Shown here piece by piece: positions 1 through 47,143 of a stretch of DNA of 47,143 bases. The stretch's first letter is position 1. The number at the start of each line of letters is the position of its first letter. This stretch comes from a virus. A program made the translations under genes and the position numbers. The notes beneath the pieces are model-generated. The model made no database searches. It had not been told where the DNA came from and saw only the letters and a program-made list of their open reading frames with translations. The stretch spans positions 1 through 47,143 of IMG/VR virus record IMGVR_UViG_3300021378_001197; one strand, given 5' to 3'.

Positions 1-389
1 AGCATTCCTGCTTGTGACCACATAGTGCTACTCATAGCACCTACTTGTCCTCTGTTCTTGTAAGTGTTAAGTCTACCTACAATATAGTCTGAACTCTGTC
101 CTGCTAGTTTAGGAAATACTGCCATACCTTGTCCTTCCATTCCGTGACAAGCGGCACACCCTGCCCATAAACTTCTGATGTCACTGAACTCGTCCAAGTT
201 AGCCAATGCTTGTTTGCGTTGCTCTATCTCTGATGCTGTGCCATTAAGTGCTACATAGTCTACATAGCATTGTCCAGTACACGAACTGTTACTGCTGTAA
301 CCAGTGTATTCTAAATTTGGATATACTTTAGCAACAAAGAAAATACCTATTGCTAAAACTCCTAACATTGTCATTCCTAATTCTTTCAT
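1..389 (-). CDS. c-type cytochrome (class I), C-terminus cut by window edge
   Basis: An open frame starts at ATG 389 and runs off the left edge, giving about 129 residues. Residues ~4-20 form a hydrophobic signal-anchor, followed by a spacer with a CTGQC Cys pair. The heme motif CAACH lies at 158..144 and is followed by GMEGQG, FPKLAGQ and a Met that could be the axial ligand, as in cytochrome c4/c5-type proteins. Such proteins are exported and heme-loaded by the host Ccm machinery, so this one should be membrane-anchored in the periplasm. ATG overlaps the stop of the upstream gene (ATGA), indicating coupled translation. Function in the phage is unknown; altering host electron flow is an inference. 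The heme-domain identity is solid, the subfamily less so. Confidence 0.85.
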   Translation of the reverse strand, partial: MKELGMTMLGVLAIGIFFVAKVYPNLEYTGYSSNSSCTGQCYVDYVALNGTASEIEQRKQALANLDEFSDIRSLWAGCAACHGMEGQGMAVFPKLAGQSSDYIVGRLNTYKNRGQVGAMSSTMWSQAGM

Positions 390-1183
390 TTTTCTCCGTA
401 ATTATCATCGACATCCAATCTTATGATATCATCTTCAGACAGTATCTGACCCGCCCATATCTCCACTAGTCTCAGTGGTATCTCTCCTGGGTTCGTCAAC
501 TTGTGAGTCTGTGTTGGTCTGATGTACACTGACTCTCCTTCGACTATGAAAAACTCTCTGTCTTCTATTGACCTGGTCCCGCCTTGCTTTATGTGTCCTG
601 CGCCTTCTAAGACTACCCAATGCTCACTCCTATGTAAATGGAATTGGTCACTTAGACTTTTACCAGGATCAACTATCAGTTCTTTAACTTTATAGCCATT
701 ACCTTCTGCAAGTTCTTTGTACCTACCCCAAGGTCTTTCAACTGTATTTATTTGAAATTCCTTTATTAACTCACTACTACTAGCAATTTTGTGGTTTCCA
801 CCTATACCAAACTGCATATCTATATTATACCTAGCACATACCTCTGCTTCTCTAATCTTTTTAGTGCTACTTCTATCGCCACCGTTACAGAAAACTATTG
901 AGTCGTCTGGGTGTCTTATTGCAAAGTTTCTGATAGCACTGGAACTACTATCATCTGTATCTTCTGATTGAAGAATTGCATTATGAACACACTCTAACTC
1001 TTGTATAATTTCTAAACGTTGGTCTCCTGACATAAAAGGTTTCCCTTTCTTCCTAGTGAGCCAGTCATCACTATTAACTAATACAATTACCTTCTTGCCT
1101 AACTTAGATGCTTCTTTAAACATCTTAAGATGTCCTAAGTGTAGAGGATCAAACCCTCCACTGACAATAGCATAGTCGTACAT
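386..1183 (-). CDS. Nucleotidyltransferase-cupin fusion (cytidylyltransferase + ManC-type isomerase domain)
   Basis: 265 residues with two domains. Residues ~1-135 are a cytidylyltransferase-like domain with GGFDPLHLGHL, carrying the HxGH nucleotide-binding motif of glycerol-3-phosphate cytidylyltransferase and RfaE2 relatives. Residues ~148-255 are a cupin like the C-terminal half of type II mannose-6-phosphate isomerase (VERPWGRYKEL, then DQFHLHRSEHWVVLEG with metal-binding His). It probably makes or isomerises an activated sugar or polyol. Start ATG 1183 overlaps the bS21 stop as TAATG, with GAGGAAGAG upstream. The substrate cannot be read from sequence. Confidence 0.85.
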   Translation of the reverse strand: MYDYAIVSGGFDPLHLGHLKMFKEASKLGKKVIVLVNSDDWLTRKKGKPFMSGDQRLEIIQELECVHNAILQSEDTDDSSSSAIRNFAIRHPDDSIVFCNGGDRSSTKKIREAEVCARYNIDMQFGIGGNHKIASSSELIKEFQINTVERPWGRYKELAEGNGYKVKELIVDPGKSLSDQFHLHRSEHWVVLEGAGHIKQGGTRSIEDREFFIVEGESVYIRPTQTHKLTNPGEIPLRLVEIWAGQILSEDDIIRLDVDDNYGEK

Positions 1184-1587
1184 TAATATCTCTTCCTCAT
1201 TTTTCTAACCATCTCTTGGCGTAGGAATTCTTTACGTCTTTTCTTTTTAGTCTTAAGATACTTTTGACCTACAGGACTAGGGACAGGCATATTACCTTTG
1301 ATTTGATTATCCCATACTTCTTTTGCCCAACGTTTCTTTGCTTGATTCTTTAACCTTTTGCGTTTCGCACTAGGCTTTTCATAGAACTCTCTTTTGGAAA
1401 GTTCTTTTTGTCTGTCTGCTTTGAGTAATATTTTCTTTAATATTCTTACAGACTTTTCAACATTGCCGTCGATTACTCTTACACTAGCACCTTTGCTAAT
1501 AGGTTCTCTCGTTTGATTACTATCAAACTTCTTCTTATTGTTATAAGAATCCTTAGTCCGATTTTTCCAATTGTTATCTTTATTCAT
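1183..1587 (-). CDS. rpsU: Ribosomal protein bS21, phage-encoded, extended
   Basis: The central part (about residues 35-90) is bS21: a SVRVIDGNVEKSVRILKK start followed by REFYEKPSAKRKR, which matches the conserved REFYEKP.(E/A)RKR core. bS21 sits on the 30S platform near the mRNA Shine-Dalgarno helix and is a known phage-borne ribosomal protein. Here it is 134 residues against about 70 in bacteria, with a ~33-residue N-terminal and a ~45-residue very basic C-terminal addition. Start ATG 1587 has GGAGAAAA just upstream. A sigma-70 promoter lies at 1611-1638. Likely role: biasing host ribosomes toward phage mRNAs (inference). Confidence 0.9.
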   Translation of the reverse strand: MNKDNNWKNRTKDSYNNKKKFDSNQTREPISKGASVRVIDGNVEKSVRILKKILLKADRQKELSKREFYEKPSAKRKRLKNQAKKRWAKEVWDNQIKGNMPVPSPVGQKYLKTKKKRRKEFLRQEMVRKMRKRY

Positions 1588-1610
1588 TTTTCTCCATTCA
1601 TACAGTTTAT

Positions 1611-1638
1611 ATTATACTTCTTTATTGAAACTTGTCAA
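1611..1638 (-). promoter_or_regulatory. Sigma-70 promoter before bS21
   Basis: Reading the minus strand, TTGACA (1638..1633) is followed by a 16-nt spacer and TATAAT (1616..1611). Both hexamers are perfect. It overlaps the 3' end of clpX and sits about 24 nt before the bS21 ATG, so bS21 and the two genes after it can be transcribed early by host polymerase. Confidence 0.8.
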
Positions 1639-2857
1639 CCTGAAATTCCTCTGTTACATTTCCAGAATCTAGTACAGGTTTTGCTGTGAGGTTCCTCACT
1701 TCTATTCTTTTAATACTTTTCTTGTTTATCTTAGGCAAGTAAAACATCAGCATCTTAAAACACTCTTCGCATAAACTTCTTATGCCTCTTGCTCCTACTT
1801 TACTTTTCTTTACACTTTTTGCAACGTCTAAATAAAACTCATCTAGTAATTCTAATTCTACTCCGTCTAACAAAAACAATTCTTGATATTGTTTAGTAAC
1901 ACTACGTTTACTAGTTTTCATTATGCTAACAAATTGTTCTTCTTCTAAGTCGTTTAGTTTTGTTAGTATAGGAAATCTTCCTACCAATTCAGGAATCAAT
2001 CCGTACATAATTAAATCTTCTGGATCATACTTTATGTCAGGCTGTTTTGAATTGATTGATCCTTTGAATCCTACTTTAGACCCTTTGCTCAATCTTTTAG
2101 TTACAATGTCATCTATGCCAACAAATGCTCCTGCTGTTATAAACAACACATTTGTTGTATCAAATTCTATAGTAGCACCTTTTTGTTGTTGTGCTTTGCC
2201 ACCTTCTGCTATTTCAACTACTGTGCCTTCTACTAGTCTTAGCAATGCCTGTTGTACGCCTTGGCCACTAACATCTCTTGTGTTTGTGTTTGACTCACTG
2301 CTTCTGCTTTTCTTATCTATTTCATCTATAAACACTATGCCGCGTTGAGCATCTTCTAAGTTGTTGTTAGAGTTTTTGTAAAGTCGTTGTAGCACACTTT
2401 CAACATCTTCGCCTACATAACCTGCTTCAGTTAATGTTGTTGCATCTGCTACAGCAAAAGGAACTTTCAAATAGTCTGATAATGTTTTAACTAGCAATGT
2501 TTTACCTGTACCACTTGGCCCTATCATTAGTACATTACTTTTCTCTATTTCATTAGTCTTTATATCATTAAATAAGATACGTTTATAATGATTGTAGGCA
2601 GACACAGCCAATGTTATCTTGGCATCGTCTTGTCCAATAACATAATCATCTAGGTGTGCTTTAATCTCTTCTGGTGTAGGAACATTCTCAGTATCTAAGA
2701 TTGTTTCTTCCTCGTTGTCTGATTGTAATATTCTATATGACAGTTCTATACACTCGTTGCAAATGTAAACTTCAGGTCCTGCGACTAGTTTATCGACTTC
2801 TTTTCTTATCTTCCCACAAAAGTTGCAGGAAAAATTATCTGTTGTGTCTTCTGTCAT
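1622..2857 (-). CDS. clpX: ClpX, AAA+ unfoldase of the ClpXP protease
   Basis: 411 residues, full ClpX length. An N-terminal zinc-binding domain has Cys11, Cys14, Cys33 and Cys36. Walker A is GPSGTGKT (113-120), pore loop GYVG (146-149), Walker B FIDEID (176-181), and the ClpP-docking loop reads VGF (262-264) in place of the usual IGF. ClpX unfolds tagged substrates and feeds them to ClpP; no clpP lies in this window, so it would have to use host ClpP. The RKH loop that in E. coli ClpX helps recognise the ssrA tag aligns here with KAQ (~221-223). ATG 2857 is chosen over an in-frame TTG 6 nt upstream. An ATAAATA motif ends 7 nt before the ATG. Confidence 0.93.
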   Translation of the reverse strand: MTEDTTDNFSCNFCGKIRKEVDKLVAGPEVYICNECIELSYRILQSDNEEETILDTENVPTPEEIKAHLDDYVIGQDDAKITLAVSAYNHYKRILFNDIKTNEIEKSNVLMIGPSGTGKTLLVKTLSDYLKVPFAVADATTLTEAGYVGEDVESVLQRLYKNSNNNLEDAQRGIVFIDEIDKKSRSSESNTNTRDVSGQGVQQALLRLVEGTVVEIAEGGKAQQQKGATIEFDTTNVLFITAGAFVGIDDIVTKRLSKGSKVGFKGSINSKQPDIKYDPEDLIMYGLIPELVGRFPILTKLNDLEEEQFVSIMKTSKRSVTKQYQELFLLDGVELELLDEFYLDVAKSVKKSKVGARGIRSLCEECFKMLMFYLPKINKKSIKRIEVRNLTAKPVLDSGNVTEEFQVDKFQ

Positions 2858-2864
2858 TAGCAAA

Positions 2865-2871
2865 TATTTAT
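2865..2871 (-). promoter_or_regulatory. Late-type promoter motif, clpX
   Basis: Minus-strand ATAAATA separated from the clpX ATG by 7 nt (TTTGCTA). No Shine-Dalgarno sequence is present between them. If the motif is the -10 element, as in T4 late promoters, transcription would begin at or next to the ATG. Confidence 0.55.
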
Positions 2872-2872
2872 G

Positions 2873-4912
2873 TTATTTCTTAATAGTAAACTTAGATCCC
2901 TGGTATTCATTGTCATCTGGTTTTGCTTTACTGGCGTCCCAATTGGTTGCGTCAGTTGAAGCATTATCCTTTTCTTGATTCTTTTCCCAGATGTTTGTTG
3001 GTGCAGGCTTAAAGAATGTTCTAAAATTTTCTACTGTGGTATTTGCTGATGCTAATAAATTGTTTATAATTTGTTGCTTGTTTTGTCCAGGGTCAACTGT
3101 TAATACACCAAAGTACTCTGCAAACTCTAACAGTTGCTTCTTGGTCTTTGGAGTAAGTATGCTTTTAACTTCTGATGTTAGTTCTTCTTTGACTACAGGA
3201 GTACGCATACCATCGTGTGTTTCTATCTCTACCCAATCTGTTTGCTCATCATCTAGACTTTTAAGTGTCTCTTCAAACTTTTCATTTACTTCTTCCAATG
3301 CTTGTTCTTTAGTAGGAATAGACACTTCGCTTATTTTCTGAGGTCCTAAGTCTACTTCATCTTCTTTAACAACTACAGGATGAAAGCCTGGGTCTTGCTT
3401 CTTGGCGTAAGATTCTGCTATTGCCAATGCGGCATCACTAACAGCACTTGGAATATCTTCATACGTTGTTTCTACTATTGTGTTTGTTGAAGGTTCATCT
3501 ACACTTCCCCAATCTACTTTTAACTGTTCATCTATTTCTATTGTGAGTTTATCCGTAAACTCTTTGTCTATGTGAATGTCTTCTATGTCTGGCAACTTGT
3601 CAGGATTTAGTATGTCTAATATTTCTTGTCTGTCTTCTGGGTCATTAGGGTCAAGATAGTCCTCATCAGTAACTTCTTCAATCTCTGGTGTTGGATTTTT
3701 TGGCTCTGGGTCTGGTGTTGGATCTTTTGGCTCTGGACCTGTGCTTTCTAAGTTTATACCATAACGTAATAGTGTTTGGTTAGCCGCAATCAATAACATA
3801 ACTGCTAATGGATCGAACACAAATACAAATAACAGTATGAATATTCTTATTGCTTTATCCATTATGTCTTGTTCTGAACTACCGTAAAGCAATTCAGCAA
3901 CGTATTTGATAGGTCCTATTTCCCTGTCAATGTCTCTAACTTTTTCTTCAGCACTAAACTTTTCATCTTTCAGTACTGCAATGTCATCAAATATTTCATC
4001 TATGTCAGCATTGAAATCTGTTACTTTTGCTATGTTGTTGTCTTGTTGTGTGCCACTTTGTAAACGTAATCTGTTAATCTCTGCATCAGCACCTTTGATA
4101 GAATCTTGTGCTTGTAATCTATAGTTGTCTACTGCATCTTGAAATACTTTTATGTCTGCACTTGCTTGTCCTCTAAGCCTAATCTTCTCATCTTTGATTT
4201 CATTTCTTTCATCTGTTTGGCTTGCTCTTAATTGATTTGCCTGTGCTACATAATCTATCTTTTCTGTTTCAGCACCTTGAAATATTCCGCCTTCATCTGT
4301 TGTGATAACTTCTATGCCTTTGTTTCTTAAATCATTTACTGCTTTGTCTAGTTCAGATAGTCTACTATCCTGTTGAGCAATGTCTACTTTGAGTTGCTCT
4401 CTAACTGTGTTAATTTGTTCTTGGTTGTAATCAATGTCGCCTTGTACTCTTGCCCAAGCACCATCTCTGATATCTTCTTGTTGCTTGATGCTTTCGCTTA
4501 CATCTATTCCGCCTTCACTTAAATCTGTTATACGTCCTCGTATAATTTCTATTTTGTTTTCTTCTCTAAGTATCAATCCATCTATGCGTTCTACTTCTGC
4601 TGTTGCTATAGCACCGTCACTGGATACATCTGAAGATGCTTTAGACAAGTAACCATAGATACCTGCTGATGTAATCAGCATAAGTACAACCACTGCTGTG
4701 GTAAGGTATGATTTAAGTAATAGTCCTGTTTCATTCCAGTATCTATATAACCAACTTGCAGTTAGCAGTTTACCTACTTCTAATGTTCCAGCCATTATGG
4801 CTACACTCATTGGCATACCGCCAAAGAATATCATAAGTCCAGCAATGCTGAACCAAGCCGCTACTCCGGCAATGGCGATTGCTGTAATTAATGTTATGAT
4901 TCCGAACCACAT
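2873..4912 (-). CDS. Large membrane protein with coiled-coil core and acidic tail
   Basis: 679 residues. About residues 1-90 hold three hydrophobic segments. A long Gln/Glu/Asp/Lys-rich coiled coil follows (~100-335), then another membrane segment around residues 350-380 (FILLFVFVFDPLAVMLLIAA). A Pro/Glu linker built of EPK(D/N)PTP units follows, then a long acidic soluble tail. The layout resembles DUF4407-type membrane proteins, which is a loose comparison. ATG 4912 has AAAGG upstream. Neighbours are clpX downstream and a divergent sugar operon upstream. It may be an inner-membrane or infection-complex component; no catalytic motif is visible. Confidence 0.75.
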   Translation of the reverse strand: MWFGIITLITAIAIAGVAAWFSIAGLMIFFGGMPMSVAIMAGTLEVGKLLTASWLYRYWNETGLLLKSYLTTAVVVLMLITSAGIYGYLSKASSDVSSDGAIATAEVERIDGLILREENKIEIIRGRITDLSEGGIDVSESIKQQEDIRDGAWARVQGDIDYNQEQINTVREQLKVDIAQQDSRLSELDKAVNDLRNKGIEVITTDEGGIFQGAETEKIDYVAQANQLRASQTDERNEIKDEKIRLRGQASADIKVFQDAVDNYRLQAQDSIKGADAEINRLRLQSGTQQDNNIAKVTDFNADIDEIFDDIAVLKDEKFSAEEKVRDIDREIGPIKYVAELLYGSSEQDIMDKAIRIFILLFVFVFDPLAVMLLIAANQTLLRYGINLESTGPEPKDPTPDPEPKNPTPEIEEVTDEDYLDPNDPEDRQEILDILNPDKLPDIEDIHIDKEFTDKLTIEIDEQLKVDWGSVDEPSTNTIVETTYEDIPSAVSDAALAIAESYAKKQDPGFHPVVVKEDEVDLGPQKISEVSIPTKEQALEEVNEKFEETLKSLDDEQTDWVEIETHDGMRTPVVKEELTSEVKSILTPKTKKQLLEFAEYFGVLTVDPGQNKQQIINNLLASANTTVENFRTFFKPAPTNIWEKNQEKDNASTDATNWDASKAKPDDNEYQGSKFTIKK
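3684..3737. repeat. Two 27-nt tandem repeats in the Pro-rich linker
   Basis: Two adjacent 27-nt units (3684-3710 and 3711-3737) differ at about two positions and encode the repeated (D/E)PEPK(N/D)PTP linker of the membrane protein. This is the kind of site where linker length can change by slippage. Confidence 0.8.
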
Positions 4913-4938
4913 AATTGTACCTTTAAGTTAAGTACTAC

Positions 4939-4972
4939 TATTTATCGTATTTCTAATTGTGTTTCTATTTAT
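4939..4972 (-). promoter_or_regulatory. Pair of late-type motifs for the membrane protein
   Basis: Two minus-strand ATAAATA copies, at 4945..4939 and 4972..4966. The nearer ends 26 nt before the ATG at 4912, leaving room for the AAAGG ribosome site. They lie in the divergent intergenic region between a minus and a plus operon. Confidence 0.55.
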
Positions 4973-4995
4973 TTGTGAACTTAAATAGAGTGTAC

Positions 4996-5002
4996 ATAAA
5001 TA
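4996..5002 (+). promoter_or_regulatory. Late-type motif directly before the SDR gene
   Basis: Plus-strand ATAAATA (4996-5002) is followed by 6 nt and then ATG 5009. There is no Shine-Dalgarno in the gap, so the transcript would be leaderless if this is the -10 element. It faces away from the motif pair at 4939-4972. Confidence 0.55.
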
Positions 5003-5008
5003 GTACAT

Positions 5009-5929
5009 ATGAAAATACTAGTTACAGGCGCAGACGGATTTATAGGTAGTCATTTAGTTCCATTACTTAGGCAGAAAGGACATCATATTCACAGTCTTAA
5101 AAGCAAGTTAGAACAACACAAATACGTTCGAAAAGAAGTACTCGACTATGCACCAGATATTATTGTACACTTGGCGGCAAGAACAGAAGTAGAACAAAGT
5201 TTTTATGAACAGATAGACTTTACCCAAGTGAATTATGTAGGCACAGTAAACTTAATTGAAGTTGCAAGAGAAGTACCCAACTTGAAAAACTTTGTGTTTG
5301 CTAGTACAATGGAAGTGTATGGGTGGCAACCAGTCAGCGATTTAATTAGAGATGGCAAAGAGACTGCTGAAGATATTATTGCTTTCGATGAAGATACTCA
5401 ACCAAATCCAAATGCCCCCTACGCCGTGGCAAAGTATGCCTGCGAAAAATACTTAGAGTATGCACACAGAAGTTATGGCTTACCGTTTACTGCTATTAGA
5501 CAAACTAATGCGTATGGCAGAAAAGACAATGACTTCTTTGTAACAGAACAAGTTATAACACAAATGCTTAAATATCCAGAAGAGATTAACTTAGGTTACG
5601 GTGAACCATACAGAAACTTTATATGGATAGATGATTTATTAAAGGCTTGGGTAGGTGTAATTGAAAACCCAGACAAATGTGCAGGTGAAATATATTGCTT
5701 AGGCCCAGACAATGCAATCAAGATTAAAGACTATGTACAACTTATAGCAGACAAACTGGGTTGGAAAGGAACTGTTAATTGGAACACCAAGAAGGATAGA
5801 CCAGGCGAGATATATTTGTTAAACAGTAGTGGTAAAAAACTTGAAGATGCAATCGGTTGGAAGCCTAAAAAGACATTAGAGAATGGTGTTATCAATACCA
5901 TTAACATATGGAAGAAACTAGCAAAGTAA
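5009..5929 (+). CDS. NAD(P)-dependent sugar-nucleotide epimerase/dehydratase (extended SDR)
   Basis: 306 residues. The Rossmann motif TGADGFIGSHL (GxxGxxG) is at residues 6-16. The catalytic Ser lies in FVFASTMEVYG and the YxxxK pair in YAVAKYACEKY, as in UDP-glucose 4-epimerase, GDP-mannose dehydratase and relatives. It converts a nucleotide sugar; which one is not readable. The next gene starts 22 nt before its stop, suggesting coupled expression with a glycosyltransferase-like protein. The nucleotidyltransferase-cupin fusion on the other side of the divergent region could belong to the same pathway. Confidence 0.9.
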   Translation: MKILVTGADGFIGSHLVPLLRQKGHHIHSLKSKLEQHKYVRKEVLDYAPDIIVHLAARTEVEQSFYEQIDFTQVNYVGTVNLIEVAREVPNLKNFVFASTMEVYGWQPVSDLIRDGKETAEDIIAFDEDTQPNPNAPYAVAKYACEKYLEYAHRSYGLPFTAIRQTNAYGRKDNDFFVTEQVITQMLKYPEEINLGYGEPYRNFIWIDDLLKAWVGVIENPDKCAGEIYCLGPDNAIKIKDYVQLIADKLGWKGTVNWNTKKDRPGEIYLLNSSGKKLEDAIGWKPKKTLENGVINTINIWKKLAK

Positions 5930-7089
5930 ACATAAGAAGAGTTGTACTTAGAGACAATACTTTTTATGGCTTATGCTTATCTGATTTACAATCAACAAAT
6001 CAAAACAACTTTGGAAATGCACAACCTTTTGAATTTATAAAGTCAGTTGCAAACGAATTCAAAGAAACATTCGACAAAGCAGGCATAAACTTTCTAGAGC
6101 CTGTAAACATAAATCTCTTAAAGCCTGAGCAAGATGTAATATATGAAATAGATTCTGTAACATATTTTAACTTAGACTTTATACAACAAAGAATATATTT
6201 AAACTTACCAAATAAAATCATTTGTGATTTTGATGAAGGAGGTTATGACTTTGTACGTTCAAAACTGTTAGAAGATAACAGTATTAAACAACTCACAATC
6301 GTTACAGCAACACAAGGATTAGCAAGTACCAACAGCAACATACAGTTTGTTGTGATGCCGTTCTTTGGTCTAATGAGTTGTTGTAGTACAAATGCTCTTA
6401 CTCCTGACTTTCCTTTACAACCAAACACACCAAAGCAAACAGACAAGATACTAGTTCCAGTACACAAACCTAGACCTAGTAGACTGCTAACTCTATCTAA
6501 ACTGTGGCAATCAGGTATGCTAGACAATGCTGATTGGAGTTTAACAATAGACTTTGAAAACAAAAAGATTCCAAGTGATTGGTTTCACTCTAAGAATGTT
6601 AGTGAACACAGACATAAAAGATCCTTAAATCAATCGCAACTAGTAATTAATTTTATTGAAGAACACAAACAACAAATACCTAAACAGTTAGTTGGTGTGC
6701 CTGATGATTGGAGATGGTGTGGTGCTGTTAGTCCTGATTGGATTGGCAGGTACAATGCTTACATAGGTATAGACACTCATAATAATCTTGACACTAGAGT
6801 GCTAAAGGACGTATGCTTTTATACTGAAAAAACATTTAAAGGCTTTCTAATTAATGCTCCTGTTTACACAATAGCCAATGCAGGATTTAATAAGTTATTA
6901 GAACAATATGGATTTTATATGCCAGGCGACTATGACCATTTAGAAGGCGAAGATAGAATTTATGCTGTTATTGATTCTATACAACACAATGATTGGGATA
7001 GCGATAAGGTTGCTAACAATTACATACTAGCAAACAACAAAATGTTTTGGGTAGAATTAATTACTGCTACTCTGCTCGAACAAATCTAG
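5908..7089 (+). CDS. SEKT-family protein 1, putative glycosyltransferase-like
   Basis: 393 residues, no confident named family. The C-terminal part has YTEKTFKGFLINAPVY followed by a gap and LLEQYGF, a pattern shared with four other proteins of this window (9328, 10788, 13501 and 26417). The pattern recalls the (V/I)TEK...aG.(I/V)P.(V/I) acceptor of GT10-like glycosyltransferases, so a sugar-transferase role is an inference. It overlaps the SDR gene by 22 nt and converges with the minus-strand gene at 7057 (33-nt overlap). It lacks the IEHNYN-like tail motif of its relatives. Confidence 0.6.
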   Translation: MEETSKVNIRRVVLRDNTFYGLCLSDLQSTNQNNFGNAQPFEFIKSVANEFKETFDKAGINFLEPVNINLLKPEQDVIYEIDSVTYFNLDFIQQRIYLNLPNKIICDFDEGGYDFVRSKLLEDNSIKQLTIVTATQGLASTNSNIQFVVMPFFGLMSCCSTNALTPDFPLQPNTPKQTDKILVPVHKPRPSRLLTLSKLWQSGMLDNADWSLTIDFENKKIPSDWFHSKNVSEHRHKRSLNQSQLVINFIEEHKQQIPKQLVGVPDDWRWCGAVSPDWIGRYNAYIGIDTHNNLDTRVLKDVCFYTEKTFKGFLINAPVYTIANAGFNKLLEQYGFYMPGDYDHLEGEDRIYAVIDSIQHNDWDSDKVANNYILANNKMFWVELITATLLEQI

Positions 7090-7680
7090 TACATCTATAT
7101 CTTCTATAATTGGTTCTGGTTCCCATTTAATTGGTCTTTTGTATCTTAAATCTTGTGGAAAGTCTTCAGTAAAGATTAATCTGTCCATTTTGTTTTTGTA
7201 TGTGGCAAGTGTTTGTATCTCTTCCATTCTAGTTTCGGCATACTTATTCATTATTTCTTGATTCATAGTTACTTCTAATGGAGTTTCCCAACTACTGTGC
7301 CAAGGATCTACATACTCTCCTAAGTTTTCAACTAAAGGATTATATCCTTTCATAACTCTTTGAGTCTTTTCTGTTATATGCCTAGCAACATAAAAACTTT
7401 TAGTACACTCAACAAAGTCTTTTCTCAATAGAATTGTTACAGTTGGATTCATAGCAAACAAATCTTCCATAAGATTATCGTATGTAGAATGTCTAATATG
7501 AGATGGGAATATTTTTAGAATACTGTTTTCGAAATCAGTATTTTTTAATATGCGTTCAGTGTGTTGTTTTCTGTTTGTGTGAAATAGTTCGCCGTGATTT
7601 TGTATCTCTAAATCTCTTGCTTGTTTTTTAACATAATATGTACTGCCAGTTCTCGGCATTGTGAGAACTAATTCAAACAT
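7057..7680 (-). CDS. Sulfotransferase-like protein
   Basis: 207 residues. The N-terminus TMPRTGSTYYVKK fits the 5'-phosphosulfate-binding loop of PAPS-dependent sulfotransferases. TILLRKDFVECTKSFYVAR supplies the Arg...Ser pair of the 3'-phosphate-binding motif. It would transfer sulfate from PAPS to a carbohydrate or protein. Start ATG 7680 overlaps the stop of the QueD-like gene as TAATG. The domain is short for the family, so the acceptor site may be reduced. The tail overlaps the convergent plus-strand gene. Confidence 0.65.
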   Translation of the reverse strand: MFELVLTMPRTGSTYYVKKQARDLEIQNHGELFHTNRKQHTERILKNTDFENSILKIFPSHIRHSTYDNLMEDLFAMNPTVTILLRKDFVECTKSFYVARHITEKTQRVMKGYNPLVENLGEYVDPWHSSWETPLEVTMNQEIMNKYAETRMEEIQTLATYKNKMDRLIFTEDFPQDLRYKRPIKWEPEPIIEDIDVLDLFEQSSSN

Positions 7681-8159
7681 TACTCTGGATAATGAACTTT
7701 AACGTGGTCGTTACGTTCTACTGATGCACTATTGGCTTCGTGCTCTTTTACAGTAACTTTTTGCACCCAACATCTTCCTTTGGTCATAACCTTAACAATT
7801 TCATTTGCTTCATCATATGCCATTTCGGCAAACCGTTCGCACCCTGTTGCATCAACAACTCTCATATCAATAAGACCTTTGTCATTTAACATTTGAACTG
7901 TCTCCATTTCAGGATCGTCTCTGGCTACCAAATAAGTATGGTCGAACATATTCTTCAACCATTCTTTGAGAGGTTTAAGTCCACCGAAGTCTACTGCCCA
8001 GTTGCGTTCATCTAGTTCATCACAACCAAAAGTAAACTCAAACTGTAGAGCATAACCGTGGATTAGATTACAATGGCTGTCTGCTCTCCATTGTCTAAAT
8101 GCACAACTATGACCCGTTGCGTGGGTATAAGTTTTGCCTGAATAAAAACGTTTGTTCAT
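7680..8159 (-). CDS. 6-pyruvoyl-tetrahydropterin / 6-carboxytetrahydropterin synthase-like (QueD family)
   Basis: 159 residues from ATG 8159. An in-frame TTG 12 nt upstream is rejected because TGAGG, a good ribosome site, precedes the ATG. An early Zn-ligand His lies in THATGH, and CNLIHGYALQFEF corresponds to the C...HGH motif, with Tyr in place of the second His. FDHTYL and a C-terminal KEHEANSASV segment fit the family. QueD makes the preQ0 precursor, and PTPS makes biopterin-type cofactors. With the altered Zn ligand the reaction is uncertain. A strong sigma-70 promoter precedes it. Confidence 0.78.
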   Translation of the reverse strand: MNKRFYSGKTYTHATGHSCAFRQWRADSHCNLIHGYALQFEFTFGCDELDERNWAVDFGGLKPLKEWLKNMFDHTYLVARDDPEMETVQMLNDKGLIDMRVVDATGCERFAEMAYDEANEIVKVMTKGRCWVQKVTVKEHEANSASVERNDHVKVHYPE

Positions 8160-8182
8160 AAGATACCTCAATAATAGTGTAT

Positions 8183-8211
8183 ATTATATATTCTTATCCA
8201 GGCGAAGTCAA
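8183..8211 (-). promoter_or_regulatory. Sigma-70 promoter before the QueD-like gene
   Basis: Minus strand: TTGACT (8211..8206), 17-nt spacer, TATAAT (8188..8183). It ends 23 nt before ATG 8159 and so leaves a short leader with TGAGG. It can drive the QueD-like and sulfotransferase-like genes early. Confidence 0.75.
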
Positions 8212-8224
8212 TAAGTTTATTGGT

Positions 8225-8710
8225 TTATTTTTTCTTCTTCTTTTCCATAATGGCAACTGCTTTATCATAGTCTGCTTTTTTAACTACACCTTCAGCAAGT
8301 AGTCTTTCTCTGTTTGCCATATGTCTTTCAATTAAATCTTCTTTGCTACCACCATAGTAATCAACACAATGACCTGCGTCCATCAATGCTTTAACAATAC
8401 TGATTTCTTCACCATTTAAATCAATAATAAAGTCACCAAGGATACGTCCGAACTTGCCTTTCATATCTTCGCCATCTCTATTGATTTGTGTTTTTAGAAT
8501 TGAGGTTTTACCTAGCATTGCCTTAAGAGCATTCTTAGCCGCAATACCAAATACCTTTTCAACCTTATCGCTTGTTCGACTTTCAGGGGTGTCGATACCC
8601 ATTATTCTTACTCGTTCGTCGCTGAGTACCACACCAAAGCCTAAATCTATGTCTACGTCTACTGTGTCGCCATCAACAACTTTGAGTATTTTACATCTAT
8701 ACTCGTACAT
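8225..8710 (-). CDS. Thermonuclease-like nuclease (SNase fold)
   Basis: 161 residues. The motif order is that of staphylococcal-nuclease-like enzymes: VVDGDTVDVDIDLGFG, then RVRIMGIDTPESRT with the catalytic Arg and Glu, then GKFGRILGDF with the second Arg. These enzymes hydrolyse DNA and RNA with Ca2+. No signal peptide is seen, so it acts in the cytoplasm, perhaps in host DNA breakdown. Start ATG 8710 has GGAG upstream and an ATAAATA motif 35 nt away. The C-terminus is a short Lys run. Confidence 0.88.
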   Translation of the reverse strand: MYEYRCKILKVVDGDTVDVDIDLGFGVVLSDERVRIMGIDTPESRTSDKVEKVFGIAAKNALKAMLGKTSILKTQINRDGEDMKGKFGRILGDFIIDLNGEEISIVKALMDAGHCVDYYGGSKEDLIERHMANRERLLAEGVVKKADYDKAVAIMEKKKKK

Positions 8711-8745
8711 TGTTTACTCCTACAAATCCATTTGGATTATAAGAG

Positions 8746-8752
8746 TATTTAT
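8746..8752 (-). promoter_or_regulatory. Late-type motif, thermonuclease
   Basis: Minus-strand gATAAATAct, 35 nt before ATG 8710, with a Shine-Dalgarno (GGAG) in between. This is the leadered arrangement, unlike the seven motifs abutting start codons. Confidence 0.55.
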
Positions 8753-8754
8753 CT

Positions 8755-9294
8755 TTAATCGTTTCTTATTAAGAATCTATGATTTCCTATTACAGCACTC
8801 TCTGGATATACCGTACTCCAACTTGGAGTTGAAATATTATAGTTGTAATAATGAGTTGCACCTTTCGTAACATCTCTGCTCCAACCGTCCATTACTTGAA
8901 TAGCAGTTTCAACACTATGTTCCCAATCAGTTATGTTTGGTTTGATTGCTTCGCCTTTTCTAGGTTCTGCTTTGTATCGCATTTGAGGATTGTCTGTTTT
9001 ACCATCGCAGTACCAAGCAAACTGGCACATCTCTCTAATAGGGTTGCCTTTCCAAAGTTTTGCTTCTAGCACTACACCACAAATGGTGTTTGGGTACTTT
9101 GGATGTTTTACTCTGTTCTTAACAACGTGAGCAACAGCGGCTTTGCCTTTCCAGCCTTCGCCTCTTGCTTCGTAATATATATTGAGTGACATACAATATG
9201 TTTGCTCAACATTCTGTTCTGTAAGTTCTACGCCACTTGATAACATCATAGTCATCATCATAGTTTTGGCAGTTAAATAAGTACTCTCTAACAT
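8755..9294 (-). CDS. SleB-type cell wall hydrolase (lysin)
   Basis: 179 residues. The Hydrolase_2/SleB core reads NIYYEARGEGWKGKAAVAHVV, then NTICGVV, CQFAWYCDG and GATHYYNYNISTPSW...IGNHRF, all typical of SleB cortex-lytic lysozyme-like enzymes; the Glu in EARGE is the presumed catalytic acid. It cleaves peptidoglycan and most likely serves lysis. The N-terminal ~25 residues are hydrophobic and Met-rich and may be a signal or anchor. Start ATG 9294 has AGGAG upstream and a consensus sigma-70 promoter. Confidence 0.88.
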   Translation of the reverse strand: MLESTYLTAKTMMMTMMLSSGVELTEQNVEQTYCMSLNIYYEARGEGWKGKAAVAHVVKNRVKHPKYPNTICGVVLEAKLWKGNPIREMCQFAWYCDGKTDNPQMRYKAEPRKGEAIKPNITDWEHSVETAIQVMDGWSRDVTKGATHYYNYNISTPSWSTVYPESAVIGNHRFLIRND

Positions 9295-9315
9295 ATAGTC
9301 TCCTATTGCTTGTAT

Positions 9316-9344
9316 ATTATAAACAATTTATGTGGTTATGTCAA
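9316..9344 (-). promoter_or_regulatory. Sigma-70 promoter before the SleB lysin
   Basis: Minus strand: TTGACA (9344..9339), 17-nt spacer, TATAAT (9321..9316). Both hexamers and the spacer are consensus. The -35 lies inside the 3' end of the upstream gene. Finding a host-type promoter on a lysin gene is notable because lysins are usually late. Confidence 0.78.
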
Positions 9345-10620
9345 TGTTAAATATTGTGTGTAGTTTGTTCCTGTAATAGTCTATGTTGCTGTATTGCATA
9401 TATGTATTGTAATTGTGTTCTAATACGGGTCTAAGACGCTCTAAGGCGTCGTGTAGTTCGTTAAAAGACATATGATGTATTCTATTAAGTTCGTTTGCGG
9501 CTTTAGAAAAACGTATGTTAGATTCTATTTCGTTATCATACGTTTCATCTATCATATCACTAAACGTTCTGTAGCCTACCTTTTTTAAATTTGCTATGTG
9601 ATTAGGTGCCGCAAAGAATATTGCAGGCATTCTTTTCAAAAATGTTTTTAGTGTTTTTTCAGAGTGCCAACCATTTAGGAATGTAGGATAGCCATCTAGT
9701 AATTCTGAATATGGTTCGAAGTTTGTTTCTTGTATAATGTATACACCTGCTTTATCATAAAAAGCATTAGGCAAAGAGTCTTGCCAGTCTGCTGGAAAAT
9801 CTGTTCCTCTGTCTAAACCTTTAGGCATCATTTTAACTAACTTGTCTACATTGTAAGCATCTAGATTTTCAAATATTTTTGATGTTGAATTACGACCTCT
9901 TAAATATTCTGCCATATCATTTGTCATCGGAACAGAAGTAGTTTGTGACATTACATTATTGTATGACCAAATAGTATCCTTTAGCATATCGTTTCTGTGT
10001 AGGTAATGCAGTATTTCAAATCGTGCATCAGTATGCCTTCTATTTGTGAATAAAAATTTGCTTCTAACTAAAGGCAAATTTATTTCTCTAGGGTCTAATG
10101 GTATCCTAAGATAGTATGTGTTATAATAAAAGTTTTTAAATACAGGCTTGTTTACTTTGTCTGCTATTCGAATACATTCTGATTCTAGTGTTGCATTGCC
10201 TGTGCATATTGCTACCTTATCATAATCTATGTTGTAATGGTCACATACATCATAAATGTCTTCCACAAGATGATAGTCTACTCCTTTAGAGTTATATTCA
10301 AAACCCCAACAGTCCATCAACGATAAGAACACAACACGTTGTCCTCTTTCGCCTACTAGTTTTAAAACAGTATCTGCTGTGCCTGTTAGTTCAAAAGGTC
10401 TGTCTCTAAAGTTTCTACTTAGTTTAGGATTTAGTCCTAATTCAATAATATCATCTTTGTGCCAATCATCACTAGATGTACTTTTATGTTTGCCAAACTC
10501 CAGTTGTATTTGCTCGTATCTTTCAGTATGTCTTGGTTGTAAGAACATCCAGTCAGGGTGAGATACTCCTACATTATCTGTAAAATTTCCTTGTAACTGT
10601 TCATAAGAGTATATATTCAT
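9328..10620 (-). CDS. SEKT-family protein 2, putative glycosyltransferase-like
   Basis: 430 residues. The C-terminal module reads SEKTLKTFLKRMPAIFF, LKKVGYRTFSDMIDETYD and EHNYNTYM, and it matches the 13501 and 26417 proteins segment by segment. A mid-protein FTNRRHTDARFEILHYL also has counterparts in the family. No classical DxD glycosyltransferase site is obvious. Start ATG 10620 has only a weak GTAAATA-type motif upstream and no clear Shine-Dalgarno. The gene is last in a run of minus genes after the ncRNA candidate at 10685. Confidence 0.6.
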   Translation of the reverse strand: MNIYSYEQLQGNFTDNVGVSHPDWMFLQPRHTERYEQIQLEFGKHKSTSSDDWHKDDIIELGLNPKLSRNFRDRPFELTGTADTVLKLVGERGQRVVFLSLMDCWGFEYNSKGVDYHLVEDIYDVCDHYNIDYDKVAICTGNATLESECIRIADKVNKPVFKNFYYNTYYLRIPLDPREINLPLVRSKFLFTNRRHTDARFEILHYLHRNDMLKDTIWSYNNVMSQTTSVPMTNDMAEYLRGRNSTSKIFENLDAYNVDKLVKMMPKGLDRGTDFPADWQDSLPNAFYDKAGVYIIQETNFEPYSELLDGYPTFLNGWHSEKTLKTFLKRMPAIFFAAPNHIANLKKVGYRTFSDMIDETYDNEIESNIRFSKAANELNRIHHMSFNELHDALERLRPVLEHNYNTYMQYSNIDYYRNKLHTIFNIDITT

Positions 10621-10684
10621 AGTGGTTTTAGTTCGATTTCATAGTATTTACCAAGTCTTTTTAAATAAAATAGTAAATATTTGT

Positions 10685-10786
10685 GCAGAGGGACGTATAT
10701 ACAAATTAACAAAAGTATTATCGTGCCCCTCAAAATGACGCACTAACATAGAAGAAGAGATTTGTCATCTCACCCTCTGCTTTTTT
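10685..10786 (+). ncRNA. Candidate structured RNA with terminator-like end
   Basis: The intergenic gap 10621-10787 has a perfect 8-bp closing stem, GCAGAGGG (10685-10692) with CCCTCTGC (10773-10780), followed at once by six T (10781-10786) on the plus strand. Inside are two hairpins: GTGC/GCAC (10723-10726 and 10740-10743) with an inner TCA/TGA, and GAGAT/ATCTC (10757-10761 and 10767-10771). A stem followed by a U-tract fits a small RNA with intrinsic termination. A weak GTAAATA lies just upstream. No coding frame of note is present. This is a prediction from base pairing only. Confidence 0.5.
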
Positions 10787-10787
10787 C

Positions 10788-12002
10788 TTAAAGGTAATGC
10801 GACTGTCCTAGGTCAAGTCCTTTAGAAAACTGTTTATTGTATTTCCCAAACTCATCACCCATACTTGATACTTGTTTGTGAATCAATAAAGCATTTTGTA
10901 CTAGCCTATCCTTATTGCCTTTCAACCAATCCTTAAAATATTGAATGTCCTTATCCATTAATGTTTTACAAACTTCAACAGTCTTTAATACTCTAACATC
11001 TGAACTTTCGTGTGTGTCCCAACTGAAGTCTCCGAACAAGTCTCTGAATATATCTATGCCGTGTTCTTCTAATGTGTGCATAGTATTCTTTTGTCCATAA
11101 CACAAAGTAGGCATACAATTTATAATAGGGTTACTACTTTTTTCTGTAATAAAAATATTGTTACCTTCACACTCTGACTCTCCCACTACACAGATAGCAC
11201 TCTCTTGAAATGATTTTACACTAGGAGGGATATAAAAAGAATGTGTAAAATGGTCAAACACTGGTTCGTGTTCTGCTGTTCGTTTGTTAGCAGGCAATGA
11301 ATCTAAGTAATGTTCTAAGTCAGGCGGTAGTGATACTTCTTCATTTACATTGTTAAAGGATATGTTTTGCTTTGCCCAATTAGGATGTTCACTCATAGCA
11401 CATTCAAAAAGTACTCTATGAAACTTTGGCTTGTTTGTGAAACCACAGAACCATTTTATTTTGTGTTCAGGGTCTAGTGTAGGAAATTGTGATGTGTGGT
11501 TTAATAATATGTCTGATGATATACATTTGAATATGGAGTGCTGTCTAATTACATTATTCCATTTAACAAAGTTTATTTTTTTAAGATGATGTTGCTTTTT
11601 ATAATAAGACTTGTCGCCACAATCATAAAAATATAATTGAGATAAATCAAAGCCTACTTGATTTGCTGATGCTACAACATCTTCAATTGATAGTTGCGTA
11701 TCATAACTAGAAGTGAAGCCTTCCAAATTTATTGCTTCGTACTGGTCATAAAACATTACCCTATAGTTATTGCTATTTGCATAGTTGAATATAGTTTTAA
11801 AGTATTCTAAAGAGTATGTGTTCTCATCATCTATAATGCCTTTAACACATAAATCAAAACGTTCGTGTGTCTCGTTAATAATAGTAGCAAACTCTCCTAG
11901 TAGAGGTTGATGCGTTATGTATTCGGATACATCAAACAGACTTTTTGTTTGTGCTACATTGTTTGAATTTATGTAGAAAACTAATGTTCTTACTTGGTGC
12001 AT
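10788..12002 (-). CDS. SEKT-family protein 3, divergent
   Basis: 404 residues. It carries IFITEKSSNPIINCMPTLCYG and a following LEEHGIDIFRDLF, the counterpart of the family's SEKT...P...GF block, but the DExYD and EHNYN blocks are weak. A mid-protein IKWFCGFTNKPKFHRVLFECAM parallels the R...R motif of the relatives. Start ATG 12002 lies 13 nt inside the end of the UV endonuclease gene. Function is inferred only by family likeness; it is the most divergent member. Confidence 0.55.
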   Translation of the reverse strand: MHQVRTLVFYINSNNVAQTKSLFDVSEYITHQPLLGEFATIINETHERFDLCVKGIIDDENTYSLEYFKTIFNYANSNNYRVMFYDQYEAINLEGFTSSYDTQLSIEDVVASANQVGFDLSQLYFYDCGDKSYYKKQHHLKKINFVKWNNVIRQHSIFKCISSDILLNHTSQFPTLDPEHKIKWFCGFTNKPKFHRVLFECAMSEHPNWAKQNISFNNVNEEVSLPPDLEHYLDSLPANKRTAEHEPVFDHFTHSFYIPPSVKSFQESAICVVGESECEGNNIFITEKSSNPIINCMPTLCYGQKNTMHTLEEHGIDIFRDLFGDFSWDTHESSDVRVLKTVEVCKTLMDKDIQYFKDWLKGNKDRLVQNALLIHKQVSSMGDEFGKYNKQFSKGLDLGQSHYL

Positions 12003-13057
12003 AACCCAGTCTCTACCGCACGTTCATACAGTTGCTGGCTGGCTAAGTTTTTTGCTTTTGCTTCACATTGTATATCGAAGTCGTCCCAAAAACTCAATGC
12101 CCAATCGTTCGCTTCTTGATTAGGATAATAGTCTGAGTGTGCTCTTAGTTTTTGCTTCTTGGCACCTGCTTCTAATAGTGCAGGTAAGTCTTGCATTTTG
12201 CTATGGTCAATCTCTTCGCCTTCTTTTAGAGCCATTGCCAACCCGTGGTCTCTACTGTAACTGTAATGTAATGCTGGACGTACACCCCTCCAACTTTCTT
12301 TGACTTGCTGTATTCTATCGTCATCTGGTTGTATGTATTCCTCATCACGTATCCAATGATGATGTATGTCCAGTACCAATGCAACTTTGTGTCCTACCTT
12401 AAGGCTTTCGTCTAGTCCCCAACACATCTCATCATTCTCAATAGTAATAATGTTCTTTGCTTCTGGACTTAGCAGTTCCAATGTTTCTAAGAAACCTTCT
12501 GCTCCACGTCTACCTGATATATGTATGTTGCATTTGAAGTCTTGGAACTCTTTACCATACCCCATCCAACGTGCCATATTTGCGTGATACTCAAACTCTT
12601 CTATACTGCGTTCAACTACATCAGGCTTATCACTTGCAAGTACACAAAACTGTCCAGGATGAAAACTGAGACGTACATCTTTCTCTCTAGCAAGTTTACC
12701 AACCTTAGCAAATCCTTCTTCAAGCATTTTAACATTAGTAGGATCTTCCCACATATACTTCCAGTCTGCCTGTGTTGCACCTGGTAATTGATTACTGCCT
12801 AATCTCACCATTCTACGATTCTCAGGTAATGTGCTTACCCATTCAACAAGATTGTATGCTGATTGCATATTGTGTGTAACAAGTTCAAGCATACGTTCTT
12901 CTGCTACATTCTTTTCTTGATTGTTAAGCCAAGTAATAGTAGTCATACGTTCTGTAAAGTTCTGTTGTATTTCTTTTAGTATTTTAGGCTTCTGTGTTTG
13001 GTCAGGATCCATATACTTACAGCAAAAGCCAATACGTTTAATGTCTTGTGCCGTCAT
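11990..13057 (-). CDS. uvsE: UV damage endonuclease (UvdE/UvsE family)
   Basis: 355 residues, normal for the family. The TIM-barrel signature is clear: KRIGFCCKY at the N-terminus, MVRLGSNQLPG, RLSFHPGQFCVL, IHISGRRG, IENDE and LVLDIHHHW, containing the His, Glu and Asp metal ligands. The enzyme nicks DNA 5' of cyclobutane dimers and 6-4 photoproducts and so starts excision repair without UvrABC. It suits a phage of sunlit water. It overlaps both neighbours (20 nt and 13 nt), so it is part of an operon. Confidence 0.93.
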   Translation of the reverse strand: MTAQDIKRIGFCCKYMDPDQTQKPKILKEIQQNFTERMTTITWLNNQEKNVAEERMLELVTHNMQSAYNLVEWVSTLPENRRMVRLGSNQLPGATQADWKYMWEDPTNVKMLEEGFAKVGKLAREKDVRLSFHPGQFCVLASDKPDVVERSIEEFEYHANMARWMGYGKEFQDFKCNIHISGRRGAEGFLETLELLSPEAKNIITIENDEMCWGLDESLKVGHKVALVLDIHHHWIRDEEYIQPDDDRIQQVKESWRGVRPALHYSYSRDHGLAMALKEGEEIDHSKMQDLPALLEAGAKKQKLRAHSDYYPNQEANDWALSFWDDFDIQCEAKAKNLASQQLYERAVETGLCTK

Positions 13058-13514
13058 CGTCCTTATCCTTTTTGTAAGTTGCTAAGTCTACTACATTGTC
13101 TGTGTTCTTTTCTTTTTTTTCTGTTGCAGGCTTAATACTTATGTTACCTAATTTATCATCAAAATCTATTGTTACATTAAATATGTCTTCTGCTTTATCT
13201 TTGTTCATAGAAAATGTATCCATTAAGCCTTTTTCATATTCTAAGAAATTGCTGTAATAGTCTCCGCCTGGCTCAAAGTCTATTGTTCTATATATCTGAC
13301 TGTTAAGAATTGCTTCGTTTATATCTGACAGCATTAGTATTAGATTGTTTTGTACATCTTCTGCATCAAACCCAAAAGGACTTACAACTTCTTCGGAGTA
13401 TGCAATAGGCATTCCTTCTTTGCTGTATAATACTTCTCTAACTTCATAGATGTCTCTAGAAAAAACATTTCCTGGATCTGTGATAGGCACTTTAAATAAT
13501 CTATATTTCCACAT
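13038..13514 (-). CDS. Conserved-type phage protein, unknown
   Basis: 158 residues from ATG 13514; an in-frame TTG 15 nt upstream is less likely. The protein begins MWKYRLFKVP and has an alpha/beta-looking core with EVREVLYSKEGMPIAYSEE, then a Glu/Asp/Lys-rich flexible tail. I recognise no enzyme motif. It overlaps the upstream gene by 14 nt and the UV endonuclease start by 20 nt, so it is co-translated with a repair gene and a SEKT protein. Confidence 0.7.
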   Translation of the reverse strand: MWKYRLFKVPITDPGNVFSRDIYEVREVLYSKEGMPIAYSEEVVSPFGFDAEDVQNNLILMLSDINEAILNSQIYRTIDFEPGGDYYSNFLEYEKGLMDTFSMNKDKAEDIFNVTIDFDDKLGNISIKPATEKKEKNTDNVVDLATYKKDKDDDGTRH

Positions 13515-14406
13515 TATATCTGTTTGCAAAATTTAACCAATCCTTTGTAATGAAAGCATTGTAATTGTGTTCGCATATTTGTCTTGTGTTGTCATACAAC
13601 TGCTTTATATCTTTAGTTGATATATTATTACATAGTTCTGCTATGTTGTCAAGTTTAATATTAGGATCTTTTTGTGTATCGAAACTCTCATCAATTACAC
13701 TATCAAATGTTTTAAAGCCTTCTCGTTTGAGTATGTCATATACTCCGTGTTTGTTATTGCTCATATAGATAAACGGACGTTTACTTAAAAAACATTTAAA
13801 CAGTTTGGGACTTATAAAATGTTGTCCTTTGTTATTACTTGCAGGTAAATCGCAATTGGTATCGCACACTATTTGAAATAATCCATCTTGTATTAGTGCA
13901 ACATCGTTGGCATTTAGATCCCAAATGTGTTGATAGTCTTTGTTGTCAGGTACTTGGGTAAACTTTATGCCATTCCAATGCCTTCCTGCTATATTATTAA
14001 ATCGTTCTACAAGATTTGTGTAGTCATACTCTGTTTCGTTCTCATCATAGGGAGGATTATTAGGATCTATAAAGTTATTTGCTGTCCAATTCATAGTATG
14101 TCCTACATTTTCTAACAGTTTAAGCAGTAGTATGGGCCTAGGCAACCACGGATTGCCGTTCAGCATAGTAAAATGTTTACTGGGTAAGCCTGTCTCCATA
14201 TATTTGCTTCCGTGTCTAAGGGTTTCTTCTACAAATATTAAGTCGTAAACAGTATTTTTATATGCAAAGTCCTCATAGTTAAACGTGCAATGGCTAACAA
14301 ACTTGTTTGACGGACAGTTTTGTAGTGTGTTCTCTGACACAAAGCATTCTCCATACTCTGGATGCCTATTAGAACTGCCATTTACCTGTTTAATAAATTC
14401 TTTCAT
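13501..14406 (-). CDS. SEKT-family protein 4, putative glycosyltransferase-like
   Basis: 301 residues. The C-terminal half carries FISPKLFKCFLSKRPFIYMS, ILKREGFKTFDSVIDESFD and ICEHNYNAFI, a very close structural match to the 9328 protein (SPK replaces SEK). The N-terminal half is different. A member of the five-protein family of this window. Its start at ATG 14406 faces the divergent plus operon; the intergenic region is 55 nt. Confidence 0.6.
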   Translation of the reverse strand: MKEFIKQVNGSSNRHPEYGECFVSENTLQNCPSNKFVSHCTFNYEDFAYKNTVYDLIFVEETLRHGSKYMETGLPSKHFTMLNGNPWLPRPILLLKLLENVGHTMNWTANNFIDPNNPPYDENETEYDYTNLVERFNNIAGRHWNGIKFTQVPDNKDYQHIWDLNANDVALIQDGLFQIVCDTNCDLPASNNKGQHFISPKLFKCFLSKRPFIYMSNNKHGVYDILKREGFKTFDSVIDESFDTQKDPNIKLDNIAELCNNISTKDIKQLYDNTRQICEHNYNAFITKDWLNFANRYNVEI

Positions 14407-14421
14407 ACACTACAATAATTG

Positions 14422-14441
14422 ATAAATACTTACAAGTATTT
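14422..14441 (+). promoter_or_regulatory. Late-type motif inside an 8-bp inverted repeat
   Basis: ATAAATA (14422-14428) lies 33 nt before ATG 14462. Overlapping it is a perfect inverted repeat AAATACTT-AC-AAGTATTT (14424-14441). The symmetry gives a promoter-like sequence on both strands of this divergent region, or an operator that could occlude the late motif. Confidence 0.5.
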
Positions 14442-14461
14442 AAACATTACAGGCTACGATT

Positions 14462-15283
14462 ATGAAATATACTGATTTACAAATCAAACAAAAAATAGAT
14501 GAACTATGGGGCGGTGGCGGAGTACCAGACTACACCACAATGCCTGCATACAAATTAAAGAAGGCATCAAAGAACGGCAAAAAGTTTTTTGTGCCAAGCA
14601 ATGAACCAACTCCTAAAGGTGTAGAAGCAGTAGAAGGTAAATCCCCTCATAAAAAAGGTAGCAAGAAATATAAAAAACATATGGCGGCAATGCACGCCGA
14701 GAGTGGTATGAAAGAAGAAATGTCAAATCGTTTTGCATTGTATGTTGACGGTAAAGATTCACAAGTAAGAATGAGTGACGAAGATAAAGCACAGGAGTTG
14801 GCAGACCAAATGAACAAAGACAACAAGAAGGTAGAAGTTAAAAAAGTTGGAGTTAATGAAGAAGAGTTTGGTGGAAGATTTATTACACAAGACTTTAACG
14901 ATATTTTAAGAGACCCAATGCTAAAACTACCTAAGAATATAAACTATAACAATTTCTTAAACTTTATGGAATATGCTATGTCAGATTCACAATACAAAGG
15001 TTTGACTTTAGAACAGTTCGGTGATAAACTAAAAATGATATTCAGTCAATGGAAAGCAAATTCAGTACACGGAGTAGACAAACGTAATAAAAAAGGTAGT
15101 ATACCTAATCCTATTAAACCAACAGCATATAAAACACCAGAAGGCAAAGTTCCTTCAGATGCTGACAAATGGTTTATGATAGAATCAGAAGCAAAAGAAA
15201 AATTAAGCACATACCCAAGTAAGTATCAAAATACTTGGGCATTAAAAAAATATAAAGATGCCGGTGGCACTTGGAGTAAATAA
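14462..15283 (+). CDS. Basic protein with C-terminal SYxxxW/GGxW motif
   Basis: 273 residues, Lys-rich in the first 90 residues (HKKGSKKYKKHMAAMH). The C-terminal block TYPSKYQNTWALKKYKDAGG resembles the WPSAYASGALVQCRKKGAKN block of the 15908 protein, here without Cys. Such motifs recur in late, head-associated small proteins of T4-like marine phages, so a virion or packaging role is an inference. It opens a nine-gene plus-strand operon with stop-start overlaps. Confidence 0.7.
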   Translation: MKYTDLQIKQKIDELWGGGGVPDYTTMPAYKLKKASKNGKKFFVPSNEPTPKGVEAVEGKSPHKKGSKKYKKHMAAMHAESGMKEEMSNRFALYVDGKDSQVRMSDEDKAQELADQMNKDNKKVEVKKVGVNEEEFGGRFITQDFNDILRDPMLKLPKNINYNNFLNFMEYAMSDSQYKGLTLEQFGDKLKMIFSQWKANSVHGVDKRNKKGSIPNPIKPTAYKTPEGKVPSDADKWFMIESEAKEKLSTYPSKYQNTWALKKYKDAGGTWSK

Positions 15284-15540
15284 TGAATTGGTTGATTATA
15301 TTATCACTTAAGGCTATACTATCTAGTATTATAGGCAGTAGTTTTTATCAGTGGTTTAAAAACACCAAAGTAGGTGTATGGTTCCAAGTAAAAATGGATA
15401 ACACAATGGAATGGGTAGCAAACAGATATGATTTAGAAATTGCTACTAGAGAAGAAAAATGGTTATCTCAATATCCACACCTTGCAGACAGAATAGTTAC
15501 ATTAGAAAAAGAAGTAGCAAAACTTAAAAAGAAAAAATAG
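15283..15540 (+). CDS. Small membrane-anchored protein
   Basis: 85 residues. An N-terminal membrane segment (residues ~2-22) is followed by a soluble helical domain and a C-terminal coiled-coil-like run ending in Lys. Start ATG 15283 overlaps the preceding TAA by one base (TAATG). Short anchored proteins here may serve lysis or membrane takeover; nothing more specific can be read. Confidence 0.7.
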   Translation: MNWLIILSLKAILSSIIGSSFYQWFKNTKVGVWFQVKMDNTMEWVANRYDLEIATREEKWLSQYPHLADRIVTLEKEVAKLKKKK

Positions 15541-15549
15541 GAGAACATT

Positions 15550-15705
15550 ATGGATTGGATTAAAGCAAGAATAAAAGAAAGAACAAGTTGGGACGGAGCA
15601 GTCCTAATAGGCGGTGGTATAGCAATGCTACTAGTACCAACAACTTTAATTGGTTGGGGTATGATAGCCTACGGTGGTTGGACAATCTGGAAGAAAGAAG
15701 ACTAA
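15550..15705 (+). CDS. Small membrane protein, 51 aa, holin-like
   Basis: ATG 15550 to TAA 15705 encodes MDWIKARIKERTSWDGAVLI followed by two hydrophobic stretches joined by a short turn and a charged KKED end. GGAG stands 6 nt before the ATG. The layout (basic helix, two membrane passes) suits a holin or other small membrane effector, but this is inference. Its stop overlaps the next start (TAATG). Confidence 0.75.
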   Translation: MDWIKARIKERTSWDGAVLIGGGIAMLLVPTTLIGWGMIAYGGWTIWKKED

Positions 15706-15908
15706 TGCTCATTGAGGAAGTTGTACAAGAGAATGCTAAGGGTGGAATGAAAAAATGGTTCAACCAGATGTCACCTTTATCCAAAGCAACTTCCGAAAGT
15801 AAACCAAAAGGAAAGCCTGGCAGAAAGCCTAAGGCAGAAGTAGTTGATACTTCAGAGGACACTAAGTCAAAACAAAGAGTTAAAGCAATGGCTAAGAAGG
15901 CAAAGTAA
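15705..15908 (+). CDS. Small basic protein, Lys/Ala tail
   Basis: 67 residues from ATG 15705, which overlaps the preceding TAA. A longer reading from an upstream TTG is rejected because it would overlap the membrane gene entirely. It begins MLIEEVVQENAKGGMKKWF, then SKPKGKPGRKPKAE, an AT-hook-like GRKPK segment, and a basic end. Possibly DNA-binding or packaged with DNA; this is inference from composition. Confidence 0.65.
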   Translation: MLIEEVVQENAKGGMKKWFNQMSPLSKATSESKPKGKPGRKPKAEVVDTSEDTKSKQRVKAMAKKAK

Positions 15909-16414
15909 TGAGACTACAAGAGATCATACTTACAGAAGACCTAAGAGCCTGGTTTGGTAAAGGCAAGAAAGGCGGAGCCGGTGGTGGCGGTTGGGATAGA
16001 TACAACACCAAAGGCGAACGTATTGGCAAGTGTGGAGATGCTAAGAAAGGTGAAGGTAAGCCTAAGTGTTTAAGCAAATCAAAAGCCGCAAGTCTAAGAT
16101 CCTCAGGTGGTAAGAAGGCTATTGCTACAGCCGTAAATAGAAAACGTAGAAAGGATCCTAATAAGGATAGAAAGGGTAAGGCTAAGAATGTTAAGAACGA
16201 AAGTTTTACTAATATTCCATTTAGCCAATGTCCTAGTTGCGGTGGCGAGATTCATTATATGGATGAAGCCAAAAAGAAAACAAAAAAGGATGCTTGTTAT
16301 CACAAAGTGAAAGCAAGATATGATGTTTGGCCAAGTGCTTATGCCAGTGGTGCATTGGTACAATGCAGAAAGAAAGGTGCTAAGAATTGGGGCAACTCAA
16401 AGAAGAAGAGTTAA
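15908..16414 (+). CDS. Cys/Lys-rich phage protein (DUF6321-like + Cys motif)
   Basis: 168 residues. DLRAWFGKGKKGG, then GGGGWDRYNTKGERIGKCGD and GEGKPKCLS match the DUF6321-type module. A Zn-ribbon CPSCGGEIHYMDEA follows, and the C-terminus is DACYHKVKARYDVWPSAYAS, ALVQCRKKGAKNWG. Paired Cys and Lys density suggest a zinc-bound nucleic-acid or capsid-lining protein. TAATG overlap with the gene before. The family assignment is from memory of motif shape. Confidence 0.72.
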   Translation: MRLQEIILTEDLRAWFGKGKKGGAGGGGWDRYNTKGERIGKCGDAKKGEGKPKCLSKSKAASLRSSGGKKAIATAVNRKRRKDPNKDRKGKAKNVKNESFTNIPFSQCPSCGGEIHYMDEAKKKTKKDACYHKVKARYDVWPSAYASGALVQCRKKGAKNWGNSKKKS

Positions 16415-16416
16415 TT

Positions 16417-17730
16417 ATGAGATATAAAGAAATTAAAGAAGGTTCATTAGACGGATATTATCTTTATAAAGATGCTGAAGAACTTTGGCTTAAAGACAAT
16501 CCAGGTAAGTCTAGTAGAGATTTTGAAAGAGTAGGTGTAGCAGTACAAGATGAATACACTGAAAAAGCAGGAGGCATCAAAGGTTCATACAGAGGCAAAG
16601 GTGTTAGCAACTGGACTAGAAAGCCTAAAGAATCTACTAATCCATCACTAGAAGCATTAGTAAAACATATTAAAGAAGGTGTTCCATTATGCGATAGCAT
16701 ATTTAGACATCACAGTGAATCATATCTTGATACATTTAAACACGCAAAGCAATTAAAAGAACAAGGCGTACTGCCAGAACTAGATTGGGAAAGTGAAGAA
16801 ATGCTTACACTCGATATAGGTGAAAGTGCAACACTGATGAACGGAGAGACTGTTTGGTTAGATGTTCCTTATATGATAGAAGCAGAAGCACCAAACATTT
16901 CAGATAATATGATAGGAGTACCAGATAACTTTTATGATGAAGAAGAAAGAAGAGAAGCACATAAAGATTATATGGAGTTTATAGATAGATATCCAGAAGA
17001 TGACTATGGTAGTATAGCAGATGGCTTTTGCCCTGAATGTGGTGGCAATGGTTATCAAGACGGCGATGAGTACGACGACGATGGAGAAGAGAATACAGAG
17101 TGCGACGGTACTTACACACACGGTTGTGATGAAGGCGAAATAGAAAATGCAAGTTGGGTAGACATTATCAAACACGATAAACGTAATGCACAAAGACAAC
17201 AAGCAAAAGATAATTATCCAGGTGACGAAGTAGTAATAAAACAAGTTGCCGCATATATGAAACAGATGGATGATCCAAGACAAGCATATCAACAGATGGC
17301 TATTGATTATCCCCATATGGGCAGAGCAGAAAGAAGTGGGTTACTAGCAAAAGCACAAAAGATTGCATTTCCTGAAGTAACAGAAATGAAAAGACTTGCA
17401 GGAATAAATGAAAGCAATCCCAAAATACCAGAAGCAGAATACCAAGGCAAGAAAGTAGAACTCAGCAAACCTAAAAGAGGTGGCAGTAAGAAGTTTTATG
17501 TGTACGTTAAAGATCCTAAAACTAAGAACATTAAGAAAGTTAGTTTTGGTGCTGACAGTGGCGGTGGTAAACTTGCTGTTAAATTAAAAGATCCAAAGGC
17601 TCGTAAAGCATTTGCAGATAGACACAACTGTGACCAAAAGAAGGATAAAACCAAAGCAGGTTACTGGAGTTGTAGACTTCCAAGGTATGCTAAGAGTTTA
17701 GGTTTAAGTGGAGGAGGTACTTGGTGGTAA
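16417..17730 (+). CDS. Multi-domain protein with Zn finger and DUF5872-type C-terminus
   Basis: 437 residues from ATG 16417, preceded by AGAAGAAGAG; an upstream in-frame TTG overlapping the previous gene is rejected. N-terminal ~110 residues are charged and unknown. A CPECGGNGYQDGDE...ECDGTYTHGC segment is a DnaJ-like CxxCxGxG zinc site. EMKRLAGINES is a short tag seen elsewhere in this window. The C-terminal ~95 residues (KVELSKPKRGGSKKFYVYVK, FADRHNCDQKK, YWSCRLPRYAKSLGL) fit DUF5872 of phage structural proteins. Likely a virion or assembly protein. Confidence 0.75.
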   Translation: MRYKEIKEGSLDGYYLYKDAEELWLKDNPGKSSRDFERVGVAVQDEYTEKAGGIKGSYRGKGVSNWTRKPKESTNPSLEALVKHIKEGVPLCDSIFRHHSESYLDTFKHAKQLKEQGVLPELDWESEEMLTLDIGESATLMNGETVWLDVPYMIEAEAPNISDNMIGVPDNFYDEEERREAHKDYMEFIDRYPEDDYGSIADGFCPECGGNGYQDGDEYDDDGEENTECDGTYTHGCDEGEIENASWVDIIKHDKRNAQRQQAKDNYPGDEVVIKQVAAYMKQMDDPRQAYQQMAIDYPHMGRAERSGLLAKAQKIAFPEVTEMKRLAGINESNPKIPEAEYQGKKVELSKPKRGGSKKFYVYVKDPKTKNIKKVSFGADSGGGKLAVKLKDPKARKAFADRHNCDQKKDKTKAGYWSCRLPRYAKSLGLSGGGTWW

Positions 17731-17745
17731 GCCAAACATTTTATT

Positions 17746-18045
17746 ATGAAATTACAAGCAAAAACACAAACGGAATACAAAGACAATTATATAACAGAAG
17801 ATGTATTTGTAAGAACTATCTCCAAAGATGTAACAACATCTAACGAGTATACTTGGCACAGAGATTCTAATGATAGGTCAGTTGAAGTAGTCGAAAGCAA
17901 TGGCTGGAAGTTACAATTTGACAATGAACTACCCAGACTGCTTTGTGAAGGTGACTTAATTTATATCAAGAAGAAACATTTCCATAGAATAATTAAAGGC
18001 GAAGGCGACTTAGTAGTTAAGATTACTGAAAACGACACGTTCTAA
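17746..18045 (+). CDS. Small cupin-fold protein
   Basis: 99 residues. EYTWHRDSNDRSVEVVESNG and CEGDLIYIKKKHFHRIIKGE give the two cupin motifs with His residues in the metal-ligand positions; the whole protein is about one cupin barrel. Substrate unknown. Together with the oxygenase at 22032 and the cupin domain at 386 it is the third double-stranded beta-helix protein of the window. Its stop overlaps the next start (TAATG). Confidence 0.7.
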   Translation: MKLQAKTQTEYKDNYITEDVFVRTISKDVTTSNEYTWHRDSNDRSVEVVESNGWKLQFDNELPRLLCEGDLIYIKKKHFHRIIKGEGDLVVKITENDTF

Positions 18046-18194
18046 TGAGAGCAAATGATTTCATAGCAGAGTTTAAAACTCCTAAGAAAGTATACGATAC
18101 TGCTGACGATTACATACAATTCAAATACAAAGATAGGTTCAAACAACTGTTCAGTAAAGGACCTAAAGTCAAAACAAAAAAGAAAAAGAAATAA
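18045..18194 (+). CDS. Small basic protein, 49 aa
   Basis: ATG 18045 overlaps the cupin stop; TAA ends at 18194, immediately next to the stop of the convergent minus gene at 18195. The product starts MRANDFIAEFKTPKKVYDTA and ends with a run of nine mainly Lys residues. No family is recognised. Coding is supported by tight coupling and conserved spacing in the operon. Confidence 0.65.
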   Translation: MRANDFIAEFKTPKKVYDTADDYIQFKYKDRFKQLFSKGPKVKTKKKKK

Positions 18195-18827
18195 TTATTG
18201 CCAAGTAACTAACTTGAATTTCTCTTTGGGTAGTTTAAGTTGTTCAGTAGTCCACTTGCTTTGTCCTACAAAGTCTAAATGAATCCACTCATCTTTATAC
18301 TTTAATTTAAAATTAGCAAACTCTTGCCAGTCCATACTAAACAAAATCTCTTGTATTTCTTCTTTCTTTGTTAGTACTTCGTCTAACTCGTTGCTATCCC
18401 ATTCATAATGAAACAGTTCCATAGTGTTATATCTATTGCTGTCTACATAATCCAAACTAATATCTATACCCCACTTGGATTTAAGTTGAGTCATTTTGTG
18501 TATAAGATGATTGCCTTCTGCCCAATGCCCTAACTGTTCAAGTGCATAACCGTGATAGCCTTTACGTTCAAACAAGTAAGAATGATTGATGTGTGGACCT
18601 GTTTTATTAGTCTCACTTAGTATCCAAGGTTTAGCAATAGCACGTCTATAACGTATATACTCTGGCTCTCCCATATTTACTTTGGCATACTCTTGTTCTA
18701 GTGGACATAAGTCGTAACCTGATTGGTCAAACAAGTGTAGCATATCTATATTGGGACAATGCATCTGTTCTATTGCAGTACCCCAAGTACGTCTATTTGA
18801 AAATTCTTCGTTGGATAATTTAAACAT
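18195..18827 (-). CDS. Unknown protein, 210 aa
   Basis: No named family is recognised. The protein is rich in Trp, Tyr and His (HWAEGNHLIHKM, ELFHYEWDSNE, DEWIHLDFVG), with a soluble alpha/beta look and no membrane segment. Its start at 18827 overlaps the stop of the next upstream gene (18827). It abuts the convergent plus operon with no gap and no visible terminator. Co-transcribed with the 18827-22013 genes. Confidence 0.6.
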   Translation of the reverse strand: MFKLSNEEFSNRRTWGTAIEQMHCPNIDMLHLFDQSGYDLCPLEQEYAKVNMGEPEYIRYRRAIAKPWILSETNKTGPHINHSYLFERKGYHGYALEQLGHWAEGNHLIHKMTQLKSKWGIDISLDYVDSNRYNTMELFHYEWDSNELDEVLTKKEEIQEILFSMDWQEFANFKLKYKDEWIHLDFVGQSKWTTEQLKLPKEKFKLVTWQ

Positions 18828-19507
18828 TATAACCTATTTAAGTCATAACCCGATGAACACCAATTAGGATGTTCAGAAGCCTCTAATACTTCTTCTTTGG
18901 TTATTTCTATAGGCCCATATGTTATTGGATATGCACAGCAAGGTATTGGTGGATTTTCTGTGCCTGTTACATATATTTTGCCTGTTTCTGTGTGTACTTT
19001 ATATAGTTTACCTTTAGAAAGTCCGGGTTCATCAAATGCTTTATCGATTCTTCCTATGTCTTCGTAGTCCCACCATTCTTGCACACTTGCTGGTATACCT
19101 ATACGGTTAGTTGATATCTTATCAGTTAAGTTATTAACGCCTGTTCCTCTCCATTTACCTTGATCTACTATTAAACCATCTCTAGTTTTATAACCATCTA
19201 CATAATTTGTATACATTTCACCTATTTCATCTGAATGATTCTCTAATAACCATTCTAACTCTACGGGCCATTCATCTAATGTTTCGTCTATGTTTAGTTC
19301 TTTTACTTTTTCCCATATTCTTGTGCCGTCCATATTTAATATAGACTCTCCATTCATAGTAGGATACTTGCTAATTGTTTTAACTAGTTCGCCGTTATTG
19401 TATTTCTTGATATTTTGACCGCCATCTACTGATTCGTATCTGAGGTTGTCGCCAACTGTGAAGTGCATTACTCGAGTCGCAGGATCATACTGCCAATCGA
19501 TATTCAT
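18827..19507 (-). CDS. Unknown protein with DW..DPATR N-terminus
   Basis: 226 residues. The first residues, MNIDWQYDPATRVMHFTVG, resemble FDWHFDPASREVDVQYVG of the oxygenase at 22032, suggesting a shared short module. The rest has no recognised domain; a C-terminal PIPCCAYPITYGPIEI and NWCSSGYD supply four Cys. Overlaps its downstream neighbour by one base. It is in the same operon as the 19509 fusion protein and the oxygenase. Confidence 0.6.
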   Translation of the reverse strand: MNIDWQYDPATRVMHFTVGDNLRYESVDGGQNIKKYNNGELVKTISKYPTMNGESILNMDGTRIWEKVKELNIDETLDEWPVELEWLLENHSDEIGEMYTNYVDGYKTRDGLIVDQGKWRGTGVNNLTDKISTNRIGIPASVQEWWDYEDIGRIDKAFDEPGLSKGKLYKVHTETGKIYVTGTENPPIPCCAYPITYGPIEITKEEVLEASEHPNWCSSGYDLNRL

Positions 19508-19508
19508 A

Positions 19509-22013
19509 TTAACTTACGCCGCTAGGATCTTCGTCTTCTATATCTAATTCTAATTTGTAGTTCGCATCATCTATAGCAGGAACTTCTAAACTGTTTTCTA
19601 AGTAATGTTTAGCACTACTCATATATGTACCTGCTTTAGTAACTTTTGCTTGCCACCAATTAGGGAAGTCTGAATCTGGTAAGTCCCCTAGCATTTTAAA
19701 TAATTCTACACAATACTTGCCTGTTTGGTAAAGTTGCCTTCTAATCATATCACGTTCATTGTCAACGTGACCTATTGCAACTTTCTTCATTGTACCCATA
19801 TCGTGTACTGGATCAATCTCTACATCGTCTTCCATTACAACACTTTCATTTATCTTGCTGTTAAAGTCTAAAACCTTAGTCTTCTTTGGTTCTGCTTCTG
19901 CTGGTTGACCTGGAAGTAGTTCCATAAATCTTTTTGCTGAATTAGGTTCTGCTACAACATCACTTAATGCTTTTACTAATGCTGAACCTTCTTGTCTTTC
20001 TGCTGGTGCAAGTTTAGTAAAGTCTCCTGCAACCATTTTCTCTAGAGCATTTAGTGCCATACTAATATTATTAATACCTACTTTGTCTCTAATTCTTGAT
20101 ATATCTCCTGTGCCAACTTCTGCTTCTGAAGTTAAACCTGCTAGTTCTTTTATTCTATCTAACTCTTCATTTGCGTGGTCGTGTCCTGGACAAGTACAAT
20201 CTTTTTCCATTCTACCACAATCTGGACATCTGTTATTTTCTCGAGCCTTATTAATAGGAGCCATATGTCTTAAATATCTATCCATTGGTGCTTCTTCGGC
20301 TTCATCGATGTCTCTTACATCTTCTCTTGCACCTTCTAAACCTTTTTGTTGCACCATTGTGATGTAATCTTGAATCACTTCGTTTGCATACTTCTCATCC
20401 ATACCTTCTGGATTTGTAAACATCAATGCACCTAAATCTTCTACACATTGCTCTTCGCTTTCGCAATTATTAATTACACCTACGCAATCTGTCATAGCAA
20501 TATCAAAAGCATTGCCGCCTTCTTGCACATATTGTTCTAATGTATATTCTTCGTCCTCACCGTCAAGTTTAAACTTTGTGCCTTTTGGCATACCTTTTGC
20601 TTTTAGATCCTGTACTTTTTTAGCAAATTTGTTCTGTTCTGCAACTTCGCCTTCTTCAACTTCGTCACCTACGCCGTGTCCCTTGTGGAACCAAGATTCT
20701 AATTCAGCCTGTATATCTTGTTCTTCTGTTTCAAAGTATGTGAAGTCATCTGCTACTTCTTTGGTTTCACCTTCTGGAGATGTAATTGATAGTTTGTGAA
20801 CTGTGTAACCGTTTCTCTCACCATTATATTCTAATGTATAAGAGTACTCGCCTTCATCTTGAGGACCATCTGGATCTATAAATGGTTCATTACTTGTATG
20901 GTGATAACCATCTGGATTGTTTGCTTCTTCAAGTTCACCTTCGAACTTTGCAACTACACCTTTACTGTGTACTAAATCTTTTAATTCCCCAAACCCTACT
21001 GTTGATTGTAACTTAGCAAGGAACTTTTCTTTTGGTTGAGGTTTCTGTATAATATGTAATAGACTTCTTAATGCCATTGCTTCTGGAACTGAAACTTTAA
21101 TGTCATCGCCATCGTCTGTTTTAATATGTTGTACTGGTTTGTACTTGTCTGCATCAACTACGTCTTTGATTGATTCGCTATCAATAATTTTTCCTAATTG
21201 GTCATACACACTTTTCTCTTTAAATCCAGGTCCAAACTCTGCATCGTCTGATGGCAAAGAGCCTGTATCTACTGTGTATTCATCTTCATTTATTCCTGCG
21301 AGTTGGCGCATTCTTTTTAAATCTATTTGTTCCATTTGTTCTTCCTTTGCTAATTTGGTTCTAATTAAATTAAAAACCTCTTCATTGTATTTATCATATA
21401 AATCAACAAATGCCTGCTTTGCTGTATCGACATCGCCGCCTAATATGTTCCTTATTTCACTTGCACTCTTAACACTAAAGCCTGCTACGTTAAATGGTTT
21501 AGTATCTAAAGTTATAACGTATGCCCTTCTACTTGCTTTATCGCCCACTGGTCTTATATCTTTTTCTTCTGCAGGTAATCTCTGTAATGCTTTCTCTTTG
21601 CCTTTTGCCGTCATAGCCAATCCTGTTGTGGGAAATTGGAATCTAGCATCAGGTCCGTCCATATCCTTTTGACTGACTGCCAAGTACAATGAATTAGTGT
21701 CTTCATCTATATCTAAAGCATTTATATACTCTTCTATGTTGTATGGACTAGTCTTAACTTCCATAATAGCATCTGCAGGAATGCCTGCAAGTATCATCAT
21801 TTGTTTCTTTTCTTCAAATGTAAACGGCGAATCCGTATCATTTGTTTTGTCTGATGTTGCTATAACTACTTTGGAATTAGGATATTGGCTCTTTAGTGAT
21901 TCATAAATGGACTTGTGTCCTTTATGGAATGGATGAAACCTACCAGGAAATACTACCACAGGCTCAATAGAGTCTGCTTCGAATAATGCTAATATGTTAA
22001 AATTGTAATCCAT
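19509..22013 (-). CDS. Large fusion: HxGH nucleotidyltransferase + Zn-ribbon + structural-type tail
   Basis: 834 residues. Residues ~18-200 are a nucleotidyltransferase with VVFPGRFHPFHKGHKS (HxGH), of the NMN/pantetheine-phosphate adenylyltransferase type. After it come two copies of the short tag RMRQLAGINE / RIKELAGL, a CPDCGRMEKDCTCPGHDH zinc-ribbon, and a long acidic, largely disordered region. The architecture looks like an enzyme attached to a virion or scaffold component. ATG 22013 has no Shine-Dalgarno; an ATAAATA motif ends 6 nt before it. Confidence 0.72.
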   Translation of the reverse strand: MDYNFNILALFEADSIEPVVVFPGRFHPFHKGHKSIYESLKSQYPNSKVVIATSDKTNDTDSPFTFEEKKQMMILAGIPADAIMEVKTSPYNIEEYINALDIDEDTNSLYLAVSQKDMDGPDARFQFPTTGLAMTAKGKEKALQRLPAEEKDIRPVGDKASRRAYVITLDTKPFNVAGFSVKSASEIRNILGGDVDTAKQAFVDLYDKYNEEVFNLIRTKLAKEEQMEQIDLKRMRQLAGINEDEYTVDTGSLPSDDAEFGPGFKEKSVYDQLGKIIDSESIKDVVDADKYKPVQHIKTDDGDDIKVSVPEAMALRSLLHIIQKPQPKEKFLAKLQSTVGFGELKDLVHSKGVVAKFEGELEEANNPDGYHHTSNEPFIDPDGPQDEGEYSYTLEYNGERNGYTVHKLSITSPEGETKEVADDFTYFETEEQDIQAELESWFHKGHGVGDEVEEGEVAEQNKFAKKVQDLKAKGMPKGTKFKLDGEDEEYTLEQYVQEGGNAFDIAMTDCVGVINNCESEEQCVEDLGALMFTNPEGMDEKYANEVIQDYITMVQQKGLEGAREDVRDIDEAEEAPMDRYLRHMAPINKARENNRCPDCGRMEKDCTCPGHDHANEELDRIKELAGLTSEAEVGTGDISRIRDKVGINNISMALNALEKMVAGDFTKLAPAERQEGSALVKALSDVVAEPNSAKRFMELLPGQPAEAEPKKTKVLDFNSKINESVVMEDDVEIDPVHDMGTMKKVAIGHVDNERDMIRRQLYQTGKYCVELFKMLGDLPDSDFPNWWQAKVTKAGTYMSSAKHYLENSLEVPAIDDANYKLELDIEDEDPSGVS

Positions 22014-22019
22014 TAACAG

Positions 22020-22026
22020 TATTTAT
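22020..22026 (-). promoter_or_regulatory. Late-type motif abutting the 834-aa fusion gene
   Basis: Minus-strand ATAAATA followed by six bases (CTGTTA) and ATG 22013. No ribosome site intervenes. One of seven motif-start pairs with 5-8 nt spacing. Confidence 0.55.
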
Positions 22027-22031
22027 CTGAT

Positions 22032-22703
22032 TTAGATAGAAACTGATTGAGGATCCTTTAAGTGTAATGCATCAGGAGTTACTTGTCCTGTTATAGTTAG
22101 GCAGTATCTGGGCCAGTAACCTACGTTACCTGTTGCGTGATAAACTCCTTCTCTCCAACAATGTATGTCTCCTATCCTATATTGATGTATAGGAGTGTTG
22201 CCTATTAACACATAGTGACCCCAGTTCCAATCATTTAGTTGTACCAAGTATCGTATAACTTCTGTATCATCACTAACTTTAGCAAAGTTACGTCTATAAT
22301 TATTATAACTATCTCTATGCCAAGGAATGGATCTACCTGGTGGTTGTTCTAAAAACATTATTTGTGGATCTTTAAGACCACTCAACTCTGCCATTTTATG
22401 AAACTCTTCTGGTAAGTCATCGCGTCTTTGGTTGCCGCCTGTGTTGTGGCTAGTAAAACCTGCACGAGTTAAGTCATTGTGATAGCCTTCCATTATTTCT
22501 GCGGCTTCTTTGTTGTAAGGAGTGCCTTTAATACTTACTTCATCGTATGCATCGTCAGTTGTGAACTGTGATGCTGTATTGGCAACAACATCTGCTAAAT
22601 CTTCTTTTACAAATCGTCCTACATATTGTACATCGACTTCTCTACTTGCTGGATCAAAGTGCCAATCAAAATTTTCTTTGTTCCATTTCCAATAACTATC
22701 CAT
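22032..22703 (-). CDS. Fe(II)/2-oxoglutarate oxygenase (Asp/Asn beta-hydroxylase-like)
   Basis: 223 residues. The HxD facial-triad part lies in SIPWHRDSYNNYRR; the distal His and the co-substrate Arg fit GDIHCWREGVYHATGN and WPRYCLTITG. Sequence between (VIRYLVQLNDWNWGHYVLIG) has the double-stranded beta-helix pattern. Such enzymes hydroxylate a protein side chain or a small molecule. The N-terminus shares the DW..DPA(S/T)R segment with 18827. It overlaps the GH6 gene stop by 8 nt. Confidence 0.78.
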   Translation of the reverse strand: MDSYWKWNKENFDWHFDPASREVDVQYVGRFVKEDLADVVANTASQFTTDDAYDEVSIKGTPYNKEAAEIMEGYHNDLTRAGFTSHNTGGNQRRDDLPEEFHKMAELSGLKDPQIMFLEQPPGRSIPWHRDSYNNYRRNFAKVSDDTEVIRYLVQLNDWNWGHYVLIGNTPIHQYRIGDIHCWREGVYHATGNVGYWPRYCLTITGQVTPDALHLKDPQSVSI

Positions 22704-23547
22704 TATAATTTGAATTCCTCACTAATTCCTCAGCCATTTCGCCCCACATTCTTCCTGCTCTCGGGCCGTTGTTTTTTGTTCCATCTGACTCTCCAGGTAT
22801 CTTTACCCATAAAAGAGCATCACATTTATCTACATTTGTATCAGTAGTTGGCAACTCTCCTAAGGCTCTTCCTGGAGGATTGCACCATTCATTCCCATAA
22901 GGACCATTACCATTGCGACTAGTGTCTATTACAAAGTAATCATTGGGACGGTGTTCACATACTTTAAGTGCCCACTCTGTACATTCTTTTGTTGTCCTGT
23001 AATTACTTATATTTACACTAAATCCCCTTATTTTATCATTAGATACGGCATCTAACAGTTTGCCTGCTTCACTAGGATTAAGCCAATTGCTATGTCCTAC
23101 GTCTATATAAACTATTGCATTAGACTTTTCTGTGAGCATATTCAATGCTGTCTTCATCATTTCAAGCCGCCACAGGGCATCTGCTTTGCTCATATGAGTT
23201 GTATGCGGTAAAGCATCTGGTTCGAATATAACAATAGGTTTTCTTTGTCCTATGCCTTCTGCAAACTGTTCAATAAAGGAATAGTAGTATTCTTCTGTTC
23301 TTGCACCGCCTTTGCTGTATTGTCCTACATCACGTTGCGGTAAGTTGTATATGCAAAATATAGGTTCGTAGTCACCTGCACGTTTATACAGTCTTTGTAA
23401 ACTTTCTTTTAATTTCTTTACAGGGCGTTTATCTCGTTGACCATACCATAATGCTAATGGCTGTTTGAATATTATTTTACTTAAAGGGTATTGTTCTTCG
23501 TAATCTCTAACACGGTTATAGTCCCATACCCAAAACGGATACTGCAT
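22696..23547 (-). CDS. Glycoside hydrolase family 6 (cellulase/cellobiohydrolase-type)
   Basis: 283 residues, near the size of a GH6 catalytic core. Motifs in order: CIYNLPQRDVGQYS (Asp73), VIFEPDALPH (Asp111), VYIDVGHSNWLNP, GFSVNISNYR, FVIDTSRNGNGP, WCNPPGRALG and LLWVKIPGESDG (Asp255). The three Asp match GH6 catalytic positions (RD, EPDALP, PGE(S/C)DG). GH6 enzymes invert beta-1,4-glucan bonds. There is no signal peptide or carbohydrate-binding module, so it may act inside the cell or as part of a virion. Its neighbour is an oxygenase on one side and peptide deformylase on the other. Confidence 0.92.
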   Translation of the reverse strand: MQYPFWVWDYNRVRDYEEQYPLSKIIFKQPLALWYGQRDKRPVKKLKESLQRLYKRAGDYEPIFCIYNLPQRDVGQYSKGGARTEEYYYSFIEQFAEGIGQRKPIVIFEPDALPHTTHMSKADALWRLEMMKTALNMLTEKSNAIVYIDVGHSNWLNPSEAGKLLDAVSNDKIRGFSVNISNYRTTKECTEWALKVCEHRPNDYFVIDTSRNGNGPYGNEWCNPPGRALGELPTTDTNVDKCDALLWVKIPGESDGTKNNGPRAGRMWGEMAEELVRNSNYNG

Positions 23548-23548
23548 T

Positions 23549-24109
23549 CTATTTCCTTGCTTGACTAAACTTCTTTAATAGTTTATCTCGTTTCTTTATA
23601 GCACGTTGTAGTTTAAAGTCGCTGGCATATTCTATAAACAGCCTACCATCTAAGTGGTCGTATTCGTGTTGGAAAATACGTGAGTCCCACTCGTCTAATT
23701 CTTCTACTACTTCTTTCTTGTTTGAGTCTTGGTACTTAACTTTAATTATTTTGGGTCTAGTCAAATGAATAAACAATGCAGGAAAACTTAAACAGCCTTC
23801 TTCCATAGTTATTTGTTCCTCACTGACGTCTAGTATCTCTGGATTGTATACTCCAATATGTCCTTTTGTTGAATGACGCATAGCAAAGAATTTAACAGCA
23901 TCGCCTACTTGCGGAGATGCTAACCCTATACCATAATTGTGTACCATAGTGTTAAACATCTTTTCTTCGTGTCCAACTACTTCACCGTCGTTGCTCCAAA
24001 CCAAGTCACTCTTAAAAGGATCTAAATCTATTTTAACTCTTAGTATAGGATCGTTAGTGGGTACTAAATTTAATTTTTGTATATCGTTTGCGTCTACTAC
24101 ATCTACCAT
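23549..24109 (-). CDS. def: Peptide deformylase
   Basis: 186 residues from ATG 24109. A longer frame from 24196 reads 29 extra residues through the upstream gene and is rejected. The three family motifs are complete: GIGLASPQVG, EEGCLSFP and FQHEYDHLDG, supplying the Cys and two His that bind the metal. It removes the formyl group from new proteins and is found in many marine phages. Overlaps the DUF3307-like gene by 7 nt. Confidence 0.93.
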   Translation of the reverse strand: MVDVVDANDIQKLNLVPTNDPILRVKIDLDPFKSDLVWSNDGEVVGHEEKMFNTMVHNYGIGLASPQVGDAVKFFAMRHSTKGHIGVYNPEILDVSEEQITMEEGCLSFPALFIHLTRPKIIKVKYQDSNKKEVVEELDEWDSRIFQHEYDHLDGRLFIEYASDFKLQRAIKKRDKLLKKFSQARK

Positions 24110-24480
24110 AAGTATATTCCTGTTGTTGTTACAAATCCTATTATAACAAAATATGTAATCAAATGCAAGAGTTGATCCGTTCCGTGCAATACCCAAAACA
24201 TTTGATCCGAAGAACTATATTTATTTCTTCTCATCAAGTTACTCTTAGTGTAGTCTATGTGATAGTGTATAATAGTATCAAATAAAAATGCTAGTAAAAG
24301 TAAATTAAGTTCAAACCCAAAACATAATAAAACTAAAAAAGTTCCTACGCCGTGAGCAACTGAATGCGATAATCCTTTTAGGTTTCCATATGTAGCCTTG
24401 TTGAGATACATAAATGGAAACTGCAAGTAGTAATCGATTACAATGTGTTTAAATATAAAGGCTAGCCATAATGTGTTCAT
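24103..24480 (-). CDS. DUF3307-like integral membrane protein
   Basis: 125 residues, three to four hydrophobic helices. HIVIDYYLQFPFMYLNK near the start, SHSVAHG, HYHIDYTKS and DQLLHLI give the His/Asp/Gln/Lys pattern of DUF3307 membrane proteins of unknown function. The start ATG 24480 overlaps the stop of the glycosyltransferase (TAATG), so it is translated together with that gene. Confidence 0.7.
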   Translation of the reverse strand: MNTLWLAFIFKHIVIDYYLQFPFMYLNKATYGNLKGLSHSVAHGVGTFLVLLCFGFELNLLLLAFLFDTIIHYHIDYTKSNLMRRNKYSSSDQMFWVLHGTDQLLHLITYFVIIGFVTTTGIYLW

Positions 24481-25289
24481 TATAATCCAGAGCCGACTCC
24501 CTTAGCATTCTTACGTTCTTCTTGCCATTCCTCGTAAGGATTAACTTCATTAGTTATTACTTTATTAAAGTACTCTTGTGTTTCTGGTTGACCAATCTTA
24601 CTACAGAACCAACTAATTTTGTGCATACAATGTTCTCTTGCTTTTGTCATATTAGGATGCTGGAAGTCTTCTGGATCATTTGGATTGCCTTCTTTGTATA
24701 TTCTATTCCTAAATGTGTCGTCATCATTATTACCTGTTAGGTCAAATCTATCGTGTAATATATCTATTTCAATAGGTTTAAGTACGTTTAATGCCTTTGC
24801 TATTGTGCTAATCCAAGCATCGTTTTGTGCATTTAAACTAAAGTAACCTATTAATAAGTACCAATCAATTGGTACAATAGGAAACAATGCGTATGGATGT
24901 GGATGATTAGTTTGATTCATTTTAAATACTGCAAACTTATCTTCTTGTTCTGATAATATTGTATCCCATCCTTTGGTTTGTAAAATACAATCATCGTTCC
25001 ATAGTACCAAGTAATCTCCTGATGCATATCCACATAAAGCATTCACGTATTCGTGTAGTTTACTATATCCCAAAGGATTAAACTTCAATACTTTAGTGTC
25101 GTTGTTGTAACCTTCTAATATCTTAGGTAGTTCGTTTGCTACATAGTCTGCTGTGTCTTGGTCGTCATTGTCTACACCAAGTAATAATTCAATCTCTGAA
25201 GGATTGTCTGCTGTTTCCATAATGCTAAGAATTGATTTCTCTAGCATTTCTTTTCTTTCCCTTGTGGGTATTAAAAATGATGTTCTCAT
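24480..25289 (-). CDS. GT-A-type glycosyltransferase (GT2-like)
   Basis: 269 residues. RTSFLIPTRERKEMLEKSI, ELLLGVDNDDQDTAD and GDYLVLWNDDCILQ follow the GT2 order: nucleotide-binding start, then the DxD-like WNDD metal site. It would transfer a sugar from a nucleotide donor. Together with 25291, SEKT proteins, the SDR and the nucleotidyltransferase it makes a sizeable sugar-modification set. Acceptor unknown. Confidence 0.8.
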   Translation of the reverse strand: MRTSFLIPTRERKEMLEKSILSIMETADNPSEIELLLGVDNDDQDTADYVANELPKILEGYNNDTKVLKFNPLGYSKLHEYVNALCGYASGDYLVLWNDDCILQTKGWDTILSEQEDKFAVFKMNQTNHPHPYALFPIVPIDWYLLIGYFSLNAQNDAWISTIAKALNVLKPIEIDILHDRFDLTGNNDDDTFRNRIYKEGNPNDPEDFQHPNMTKAREHCMHKISWFCSKIGQPETQEYFNKVITNEVNPYEEWQEERKNAKGVGSGL

Positions 25290-25290
25290 A

Positions 25291-26358
25291 TTATTTCTTC
25301 TTTGTTACTTGCTCTATTTCAACTGGCTCTGCTGGTGCTGGTGGTTGACCTGCTACTTGCGGTTTGTCGAACTCAGGCATAAGTCTAATAGGTCTATCGT
25401 CCATTCCTTGTCTATATAACTCTCCTACATTAGATACATTATCGCCACCTATAATCTTTCTCACATTACCTCTAAATGTGTAATGTCCACTATGGTTAAG
25501 TGCTACTCTAGGATCTAACCAAATCTCTCCACCCATATCCTGCCAACGTCTACAGAATGTGTAGTCCTCTGACAAGTAACGTCTGCTTTCTGGATCAATG
25601 ATACAATCAAATAACGCATACATATACTGTTCAAATTTAGGATCAATGTTTAAGTCATTGTTGTATTTGAACTCAGGGTGTTTATCAAACATCTGTTGTA
25701 TTGTGTCTCGCCTAATACACATAAATCCTGTGCCACCATCTAACAATCTAATCAAGTTGTCTGTGATTTTGATGTTAGGCATTTTGTTGCCTTGTTCATC
25801 TTTTTCAAAGTCAAAGTTTACAACGTAATTTGAACTGTGTCCTTCAATAGTGTTTGCGTTTTCAGTAGGATCTTTTCTTGCCGCATTTATAATGCTATCC
25901 CAATTGATTGCTTTCTTAGGATATGCACCTACTGTGATTGGCTTATCATATGCCAACATTCTCAATACATCTTCTGCATTAAACTCTATATCTGCATCAA
26001 TAAAAAACAAATGAGTTGCTGTGGTATTTTCCATAAAGAAACTAACAAGTGTGTTACGTCCTCTAGTAATTAAACTTTCATTTGCTAGTGTACTGATAGT
26101 ATATTGAATATTGTATTGTGAACACATTAGAACTAATTTCATCATACTTCTAAAATATGGTTCTAATATTTGTCCACCGTAACAAGGTGTTGCAATAAAC
26201 AAATGCTTATCTTGAAATGCTTCTATAGGAATCTCAATCTTTCTCTCTAAAAGATTATATAAAGTCTGCTCCTGAGCAGTAAAAGATGCTTTTCTTTCTG
26301 AAGCCTTCTTAGATTGTAGTTTGCCAGTGGACTTTTTCTTTCTAGGTTTATTTGACAT
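25291..26358 (-). CDS. GT-A-type glycosyltransferase-like protein
   Basis: 355 residues. A Lys-rich N-terminus (about 30 residues) precedes HLFIATPCYGGQ, a middle ITRGRNTLVSFFM and HLFFIDADIEFN with the D-x-D metal motif, then EDYTFCRRWQDMGGEIWLDP, which is typical of the acceptor half of GT-A enzymes. The C-terminus is Pro/Ala-rich. Preceded by AAAGGA and an ATAAATA motif 15 nt upstream. It is directly upstream of the GT2-like gene (1-nt gap). Confidence 0.75.
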   Translation of the reverse strand: MSNKPRKKKSTGKLQSKKASERKASFTAQEQTLYNLLERKIEIPIEAFQDKHLFIATPCYGGQILEPYFRSMMKLVLMCSQYNIQYTISTLANESLITRGRNTLVSFFMENTTATHLFFIDADIEFNAEDVLRMLAYDKPITVGAYPKKAINWDSIINAARKDPTENANTIEGHSSNYVVNFDFEKDEQGNKMPNIKITDNLIRLLDGGTGFMCIRRDTIQQMFDKHPEFKYNNDLNIDPKFEQYMYALFDCIIDPESRRYLSEDYTFCRRWQDMGGEIWLDPRVALNHSGHYTFRGNVRKIIGGDNVSNVGELYRQGMDDRPIRLMPEFDKPQVAGQPPAPAEPVEIEQVTKKK

Positions 26359-26373
26359 ATTGTTCCTTTGAGT

Positions 26374-26380
26374 TATTTAT
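26374..26380 (-). promoter_or_regulatory. Late-type motif, glycosyltransferase operon
   Basis: Minus-strand ATAAATA 15 nt before ATG 26358, with AAAGGA in the gap. Probably serves the 26358 to 18195 minus-strand run. Confidence 0.5.
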
Positions 26381-26416
26381 TAAGTGTATTTAACCGTGTG
26401 CAAACCTTTATTGAGT

Positions 26417-27328
26417 CTAAAACCGGCTGTTTTTTATTTGTTTTATTTTATCCTTTTGTATTTGTATAAACTTATCTAAGTTGTTCTTATTGTGTTCTAT
26501 TTTGGGTAGCAGTTTTTTATACACTTGATTTAAATCTACGTCTTTCAATTGCTCTAGCACTCTATTAATCATTTGTATTTGTGCGGGCCATTGCATATCA
26601 TTATTGTATTCAATATCAAAGTCCTCCCAAAACAATTCAAACCCTTGCTGTTTTAAAAAGTCATTGACGTATATGTTTGAGAAATGCAAGAAAGGTCTCA
26701 TACCATATATAGGCTTCCAAGTCTTTTCACTGATAAAAATAGTGCTAGGGTCTTTCCATTCATATTGTGTTTCACTAACTATGTTAAGTAAATGACTGTT
26801 CCACACTTCCATATCTCCCAAACTGTTTATGTCGTTTGGTATATCCCAATCTCCTTTTTGTTCTTTGCCTAGTGTAGTAGTTCCAAATGCTTGAAACTTT
26901 TGTAGTGTTTGATACAAGTCCCAACGTTGTCCTGTGTTCTTTCTTTGATAGCACAAAAAGGATTTGGTAAAGTCTCCAGTGAGTTGTTCTTTGGTGTACT
27001 GTTTGAACTGTCCTTCAGTATCAAAACCCAAACACCAATAGTTCAAATAGTCATCAGTATTACTGCCAACTACTCTTATGTTATTTCGTATGTTTGCTTC
27101 TGCTAGATGCGGTAATAAATTTGTGTTGTTCTCTCCTGGGAAGACAGGATCGTAACAATTGAATACTAATATATTGTCTGCTGTGGTGTTTAAGAAGTCG
27201 TAGAAAGGTAGTTGTTGCCAACTGACTGTTGCAACTGTGTGATTATCATCTTTAAACTGTTCTAACCAATTAGCAAAGTTGCTAACTGATACGTCAGGAT
27301 GATTATTGCTTTCTTTAATCAGATCCAT
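26417..27328 (-). CDS. SEKT-family protein 5, putative glycosyltransferase-like
   Basis: 303 residues. C-terminal FISEKTWKPIYGMRPFLHFS is the cleanest SEKT block, followed by FLKQQGFELFWEDFDIEYN and a KIEHNKNNLDKF tail. FLCYQRKNTGQRWDLYQTL parallels the R...R segments of other members. The N-terminal third (WQQLPFYDFLNTTADNILVF) differs. Sits just downstream of the tRNA-Glu gene in the minus direction. Confidence 0.6.
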   Translation of the reverse strand: MDLIKESNNHPDVSVSNFANWLEQFKDDNHTVATVSWQQLPFYDFLNTTADNILVFNCYDPVFPGENNTNLLPHLAEANIRNNIRVVGSNTDDYLNYWCLGFDTEGQFKQYTKEQLTGDFTKSFLCYQRKNTGQRWDLYQTLQKFQAFGTTTLGKEQKGDWDIPNDINSLGDMEVWNSHLLNIVSETQYEWKDPSTIFISEKTWKPIYGMRPFLHFSNIYVNDFLKQQGFELFWEDFDIEYNNDMQWPAQIQMINRVLEQLKDVDLNQVYKKLLPKIEHNKNNLDKFIQIQKDKIKQIKNSRF

Positions 27329-27341
27329 ATTGTTTTGAAAC

Positions 27342-27417
27342 TGGTACTCCCTAGGGGAGTCGAACCCCTGTTGCCGAGATGAAAACCCGGTGTCCTAGGC
27401 CTCTAGACGAAGGGAGC
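27342..27417 (-). tRNA. tRNA-Glu (anticodon TTC)
   Basis: Acceptor GCTCCCT pairs with AGGGAGT, followed by A and an encoded CCA. The anticodon stem CCGGG/CTCGG (one G-U) holds loop TTTTCAT, giving anticodon TTC. T-arm GTTCGAC is normal. It reads the GAA codon, common in this AT-rich genome. Driven by the sigma-70 promoter at 27531-27559. Confidence 0.93.
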
Positions 27418-27422
27418 AAATG

Positions 27423-27482
27423 TGAGCAGGCAGTACACTTAGGGATTTACCCAATTTACGAAATACCATTCGTGCCTGCTCA
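27423..27482 (-). ncRNA. Candidate three-way-junction RNA upstream of tRNA-Glu
   Basis: A perfect 10-bp stem joins TGAGCAGGCA and its complement (27423-27432 with 27473-27482). The 40-nt interior contains two further hairpins: GGG/CCC at 27442-27444 and 27450-27452, and CGAA/TTCG at 27459-27462 and 27469-27472. It has no CCA or T-loop, so it is not a tRNA. It begins ~45 nt after the strong promoter at 27531-27559 and ends 5 nt before the tRNA-Glu 5' end on the same strand, so the two are co-transcribed. Role unknown. Confidence 0.55.
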
Positions 27483-27530
27483 AAACTTGTAACTTGTAGA
27501 GGGTTCCTATGTTTCATTCTACTTGCTACT

Positions 27531-27559
27531 ATTATACTGAAATTGTATAATATTGTCAA
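27531..27559 (-). promoter_or_regulatory. Consensus sigma-70 promoter before the structured RNA and tRNA-Glu
   Basis: Minus strand TTGACA (27559..27554), 17-nt spacer, TATAAT (27536..27531). All elements are consensus. Its transcript would start near 27524 and contain the three-way-junction element and tRNA-Glu. Confidence 0.82.
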
Positions 27560-27562
27560 CCG

Positions 27563-27820
27563 TTAAGCAACTTCTAACATTGACAAAGGAACATTATAAC
27601 GACCCTCTGGCAAGTTTACTATTGCTTTCTTGATGTTTACTTTTTCAACAGTACCCAAAGTACGTTTAGTTTTTTGAACTACATACACTTGGTCACCTAC
27701 GTTGATAGAAGCCTTAGCCTGAAGTGTCATTGTGCTTCTAGTAAACTCAATTAGTGAAGACAACTCATCGTGAGTAAATCCACCTCTTGCTATATCTTGT
27801 TTGATTTGATTTAAATTCAT
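27563..27820 (-). CDS. Small SH3/KOW-like protein
   Basis: 85 residues. A helical first half (MNLNQIKQDIARGGFTHDEL) is followed by a beta-rich INVGDQVYVVQKTKRTLGTV and EKVNIKKAIVNLPEGRYNVP that resembles KOW/SH3-like RNA-binding folds. GTAGGAGTAG stands before ATG 27820. A consensus sigma-70 promoter lies at 27853-27881, so expression is likely early. Confidence 0.72.
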   Translation of the reverse strand: MNLNQIKQDIARGGFTHDELSSLIEFTRSTMTLQAKASINVGDQVYVVQKTKRTLGTVEKVNIKKAIVNLPEGRYNVPLSMLEVA

Positions 27821-27852
27821 TAACTACTCCTACTTAATTAAACTATACATAT

Positions 27853-27881
27853 ATTATACTAAATTAAGTAGGTAGTGTCAA
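27853..27881 (-). promoter_or_regulatory. Consensus sigma-70 promoter before the KOW-like gene
   Basis: Minus strand TTGACA (27881..27876), 17-nt spacer, TATAAT (27858..27853); the -35 begins 9 nt after the tRNA-Asp 3' end. Confidence 0.8.
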
Positions 27882-27889
27882 CCGAATAT

Positions 27890-27964
27890 TGGCGGTCTGA
27901 CGGGGAATCGAACCCCGAACACCGCCGTGACAGGGCGGAATTATAACCGTTTAACTACCAGACC
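27890..27964 (-). tRNA. tRNA-Asp (anticodon GTC)
   Basis: Acceptor GGTCTGG pairs with TCAGACC, discriminator G, encoded CCA. Anticodon stem CCGCC/GGCGG with loop CTGTCAC gives GTC. T-arm CGGGGTTCGATTCCCCG is perfect. Seven bases separate it from tRNA-Ala. Confidence 0.94.
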
Positions 27965-27970
27965 GGTTAA

Positions 27971-28046
27971 TGGTGGAGCCACGCGGGTTCGAACCGCGGA
28001 CCTTCTGGTTGCAAACCAGACGTTCTCCCAACTGAACTATGGCCCC
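27971..28046 (-). tRNA. tRNA-Ala (anticodon TGC)
   Basis: Acceptor GGGGCCA pairs with TGGCTCC (one G-U pair), discriminator A, encoded CCA. Anticodon stem TCTGG/CCAGA with loop TTTGCAA gives TGC. T-arm CGCGGTTCGAACCCGCG. Confidence 0.94.
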
Positions 28047-28054
28047 TGTAAACT

Positions 28055-28282
28055 TTAACTTGCTTTTCTATTCAAGTATGCTTTCATTCTATCGCCAACT
28101 GCTTTAGAGTTTCTAGCAACATTGTTGCCAATTGTTTCAGCATTCTTCATAAGGTTCTTACTGATTTGCTCTGCGTTCCTTTGAATGTTCGCCGCAATAA
28201 CTTTACCGTCCCACGGATTAGTTGTTGCTTTTTTTGTAACTTTCTTTGTTACTGCTGTTTTGGTTGCTTTTGCTTTTACCAT
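28055..28282 (-). CDS. Small basic helical protein, unknown
   Basis: 75 residues. A Lys/Thr/Ala-rich N-terminus (VKAKATKTAVTKKVTKKATT) is followed by amphipathic helices with repeating N-A-E-x-I and N-V-A-R-N patterns. No family recognised; composition is that of a nucleic-acid-binding or histone-tail-like protein. AGGACAATAAA precedes ATG 28282. It lies between tRNA-Ala and tRNA-Thr. Confidence 0.65.
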   Translation of the reverse strand: MVKAKATKTAVTKKVTKKATTNPWDGKVIAANIQRNAEQISKNLMKNAETIGNNVARNSKAVGDRMKAYLNRKAS

Positions 28283-28293
28283 TTTATTGTCCT

Positions 28294-28330
28294 GTTGCGT
28301 ATTGCAACGTTATTAATGTCCTCCAAGAGG
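28294..28330 (-). other. Two small hairpins between tRNA-Thr and the 75-aa gene
   Basis: GTTGC/GCAAC (28294-28298 and 28304-28308) and CCTC/GAGG (28320-28323 and 28327-28330) can each fold with a 3-5 nt loop. They may be tRNA-processing or mRNA-stability signals. Short and therefore uncertain. Confidence 0.3.
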
Positions 28331-28338
28331 TCCTGTAA

Positions 28339-28413
28339 TGGTGCTGAAGGAGGGAATCGAACCCCCAACCTACTGATTACAAATCAGTTGCTCTACCGTT
28401 GAGCCACTTCAGC
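28339..28413 (-). tRNA. tRNA-Thr (anticodon TGT)
   Basis: Acceptor GCTGAAG pairs with CTTCAGC, discriminator A, encoded CCA. Anticodon stem ACTGA/TCAGT with loop TTTGTAA gives TGT. T-arm GGGGTTCGATTCCC. First of the tRNA cluster, 12 nt after an ATAAATA motif. Confidence 0.94.
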
Positions 28414-28425
28414 ACTTACTTGAAT

Positions 28426-28432
28426 TATTTAT
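28426..28432 (-). promoter_or_regulatory. Late-type motif before tRNA-Thr
   Basis: Minus-strand TATATAAATA contains the full T4 late octamer TATAAATA. It lies 12 nt before the tRNA-Thr 5' end, and could transcribe the tRNA cluster late. Confidence 0.5.
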
Positions 28433-28450
28433 ATACAGTAGGACCTATTG

Positions 28451-28457
28451 CTAAATA
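28451..28457 (+). promoter_or_regulatory. CTAAATA late-type motif, sulfotransferase-like gene
   Basis: Plus-strand CTAAATA 8 nt before ATG 28466, a one-base variant of the ATAAATA motif. No clear Shine-Dalgarno between them. Confidence 0.4.
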
Positions 28458-28465
28458 TTAGTGGT

Positions 28466-29140
28466 ATGAAGATTTCAACACTAAGAGCAAACTTTAAATT
28501 TCCTAGAGGTTTTATTTTCTGTGCAACAACACACAAAATATATCTGCCTTTTGAAAGAGTAGGCTCCAAGTATGCTTTCCCAAAGTTTGAAGAAGAGTAT
28601 GAAACTCCTTGGATAATGAACGATTACCCTGGCGAAGAACAGTTAAATGCTTATTGGGACACATTGTTAGAAGGCAAAGGTGACATTGACGTATTCCCCA
28701 CAATGCTAACTAGATGTCCATACGAAAGATTTATTAGTGGCTTTGAAGTAATGTTGTTTACTGGTAAACATTGGCCCGAAGAACTGTTTAATTTTAAAAT
28801 GCGTAGAGTATATAATTTAGAATCTTATTTAAATCTAGATCCATTTAACACATCAGGGATAATAGAATGTTTTAATTTGTTTGTGAGTTTGATTTGTAGA
28901 AATAATTTAAATTATAACTTTACAAATCCAATCACAGACAACTTTAAAAACTTAGATGTGCTAGATGAAATAGAAATTATCGACTTGTATGAGTTTACAA
29001 AAACTTCTCACAACAAGAATTTTGTCAAAGAAAAAGTAACAAAAATTACCAAGCAAGAATACTTTGCAGACTCCATTACAAAAGCATTATTCGACAAAAG
29101 GTTTGCCCAAGATATCATAAGATTTGGGTACAGTCTATAA
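28466..29140 (+). CDS. Sulfotransferase-like protein (divergent)
   Basis: 224 residues from ATG 28466; an in-frame TTG 18 nt upstream is rejected because it precedes the promoter-like CTAAATA. TRCPYERFISGFEVM is like the R.P..R..S block of carbohydrate sulfotransferases, and the C-terminal ADSITKALFDKRFAQDIIRF, ending in FGYSL, resembles the helical 'Y..Df..fgY' end. A clear 5'-phosphosulfate loop is not seen, so this is a weak call. Confidence 0.5.
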   Translation: MKISTLRANFKFPRGFIFCATTHKIYLPFERVGSKYAFPKFEEEYETPWIMNDYPGEEQLNAYWDTLLEGKGDIDVFPTMLTRCPYERFISGFEVMLFTGKHWPEELFNFKMRRVYNLESYLNLDPFNTSGIIECFNLFVSLICRNNLNYNFTNPITDNFKNLDVLDEIEIIDLYEFTKTSHNKNFVKEKVTKITKQEYFADSITKALFDKRFAQDIIRFGYSL

Positions 29141-29163
29141 CAAAGTCATATACTTAGATATAG

Positions 29164-29170
29164 ATAAATA
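29164..29170 (+). promoter_or_regulatory. Late-type motif, 55-aa gene
   Basis: Plus-strand gATAAATA, 32 nt before ATG 29203, with AAGGAG at 29185-29190 in between: a leadered late transcript. Confidence 0.55.
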
Positions 29171-29202
29171 TTACTGTAACTAACAAGGAGTAACAGTAGC
29201 AA

Positions 29203-29370
29203 ATGGCTAATAAAACACCATACGAAATAAGACTAGAACTTATACAAGAAGCAAGATTAATATTACAGGCTCAAAGTTCAAAGCCTGAATTTATGCCATC
29301 AACAGAAGACGTCGTTGCTGAAGCAGAAAAACTTAACGAGTTTGTATCTAAAAAACCAGACGTTAGATAA
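29203..29370 (+). CDS. Small phage protein, 55 aa
   Basis: ATG 29203, TAA 29370, with AAGGAG 12 nt upstream. The product begins MANKTPYEIRLELIQEARLI, a helical N-terminus typical of a short protein widespread in T4-like marine phages (recalled, not searched), and ends in an acidic Glu/Lys helix. Function unknown. Its last 8 nt overlap the convergent micro-gene at 29363. Confidence 0.75.
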   Translation: MANKTPYEIRLELIQEARLILQAQSSKPEFMPSTEDVVAEAEKLNEFVSKKPDVR

Positions 29371-29503
29371 TATCCTTTTTATTCTTTTCCTTTCTGGGAA
29401 TTACCTTAGATTTATCTTTTTGAACCTTATGCCCGTACGGAGTGTCGTGGGTAAACAGTTCACGATGTGCTCTAGACTTTGGTGCTGACTTTTTCTTCTT
29501 CAT
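29363..29503 (-). CDS. Micro-gene 6: basic 46-aa protein
   Basis: ATG 29503 to TAA 29363. The product, MKKKKSAPKSRAHRELFTHD followed by a TPYGHKVQKDKSK segment, is strongly basic. The start is 5 nt after ATAAATA (29515..29509), and a sigma-70 promoter overlaps it, so it has both promoter classes. There is no Shine-Dalgarno, pointing to leaderless translation. It overlaps the stop of a plus-strand gene by 8 nt. Confidence 0.65.
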   Translation of the reverse strand: MKKKKSAPKSRAHRELFTHDTPYGHKVQKDKSKVIPRKEKNKKDII

Positions 29504-29508
29504 AACGG

Positions 29509-29541
29509 TATTTATTATACAGATAATAGCAGACTTGTCAA
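29509..29541 (-). promoter_or_regulatory. Overlapping early and late promoters
   Basis: TTGACA (29541..29536), 16-nt spacer, TATAAT (29519..29514) forms a consensus sigma-70 promoter. Its -10 overlaps the late-type ATAAATA (29515..29509) to give TATAATAAATA. Both would start transcription within a few bases of ATG 29503. Confidence 0.7.
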
Positions 29542-29679
29542 GAGCAATAGTCCACTAATTGCACCTAAGAATAAAAGTGCTACAAGAAATGCAAATAGAA
29601 TTATTCGCAAGGGTGTTATTTTAAAAGGATTTCCTTTTTTGCCTACGCCTATTACAGCCTTTAGTGCTTCAACAATCAA
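29515..29679 (-). CDS. Micro-gene 5: small membrane protein, TTG start
   Basis: 54 residues from TTG 29679, whose codon overlaps the previous stop (TTGA), so coupled translation allows the non-ATG start. IVEALKAVIGVGKKGNPFKI is followed by a long hydrophobic membrane stretch (LRIILFAFLVALLFLGAISG onward). No ATG alternative exists in frame. The 3' end overlaps the promoter of micro-gene 6. Confidence 0.6.
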   Translation of the reverse strand: MIVEALKAVIGVGKKGNPFKITPLRIILFAFLVALLFLGAISGLLLLTSLLLSV

Positions 29680-29864
29680 AATATAATACTGTTAAACCAA
29701 AATACTGCCAACATCATACCAAACACCACAACCTGAATTACTGCTGGTATAACAACAAACATTTTCATAGCATCGAAGTCACCTGTCATAAAGAAGTCTT
29801 CACCGTTTTGCCAGTTGTGAACTTGTTCTGGTGTTGCTTCTGTATAGTTTTTAATTTCTTTCAT
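29676..29864 (-). CDS. Micro-gene 4: small membrane protein, 62 aa
   Basis: MKEIKNYTEATPEQVHNWQN, then DFFMTGDFDAMKMF, then a C-terminal membrane helix (VVIPAVIQVVVFGMMLAVF). A cytoplasmic acidic/polar head with a C-terminal anchor. The start ATG 29864 is 2 nt after the micro-gene 3 stop, and its stop overlaps the next start. Confidence 0.65.
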   Translation of the reverse strand: MKEIKNYTEATPEQVHNWQNGEDFFMTGDFDAMKMFVVIPAVIQVVVFGMMLAVFWFNSIIF

Positions 29865-29866
29865 AA

Positions 29867-29929
29867 TTATCTCTGTGGATGCCAGGGTTGTATCCAGTAT
29901 TTAAAAAATATTCTTAGTAGTTTTTGCAT
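29867..29929 (-). CDS. Micro-gene 3: 20-aa peptide
   Basis: ATG 29929 overlaps the previous TAA (TAATG); the peptide MQKLLRIFFKYWIQPWHPQR is amphipathic, basic and aromatic-rich. Coding is inferred only from perfect stop-start coupling on both sides; a random short frame cannot be excluded. Confidence 0.4.
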   Translation of the reverse strand: MQKLLRIFFKYWIQPWHPQR

Positions 29930-30051
29930 TACAATTTCTCCGCTTGTACATAATATGTTGTATTGATATCTCTTAGACCCCTTAGTATGCCTGCAATATT
30001 ATCAGTTTGCGTTGCAAAAAGCAATAGTACATAGCAAGCCAAGTTCTTCAT
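29929..30051 (-). CDS. Micro-gene 2: 40-aa protein
   Basis: ATG 30051 overlaps the previous stop as ATGA. The product MKNLACYVLLLFATQTDNIA, then GILRGLRDINTTYYVQAEKL has a hydrophobic N-terminus that could be a signal or anchor. Coupling to genes on both sides supports it. Confidence 0.55.
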   Translation of the reverse strand: MKNLACYVLLLFATQTDNIAGILRGLRDINTTYYVQAEKL

Positions 30052-30173
30052 AGGTTAGGCACTACGCCGCCTATAGCAAGTATAAAGATAGATACAAGTG
30101 CTGTTAATTCGAGTGAATCTCGTATGGATGCTGGTGTTACTGTTTTTATTTTGTTTTTAACTAATTCTGTCAT
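30048..30173 (-). CDS. Micro-gene 1: 41-aa membrane protein
   Basis: ATG 30173, preceded by GAGAAACAA. MTELVKNKIKTVTPASIRDS precedes a C-terminal membrane helix (ELTALVSIFILAIGG). First in a chain of six, after a 149-nt leader with a palindrome at 30257-30275 and a TATATAAATA motif at 30290. No family recognised. Confidence 0.6.
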   Translation of the reverse strand: MTELVKNKIKTVTPASIRDSLELTALVSIFILAIGGVVPNL

Positions 30174-30256
30174 TTGTTTCTCATTGTTGTCCCAAATCAA
30201 AACATAGACATTCTACCAAGTAGTAGTCGGAAATTATATCTTGTAAGGGAAATACT

Positions 30257-30275
30257 ATATTAGTTTAACTAATAT
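30257..30275. promoter_or_regulatory. 9-bp palindrome in the micro-gene leader
   Basis: ATATTAGTT-T-AACTAATAT is a perfect 9-bp inverted repeat with a 1-nt centre, too tight for a hairpin loop but suited to a dimeric DNA-binding protein. It lies between the late-type motif at 30290-30296 and the first micro-gene, where an operator would be expected. The rest of gap 30174-30322 shows nothing else. Confidence 0.4.
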
Positions 30276-30289
30276 TATATTATTAATTG

Positions 30290-30296
30290 TATTTAT
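30290..30296 (-). promoter_or_regulatory. Late-type motif for the micro-gene chain
   Basis: Minus-strand TATATAAATA contains the full T4 late octamer TATAAATA. It is just downstream of the radical SAM gene and 116 nt before the first micro-gene ATG, giving an unusually long leader. Confidence 0.5.
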
Positions 30297-30322
30297 ATAA
30301 TAGATTGACTTATGGCCCTTTT

Positions 30323-31351
30323 TTAGGCAGTTTTTGAAATCTGTATGTCTGACAGGTTGTTGCAGTAATCAAAAGGACAAAGTGTGCCGCTGGGTTCAGG
30401 CATTTGGAAAGTGTTGTCATACACATTACCATAGTCTTTTGCACCACACCAACTGCTTTTGACATCACCTTTCATATCAATATTGAACTTTTCCATACCT
30501 ATACTACACTTCATACCTTTAAATGTATTCAGTTTATCTTTTACTATTTGGTCTAACTCATAGTACAATGTTTTATCATCATACTCAAATGTAATTAACC
30601 AATCACTTGGGTGTGGTTTAGGTGGAGGCGGAGCATTGGGGTCTGGTGGTGGAGCATCTGGATTCTCTAACCAACTTTGCTTTTGCATTATAAACAATTC
30701 GTCACTGGTGTATTCATAAAAGTTCTGCCCCATTCTGGCATTTCTATTGTTTAACTCTTTTACCAGCATAGTTTTAACATTGATGTTTACATTCCAATAG
30801 TCTTGTGAACTTCCTTGTTTAAAACAATCTCGTATCAAATAACTTATTCTGTCGCACTCGTGTACTTTGCCTTCCACTCCTGCTAAATGAAAACTACAAT
30901 ATATTGAACCTTTTATTTCCTCAACTACTTCTATCATATGATTATAGTCTAGACTATCTATGTGATAACTGTAAACTATTTCATCTATTAAATGCTTTGC
31001 TTGACTCCACCATCTAACTGTTCTACTGCCGTTAGTAAACATAAAAGTTGTTACATTGTTGTAGTTTGTTTTTATATGGGAAAGCAGTTCAAGTATACCA
31101 GGCATCACAGTTACTTCACCGCCTATGAATTCTATTGTTATATGGTCTTTGTGTTCTGCAAATATAGGCAAGAACTTATCGACTGCGTTTATATATTCTT
31201 GTATTGGTTTCCAAGGATAGGAACCATTGTGCAATTCGCTAGGACAATACTCACAACTAAAGTTACAACTATTGCCCAAACTCCATTGGATTCGAATTGT
31301 GTGACTTGCGTCTTTACCTAGAGGACTTACTACCCTTTTAAGAATAGACAC
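30323..31351 (-). CDS. Radical SAM enzyme, SPASM-like C-terminus
   Basis: 342 residues. Cys29, Cys33 and Cys36 in CNFSCEYC form the CxxxCxxC [4Fe-4S]/SAM site; IEFIGGEVTVMPG fits the GGE SAM-binding motif. The C-terminus has several further Cys (MKCSIGMEKF, SSWCGAKD, CPFDYCNN) like SPASM-type auxiliary-cluster domains of peptide-modifying enzymes. A Pro-rich insert (PDAPPPDPNAPPPPKPHP) lies before it. It follows the subtilase by 6 nt, in the PAAR/PP-loop/subtilase operon. The substrate is unknown; QueE is excluded (no QueE motifs). Confidence 0.85.
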   Translation of the reverse strand: MSILKRVVSPLGKDASHTIRIQWSLGNSCNFSCEYCPSELHNGSYPWKPIQEYINAVDKFLPIFAEHKDHITIEFIGGEVTVMPGILELLSHIKTNYNNVTTFMFTNGSRTVRWWSQAKHLIDEIVYSYHIDSLDYNHMIEVVEEIKGSIYCSFHLAGVEGKVHECDRISYLIRDCFKQGSSQDYWNVNINVKTMLVKELNNRNARMGQNFYEYTSDELFIMQKQSWLENPDAPPPDPNAPPPPKPHPSDWLITFEYDDKTLYYELDQIVKDKLNTFKGMKCSIGMEKFNIDMKGDVKSSWCGAKDYGNVYDNTFQMPEPSGTLCPFDYCNNLSDIQISKTA

Positions 31352-31357
31352 ATTTGC

Positions 31358-32983
31358 TTAAGGCTTCTCTTCCGCCGAATAAGTAAATGCGTGGAAGTTC
31401 CTTTCACTAAATGTACCATCACCGTTATCAACTGTGTATACTTCTGAAGCATTAATAATGTTTGTACTATTAACTTCAGTTAAGAATATACCAATGTTAA
31501 AATGTCTTGGATAAGCAACACCGTTAGAGTCTGTACCTATAAGCACAAAGTTATAAAGTGTATCTGCACTAATACCTGACATTGAAGTTGAATCTGCTGT
31601 GATTCTGTTGTTAGTAGTATCTAATGTAAAGATACTTGGTAAACTTGCATACGAGGCTGATGATAAAGTAACACCTGCTCCTACGTCTAAGTCAAAACTA
31701 ATTGTATCTGTTTTTAAATGGTTACCAATTGATCCTGCAGGAGTATTCCATACAGTAGCATAGTAACTGTTTTCTACATACACAATGTTGTTTGGTGTAC
31801 CACTATATGTTGATTCATCTCTGAACAACATACCTGTTAGTGATTGTGAAACTAAGTAGTCTTTAATACTTTCTGAATCTGGTGTACCGTTCATACTGCT
31901 CTTTTCAATTGCTAGAGCCGCCGCACCTGCTACAATAGAGCAAGAACAACTAGTTCCACTTGATAGTCTAAAGTCAGATGTAGTATTATGCTGAGCAACT
32001 GTAACATTAACACCTGGAGCAAAAATATCTAATTGCTCACCGTATGGGTTAAGTCCTGTTCCAGTTGAGTCTGATCCTGGAGGGAAGTTAGTAAATGTTG
32101 TCATAGCATCTGTTTGGTCACTAGCACCTACAGTAACAATAGTATCTAACCCTGCTGGGGAATAATCATTAACGTCGTTGCCGTGATTACCAGCCGCCGC
32201 CACTATAACTGTATTCTTATTAACTCTTAACCATTCGCACACATAATCAATTACGGGGGATTTGTTTGTGTACCAAGGTGTACAAATTACTTGGGGCATT
32301 GTTTTATATCTGAACATTTCATTGTTTAATGAAACATTGGAATATCTAATAGTGTTATCAGTAGTTGATAAGGCGTCCCATTCTGTATTAATATGAATAA
32401 TTCTGCCTACTCTGTATCCTTCAATCTTATCAAAGCCTTCAACTATGTCTTTAAGATCACCTATACCAGTAGCATCGTGAATCTTACAGTTATGTAAGTG
32501 TGCATTTCTGGCAACACCTACAGTTTCACCTACAATTAAACTAGCCATTGCAGTACCGTGTCCTGATGCATCTTGGTAATCGCCACTTAATGATGTGTGA
32601 ACATTAGTAATTGTTGCATTTGCAAATTCATCGTGGTCAGCATCAATGCCGCTGTCCATTAAATAAATGTTTACGCCGTCACCTGTATAAGTTGCGTCAT
32701 ATTCTGTTCTTAAAGGTAAGTTTCTAGTTACCAATCTTTGTAAATGCCAGTGACTTGTTGCTTCACTTGTTACAAAGGAGTTTGCTGAAGTACCTTCTTT
32801 AAATTGAAATCCAGTTAATCCATCTATGTTATCAACTTGATCTGCTGGAACATCGACTAGTAATAAAGATTTTTCTTCTTCTGACAAGTCTTGATATCTT
32901 TTAGAGACCGTTCCGCCAAGTCCCGTAATCGCCGTATTAGCAGTATCACCTGCTTGGTCAATTTTAACTATGAATTCTGCCAT
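31358..32983 (-). CDS. Subtilisin-like serine protease (S8) with C-terminal Ig-like domain
   Basis: 541 residues. The catalytic triad is complete: Asp110 (MDSGID), His142 (GHGTAMAS), Ser345 (SGTSCSC), with the oxyanion Asn266 (AAGNHG). An N-terminal ~80-residue I9-like domain precedes it. Past residue ~405 comes a beta-rich domain (TISFDLDVGAGVTLSSASYA) like Ig/cadherin-type virion domains. No signal peptide. It could be a tail-borne protease, a pro-protein processing enzyme, or the protease of the adjoining radical SAM system. The start ATG lies 16 nt inside the PP-loop gene. Confidence 0.9.
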   Translation of the reverse strand: MAEFIVKIDQAGDTANTAITGLGGTVSKRYQDLSEEEKSLLLVDVPADQVDNIDGLTGFQFKEGTSANSFVTSEATSHWHLQRLVTRNLPLRTEYDATYTGDGVNIYLMDSGIDADHDEFANATITNVHTSLSGDYQDASGHGTAMASLIVGETVGVARNAHLHNCKIHDATGIGDLKDIVEGFDKIEGYRVGRIIHINTEWDALSTTDNTIRYSNVSLNNEMFRYKTMPQVICTPWYTNKSPVIDYVCEWLRVNKNTVIVAAAGNHGNDVNDYSPAGLDTIVTVGASDQTDAMTTFTNFPPGSDSTGTGLNPYGEQLDIFAPGVNVTVAQHNTTSDFRLSSGTSCSCSIVAGAAALAIEKSSMNGTPDSESIKDYLVSQSLTGMLFRDESTYSGTPNNIVYVENSYYATVWNTPAGSIGNHLKTDTISFDLDVGAGVTLSSASYASLPSIFTLDTTNNRITADSTSMSGISADTLYNFVLIGTDSNGVAYPRHFNIGIFLTEVNSTNIINASEVYTVDNGDGTFSERNFHAFTYSAEEKP

Positions 32984-34026
32984 TCTTTTTCCCCGAGTTG
33001 TTTATATTCGTTTATTATATCTATTTCAAGTGTTGGTATAGATACAATTTTTTCTAGATGTTTACGAAATCTATTGTCGAAAACATCGTGTTGTTCATTA
33101 TATTTATCTACATAGTAACGTTTTACTCCTTCGAACCCGGTATATTTGTTGCTTTTAGGAACAACATCAAAGCCGCCTGCAGAGTAATACTGCTGTCGTT
33201 TTATATAATTATTGACAATTCTTAAATAATTACCAGGATTTTTACTGCCAGCCATATTTAAAACGGTATCGTTTAACTTTTTACCTTCTGTATATTCGCT
33301 TACTAATGAATCATTTAATTTCTTAGCATCTACTAGTGTAGTTTGCTGTAAAGCATCATATTCTAAATATCTACTGTCTGTCATATTTAAATGTGTTTGC
33401 TTAATTGTTTTGTATGTGCAAATTGCTAAAGCAGTATTATAATAATGCAAGTTTCCTAAATCACAACCTTTGTCACTAAAGAATAAATCATATACCATAG
33501 AGTTATTCTCTGGTATAAGTTGTGGTAAATCAGGTTGTGGACCTGGTGCCATTCTTGGCACAAAGAAGTTTCCTCCTACTGCTACATCCTCCCCTATAAT
33601 ATCAAACATTTTTAAATGTAAACATAACTGAGGACTAGTACACTTGTAAGCAGTTCCATAACTTATAAACTCTCCGTTATCAAAAAAGTTAGCAAAGTTT
33701 ACGTCTACATATTGATATGGTATGTCTAACTCTTCGCAAGTTTGTACTGCATATTGTATATCATAATCATTATAACATACACCATTGTCCATCCATCTGC
33801 CTATTATACACTTTACGTTTCTGTGTTTGTGAAACAATCTAAGCATTACATCACTGTCTAATCCTCCACTACAACATACTGTGATGTCTTTGTGATTGCT
33901 AGTTACTTCTAGTATGTTATCACTCCAACTTAAATCATTAGTTGCTGTATCTTTAAAATTAAACATTACTCTATTTGTAATGTTATCTATTAGTATTGTT
34001 TTATCTTGATAATCCCTTTGTTCCAT
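32968..34026 (-). CDS. PP-loop ATP pyrophosphatase (asparagine-synthase-like)
   Basis: 352 residues from ATG 34026; upstream in-frame starts lie inside the PAAR gene and are rejected. VCCSGGLDSDVMLRLFH (SGGLDS at 53-58) is the ATP-pyrophosphate loop of asparagine synthase, QueC and related N-type ATPases. The domain is neither QueC (no C-terminal zinc Cys set) nor a full asparagine synthase (no glutaminase domain). It would adenylate a carboxylate or amide. It is sandwiched between PAAR (1-nt gap) and subtilase (16-nt overlap). Confidence 0.82.
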   Translation of the reverse strand: MEQRDYQDKTILIDNITNRVMFNFKDTATNDLSWSDNILEVTSNHKDITVCCSGGLDSDVMLRLFHKHRNVKCIIGRWMDNGVCYNDYDIQYAVQTCEELDIPYQYVDVNFANFFDNGEFISYGTAYKCTSPQLCLHLKMFDIIGEDVAVGGNFFVPRMAPGPQPDLPQLIPENNSMVYDLFFSDKGCDLGNLHYYNTALAICTYKTIKQTHLNMTDSRYLEYDALQQTTLVDAKKLNDSLVSEYTEGKKLNDTVLNMAGSKNPGNYLRIVNNYIKRQQYYSAGGFDVVPKSNKYTGFEGVKRYYVDKYNEQHDVFDNRFRKHLEKIVSIPTLEIDIINEYKQLGEKEWQNS

Positions 34027-34027
34027 A

Positions 34028-34342
34028 TTATGCCAGACCAGCAAACACATTAAAAGCACCACTCATAATAGGATGTCCGCAAGTAGTTAAATCTCCCATT
34101 CTTGCTACAGGTCTACCATTGAATAGTACAGCCATAGGTGGAGAAAATGCTCCAGTGGCAATTTTGCTTACAGCACAGGTAGGTACATCAGGTGCTGGTG
34201 GATGAGGTGTTATACTGTCGCCAAGTAGTGCGGCTGGTAAGCCATTAACTAATACTGGCCCAAATATACCTACACCAATTGCTCCTGGTCCTATGATAGG
34301 CCCAATTGCTGAGTCTATAAAAATTCTTGCTACGGGTCTCAT
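34028..34342 (-). CDS. PAAR-repeat spike-tip protein
   Basis: 104 residues. Repeating G-D-x-x-x-P and NGxPxAxxGD elements (VNGLPAALLGDSITPHPPAP, FNGRPVARMGDLTTCGHPIM) are the PAAR motif. In T4-like phages a PAAR protein caps the gp5 needle and pierces the host envelope. Single HxxP/C positions fit a metal-bound tip. ATG 34342 is 5 nt after ATAAATA with no Shine-Dalgarno. Its co-transcription with a protease and a radical SAM enzyme is unusual. Confidence 0.85.
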   Translation of the reverse strand: MRPVARIFIDSAIGPIIGPGAIGVGIFGPVLVNGLPAALLGDSITPHPPAPDVPTCAVSKIATGAFSPPMAVLFNGRPVARMGDLTTCGHPIMSGAFNVFAGLA

Positions 34343-34347
34343 ACAAG

Positions 34348-34354
34348 TATTTAT
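34348..34354 (-). promoter_or_regulatory. Late-type motif abutting the PAAR gene
   Basis: Minus-strand gATAAATAct separated from ATG 34342 by 5 nt (CTTGT). No Shine-Dalgarno. Head of the PAAR, PP-loop, subtilase, radical SAM operon. Confidence 0.6.
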
Positions 34355-34366
34355 CTACTGTAAATA

Positions 34367-34690
34367 CTAGCCTGTTAAGATTTGTTTGTCAGGTGAGGAA
34401 GGTCTAATTATGTTTGATGTACTCTGCTGATATGCGTCTGCAACTTCAGAGTCTGTTTCAACTAGTGCTAAAACACTATTAATATTAATTGTTGTAGGGC
34501 CAGGCTTACAACTAAAGATCCAAGGAACTAATCCAACTCCGCCTTGTGGAGTAGGACTTAGTGCTAATGGTTTATCAATTGATAAAGAAGTATCATCAGC
34601 CTCTTGAAAACTAGCAACGACTTCTTCGCCACTTGCTAATTTAAGTGTTATAGTATCGTGTTTTTTTAATGTGTTTAGAATTGTTTTCAT
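34367..34690 (-). CDS. Small phage protein, 107 aa
   Basis: KTILNTLKKHDTITLKLASG and EEVVASFQEADDTSLSIDKP look like a small beta-barrel of the LSm/SH3 type, and the C-terminus is disordered. I know similar short proteins near baseplate genes in marine T4-like phages, but no function. The start ATG 34690 follows 18 nt after NrdB. Confidence 0.65.
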   Translation of the reverse strand: MKTILNTLKKHDTITLKLASGEEVVASFQEADDTSLSIDKPLALSPTPQGGVGLVPWIFSCKPGPTTININSVLALVETDSEVADAYQQSTSNIIRPSSPDKQILTG

Positions 34691-34708
34691 ACAACTACTT
34701 ATGTTGTA

Positions 34709-35806
34709 TTATAGACTGAAGCCTTTGAAAGTGGTATCGTCAACATCTTGTTTAGTGCCACCAATAACGTAACTGCTGATTTCTGTTTCTTGAGGTGCTA
34801 CTTGTACACTACCACCAGTAATCCAAGACTGAGTCCAAGGTAAAGGATTTGTGCCTGTGCTGTATGGAGTCTCTAAACCTACTGCTCTCATTCTTTTACC
34901 AGCAATAAATTCTACATACTGCTTTAACAATTCAGCATTTAGTCCAATAATACTTCCATCTTTAAATAAGTAATCTGCCCAAGCCTTTTCTTGTTCTACT
35001 GCATCAAAGAACATTTGTTTACATTCTTCTATAGACTCTTCTTTAATCTTAGCAAAGTCCTTATCCTCTAGTGGTAAGAGTTTTAACATTTGTTGTGTAC
35101 TTGCCAAGTGAACGTTCTCATCTCTGGCAATAAATTTAATAATTTTTGCGTTGCCTTCCATTCTTTTAAGTTCAGCAAATGCCCAACTACAAGCAAATGA
35201 TACATAAAAACGTACACCTTCTAATATGTTTACACTCATTAAACATTTGTATATTCTTTTCTTATGTTCATACTCATCGTAACTAGAAAGTCCTCTTTCT
35301 CTGAGCATATTGTATTCAATAAGTTTATCATAGTTTTCTGTGATGCTGTCTGCACAATCACATATTTCTTTGATGTCTAACATCTCGTCAAAAACCTTGC
35401 TCGGGTCAGGATATACGTTTCTGATAATATGCGTGTAACTTCTGCTGTGAATGGTTTCACTGAATGCCCAAGTCTCTATCCAGGTTTCTAATTCTGGTAG
35501 ACTAACAATTGGCAATAAAGCCAAGTTAGGGGAACGTCCTTGTACACTATCTAACAATATTTGTCGTTTTAAGTTGCTAGTAAAGATGTGTTGCTCAAAG
35601 TCTGTTAGGTCTTTAAAGTCTTTGCTGTCTTTGGTAATATCAACTTCTTCAGGTCTCCAAAAGAACCCTAATTGCTTATCTGTTAGGTTATCGAATTGTT
35701 TGTACTTTAATACATCAAATCTCTGCATACCAAGTCCACCATTAGAGTCTAAGAACATCTTAGCCTTTGTGTGGTCTGATTTATTTTTTACGTCTAATAC
35801 ACTCAT
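34709..35806 (-). CDS. nrdB: Ribonucleotide reductase class Ia, beta subunit (NrdB)
   Basis: 365 residues. The di-iron ligands and radical Tyr are all present: LLDSVQGR (Asp), WAFSETIHSRSYTHI (Glu, His, radical Tyr), NILEGVRFY (Glu) and ARDENVHL (Glu, His). The C-terminus ends in a short acidic-hydrophobic tail (DDTTFKGFSL) that binds NrdA. It makes the tyrosyl radical for dNDP synthesis. Its start overlaps the nrdA stop (TAATG). An intact, unsplit gene. Confidence 0.97.
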   Translation of the reverse strand: MSVLDVKNKSDHTKAKMFLDSNGGLGMQRFDVLKYKQFDNLTDKQLGFFWRPEEVDITKDSKDFKDLTDFEQHIFTSNLKRQILLDSVQGRSPNLALLPIVSLPELETWIETWAFSETIHSRSYTHIIRNVYPDPSKVFDEMLDIKEICDCADSITENYDKLIEYNMLRERGLSSYDEYEHKKRIYKCLMSVNILEGVRFYVSFACSWAFAELKRMEGNAKIIKFIARDENVHLASTQQMLKLLPLEDKDFAKIKEESIEECKQMFFDAVEQEKAWADYLFKDGSIIGLNAELLKQYVEFIAGKRMRAVGLETPYSTGTNPLPWTQSWITGGSVQVAPQETEISSYVIGGTKQDVDDTTFKGFSL

Positions 35807-38094
35807 TAAATTTTACAACTCTCGCAATCTTCGTCATCTAGTTCGCCTAACGGCAGGTCTTCTAGTTTGTCATCTTTATTGATGTCTATCTCACCTTGTC
35901 CATCGTATGTGTTATTGTAGTATAACTGTTTGCCGCCATACTTATAAAACATTAGAAGATCCTGAATTAGCACACTCATTGGTACTTTTTCATCTTCATA
36001 GTGTTCTGGATTATACGATGTATTTACCGAAATACCTTGGTCTATATACTTTTGAAGCACAGCCATTATTTTCAAGTAACCCTGTGGACTCTTCTGCTCC
36101 CATAGTAAATCATATTTATTTTTATAATATGGAAAACCTGGTACCACTTGTTTAAGAATACCGTGTTTGCTCTGTTTAATGCTGACAAAACTGCGTGGTG
36201 GTTCAATACCATTAGTGCTATTACTAATCTGTGCAGATGTTTCACTAGGCATAAGTGCCATTAGTGTTGAGTTACGAATGCCTGTTTCTTTAAGTTGCTT
36301 ACGCAAACTTTTCCAGTCTTGTCTCTCTTTATGTTTAATTAAATCATCGACATCCTTTTTGTATGTCTGGTTAGGTGTTATGCCTTGTCCGTATTTTGTT
36401 TCGGGTGTGCCTGGACAAGCACCTTTTTCTACTGCGAGATCGGCACTTGCTTTAATTAAACTGTAACTCCAGGCCTCTGCCCATTCGTCGACTAGTTCTA
36501 AATTTGGATCTTGATAATTTGTATCGTGTTTTGCTAACCAATATGCAAAGTTAATAATACCAATACCTAATGGACGTCTCTTCATTGTGCTGAGTTCTGC
36601 CGCCAATACTGGATACTCTTGATAATTTAGCAGTTCATCTAATCCTCTAACTGCTAAGTTACATACTTTATCCATATCAGTAAAGTCTTTTATAACTCCC
36701 CAATTAACAGCACTCAATGTACACAAACTGATTTCACCTTCTGGATCTGCAATATTATTCAAAGGCTTAGTTGGTAAATTAATTTCACAACATAAGTTAC
36801 TTTGCCTAATAGGTGCAAGATCTTCTATGAATGAACCGTGTGTGTTTGCGTGGTCAACATTCATTAAGTACATTCTACCTGTATCTTTACGTTCAGTAAC
36901 AAAAGCACTGAACAAGTCAATAGCAGGAATACTTTTCTTTCTAATACTTGTTTTACGTTCTGCCGCTTCATATAATTCTTTAAATTTATCTTGGTCTGCG
37001 AAAAACGAATCGTACAGTCCAGGAACATCTTTAGGCGAGAACAATGTAATATTGCCACCACTAATAAGTCTTTCGTACATCAGTTTGTTAAACTGTACAC
37101 CATAGTCCATATGACGTACCCTGTTATCTTCTGTACCTTTGTTGTTCTTTAATACTAGTAAGTCTTCAACTTCTAAATGCCAAACAGGATAGTATAATGT
37201 TGCCGCTCCACCTCTTACTCCACCTTGTGAGCAAGATTTAACTGCTGACTGGAATAATTTAAAGAATGGTATAACGCCTGTGTGAGTTGCATCTCCACTC
37301 CTAATTGGTGAGCCGATTGCTCTAATACTACCTGCACCTATACCAATGCCTGCTTTTTGACTTACATACTTAACTACGGCACTAGACGTTGCGTTAATGC
37401 TATCCAAACTGTCATCAGTTTCAATTAATACACAACTGCTAAATTGTCTTTGTGGTGTACGAACACCTGCCATAACTGGCGTAGGCAAAGAAATTTTGAA
37501 AGTACTGATAGCATCGTAATATGCTTTTACATAACTCATTCTTGTTTCTGCTGGATACTTACTAAACAATGTAGCCGCAATCATCATATATGCTACTTGT
37601 GGTGTTTCGTATATTTTTCCAGTACTTCTATTCTGTACAAGATACTTGCCACGGAATTGTTCCATAGCCGCATAAGTTAATACTTCATCTCTATCGTGTT
37701 TAATATAAGTTTGCAGTATATTGATTTCATCTTTAGTGTACAGTTCTGTAAACTCTGGATCATAGAATCCTGAGTCAATATTCTTATCGATAATGTCACA
37801 TAAGCAAGGAGGTTCGAATACGTTATACACTTGCTTACGCAAATGATAATTGATTAGCCTACCAGCAACATATTGATAGTTTGGTGTATCTTCTGATATC
37901 AAATCTGCGGCACTTTTAATAAGTGTTTCTTGTACATCTTCAGTTACAATACCATCATAGAATTGTATGTTACTGTTTATTTCAACTTGACTGGCACTTA
38001 CACCTGTAATGCCTTCACAAGCATATTGTACTACTTTGTGTAGTTTGTCGATATTTAAATCTTCAAGGGTACCGTCTCGTTTTCTTACTTGCAT
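35806..38094 (-). CDS. nrdA: Ribonucleotide reductase class Ia, alpha subunit (NrdA)
   Basis: 762 residues from ATG 38094 (TTG 6 nt upstream rejected). An N-terminal ATP-cone (MQVRKRDGTLEDLNIDKLHK) allows allosteric control. Active-site Cys: SSCVLIE, NLCCEINLPT and CTLSAVNW; the radical-transfer Tyr pair is in QLYYNNTYDG. The C-terminal CESCKI holds the redox Cys pair that glutaredoxin reduces. No intein or intron. Forms an operon with nrdB and the glutaredoxin. Confidence 0.97.
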   Translation of the reverse strand: MQVRKRDGTLEDLNIDKLHKVVQYACEGITGVSASQVEINSNIQFYDGIVTEDVQETLIKSAADLISEDTPNYQYVAGRLINYHLRKQVYNVFEPPCLCDIIDKNIDSGFYDPEFTELYTKDEINILQTYIKHDRDEVLTYAAMEQFRGKYLVQNRSTGKIYETPQVAYMMIAATLFSKYPAETRMSYVKAYYDAISTFKISLPTPVMAGVRTPQRQFSSCVLIETDDSLDSINATSSAVVKYVSQKAGIGIGAGSIRAIGSPIRSGDATHTGVIPFFKLFQSAVKSCSQGGVRGGAATLYYPVWHLEVEDLLVLKNNKGTEDNRVRHMDYGVQFNKLMYERLISGGNITLFSPKDVPGLYDSFFADQDKFKELYEAAERKTSIRKKSIPAIDLFSAFVTERKDTGRMYLMNVDHANTHGSFIEDLAPIRQSNLCCEINLPTKPLNNIADPEGEISLCTLSAVNWGVIKDFTDMDKVCNLAVRGLDELLNYQEYPVLAAELSTMKRRPLGIGIINFAYWLAKHDTNYQDPNLELVDEWAEAWSYSLIKASADLAVEKGACPGTPETKYGQGITPNQTYKKDVDDLIKHKERQDWKSLRKQLKETGIRNSTLMALMPSETSAQISNSTNGIEPPRSFVSIKQSKHGILKQVVPGFPYYKNKYDLLWEQKSPQGYLKIMAVLQKYIDQGISVNTSYNPEHYEDEKVPMSVLIQDLLMFYKYGGKQLYYNNTYDGQGEIDINKDDKLEDLPLGELDDEDCESCKI

Positions 38095-38103
38095 AATCAA
38101 TCC

Positions 38104-38331
38104 TTACTGACTGTCGACTAATGCTTTAAATTCTGTGAACCCGCCAATCTTGTCGCCATCTACAATAATTTGTGGGAATGTTCTTGCTGTTGGGAATGTT
38201 TCGAACAACTGTTCTCTTGTGAAATCTTCATCTAACATTTTGTATGTTAGTTCATATCCTTTTGACTCTGCTAGTGCTTTTGCTTGAATGCAGTATGGAC
38301 ATTGTGGTTTGCTGTATATTTCTACTATCAT
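38104..38331 (-). CDS. Glutaredoxin
   Basis: 75 residues, thioredoxin fold. CPYC redox site in YSKPQCPYCIQAKALAES, cis-Pro TFPQIIVDG, and GGFTEFKALV for glutathione binding. It recycles NrdA. Directly upstream of nrdA (9-nt gap), downstream of an unknown gene. Similar to T4 NrdC in role. Confidence 0.95.
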   Translation of the reverse strand: MIVEIYSKPQCPYCIQAKALAESKGYELTYKMLDEDFTREQLFETFPTARTFPQIIVDGDKIGGFTEFKALVDSQ

Positions 38332-38784
38332 TTACTTTACTATCCTTTGTATGTCTGAATTCTTTCCTATCGTATTAAAGATTAGAAAATCTTCCTTAAT
38401 GTTATTATAATTATCTATCTTGCCAGGTGTAATATTAAAACATTGATTGTCTATCATAAAAACTAATCCTGCTTGACCAGTGATATGATTATCTACTATA
38501 TGCCAAGTTGCATTATTATAGCACACTTTATCTAGTGCTGTCAATGTATCAAATAATAAAAGATTAACTCCGCTGTAACAAAACATTTTGTTTGTTAAGA
38601 TGTCCCAGCAATCGGGCCAGGACTTGTGAGTGTAATAATCAAAATTGTTACTATCATATTTAACCAAATTGAAACTTTCAACTATGGTTTCAGGGGAACT
38701 AGAGGCGTGAATTTCTCTGAACTCTCTCCAGGCGTCTAATCGTTTTTGAGGTGTTGTAAATCTATCTAATATCATCCAAGCCAT
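38332..38784 (-). CDS. Unknown phage protein, 150 aa
   Basis: Soluble alpha/beta protein with aromatic-rich segments (FDYYTHKSWPDCWDIL, ATWHIVDNHITGQAG). No known domain. Start ATG 38784 lies 13 nt inside the tail-fibre-like gene and its stop abuts the glutaredoxin start, so it is made in the same operon. Confidence 0.6.
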   Translation of the reverse strand: MAWMILDRFTTPQKRLDAWREFREIHASSSPETIVESFNLVKYDSNNFDYYTHKSWPDCWDILTNKMFCYSGVNLLLFDTLTALDKVCYNNATWHIVDNHITGQAGLVFMIDNQCFNITPGKIDNYNNIKEDFLIFNTIGKNSDIQRIVK

Positions 38785-40499
38785 TTACGGACAATAAACT
38801 TCATATTAACAGTTTGTCCTGTGGCATTGGTTGTACTAGTTACAATATTTGAACCGGAGAAAGCAACACTAAATGTTACTCCTCCTGATATACCATTGGA
38901 TATTTCTACCCCTTGGTCATCTAACGATGCTACTGAGTTTGTGCTGTCTGCTGTGATAAATAATTGTCCTGTTTTCCTGTAGTAAGTTGAACCGCTCACA
39001 TACTTTAAACTGTATTCTACTACCACTACATCATTGATTGTGCTATCAAATGTTAAGTCTGCATTTGTAGTTGGGCCACCATTCAAAATACTTGTTTGTA
39101 AAGGTTGGCTAAACAATGTTGCTGACTGTACAGATGCTAAACCAGTTAGTAGTTTCAAGTTAGTGTTAAGGTCCATTAAGCCTTGTATCTCTGAACTTGT
39201 TGTTTCGTAGTATAACTTATTGGCTAAGTCTACAAAGTTCTGTGCTTCACGTTTACCTAAGAATGTAATCTCTTTGGTGTCTGTATTAATAGATGGTGAG
39301 TAAACACTTGTATTAGCACTAGCAGGGTTTCTTGCATAGTAACCTGCATATTGTACATCATTAACAACATTAACTGTGTTAGAGCCTACCAAGTCATCTA
39401 AATATTTTTCAAGTTGTCCTTTGATAGAATTATCTGCTTTACTTACTGTACCACCTGACATCTGCAAATTACCAGGTATATTATCAAATGTAATATCTAA
39501 CCCTGTATCACTTGACAAATAAATTCTATTACTGTTATTAGGTACTTCATATGCCTTAATAAATGTGTTAGCACTATTAACCGCACTTACAATTGAAGTT
39601 ACAGTACTTAATCCGTTAAGACTGATAGTGGCATTGTTGTTTACATTTGCTGTTTCTTTGACAATGATGTTGTCACTCCCACCAAGTGGTGAACCCAACG
39701 ATATGTTTGCAGTAGATTCAACGTAAGGTGATAAATGTATATTAGAGTTAAGTGCTATCCAACCTGTTGAATTTACACTATCAAAAACTATTTGGTCAGT
39801 TGATACTTGTCTATGTGTTGGTACACTATACTCTTCGTAAAAACCTTTCTTACCACTTGCTCCTATGTTACTCGTAGACTCTAACAGATGTCGCACAGCG
39901 ACGTTTCCGTAGAAGTTTAGGGTAATAGTATCACTTGAAGCAGGTGTTTGCCCAAACTCAATCTTTTGTACGCCTGTTTGGTTTGTACTGCTTTCTATTC
40001 TATATTCGTTACTGCTTAAATCTTGTTTATTTGTTACAGCACTACCTGTAAGCATTTCCCCATTCTTCATAACAACAACATCAGTTGCAGTAAATCCTGT
40101 ATTTGTTGTTTGGTTTTGAATAATAGTAGTATTCGTACTGTTGGTTATTGCTGTTCTGAATACAGGACCTGCGTACAAATGTCCTGCACTATCATTACAA
40201 TCAAATGTAAATGAATCTGTTACACCATCAAACTCAGATGAGCCTAACTTTTTACTTGGTATTGTGAATCTTATAAAATTGTTGTTGATGAAGTTATTAG
40301 CATAAGTAACACCACTTAAAACATTGTTAACCGTTGCTACATTATGTTTAAGTCCAGTTGTATCATAGTCTGGATCTAATCCAATATATACTTCATTACT
40401 GTCTGTTGCTAATCCAATTTCACCTGGACGTAACGGAGAAGGTAGGTCTGCTTTTAAACCTCTTCTATTTTGAATCCTTGATATTACTATTTTTGCCAC
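38772..40499 (-). CDS. Tail-fibre-like virion protein (MTD-type N-terminus), GTG start
   Basis: 575 residues. KIVISRIQNRRGLKADLPSP, LRPGEIGLATDSNEVYIGLD is the conserved N-terminal module found in T4-like phage fibre, hinge or baseplate-attached proteins and in the major tropism determinant. The rest is Ser/Thr/Asn/Gly-rich beta repeats, typical of fibres. Start GTG 40499 is set by AGGAG 9 nt upstream (ATGs come much later). An ATAAATA motif lies 24 nt upstream. Host-range role is inference. Confidence 0.82.
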   Translation of the reverse strand: MAKIVISRIQNRRGLKADLPSPLRPGEIGLATDSNEVYIGLDPDYDTTGLKHNVATVNNVLSGVTYANNFINNNFIRFTIPSKKLGSSEFDGVTDSFTFDCNDSAGHLYAGPVFRTAITNSTNTTIIQNQTTNTGFTATDVVVMKNGEMLTGSAVTNKQDLSSNEYRIESSTNQTGVQKIEFGQTPASSDTITLNFYGNVAVRHLLESTSNIGASGKKGFYEEYSVPTHRQVSTDQIVFDSVNSTGWIALNSNIHLSPYVESTANISLGSPLGGSDNIIVKETANVNNNATISLNGLSTVTSIVSAVNSANTFIKAYEVPNNSNRIYLSSDTGLDITFDNIPGNLQMSGGTVSKADNSIKGQLEKYLDDLVGSNTVNVVNDVQYAGYYARNPASANTSVYSPSINTDTKEITFLGKREAQNFVDLANKLYYETTSSEIQGLMDLNTNLKLLTGLASVQSATLFSQPLQTSILNGGPTTNADLTFDSTINDVVVVEYSLKYVSGSTYYRKTGQLFITADSTNSVASLDDQGVEISNGISGGVTFSVAFSGSNIVTSTTNATGQTVNMKFIVRKWLG

Positions 40500-40523
40500 T
40501 TATTAAAACTCCTTTAGTGTAAG

Positions 40524-40530
40524 TATTTAT
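40524..40530 (-). promoter_or_regulatory. Late-type motif, tail-fibre-like operon
   Basis: Minus-strand gATAAATAct, 24 nt before GTG 40499, with AGGAG between. It overlaps the 3' end of the nuclease gene. Confidence 0.55.
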
Positions 40531-41228
40531 CATTTCTGGAGTTTGTAATAATCTTCTAATCTTAGTAACCATTTCTTTGTGTACTCTTCGAATTCGTCAC
40601 CTTCTATTGTAAACTCTTTGAAATCTCCTTCTCTGTCTATCATAAAAATAGTTACTCTGTTGATATCTGTATCAAACATTTCATTGTGTGCAATAGCATA
40701 AGCACACCCCTGCATAAAATAATCTTCAATCCATTCACGTTTTTTAATCTTTCTTGCAGTCTTAAAGTCTATGATAGTAGGTTTGCCTTCGTAAACTCCT
40801 ATACAGTCACTAGTTCCAGCAAATAATCCTTTTGCAATTAATCCTACTTCAACACCCCATATCTCATCTACTTTGCTGACACCTTCAGTAATCATATTGT
40901 TTACCATAGGTCTTGCCATCTCTGAAATCATATTGTTTCCTTTGATTTCGTACTCTTCGCCCAGTATGTATTTTTCAATAGCATTATGTACCTTGGTACC
41001 TAAGCCTGCGGCTTCCGAACTGATTCTAGTTGCTTCTTGTTCCCCAACACGTTTACGCCAAGCAATTAAACCTGACTTATCTCCTGTTGCAGATAGTATG
41101 GTTGTAACACTAGGAACAGGATTGTTATCCTCACCAGTGTATTGTCGTTGTCCTGATTTTGCTGTTACTCGTTTTAGAGCGGGGTAGTTGTATTTCTCTT
41201 TGAGAAGACTTACCAAGTTATTGTCCAT
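40530..41228 (-). CDS. PD-(D/E)XK exonuclease-like (RecB/Cas4-type)
   Basis: 232 residues. PSVTTILSATGDKSGLIAWR, GTKVHNAIEKY and GTSDCIGVYEGKPTIIDFKT (D...DxK nuclease core), then a QGCAYAIAHNEM Gln-rich motif, match the RecB-family PD-(D/E)XK fold. Cleaves DNA ends; involved in recombination or packaging in similar phages. Overlaps the 41210 gene by 19 nt. Confidence is high for the fold, moderate for role. Confidence 0.82.
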   Translation of the reverse strand: MDNNLVSLLKEKYNYPALKRVTAKSGQRQYTGEDNNPVPSVTTILSATGDKSGLIAWRKRVGEQEATRISSEAAGLGTKVHNAIEKYILGEEYEIKGNNMISEMARPMVNNMITEGVSKVDEIWGVEVGLIAKGLFAGTSDCIGVYEGKPTIIDFKTARKIKKREWIEDYFMQGCAYAIAHNEMFDTDINRVTIFMIDREGDFKEFTIEGDEFEEYTKKWLLRLEDYYKLQK

Positions 41229-41530
41229 ATAAGTGTGTTACCTGTTGTTGAGTTATTACTTATACTTACCGTATATCCTAAATCAGTGAAGTGTTTTTTG
41301 ACTACGTTGATTTGGTCACTCTTGTTTGCGTCTGTTGTAACACCATTATATGCTTGGTAGTATGATACTCCTGAGGTAATGGTTGTGCCTGTGCTAACAC
41401 TAACTGCTAGGTTGCCGGCATCTACTTGGGTTAATACGTTGGCTTCTAATGCTCGTATTTCATTGAGTACAAGTGTACTATTTCTAGTTCTTCTTCTTGC
41501 TGTTGTGGCATCTATGAAAACTGTACTCAT
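41210..41530 (-). CDS. Small virion-type protein, 106 aa
   Basis: FIDATTARRRTRNSTLVLNE, then EIRALEANVLTQVDAGNLAV and a beta-rich Ser/Thr/Asn C-terminus. I recognise the ARRRTRN-type start from small structural proteins of marine myoviruses. The start ATG 41530 overlaps the upstream stop (ATGA). Confidence 0.6.
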   Translation of the reverse strand: MSTVFIDATTARRRTRNSTLVLNEIRALEANVLTQVDAGNLAVSVSTGTTITSGVSYYQAYNGVTTDANKSDQINVVKKHFTDLGYTVSISNNSTTGNTLIWTITW

Positions 41531-41871
41531 ACTAGGTCATCCTTAATACCTGCCATAGCATTATCATTTGCTATATCATTGACTCTATCGCCTAATTGGT
41601 CTTGTCTTTCTGCAGAAATATCTTGTACTTCTGCTTCAACATCAAGAACAACTTCGTTGTCACTTACAGATTTAACTGCAGGTATATCATTTAAAATTGT
41701 TTTTAGATACTCATCATCTATACTGTGATTCATATCTGTAAGATTTGTTATAAGTTTGTTAAAGTCTAGGCTAAGAAGTTTTTCTCCTTTAGCAAGAAAT
41801 ATCATATCACGAACGTCTGACTTCAAAGCGGCGTCAGAATCTAACTCATTAATGATATTAAAGAGTCTCAT
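41527..41871 (-). CDS. Small acidic protein, 114 aa
   Basis: MRLFNIINELDSDAALKSDV, helical N-terminus, then VLDVEAEVQDISAERQDQLG coiled-coil-like. Acidic and probably structural. It overlaps both neighbours (TAATG and ATGA), so it is part of the 43025-40530 operon. Confidence 0.62.
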   Translation of the reverse strand: MRLFNIINELDSDAALKSDVRDMIFLAKGEKLLSLDFNKLITNLTDMNHSIDDEYLKTILNDIPAVKSVSDNEVVLDVEAEVQDISAERQDQLGDRVNDIANDNAMAGIKDDLV

Positions 41872-43025
41872 TACTTGAGTTCTCTTCCTAAAGGATCATC
41901 TTCAGGCCCTGCATTAGCATCTGCTCCTGCAAAGGCGTCAACTCCCCCCATTCCATCTAAATCGTCTAAGTTATCTAAATCGCTTACAGCATCTATGTCT
42001 GCATCTGGATTTTCCATATCCATTGAAGGCATTGCTTCTGATCCAGTTACTCCGCCTATAGCACCATCGACTTGCTCTTTGGCATCTTTCAATTGACCTA
42101 ATAGTCCTTCTAATGCTGAACCAACTGTTTCACCAAATGGTTGTGCTTTCTCAACACCTAACTGACCTCTCATTTGGTCTACAATAGCAGGTAGGTCTTC
42201 ATTGAATGCTCTACCTATATCTTCTACTGCATCTTGTATTTGGTCACTTAATGCTCTTGCGGCTATTACTACTTCTGCTTCTTCTACTTCTACGTCTTCA
42301 GTAATAAACTCGTCTGGGTTGCTATCTATATATTCGTTAATTAATTTAAGTGTTTCTGCTAACTTTGTTTCGTCTAAACTTCTTAAGAACTTCATTGCAT
42401 CAGGAACAGATGCATCAATGCCTTTGCTTTTTAAGATTGAAACCATTGCTTTTGCCTGTGACCTATCATCACCTGAAGCACTTGATCCTAATTTTCTATA
42501 GGCGTGTTTATACTTAGGTAATTTTCCATCAACTGCATCAGTGTATTCACTACTTGCAACTTCTTCTGCACCTGCTTCTTGTAAATTGCGGATGTGCTCT
42601 TGTATCATTTCACCAAGTTTAAACATAATCATATCTGCTGGATATCTTACAGGCATAATCTCGTAAGATTTTCTAGCACTATCCATTGCTTGGTCATAAT
42701 CATCACCAGTTGCCATACAACCTAGTGCGTGGTCTTTTAATTCACTTAGACATTGCTCGTAAACTTCTCCTTCAAAGTACATACCTTCTGCTAACATATT
42801 TGCATAAACTGATTTAAGCATAATGTTCTTAGCATACAATGGGTCACGTTGAAACGTTGGAGAATTTGCTTTAATATTCACAATGTTCTCTTCAGTTGCT
42901 CTAATGTTTTCTTGAAGTTTTTTCAATGAACTAACTTGAACATTATAACCGAATTGTTCTTTAAGGTCTGTAGAAATTTTAGATACATTTTCTAAATTAC
43001 TATTTTTAAATTCTTTAACTAACAT
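41871..43025 (-). CDS. Acidic scaffold/core-like virion protein, 384 aa
   Basis: Three parts: N-terminal helical coiled coil (ENIRATEENIVNIKANSPTF), a central helical domain (YADMIMFKLGEMIQEHIRNL, read approximately), and a long acidic Asp/Gly/Ala/Met tail (DNLDDLDGMGG). Such composition resembles prohead core or scaffolding proteins, but no family is confirmed. AAGGA is 7 nt before ATG 43025, and ATAAATA is 25 nt upstream. Confidence 0.6.
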   Translation of the reverse strand: MLVKEFKNSNLENVSKISTDLKEQFGYNVQVSSLKKLQENIRATEENIVNIKANSPTFQRDPLYAKNIMLKSVYANMLAEGMYFEGEVYEQCLSELKDHALGCMATGDDYDQAMDSARKSYEIMPVRYPADMIMFKLGEMIQEHIRNLQEAGAEEVASSEYTDAVDGKLPKYKHAYRKLGSSASGDDRSQAKAMVSILKSKGIDASVPDAMKFLRSLDETKLAETLKLINEYIDSNPDEFITEDVEVEEAEVVIAARALSDQIQDAVEDIGRAFNEDLPAIVDQMRGQLGVEKAQPFGETVGSALEGLLGQLKDAKEQVDGAIGGVTGSEAMPSMDMENPDADIDAVSDLDNLDDLDGMGGVDAFAGADANAGPEDDPLGRELK

Positions 43026-43050
43026 AATAGATTCCTTAATATATTGTAAG

Positions 43051-43057
43051 TATTTAT
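43051..43057 (-). promoter_or_regulatory. Late-type motif, acidic virion protein operon
   Basis: Minus-strand gATAAATAct with AAGGA between it and ATG 43025 (25-nt gap). Heads the 43025 to 40530 gene run. Confidence 0.55.
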
Positions 43058-43070
43058 CTATTATGCAAGT

Positions 43071-43511
43071 TTAAAAGATGTTTTCAGATAAACTTTCTAT
43101 ATTCATAATAGCAATTTCTAGTTTTTCTGTGCTTACTGAGTGCTTTGCAACGTAGATATCGTACTTATCATCGGTGTATGGGTCTGATTGTTCCATTAGA
43201 TGTTCATATAATGATACTTCTGCTAATGCACTTACATATTTTCTTTCTAAAACTAACAGTTTTTCGATGGTATTATCTTCTTCTGTGAAGATTTGTGCAT
43301 TCAAACCTGCGGCAATAAACCTAGCAACACCTACTAGCAATATACTTGAGTGTACATCTTCATCATCTTTGACACTATAAACTGTATATGATTCGTCATC
43401 TTCTATGCACCAATCAAACATTTCGTTTGAGTGTACATAGTCCTCGATTAAAGACTCTAATAGATTAGATATAGTTTTTTTGTTTGACGTGTTTGTAAGC
43501 ATTTGTACCAT
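43071..43511 (-). CDS. Unknown phage protein, 146 aa
   Basis: Start ATG 43511 (or Met4); mixed alpha/beta, acidic (DWCIEDDESYTVYSVKDDED), then helical SALAEVSLYEHLMEQSDPYT. No domain recognised. Its 5' 47 nt are read in a second frame by the 43465 gene, a longer overlap than most in this window. Confidence 0.6.
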   Translation of the reverse strand: MVQMLTNTSNKKTISNLLESLIEDYVHSNEMFDWCIEDDESYTVYSVKDDEDVHSSILLVGVARFIAAGLNAQIFTEEDNTIEKLLVLERKYVSALAEVSLYEHLMEQSDPYTDDKYDIYVAKHSVSTEKLEIAIMNIESLSENIF

Positions 43512-43689
43512 CCTTTAGTTTAACTAATTTCACAATATCTCTTTGACGCATTTGGTCTAATAGATAATGTTCCCTTTCTGCCAATCCTTTTTTTGCGATT
43601 GGACCGAATTCTTCTAATCTCTCAAATAACTGAGACTCTTGACTGTTTAAAAATGTTGTATAGCCTTTACTGTTAGTTATACTTCTCAT
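43465..43689 (-). CDS. Small protein, 74 aa
   Basis: MRSITNSKGYTTFLNSQESQ, LFERLEEFGPIAKKGLAERE, a helical protein with a mixed-charge second half. The ATG lies 4 nt inside the stop of the 43686 gene (43686-43689). No family recognised. Confidence 0.6.
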   Translation of the reverse strand: MRSITNSKGYTTFLNSQESQLFERLEEFGPIAKKGLAEREHYLLDQMRQRDIVKLVKLKDGTNAYKHVKQKNYI

Positions 43690-43892
43690 TTGTCGTAGAT
43701 GCCTTTTCCTATTGCACCTTTAATTGATGTATGCTTACTTTTCTTCTTTGAAGGCTTTCTTTTAATTATGTTTCCGCTGTTCATATTGTGCGCCACACTG
43801 GCTACTGCACCTGCACTAGTGGCTCCTGCACTAGCACTTTCTTCTATATTATAGTACATTTCAAATACTTTGTCAATGTCTTTTGCCTTCAT
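43686..43892 (-). CDS. Small protein, 68 aa
   Basis: MKAKDIDKVFEMYYNIEESA, an Ala/Gly/Ser linker, then KRKPSKKKSKHTSIKGAIGK, basic. Possibly a DNA- or membrane-associated peptide. ATG 43892 is 5 nt after ATAAATA and lacks a Shine-Dalgarno. Confidence 0.6.
   Translation of the reverse strand: MKAKDIDKVFEMYYNIEESASAGATSAGAVASVAHNMNSGNIIKRKPSKKKSKHTSIKGAIGKGIYDK
43848..43876 (-). promoter_or_regulatory. Possible internal sigma-70 promoter
   Basis: Inside the 43686 gene the minus strand reads TTGACA (43876..43871), 17-nt spacer, TATAAT (43853..43848). The match is perfect but it codes IDKVFEMYYN, so it may be chance. If real it would serve the 43465 and 43071 genes. Confidence 0.35.
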
Positions 43893-43897
43893 AATAC

Positions 43898-43904
43898 TAT
43901 TTAT
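43898..43904 (-). promoter_or_regulatory. Late-type motif abutting the 68-aa gene
   Basis: Minus-strand ATAAATA, 5 nt before ATG 43892, no Shine-Dalgarno. The sixth ATAAATA copy that lies 5-7 nt from a start codon. Confidence 0.55.
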
Positions 43905-43909
43905 TCAAT

Positions 43910-46021
43910 TTAGTGTAGACGGTCTACAAGTTTTGCAATATCTTTAACCTGTTTTACATAGTCTTCTGTTTCATCTGACAGTAAAAAGTAAACATATCTA
44001 AACAAGTCTTCTGGAGCAAAAATAAATTTTGTTGCTAATGCTTTGTCAAGTTGTTGATTTACTTGTCGTTTTATTAAGTCTCCCATTTCCAATGTCTGTA
44101 ACTGTTTAATAGAGTCGTCTATTGCTATAAGTAATTCTTCTGATTGTTTATAAGATTCTATAGTAGATATTACGTCACCTTTACTTGTTGTTTCTTTTAA
44201 CTTTCTAAAAAACTCATTAGTAGTTTCAACTCTAACAGGAAGTTTTTCTGCATAGGAATTAAATACTGCAAGAAAAGTTTTTATTACATCTATACTTTCA
44301 TCTATAGATTCGTATGCTTTGTCTGGTAATAACTTTAGTAAGTATGTTGACCTCATTATTGCTTTGATTTCGTGGTCACGTTTGTCTTTTGCATCAGGAA
44401 ACTCTGGGTAAAGTTCATCACCTGTTAATTTGTTTAGTTTGATGTCTACACCTTTTTGTTGGTCAAAAGCCACAACTCTGTTAGGGTAACGTTTAATCAA
44501 ACTACTCCACATTCTCTGTGCAGATGGTGTTTGAGTATAGTCTGAATATAACGGCACATTCTTCCAGGCACTAAAGGCAATGTACAGTTTCAATGCTCTG
44601 CCTTGTCCTTGTATACTAGGATCTAATGCTGTTGTTAAAACTTTGTAGCCGTCCTCATAATTTTCCAATGTTAAGTATCCTAAAATTTCTTTGTTATACT
44701 GAGGACTTTTTGGATCTTTGTTTGTTGGTCTTCCCAAAAAGAAATCCTTAACTTTCTGCATAAATGTCTCTTTGGGTATAGTACCAATCATTACGTTCTT
44801 TACATAAAAAATAAACAGTTTACCATCTTTGTACCATACTTCTGTAGGACTTTGTATAGTAGGTATAGGGCCTAAACTTGTACCTGCGGCATAGGATTTC
44901 TCAGGATCGTAATCATATTTAGGTGTTGTGTCTGTTGAAGCAATACGATACGCATTTGAAGGAACTCCTTTAAAACTATCAGCATCTTTTTTATATGGTG
45001 CTTCAACCAAAGTATTCAGTTTGTTCTTCCACTGTTGCTCTTTGCTTTCTGTTTGTTTTGTATCTTGTAGTCCAGGGTGGTCATTTAATTCTTCTACTGA
45101 AAAGTTAGATACTTTTAATACTGTAACTGCATCTACTTTTAATCTTTTTGCGGCTTCTAATCTATGATGTCCATTAATAATTCTGTTGTCTTTGTCTATA
45201 ATAATAGGCTTATCTTTATACTGTGGATCTTTGTTGCCATAAAAGTCGTTCATTACTTTTAAAACTAAATCTGGTTTTAAATCTTTAGGATCCTGGGATG
45301 GTACAATATCATCTCTACTAAAATTATCTAATCTTTGATATTTTATACGATGCTTAATTAAATCAGGCTCTTTGACTTGTACCATATTCTTTCTTTCTAT
45401 TCTTTTACTAAAAATTTTATCAAAAGCATTTTGGTCATACATTTCTTTTGCAATATCTTCTTCTAATGATTCTGATAACCTTATCACACCACAAGCAACT
45501 CTGTCACCTGCATTGCCTGTTTTTAAACTTTCGTCATCTCCACCATTGCCTAAGTCGTCTTCATCTTGATGTAAAACAAATGCTCTGCCAACTACACTAT
45601 ACTCGCCTACTAGGTCTATCCTAGGAGCAACTATTTTAAATTTTGCAATGCCGTCTTGGTCTGCAACCACATTACCTAAATCTCCTATATGTCCTGATTT
45701 AATATCACCGTGGTCAACACCGTGTGGGTTGTAATGCCCTCCTGCACTTTCGCAACCTTTACTGAGGTCACCAAATTCGTGTATGTGAAATCCGTGTTTG
45801 CCTGGAGTTAGTCCTTTAAAGATACCTTTAATAATTGTTTCTTCATCGGGTTTTTGTGTTACTGTAGCATAGCCTGTAAAGCCGTCTATTGACTTATGTT
45901 CAAATTCGCATACTGCTTTAACAGTTTCTTGTGCTTCTGTAATAGCATTTACTTTGTCGCATTGGCACTTTAACTCTTTTGTCCTAGGACACTTATCGAC
46001 TACTATGCTTTTAAGTCTCAA
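43910..46021 (-). CDS. Cu/Zn superoxide dismutase + ParB-like + GNAT fusion, TTG start
   Basis: 703 residues. Residues ~33-182 are a full Cu/Zn-SOD: His79 and His81 (GFHIH), His96, His104, His111, Asp114, His151, with Cys90 and Cys177 as the expected disulfide. Residues ~215-310 are ParB/Srx-like (IIDKDNRIINGHHRLEAAKR). Residues ~395-515 are GNAT-like (DPSIQGQGRALKLYIAF, SAQRMWSSLIKRYP). The C-terminal ~190 residues are helical. Start TTG 46021 is fixed by AGGAG at the right spacing; no upstream ATG exists. Probably a virion-associated multi-enzyme; each domain's activity is predicted only. Confidence 0.85.
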   Translation of the reverse strand: MRLKSIVVDKCPRTKELKCQCDKVNAITEAQETVKAVCEFEHKSIDGFTGYATVTQKPDEETIIKGIFKGLTPGKHGFHIHEFGDLSKGCESAGGHYNPHGVDHGDIKSGHIGDLGNVVADQDGIAKFKIVAPRIDLVGEYSVVGRAFVLHQDEDDLGNGGDDESLKTGNAGDRVACGVIRLSESLEEDIAKEMYDQNAFDKIFSKRIERKNMVQVKEPDLIKHRIKYQRLDNFSRDDIVPSQDPKDLKPDLVLKVMNDFYGNKDPQYKDKPIIIDKDNRIINGHHRLEAAKRLKVDAVTVLKVSNFSVEELNDHPGLQDTKQTESKEQQWKNKLNTLVEAPYKKDADSFKGVPSNAYRIASTDTTPKYDYDPEKSYAAGTSLGPIPTIQSPTEVWYKDGKLFIFYVKNVMIGTIPKETFMQKVKDFFLGRPTNKDPKSPQYNKEILGYLTLENYEDGYKVLTTALDPSIQGQGRALKLYIAFSAWKNVPLYSDYTQTPSAQRMWSSLIKRYPNRVVAFDQQKGVDIKLNKLTGDELYPEFPDAKDKRDHEIKAIMRSTYLLKLLPDKAYESIDESIDVIKTFLAVFNSYAEKLPVRVETTNEFFRKLKETTSKGDVISTIESYKQSEELLIAIDDSIKQLQTLEMGDLIKRQVNQQLDKALATKFIFAPEDLFRYVYFLLSDETEDYVKQVKDIAKLVDRLH

Positions 46022-46022
46022 C

Positions 46023-47143
46023 TTAAACTCCTAGGTTAATTTTTGTTAGTTGTTCTTTTGGCATTCTGCTTTTTGCAAAATGTCTTACAATTTCTCTAGC
46101 ATCACTCTTTGCTCCATACCTTGCGTGTAAGTCTTTAAATGCGTCTAACATTTCAGGAACTGGTAATGCCACAAAGGCTTTCATTTGTAATTTATAATTG
46201 TTTACTGGAAATTCTACAGACAATATATCATTTATATCTTTTACTCTATCTACTTCAGTCATCATTAATGATTCACTAATTGCGTTTGCTTTGATTGTTA
46301 ATTTTAATTTGTTTGCTAACTCTTCGTTTGCTTTCTTCTTGCCACCTTTCATATTTGCACACCATTGATACATTTTGCCTTTCTCACCACTATACTTTTT
46401 AGCCTTTGCTTTCAAATCAGTAACTGAACCTTTACAACTGGCTCCTGCTTTCTTTACTCTGCCTGGTTTGCTTTTACCTTTCTTTTTACCGTCAGCGAAA
46501 TTTTCGTCCATTTGATCTGGGTCTATAGGCTCGTATCCTGTAGCACTATGACTGAATAATAAATCTCCTGGGTCTTCATACCCTTCAAAATCTACAGGAT
46601 TATATTCAGCATCAGTGAGGTACCAATAGTCTTCCTTAAAGTGTTGGCTGTCACCATCAGTGTTTTGACGTATAACATACACTTGATTGTCGTTACCTAT
46701 TATCTCAATATCTGTATCTACAGCGGCACCGTTTAACCATTCTTCGTATGCTTTTTGACTTCTCTGTGGCGAGAACAAAGGCTTCACTGATTGTGTATTC
46801 AATCCTACAACATTTTCGTTCTTTACACAATTAGGAACTGTTTTACCAAACATCTTTTTGGTGCCTTTCTTCTTGTATCCTTTCCAGCAACGTGTTCCTT
46901 CTAATACTTTGGATTCGCTTACAATACGCAACTGCTCTTCTAAAGGCAGTTTATCAAATTTAGCAAACACACTTTCATTACCTTGTCTACGAGTAACTGC
47001 TAATGCATCTTGAAAACTTGCAAAAGGACCGTTTTCCATATCACCTCGATTTATTAAAGTTCCTAACACCTGCGATTTGAAAACAGCATCATTGCTTGGA
47101 TTGTTTAAAAATCCTACTAGGTCATTTACAGAACCTCTTGCCA
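46023..47143 (-). CDS. Cys/Lys-rich phage protein, N-terminus cut by window edge
   Basis: The frame stays open to the right edge, reading ARGSVNDLVGFLNNPSND directly into TLINRGDMENGPFASF, so the true start is likely outside or at the edge (the codon straddling the edge ends in TG). ATG 47039 has GAGGTGAT too close to be a proper ribosome site. Motifs: CWKGYKKKGTKKMFGKTVPN (seen in marine myovirus late proteins), a basic RVKKAGASCKGSVTDLKAKA Cys-Lys region, and a helical C-terminus. Probably a structural or DNA-associated protein. Confidence 0.65.
   Translation of the reverse strand, partial: ARGSVNDLVGFLNNPSNDAVFKSQVLGTLINRGDMENGPFASFQDALAVTRRQGNESVFAKFDKLPLEEQLRIVSESKVLEGTRCWKGYKKKGTKKMFGKTVPNCVKNENVVGLNTQSVKPLFSPQRSQKAYEEWLNGAAVDTDIEIIGNDNQVYVIRQNTDGDSQHFKEDYWYLTDAEYNPVDFEGYEDPGDLLFSHSATGYEPIDPDQMDENFADGKKKGKSKPGRVKKAGASCKGSVTDLKAKAKKYSGEKGKMYQWCANMKGGKKKANEELANKLKLTIKANAISESLMMTEVDRVKDINDILSVEFPVNNYKLQMKAFVALPVPEMLDAFKDLHARYGAKSDAREIVRHFAKSRMPKEQLTKINLGV

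Follow-up and report, generated by a model that had tools for sequence, protein, structure and literature searches.

The window analysed here, a 47-kb fragment (47,143 nucleotides) from an IMG/VR record classed as a virus (IMGVR_UViG_3300021378_001197), carries a gene for a glycoside hydrolase of family GH6 within a same-strand run of enzyme genes (Table 1). GH6 is a textbook family of secreted cellulases. The open reading frame begins with ATG on the minus strand and encodes 283 amino acids. The initial annotation, which gave no strand, had proposed a GH6-type enzyme to be checked by profile search and structure prediction, and both approaches bear this out. In the Pfam profile search, PF01341 (Glyco_hydro_6) matched residues 24-261 with 181.1 bits (E 6e-53), well above its curated cut-off of 27 bits. 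The solved structures closest in sequence are all GH6 enzymes, namely Mycobacterium tuberculosis Cel6 (1up0/1uoz, E 3e-47), 6fao and Thermobifida fusca Cel6A (1tml), with no top match outside the family. An AlphaFold2 model (pLDDT 82.7, pTM 0.87) likewise has GH6 chains as its closest PDB folds, with a TM score of 0.85 to the M. tuberculosis endoglucanase Cel6 (1up0) and 0.81 to the T. fusca endoglucanase Cel6A. The product is a full GH6 glycoside hydrolase by sequence and fold. Its short, endo-type length and the endoglucanases among its top structural matches suggest endo-beta-1,4-glucanase activity. No family was assigned to the protein in PHROGs or NCBIfam, and a library of predicted viral structures gave no named GH6 match to the model.

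Table 1. Positions of the GH6 gene, its diagnostic codons, neighbouring genes and promoter-like sites in the window.
Feature	Position	Strand	Evidence or occurrence
GH6 glycoside hydrolase gene	22696..23547	minus	PF01341, 181 bits; Cel6 endoglucanase fold match
D73 codon, first catalytic Asp	23329..23331	minus	84/84 viral, 80/80 bacterial sequences
V74 codon, site of first disulfide-1 Cys in secreted GH6	23326..23328	minus	Cys in 0/84 viral, 79/80 bacterial sequences
D111 codon, catalytic acid by analogy with T. fusca D117	23215..23217	minus	84/84 viral, 80/80 bacterial sequences
D149 codon	23101..23103	minus	84/84 viral sequences
D255 codon	22783..22785	minus	84/84 viral, 80/80 bacterial sequences
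Peptide deformylase gene, directly upstream, 1-bp gap	23549..24196	minus	PF01327, 124.6 bits
Next gene, overlapping the GH6 stop; 223 aa, oxygenase-like by eye	22032..22703	minus	No family match; cluster in 23/84 loci
834-aa protein, cytidylyltransferase-like domain	19509..22013	minus	PF01467, phrog_395; cluster in 64/84 loci
GT2-like glycosyltransferase	24480..25289	minus	PF00535, phrog_14945; cluster in 46/84 loci
phrog_1574 protein of unknown function	25291..26358	minus	Cluster in 36/84 loci
Perfect sigma-70 consensus, TTGACA-17-TATAAT, above the GH6 run	27531..27559	minus	
Second perfect sigma-70 consensus, TTGACA-17-TATAAT, above the GH6 run	27853..27881	minus	

The enzyme belongs to a sizeable viral group. 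The window protein alone found 36 loci in IMG/VR, and a profile search returned 159 stretches encoding relatives, the best 80 of which were taken further. After removal of contig duplicates, the viral set compared here comprised the window and 83 long relatives, so that at least 84 viral contigs, window included, carry this GH6 family. The relatives are 44-99.6% (that is, up to ~100%) identical to the window protein, and each of the 46 contigs searched for copy number held a single GH6 gene. An alignment of these 84 viral sequences with 80 bacterial GH6 sequences revealed that the three catalytic aspartates recognised in the initial annotation (D73, D111 and D255) are present and invariant across the viral set. 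Further residues, W34, Y67, R72, E109, W155, N182, R211, W247, K249 and E253, are likewise found in all 84 viral sequences; their subsites are presumed to be those of T. fusca Cel6A. The catalytic residues and key substrate contacts of the window enzyme are therefore intact, as read from the alignment.

Close viral pairs gave dN/dS values of 0.03-0.11, which places the viral GH6 genes under strong purifying selection. One near-identical pair gave 0.25, a value derived from too few changes, and dS was saturated in one further pair. These ratios and the profile scores exclude a chance match, and the ratios together with the intact residues rule out a dead relic. When 36 viral and 41 bacterial representatives were placed in an unrooted maximum-likelihood tree, all viral sequences fell on one side of a branch with support 99/91 and a stem of 0.45, a topology consistent with a single acquisition and a long subsequent residence in phages. 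The best explanation of these sequence data is that a phage lineage acquired the gene and has kept it. GH6 appears to be accessory rather than essential to these phages, because contigs with related neighbours lack it: 39 of the 66 contigs with one conserved neighbour cluster have GH6 in the stretch examined, and 24 of the other 27 contained none when searched whole, all of these contigs being fragments.

The viral enzymes differ from secreted GH6 proteins at the N-terminus. In the window protein the conserved YPF stretch begins at residue 3 and the open frame spans 292 codons from stop to stop, which leaves no place for a hidden signal peptide. The other viral frames are also short, and only 3-14 residues precede the conserved proline of YPF in all 84 copies, whereas nearly all bacterial relatives, judged by eye, have a long leader ahead of the domain. 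Judging from these frames, there is no room for a signal peptide in any viral copy compared, in agreement with the earlier description of the phage enzyme as leaderless.

The disulfide cysteines have changed as well. Disulfide 1, which we take to be C80-C125 in T. fusca, is missing throughout the viral set (Table 1), and on the tree its loss is a single ancestral change, not many independent ones. Both cysteines of disulfide 2 are retained in 20 of 84 viral sequences versus 76 of 80 bacterial ones; the window protein has Lys where the second would be, and Cys258 has been altered at least five times within the viral tree. Conversely, 79 of 84 viral sequences but none of the 80 bacterial ones contain Cys242, which by the sequence may pair with Cys222 (window numbering). 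The two cysteines occur together in those 79 viral sequences and are both missing from the remaining five (L111 and L114-L117), in which Trp221 is replaced by His. The loss of export and of disulfides beside an untouched active site fits folding in a reducing cytosol.

The genes around GH6 are mostly enzymes. The deformylase cluster occurs in 64 of 84 loci and lies immediately upstream of GH6 in 48; in the window, the true start of the deformylase gene may lie downstream of the listed TTG. Deformylase was also considered as a marker for GH6 and rejected: deformylase genes are widespread, and 77 of 79 loci with the window's deformylase have no GH6 nearby. The downstream partner varies by lineage and includes 2OG-FeII_Oxy_3, DUF6445, Asp_Arg_Hydrox (below the curated cut-off) and methyltransferase genes, as well as proteins that by eye look GDSL-like or glycosyltransferase-like. 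The slot after GH6 is thus often oxygenase-like but of a type that differs between lineages, as if refilled, and these changing partners show no pathway. Neither a holin nor an endolysin gene was identified next to GH6, and the recurrent 'RMRxLAGI'-like motif, considered as a possible capsid tag, is absent from GH6. Four tRNA genes (Glu, Asp, Ala and Thr) lie at 27342-28413, on the same strand and upstream of the GH6 gene run.

Promoter-like sites hint at how the run may be transcribed. The window contains seven perfect sigma-70 sites (TTGACA-16..18-TATAAT), all on the minus strand, versus 0.17 expected from first-order Markov shuffles. They are located at positions 1638, 9344, 27559, 27881, 29541, 38544 and 43876; the matches at 38544 and 43876 lie within reading frames, and some of the seven may therefore not be promoters. 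Related viral loci have 108 perfect sites in 1.12 Mb, and perfect or one-mismatch sites occur upstream in most relatives. This pattern suggests that the host polymerase may transcribe the GH6 run. The T4 late promoter TATAAATA was found twice in the window versus ~11 expected by a rough base-composition estimate, a comparison that is not informative. Together with the loss of disulfides and the coupling to the deformylase gene, the sigma-70 promoters point to synthesis in the cytosol.

One GH6 relative lies on a 340-kb T4-like contig that also encodes the gp20 portal and gp23 capsid proteins, and its gp23 is ~70% identical to that of jumbo phages of Pseudomonas, among them MIJ3 and PA5oct. Because GH6 shares a contig with both structural genes, bacterial contamination is unlikely. 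gp20 was not found in the window, and the other 44 contigs, possibly incomplete ones, yielded neither gp20 nor gp23; T4-like membership is thus established for one relative and presumed for the rest. Cyanobacterial hosts were considered and are unsupported, psbA (PF00124) being found in 0 of 45 contigs. As for a host clue through isolates, the gene following GH6 in the window had no match in phage records, and the 834-aa cytidylyltransferase-like protein had only weak ones.

Several known GH6 enzymes help to place the viral clade. M. tuberculosis Cel6 (CelA1; 1up0, 1uoz) and T. fusca Cel6A (1tml) resemble it in fold (TM 0.80-0.85), active-site residues and short endo-type length. The sampled secreted relatives, however, have leaders and disulfide cysteines, while the phage clade has neither leader nor disulfide 1. 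The nearest cellular sequence is a GH6 protein from a Pacebacteria MAG (L141), which is leaderless like the viral clade, joins it at 92/94 and is probably the sole bacterial sequence without the disulfide-1 cysteine. Its branch length of 1.56 is too long to trust, which makes the sisterhood unsure. In contrast to the viral loci, its gene is the last of three in a row (L141:124-5783), after one for a GT2 synthase-like protein and one for a PMT-GH8 fusion; the three are possibly a cellulose-synthesis operon.

GH6 genes are also found in the phage records of Streptomyces phage Gilgamesh (gp72) and MT836874, but these are ~33% identical and are placed among actinobacterial GH6 in the tree. Gilgamesh gp72 is in addition larger, and lies behind two genes, one for a minor tail protein and one hypothetical. 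The beta-1,4-glucanases gp094 (GH48) and gp095 (GH5) of Erwinia phage S6 have a tie to host cellulose, which serves as the first receptor, although they belong to other GH families, are multidomain and come from an N4-like phage (PMC9544554). Viral GH6 has further been listed among the auxiliary metabolic genes (AMGs) of Mariana Trench sediment viromes (PMC8725595). The initial annotation had regarded GH6 as known from bacteria and fungi and unexpected in a phage; the phage context held, but the surprise has to be tempered in view of these records and the 84 or more viral contigs with the family. Isolated viral GH6 genes are thus already recorded, and what appears to be new is the clade without leader and disulfide 1. 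No description of a conserved leaderless, disulfide-poor viral GH6 clade was found in the literature searched, which consisted of open-licence papers.

The reading favoured here, tentatively and with somewhat less than even confidence, is that of a phage endo-beta-1,4-glucanase made in the cytosol, probably released by lysis, that would cut beta-glucan of the host matrix. Large and at least partly T4-like phages would have acquired and retained a GH6 gene with an intact active site, and host-type sigma-70 promoters would probably drive it together with tRNA and enzyme genes. Synthesis and folding would take place in the infected cell's reducing cytosol, a location suggested by the absence of leader and disulfide, and the enzyme would probably accumulate there until freed upon lysis, a release that the model assumes. 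The freed enzyme would then cut the cellulose-like beta-glucan in the host matrix around it, which would keep progeny virions from being trapped. Early-type promoters are atypical of lysis-stage enzymes, which counts against this reading. That the enzyme acts on beta-glucan of the host or of a biofilm is plausible, and Erwinia phage S6, as a phage exploiting host cellulose with a cellulase, counts in favour of the matrix as target (PMC9544554). A purpose related to matrix clearing would be receptor destruction, in which released GH6 strips cellulose from debris and neighbouring cells and progeny avoid dead material. Cellulose can indeed serve as a first phage receptor (PMC9544554), but the receptor of these phages is not known and the two purposes are inseparable by sequence; such a role is considered quite improbable. 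An ordinary carbon-metabolism AMG, with the host feeding on environmental cellulose during infection, is the interpretation given to viral GH6 in Mariana Trench sediments (PMC8725595). It is very improbable here, as an unexported enzyme cannot reach outside cellulose before lysis.

The lack of export, the disulfide loss and the sigma-70-type promoters can also be read as signs of action inside the cell, on cytosolic or membrane-side beta-glucan such as nascent cellulose at the synthase or glucan made by the neighbouring glycosyltransferases, which would stop matrix synthesis or free sugar. The GT2-like and phrog_1574 genes near GH6 in many relatives agree with this, as does the genomic setting of the leaderless L141 gene, although that sequence sits on its very long branch. 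Cellulose chains go straight through the membrane as they are made. In bacteria, free cytosolic beta-1,4-glucan is not generally known, which weighs against intracellular action, and on balance it is judged unlikely. A more specific version is rather doubtful: that the phage lineage turned a secreted cellulase cytosolic for an infection-phase role on intracellular or phage-made beta-glucan, together with the glycosyltransferase and oxygenase-like neighbours. Placement in the virion, where the enzyme would clear or bind matrix glucan during entry in the manner of a tailspike depolymerase, had been raised in the initial annotation. Polysaccharide-degrading phage enzymes are often virion parts, gp72 of Gilgamesh comes after tail genes, and the S6 cellulases are tied to the cellulose that this phage uses as its first receptor (PMC9544554). 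The viral enzyme, however, is a bare catalytic domain preceded by 3-14 extra residues across the copies, with neither anchor nor trimerisation domain. In the window it lies outside recognised tail genes, among deformylase, oxygenase-like, cytidylyltransferase-like and GT2-like enzymes, and on the 340-kb contig ~100 kb separate GH6 from gp23. The proposal is thus unsupported, and a virion role appears improbable.

Cytosolic synthesis followed by release, as favoured above, and action within the cell lead to one testable question: whether a lysis-released phage cellulase dissolves the host matrix, or an undescribed beta-glucan exists inside infected cells. Either way, large phages contain a single selected GH6 branch with no export signal or disulfide 1 that is absent from PHROGs and from the predicted viral structure library, and its enzymes may serve as compact cellulases folding in the bacterial cytosol.

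Three further genes of the window are noted here. The protein encoded at 386-1183 fuses a cytidylyltransferase/heptose-phosphate adenylyltransferase-like domain to a mannose-6-phosphate isomerase-like domain, and a 703-aa protein at 43910-46021 combines superoxide dismutase-like and ParB-like parts. A protease gene at 31358-32983 (phrog_3677) has genes for a PAAR and a radical SAM protein close by.

Follow-up and report, generated by a model that had tools for sequence, protein, structure and literature searches.

A 2021 paper (PMC8382915) gave the name 'Group 2' to eukaryotic-like CuZnSODs of bacteria that carry an N-terminal CxRTxAxxCxC; its available text suggests that their CXC may bind copper or act in disulfide formation, places a CxC in the C-terminal domain of CCS and discusses the group as possible precursors of eukaryotic SOD1. 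According to the same text, one member, RbCuZnSOD of 'Rickettsiales bacterium TMED131', is active as a recombinant enzyme, also as a monomer (PMC8382915). In T4, gp21 cleaves after L/I-x-E, residues 1-10 of internal protein III are enough as a capsid-targeting sequence, the targeting leader is cut off by gp21 in the prohead, and the internal proteins enter the host by ejection (PMC9026906). Ejection proteins of phiKZ and SPN3US are likewise packaged in the head; they have long propeptides that come with several protease sites (PMC5694885).

We analysed a 47,143-base IMG/VR virus record (the window), which encodes on its minus strand a protein that joins a Cu/Zn superoxide dismutase (SOD) to ParB-like and GNAT-like parts. 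By motif, its leader CPRTKELKCQC is of the Group 2 type CxRTxAxxCxC with a single substitution, the A being replaced by E, and by eye it has no signal peptide. Group 2 was published as proteobacterial, whereas the clade described here is phage-borne, and the ParB-like/GNAT-like fusion and protease-type sites of the window protein were not met in the available text of PMC8382915. With T4 IPI-III and Alt it shares a short N-terminal leader of the M-K-x-x-x-hydrophobic type ending in L/I-x-E; those proteins are carried in the head and ejected, whereas packaging of the window protein is a prediction from sequence, and it has a longer leader with a Cys module and several internal sites, and has no detected homology to their mature parts (no IP or Alt in family scans). 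Long propeptides and several protease sites are likewise shared with phiKZ and SPN3US, which represent another phage group and other proteins, with no SOD. The solved SODs closest in sequence belong to the eukaryotic SOD1 and CCS system, and CxC is shared with the C-terminal domain of CCS, but the window protein is one polypeptide with no separate CCS, no MxCxxC domain and an arginine, Arg181, in place of Gly150. Gifsy-2 SodC, also a phage-encoded Cu/Zn-SOD (~34% identity; annotated as a SOD precursor), is cargo of the lysogeny type, not of the virion type. SOD-ParB fusions or a head-packaged SOD were not reported in the literature searched.

The fusion gene and its domains

The features of the locus are as follows, with a slash after P1 of each protease-type site and approximate bounds for the ParB and GNAT domains.

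46023..47069, minus: upstream neighbour with a basic RPGRVKKAGASCKGS...MYQWCANMK-type module, fused to SOD in other contigs
46028..46032, minus: AGGAG, likely Shine-Dalgarno sequence ahead of the TTG start; AGGAG and TTG also in L001
43910..46021, minus: whole gene, SOD / ParB-like / GNAT-like / C-terminal region; same architecture in L001, L004, L007 and L008
45935..46021, minus: leader, residues 1-29, MRLKSI... start and cysteine module; predicted propeptide
45959..45991, minus: C-P-R-T-x4-C-x-C, residues 11-21 (C11, C19, C21); columns nearly invariant in relatives
45932..45943, minus: gp21-type site 1, ITE/A, P1 = E29; [ILV]xE[ASTGD] in 59/59, near-fixed spacing
45470..45934, minus: predicted mature Cu/Zn-SOD, residues 30-184, ligands intact (Pfam, structure-based alignment, relatives, tree)
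45467..45478, minus: gp21-type site 2, LSE/S, P1 = E184, end of SOD; LAES in two relatives, LADS in a third
45002..45469, minus: ParB-like segment, residues 185-340, NGHHR motif; PHROG_620 match
44999..45010, minus: gp21-type site 3, LVE/A, P1 = E340; homologues LVEA/LIEA/LLEA/LLEA
44297..45001, minus: region with GNAT-like motif A, residues 341-575; QGQGRA at 471-476
44294..44305, minus: gp21-type site 4, IDE/S, P1 = E575; homologues IDES/IDES/ISES/ISES
43913..44296, minus: C-terminal region, residues 576-703; only in close relatives
43686..43892, minus: downstream small 68-aa protein, MKAKDIDKVFEMYYNIEE/SASAGATSAG, capsid-targeting-like start

The 703-aa ORF (43910-46021) has 0 internal stops, and its TTG start is shared with L004 as well as L001. 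Since the whole architecture recurs in contigs from four other IMG/VR metagenomes (L001, 85%; L004/L006, 75%; L007; L008), the fusion is not an assembly error. Over the SOD segment (residues 49-190) the window and L001 differ by 18 synonymous codon changes and 2 amino-acid changes, which indicates purifying selection on the SOD part.

The fold signature, Cu and Zn ligands, disulfide and active-site Arg of Cu/Zn superoxide dismutase (PF00080) are all present. Pfam Sod_Cu matches residues 49-180 (E 6.6e-44); the ligands H79, H81, H96, H104, H111, D114 and H151 all align with solved SOD1, as do the disulfide C90-C177 and the active-site R174, and the metal ligands, disulfide cysteines and R174 are invariant in an alignment of 37 relatives. 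The nearest solved structures by sequence are animal and plant SOD1-type enzymes. On these features the window SOD is a complete eukaryotic-type (E-class-like) Cu/Zn-SOD, a 'Group 2' enzyme and not an ordinary bacterial SodC, with the qualification that Arg181 (CGVIRL) aligns at the human Gly150 dimer-interface position of solved SODs, where E-class dimeric SOD1 calls for glycine, so that a standard E-class dimer is doubtful.

PHROG_620, 'ParB-like partition protein', matches residues 271-308 (E 1.9e-8) around NGHHR, a GxxR-type motif of ParB/Srx-like domains; Pfam ParBc_2 is sub-threshold and appears in relatives only (0.001-0.005). A preliminary description had proposed a single 703-aa protein with a TTG start, holding a complete SodC and a ParB/Srx-like domain, and had named a frameshift or assembly error and misaligned ligands as ways in which it could fail; the protein and both domains are borne out, the fusion recurs in other contigs and the ligands align with solved SOD1. 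Its acetyltransferase-like domain fares less well: motif A is present, but Pfam and NCBIfam gave no significant GNAT match in the window protein, a PDB profile search found none, and Pfam GNAT models stay below the family cut-off even in two relatives (0.057-0.11). The GNAT assignment is thus plausible at motif level and unproven. Family profile scans gave no significant match for residues 576-703.

The cysteine leader and protease-type sites

An IMG/VR scan with the SOD domain yielded 188 stretches that encode relatives, and 80 loci from these were retained; the proteins span many stand-alone SODs of ~190 aa to forms of about 1,000 aa. Nearly all carry, before the SOD, the consensus C-x-R-T-x4-C-x-C-x5-[ILV]-x-E/[ASTGD], a CxC (CCS-like) module followed by a site of the T4 gp21-type prohead-protease kind. 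Searched as C-x-[RK]-T-x3..5-C-x-C, then [ILV]-x-E-[ASTGD] within 16 residues, this leader was found directly before the SOD in 59 of 62 distinct phage SOD ORFs and in 0 of the 75 closest cellular SODs; because the motif patterns were chosen after viewing the sequences, such counts describe the sequences and do not test a rule fixed beforehand. The site starts five residues past the last Cys in 57 of the 59, and L017 has a one-residue variant of the cysteine module. Cellular SODs among the matches listed start with signal-peptide-like leaders, as judged by eye. A strict [LI]xE[ASG] precedes the SOD in 19 of 23 non-redundant sequences, compared with 1.7 +/- 1.2 in shuffles; the sequences are related to one another, so the shuffle and Fisher values are indicative only.

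As far as the sequence motif goes, the window protein thus has an L/I-x-E cleavage motif after an N-terminal leader, as in T4-type head-packaged internal proteins. Within its 703 aa, [LIV]xE[ASG] occurs just four times (E29, E184, E340 and E575), all four at domain boundaries, [LI]xE itself being a short, common motif. Three of the four sites are conserved in four homologues with P2 varying; site 2 is not fully conserved, reading LAD in L007, which T4 data suggest is left uncut. Another 16 architectures hold 48 such sites, 4 of which fall inside marked SOD, ParB or GNAT cores. A processing site just after the SOD was rejected as a general rule, being present in only 3 of 9.

The ParB-like domain occurs in about 30 SOD ORFs. 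In L064 and L066 it precedes the SOD instead of trailing it, with a long Gly-rich and poly-Lys linker ahead of the SOD; these two are without the cysteine module and keep VYE/A, which in L064, with its different domain order, stands at the place of site 3.

Probable phage origin and genomic neighbourhood

In a SOD tree of only 139 columns, with bootstrap not settled and two eukaryotic SODs included, the 27 phage SOD rows fall in a single clade (99/97) that has the two eukaryotic sequences as its sister group (98/95). A SOD from a Rickettsiales metagenome-assembled genome (MAG) nests within this clade (L105), the MAG contigs L103-L106 have neighbours up to 97% identical to those on IMG/VR phage contigs, and T4-type portal and gp23 genes lie on other contigs in two of three MAG assemblies. 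The monophyly of the clade and the nesting of MAG copies on phage-like contigs give good support to the view that the Group 2 SOD clade is probably phage rather than proteobacterial, OUV78940 itself lying outside the comparison. The ParB-fused SODs group together in the tree as eight rows (86/88), consistent with one fusion that was rearranged afterwards.

Tblastn against isolated phages gave only distant SodC (5 records), nothing for the upstream neighbour (46023-47069) and nothing significant for the C-terminal half; no isolate of this SOD family was found in the isolated-phage collection searched. One record labelled Acinetobacter phage MD-2021a (L189; CAKLQH020000003.1) is bacterial chromosome-like around sodC (ydiK, yccS, mdfA) and likely mislabelled.

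A start of the form M-[KR]-x-x-[DEQ]-hydrophobic, resembling a capsid-targeting sequence, is found in 17/22 SOD ORFs versus 12/204 background ORFs, and in 95/651 same-strand neighbours versus 16/379 ORFs elsewhere (19/183 versus 13/302 at cluster level), counts that include related sequences and are indicative. Several long SOD forms start MKINDLITE-S, MKIDDLITE-T or MRIKDFVNE-S; the window N-terminus, MRLKSIVVD, misses the [DEQ] and fits only loosely.

Among relatives, the 110-kb contig G010 encodes a Peptidase S77 (gp21-type protease), gp23 and a T4 portal, and its gp23 contains YLAE/AAST, likewise a site of this type. The window shows synteny with another 110-kb contig, G007, which carries clamp-loader-like genes; in these two fragments no gp21, gp23 or T4-portal match was found. 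T4 tail tube was uninformative as a marker.

Several neighbouring proteins show further features. The basic module of the upstream neighbour, RPGRVK[KR]AGASCKGSVT...MY[HQ]WCANMK, is a separate gene in the window and lies within the SOD protein in many SOD ORFs elsewhere. The small downstream protein (43686-43892, minus strand), MKAKDIDKVFEMYYNIEE/SASAGATSAGAVASV, has relatives near SOD in many contigs (a 74-member cluster) and includes a stretch resembling GATASGNVATL after the LAE site of G010 gp23. A second cluster with capsid-targeting-like starts lies at 14462-18045 (plus strand), with MRLQEIILTE/D (15908) and MRYKEIKE/G (within 16387-17730), and one of its proteins matches PHROG_727. An 834-aa cytidyltransferase-like protein (19509-22013, minus strand) has a start, MDYNFNILALFE/ADS, that resembles a leader plus protease site. 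Host-like genes, all on the minus strand, include one with a ClpX-type zinc-finger start (1622-2863, by eye), ribosomal protein S21 (1183-1587, PHROG match) and a glutaredoxin-like protein (38104-38331, by eye) beside ribonucleotide reductase.

Possible function and significance

We lean, with moderate confidence, towards the reading that the gene encodes a polyprotein which a T4-related marine phage takes into its head, processes as the head matures and ejects together with the DNA. The short leader MRLKSI..., which is T4 capsid-targeting-like, would send the polyprotein into the prohead core, where a gp21-type prohead protease would cleave at the four L/I-x-E sites, so that the leader is lost and free SOD (30-184), ParB-like (185-340) and GNAT-like (341-575) segments result. 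These would enter the next host with the DNA, and the SOD would there remove superoxide; alternatively, it may shield the packaged DNA in sunlit water. The preliminary description had guessed at an enzyme cargo of the virion from the oddity of the fusion, and the conserved pre-SOD site, the near-confinement of sites to domain boundaries and the targeting-like N-termini of relatives and neighbours now lend that idea independent support at the sequence level. Its weak points are the shortness of the protease motif, a gp21-type protease unseen in the window's own subgroup and the loose fit of the window's N-terminus.

The C-x2-T-x4-C-x-C leader may aid copper loading or formation of the SOD disulfide in cis, the job of CCS for eukaryotic SOD1. 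We propose an in-cis helper because this phage SOD would be made in the cytoplasm without a signal peptide. The preliminary description had raised the need of a cytosolic SodC for copper loading; a conserved CxC leader, tied by the literature to copper binding or disulfide formation, is a candidate answer. Within the head-packaging reading, a module that serves something other than copper, for example as a zinc knuckle or a core-binding packaging anchor, is possible though on the unlikely side. It would suit a module placed in a predicted propeptide, and L064 and L066, which have VYE/A before the SOD without it; however, the module still adjoins the SOD in proteins that carry the SOD internally behind a targeting-like start of their own (L016, L034, L038), and within ~0.9 Mb around SOD loci the cysteine pattern occurs in one more ORF only, on a contig itself matching SOD.

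The gene may instead encode an ordinary late auxiliary metabolic enzyme kept in the infected cell, where the SOD would guard the cytoplasm during replication, the fusion would serve co-expression and LxE would be a helix or linker feature. This is unlikely, if far from negligible: many relatives are stand-alone SODs, PHROG_1975 lists SOD genes of phages as morons and RbCuZnSOD is active alone according to the available text of PMC8382915, but the short forms retain the leader and site at equal spacing, the sites avoid domain interiors and neighbouring proteins have the targeting-like start as well. A structural protein of the tail or baseplate that works at the cell surface, with SOD and ParB-like parts as decoration, seems improbable; gene neighbours do match families labelled 'virion structural protein', and an Mtd-N receptor-binding-type protein is among them, but the scanned architectures hold no clear tail-protein domain (one weak PhageMin_Tail match, E 0.009, in L016), and gp21-type sites and targeting-like starts are head features. 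That an assembly or frameshift error fused separate genes, as the unusual domain combination might hint, is refuted by the five independent contigs with conserved start and frame and by the purifying selection.

If the head-packaging reading holds, phages would carry an antioxidant enzyme in the virion together with a head polyprotein of enzymes, and a Cu/Zn-SOD would have built-in maturation without CCS or the periplasm. More tentatively, T4-related marine phages may pack a self-maturing SOD1-type enzyme, in which a CCS-like CxC would load copper in cis and a protease would free the SOD, ParB-like and GNAT-like parts for joint injection, and the Group 2 'bacterial precursor' may be this phage family. 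The result also touches a published view of SOD evolution: the enzymes regarded there as possible precursors of eukaryotic SOD1 from proteobacteria appear to be encoded by phages, which makes phages candidate parties, in either direction, in SOD1 history.
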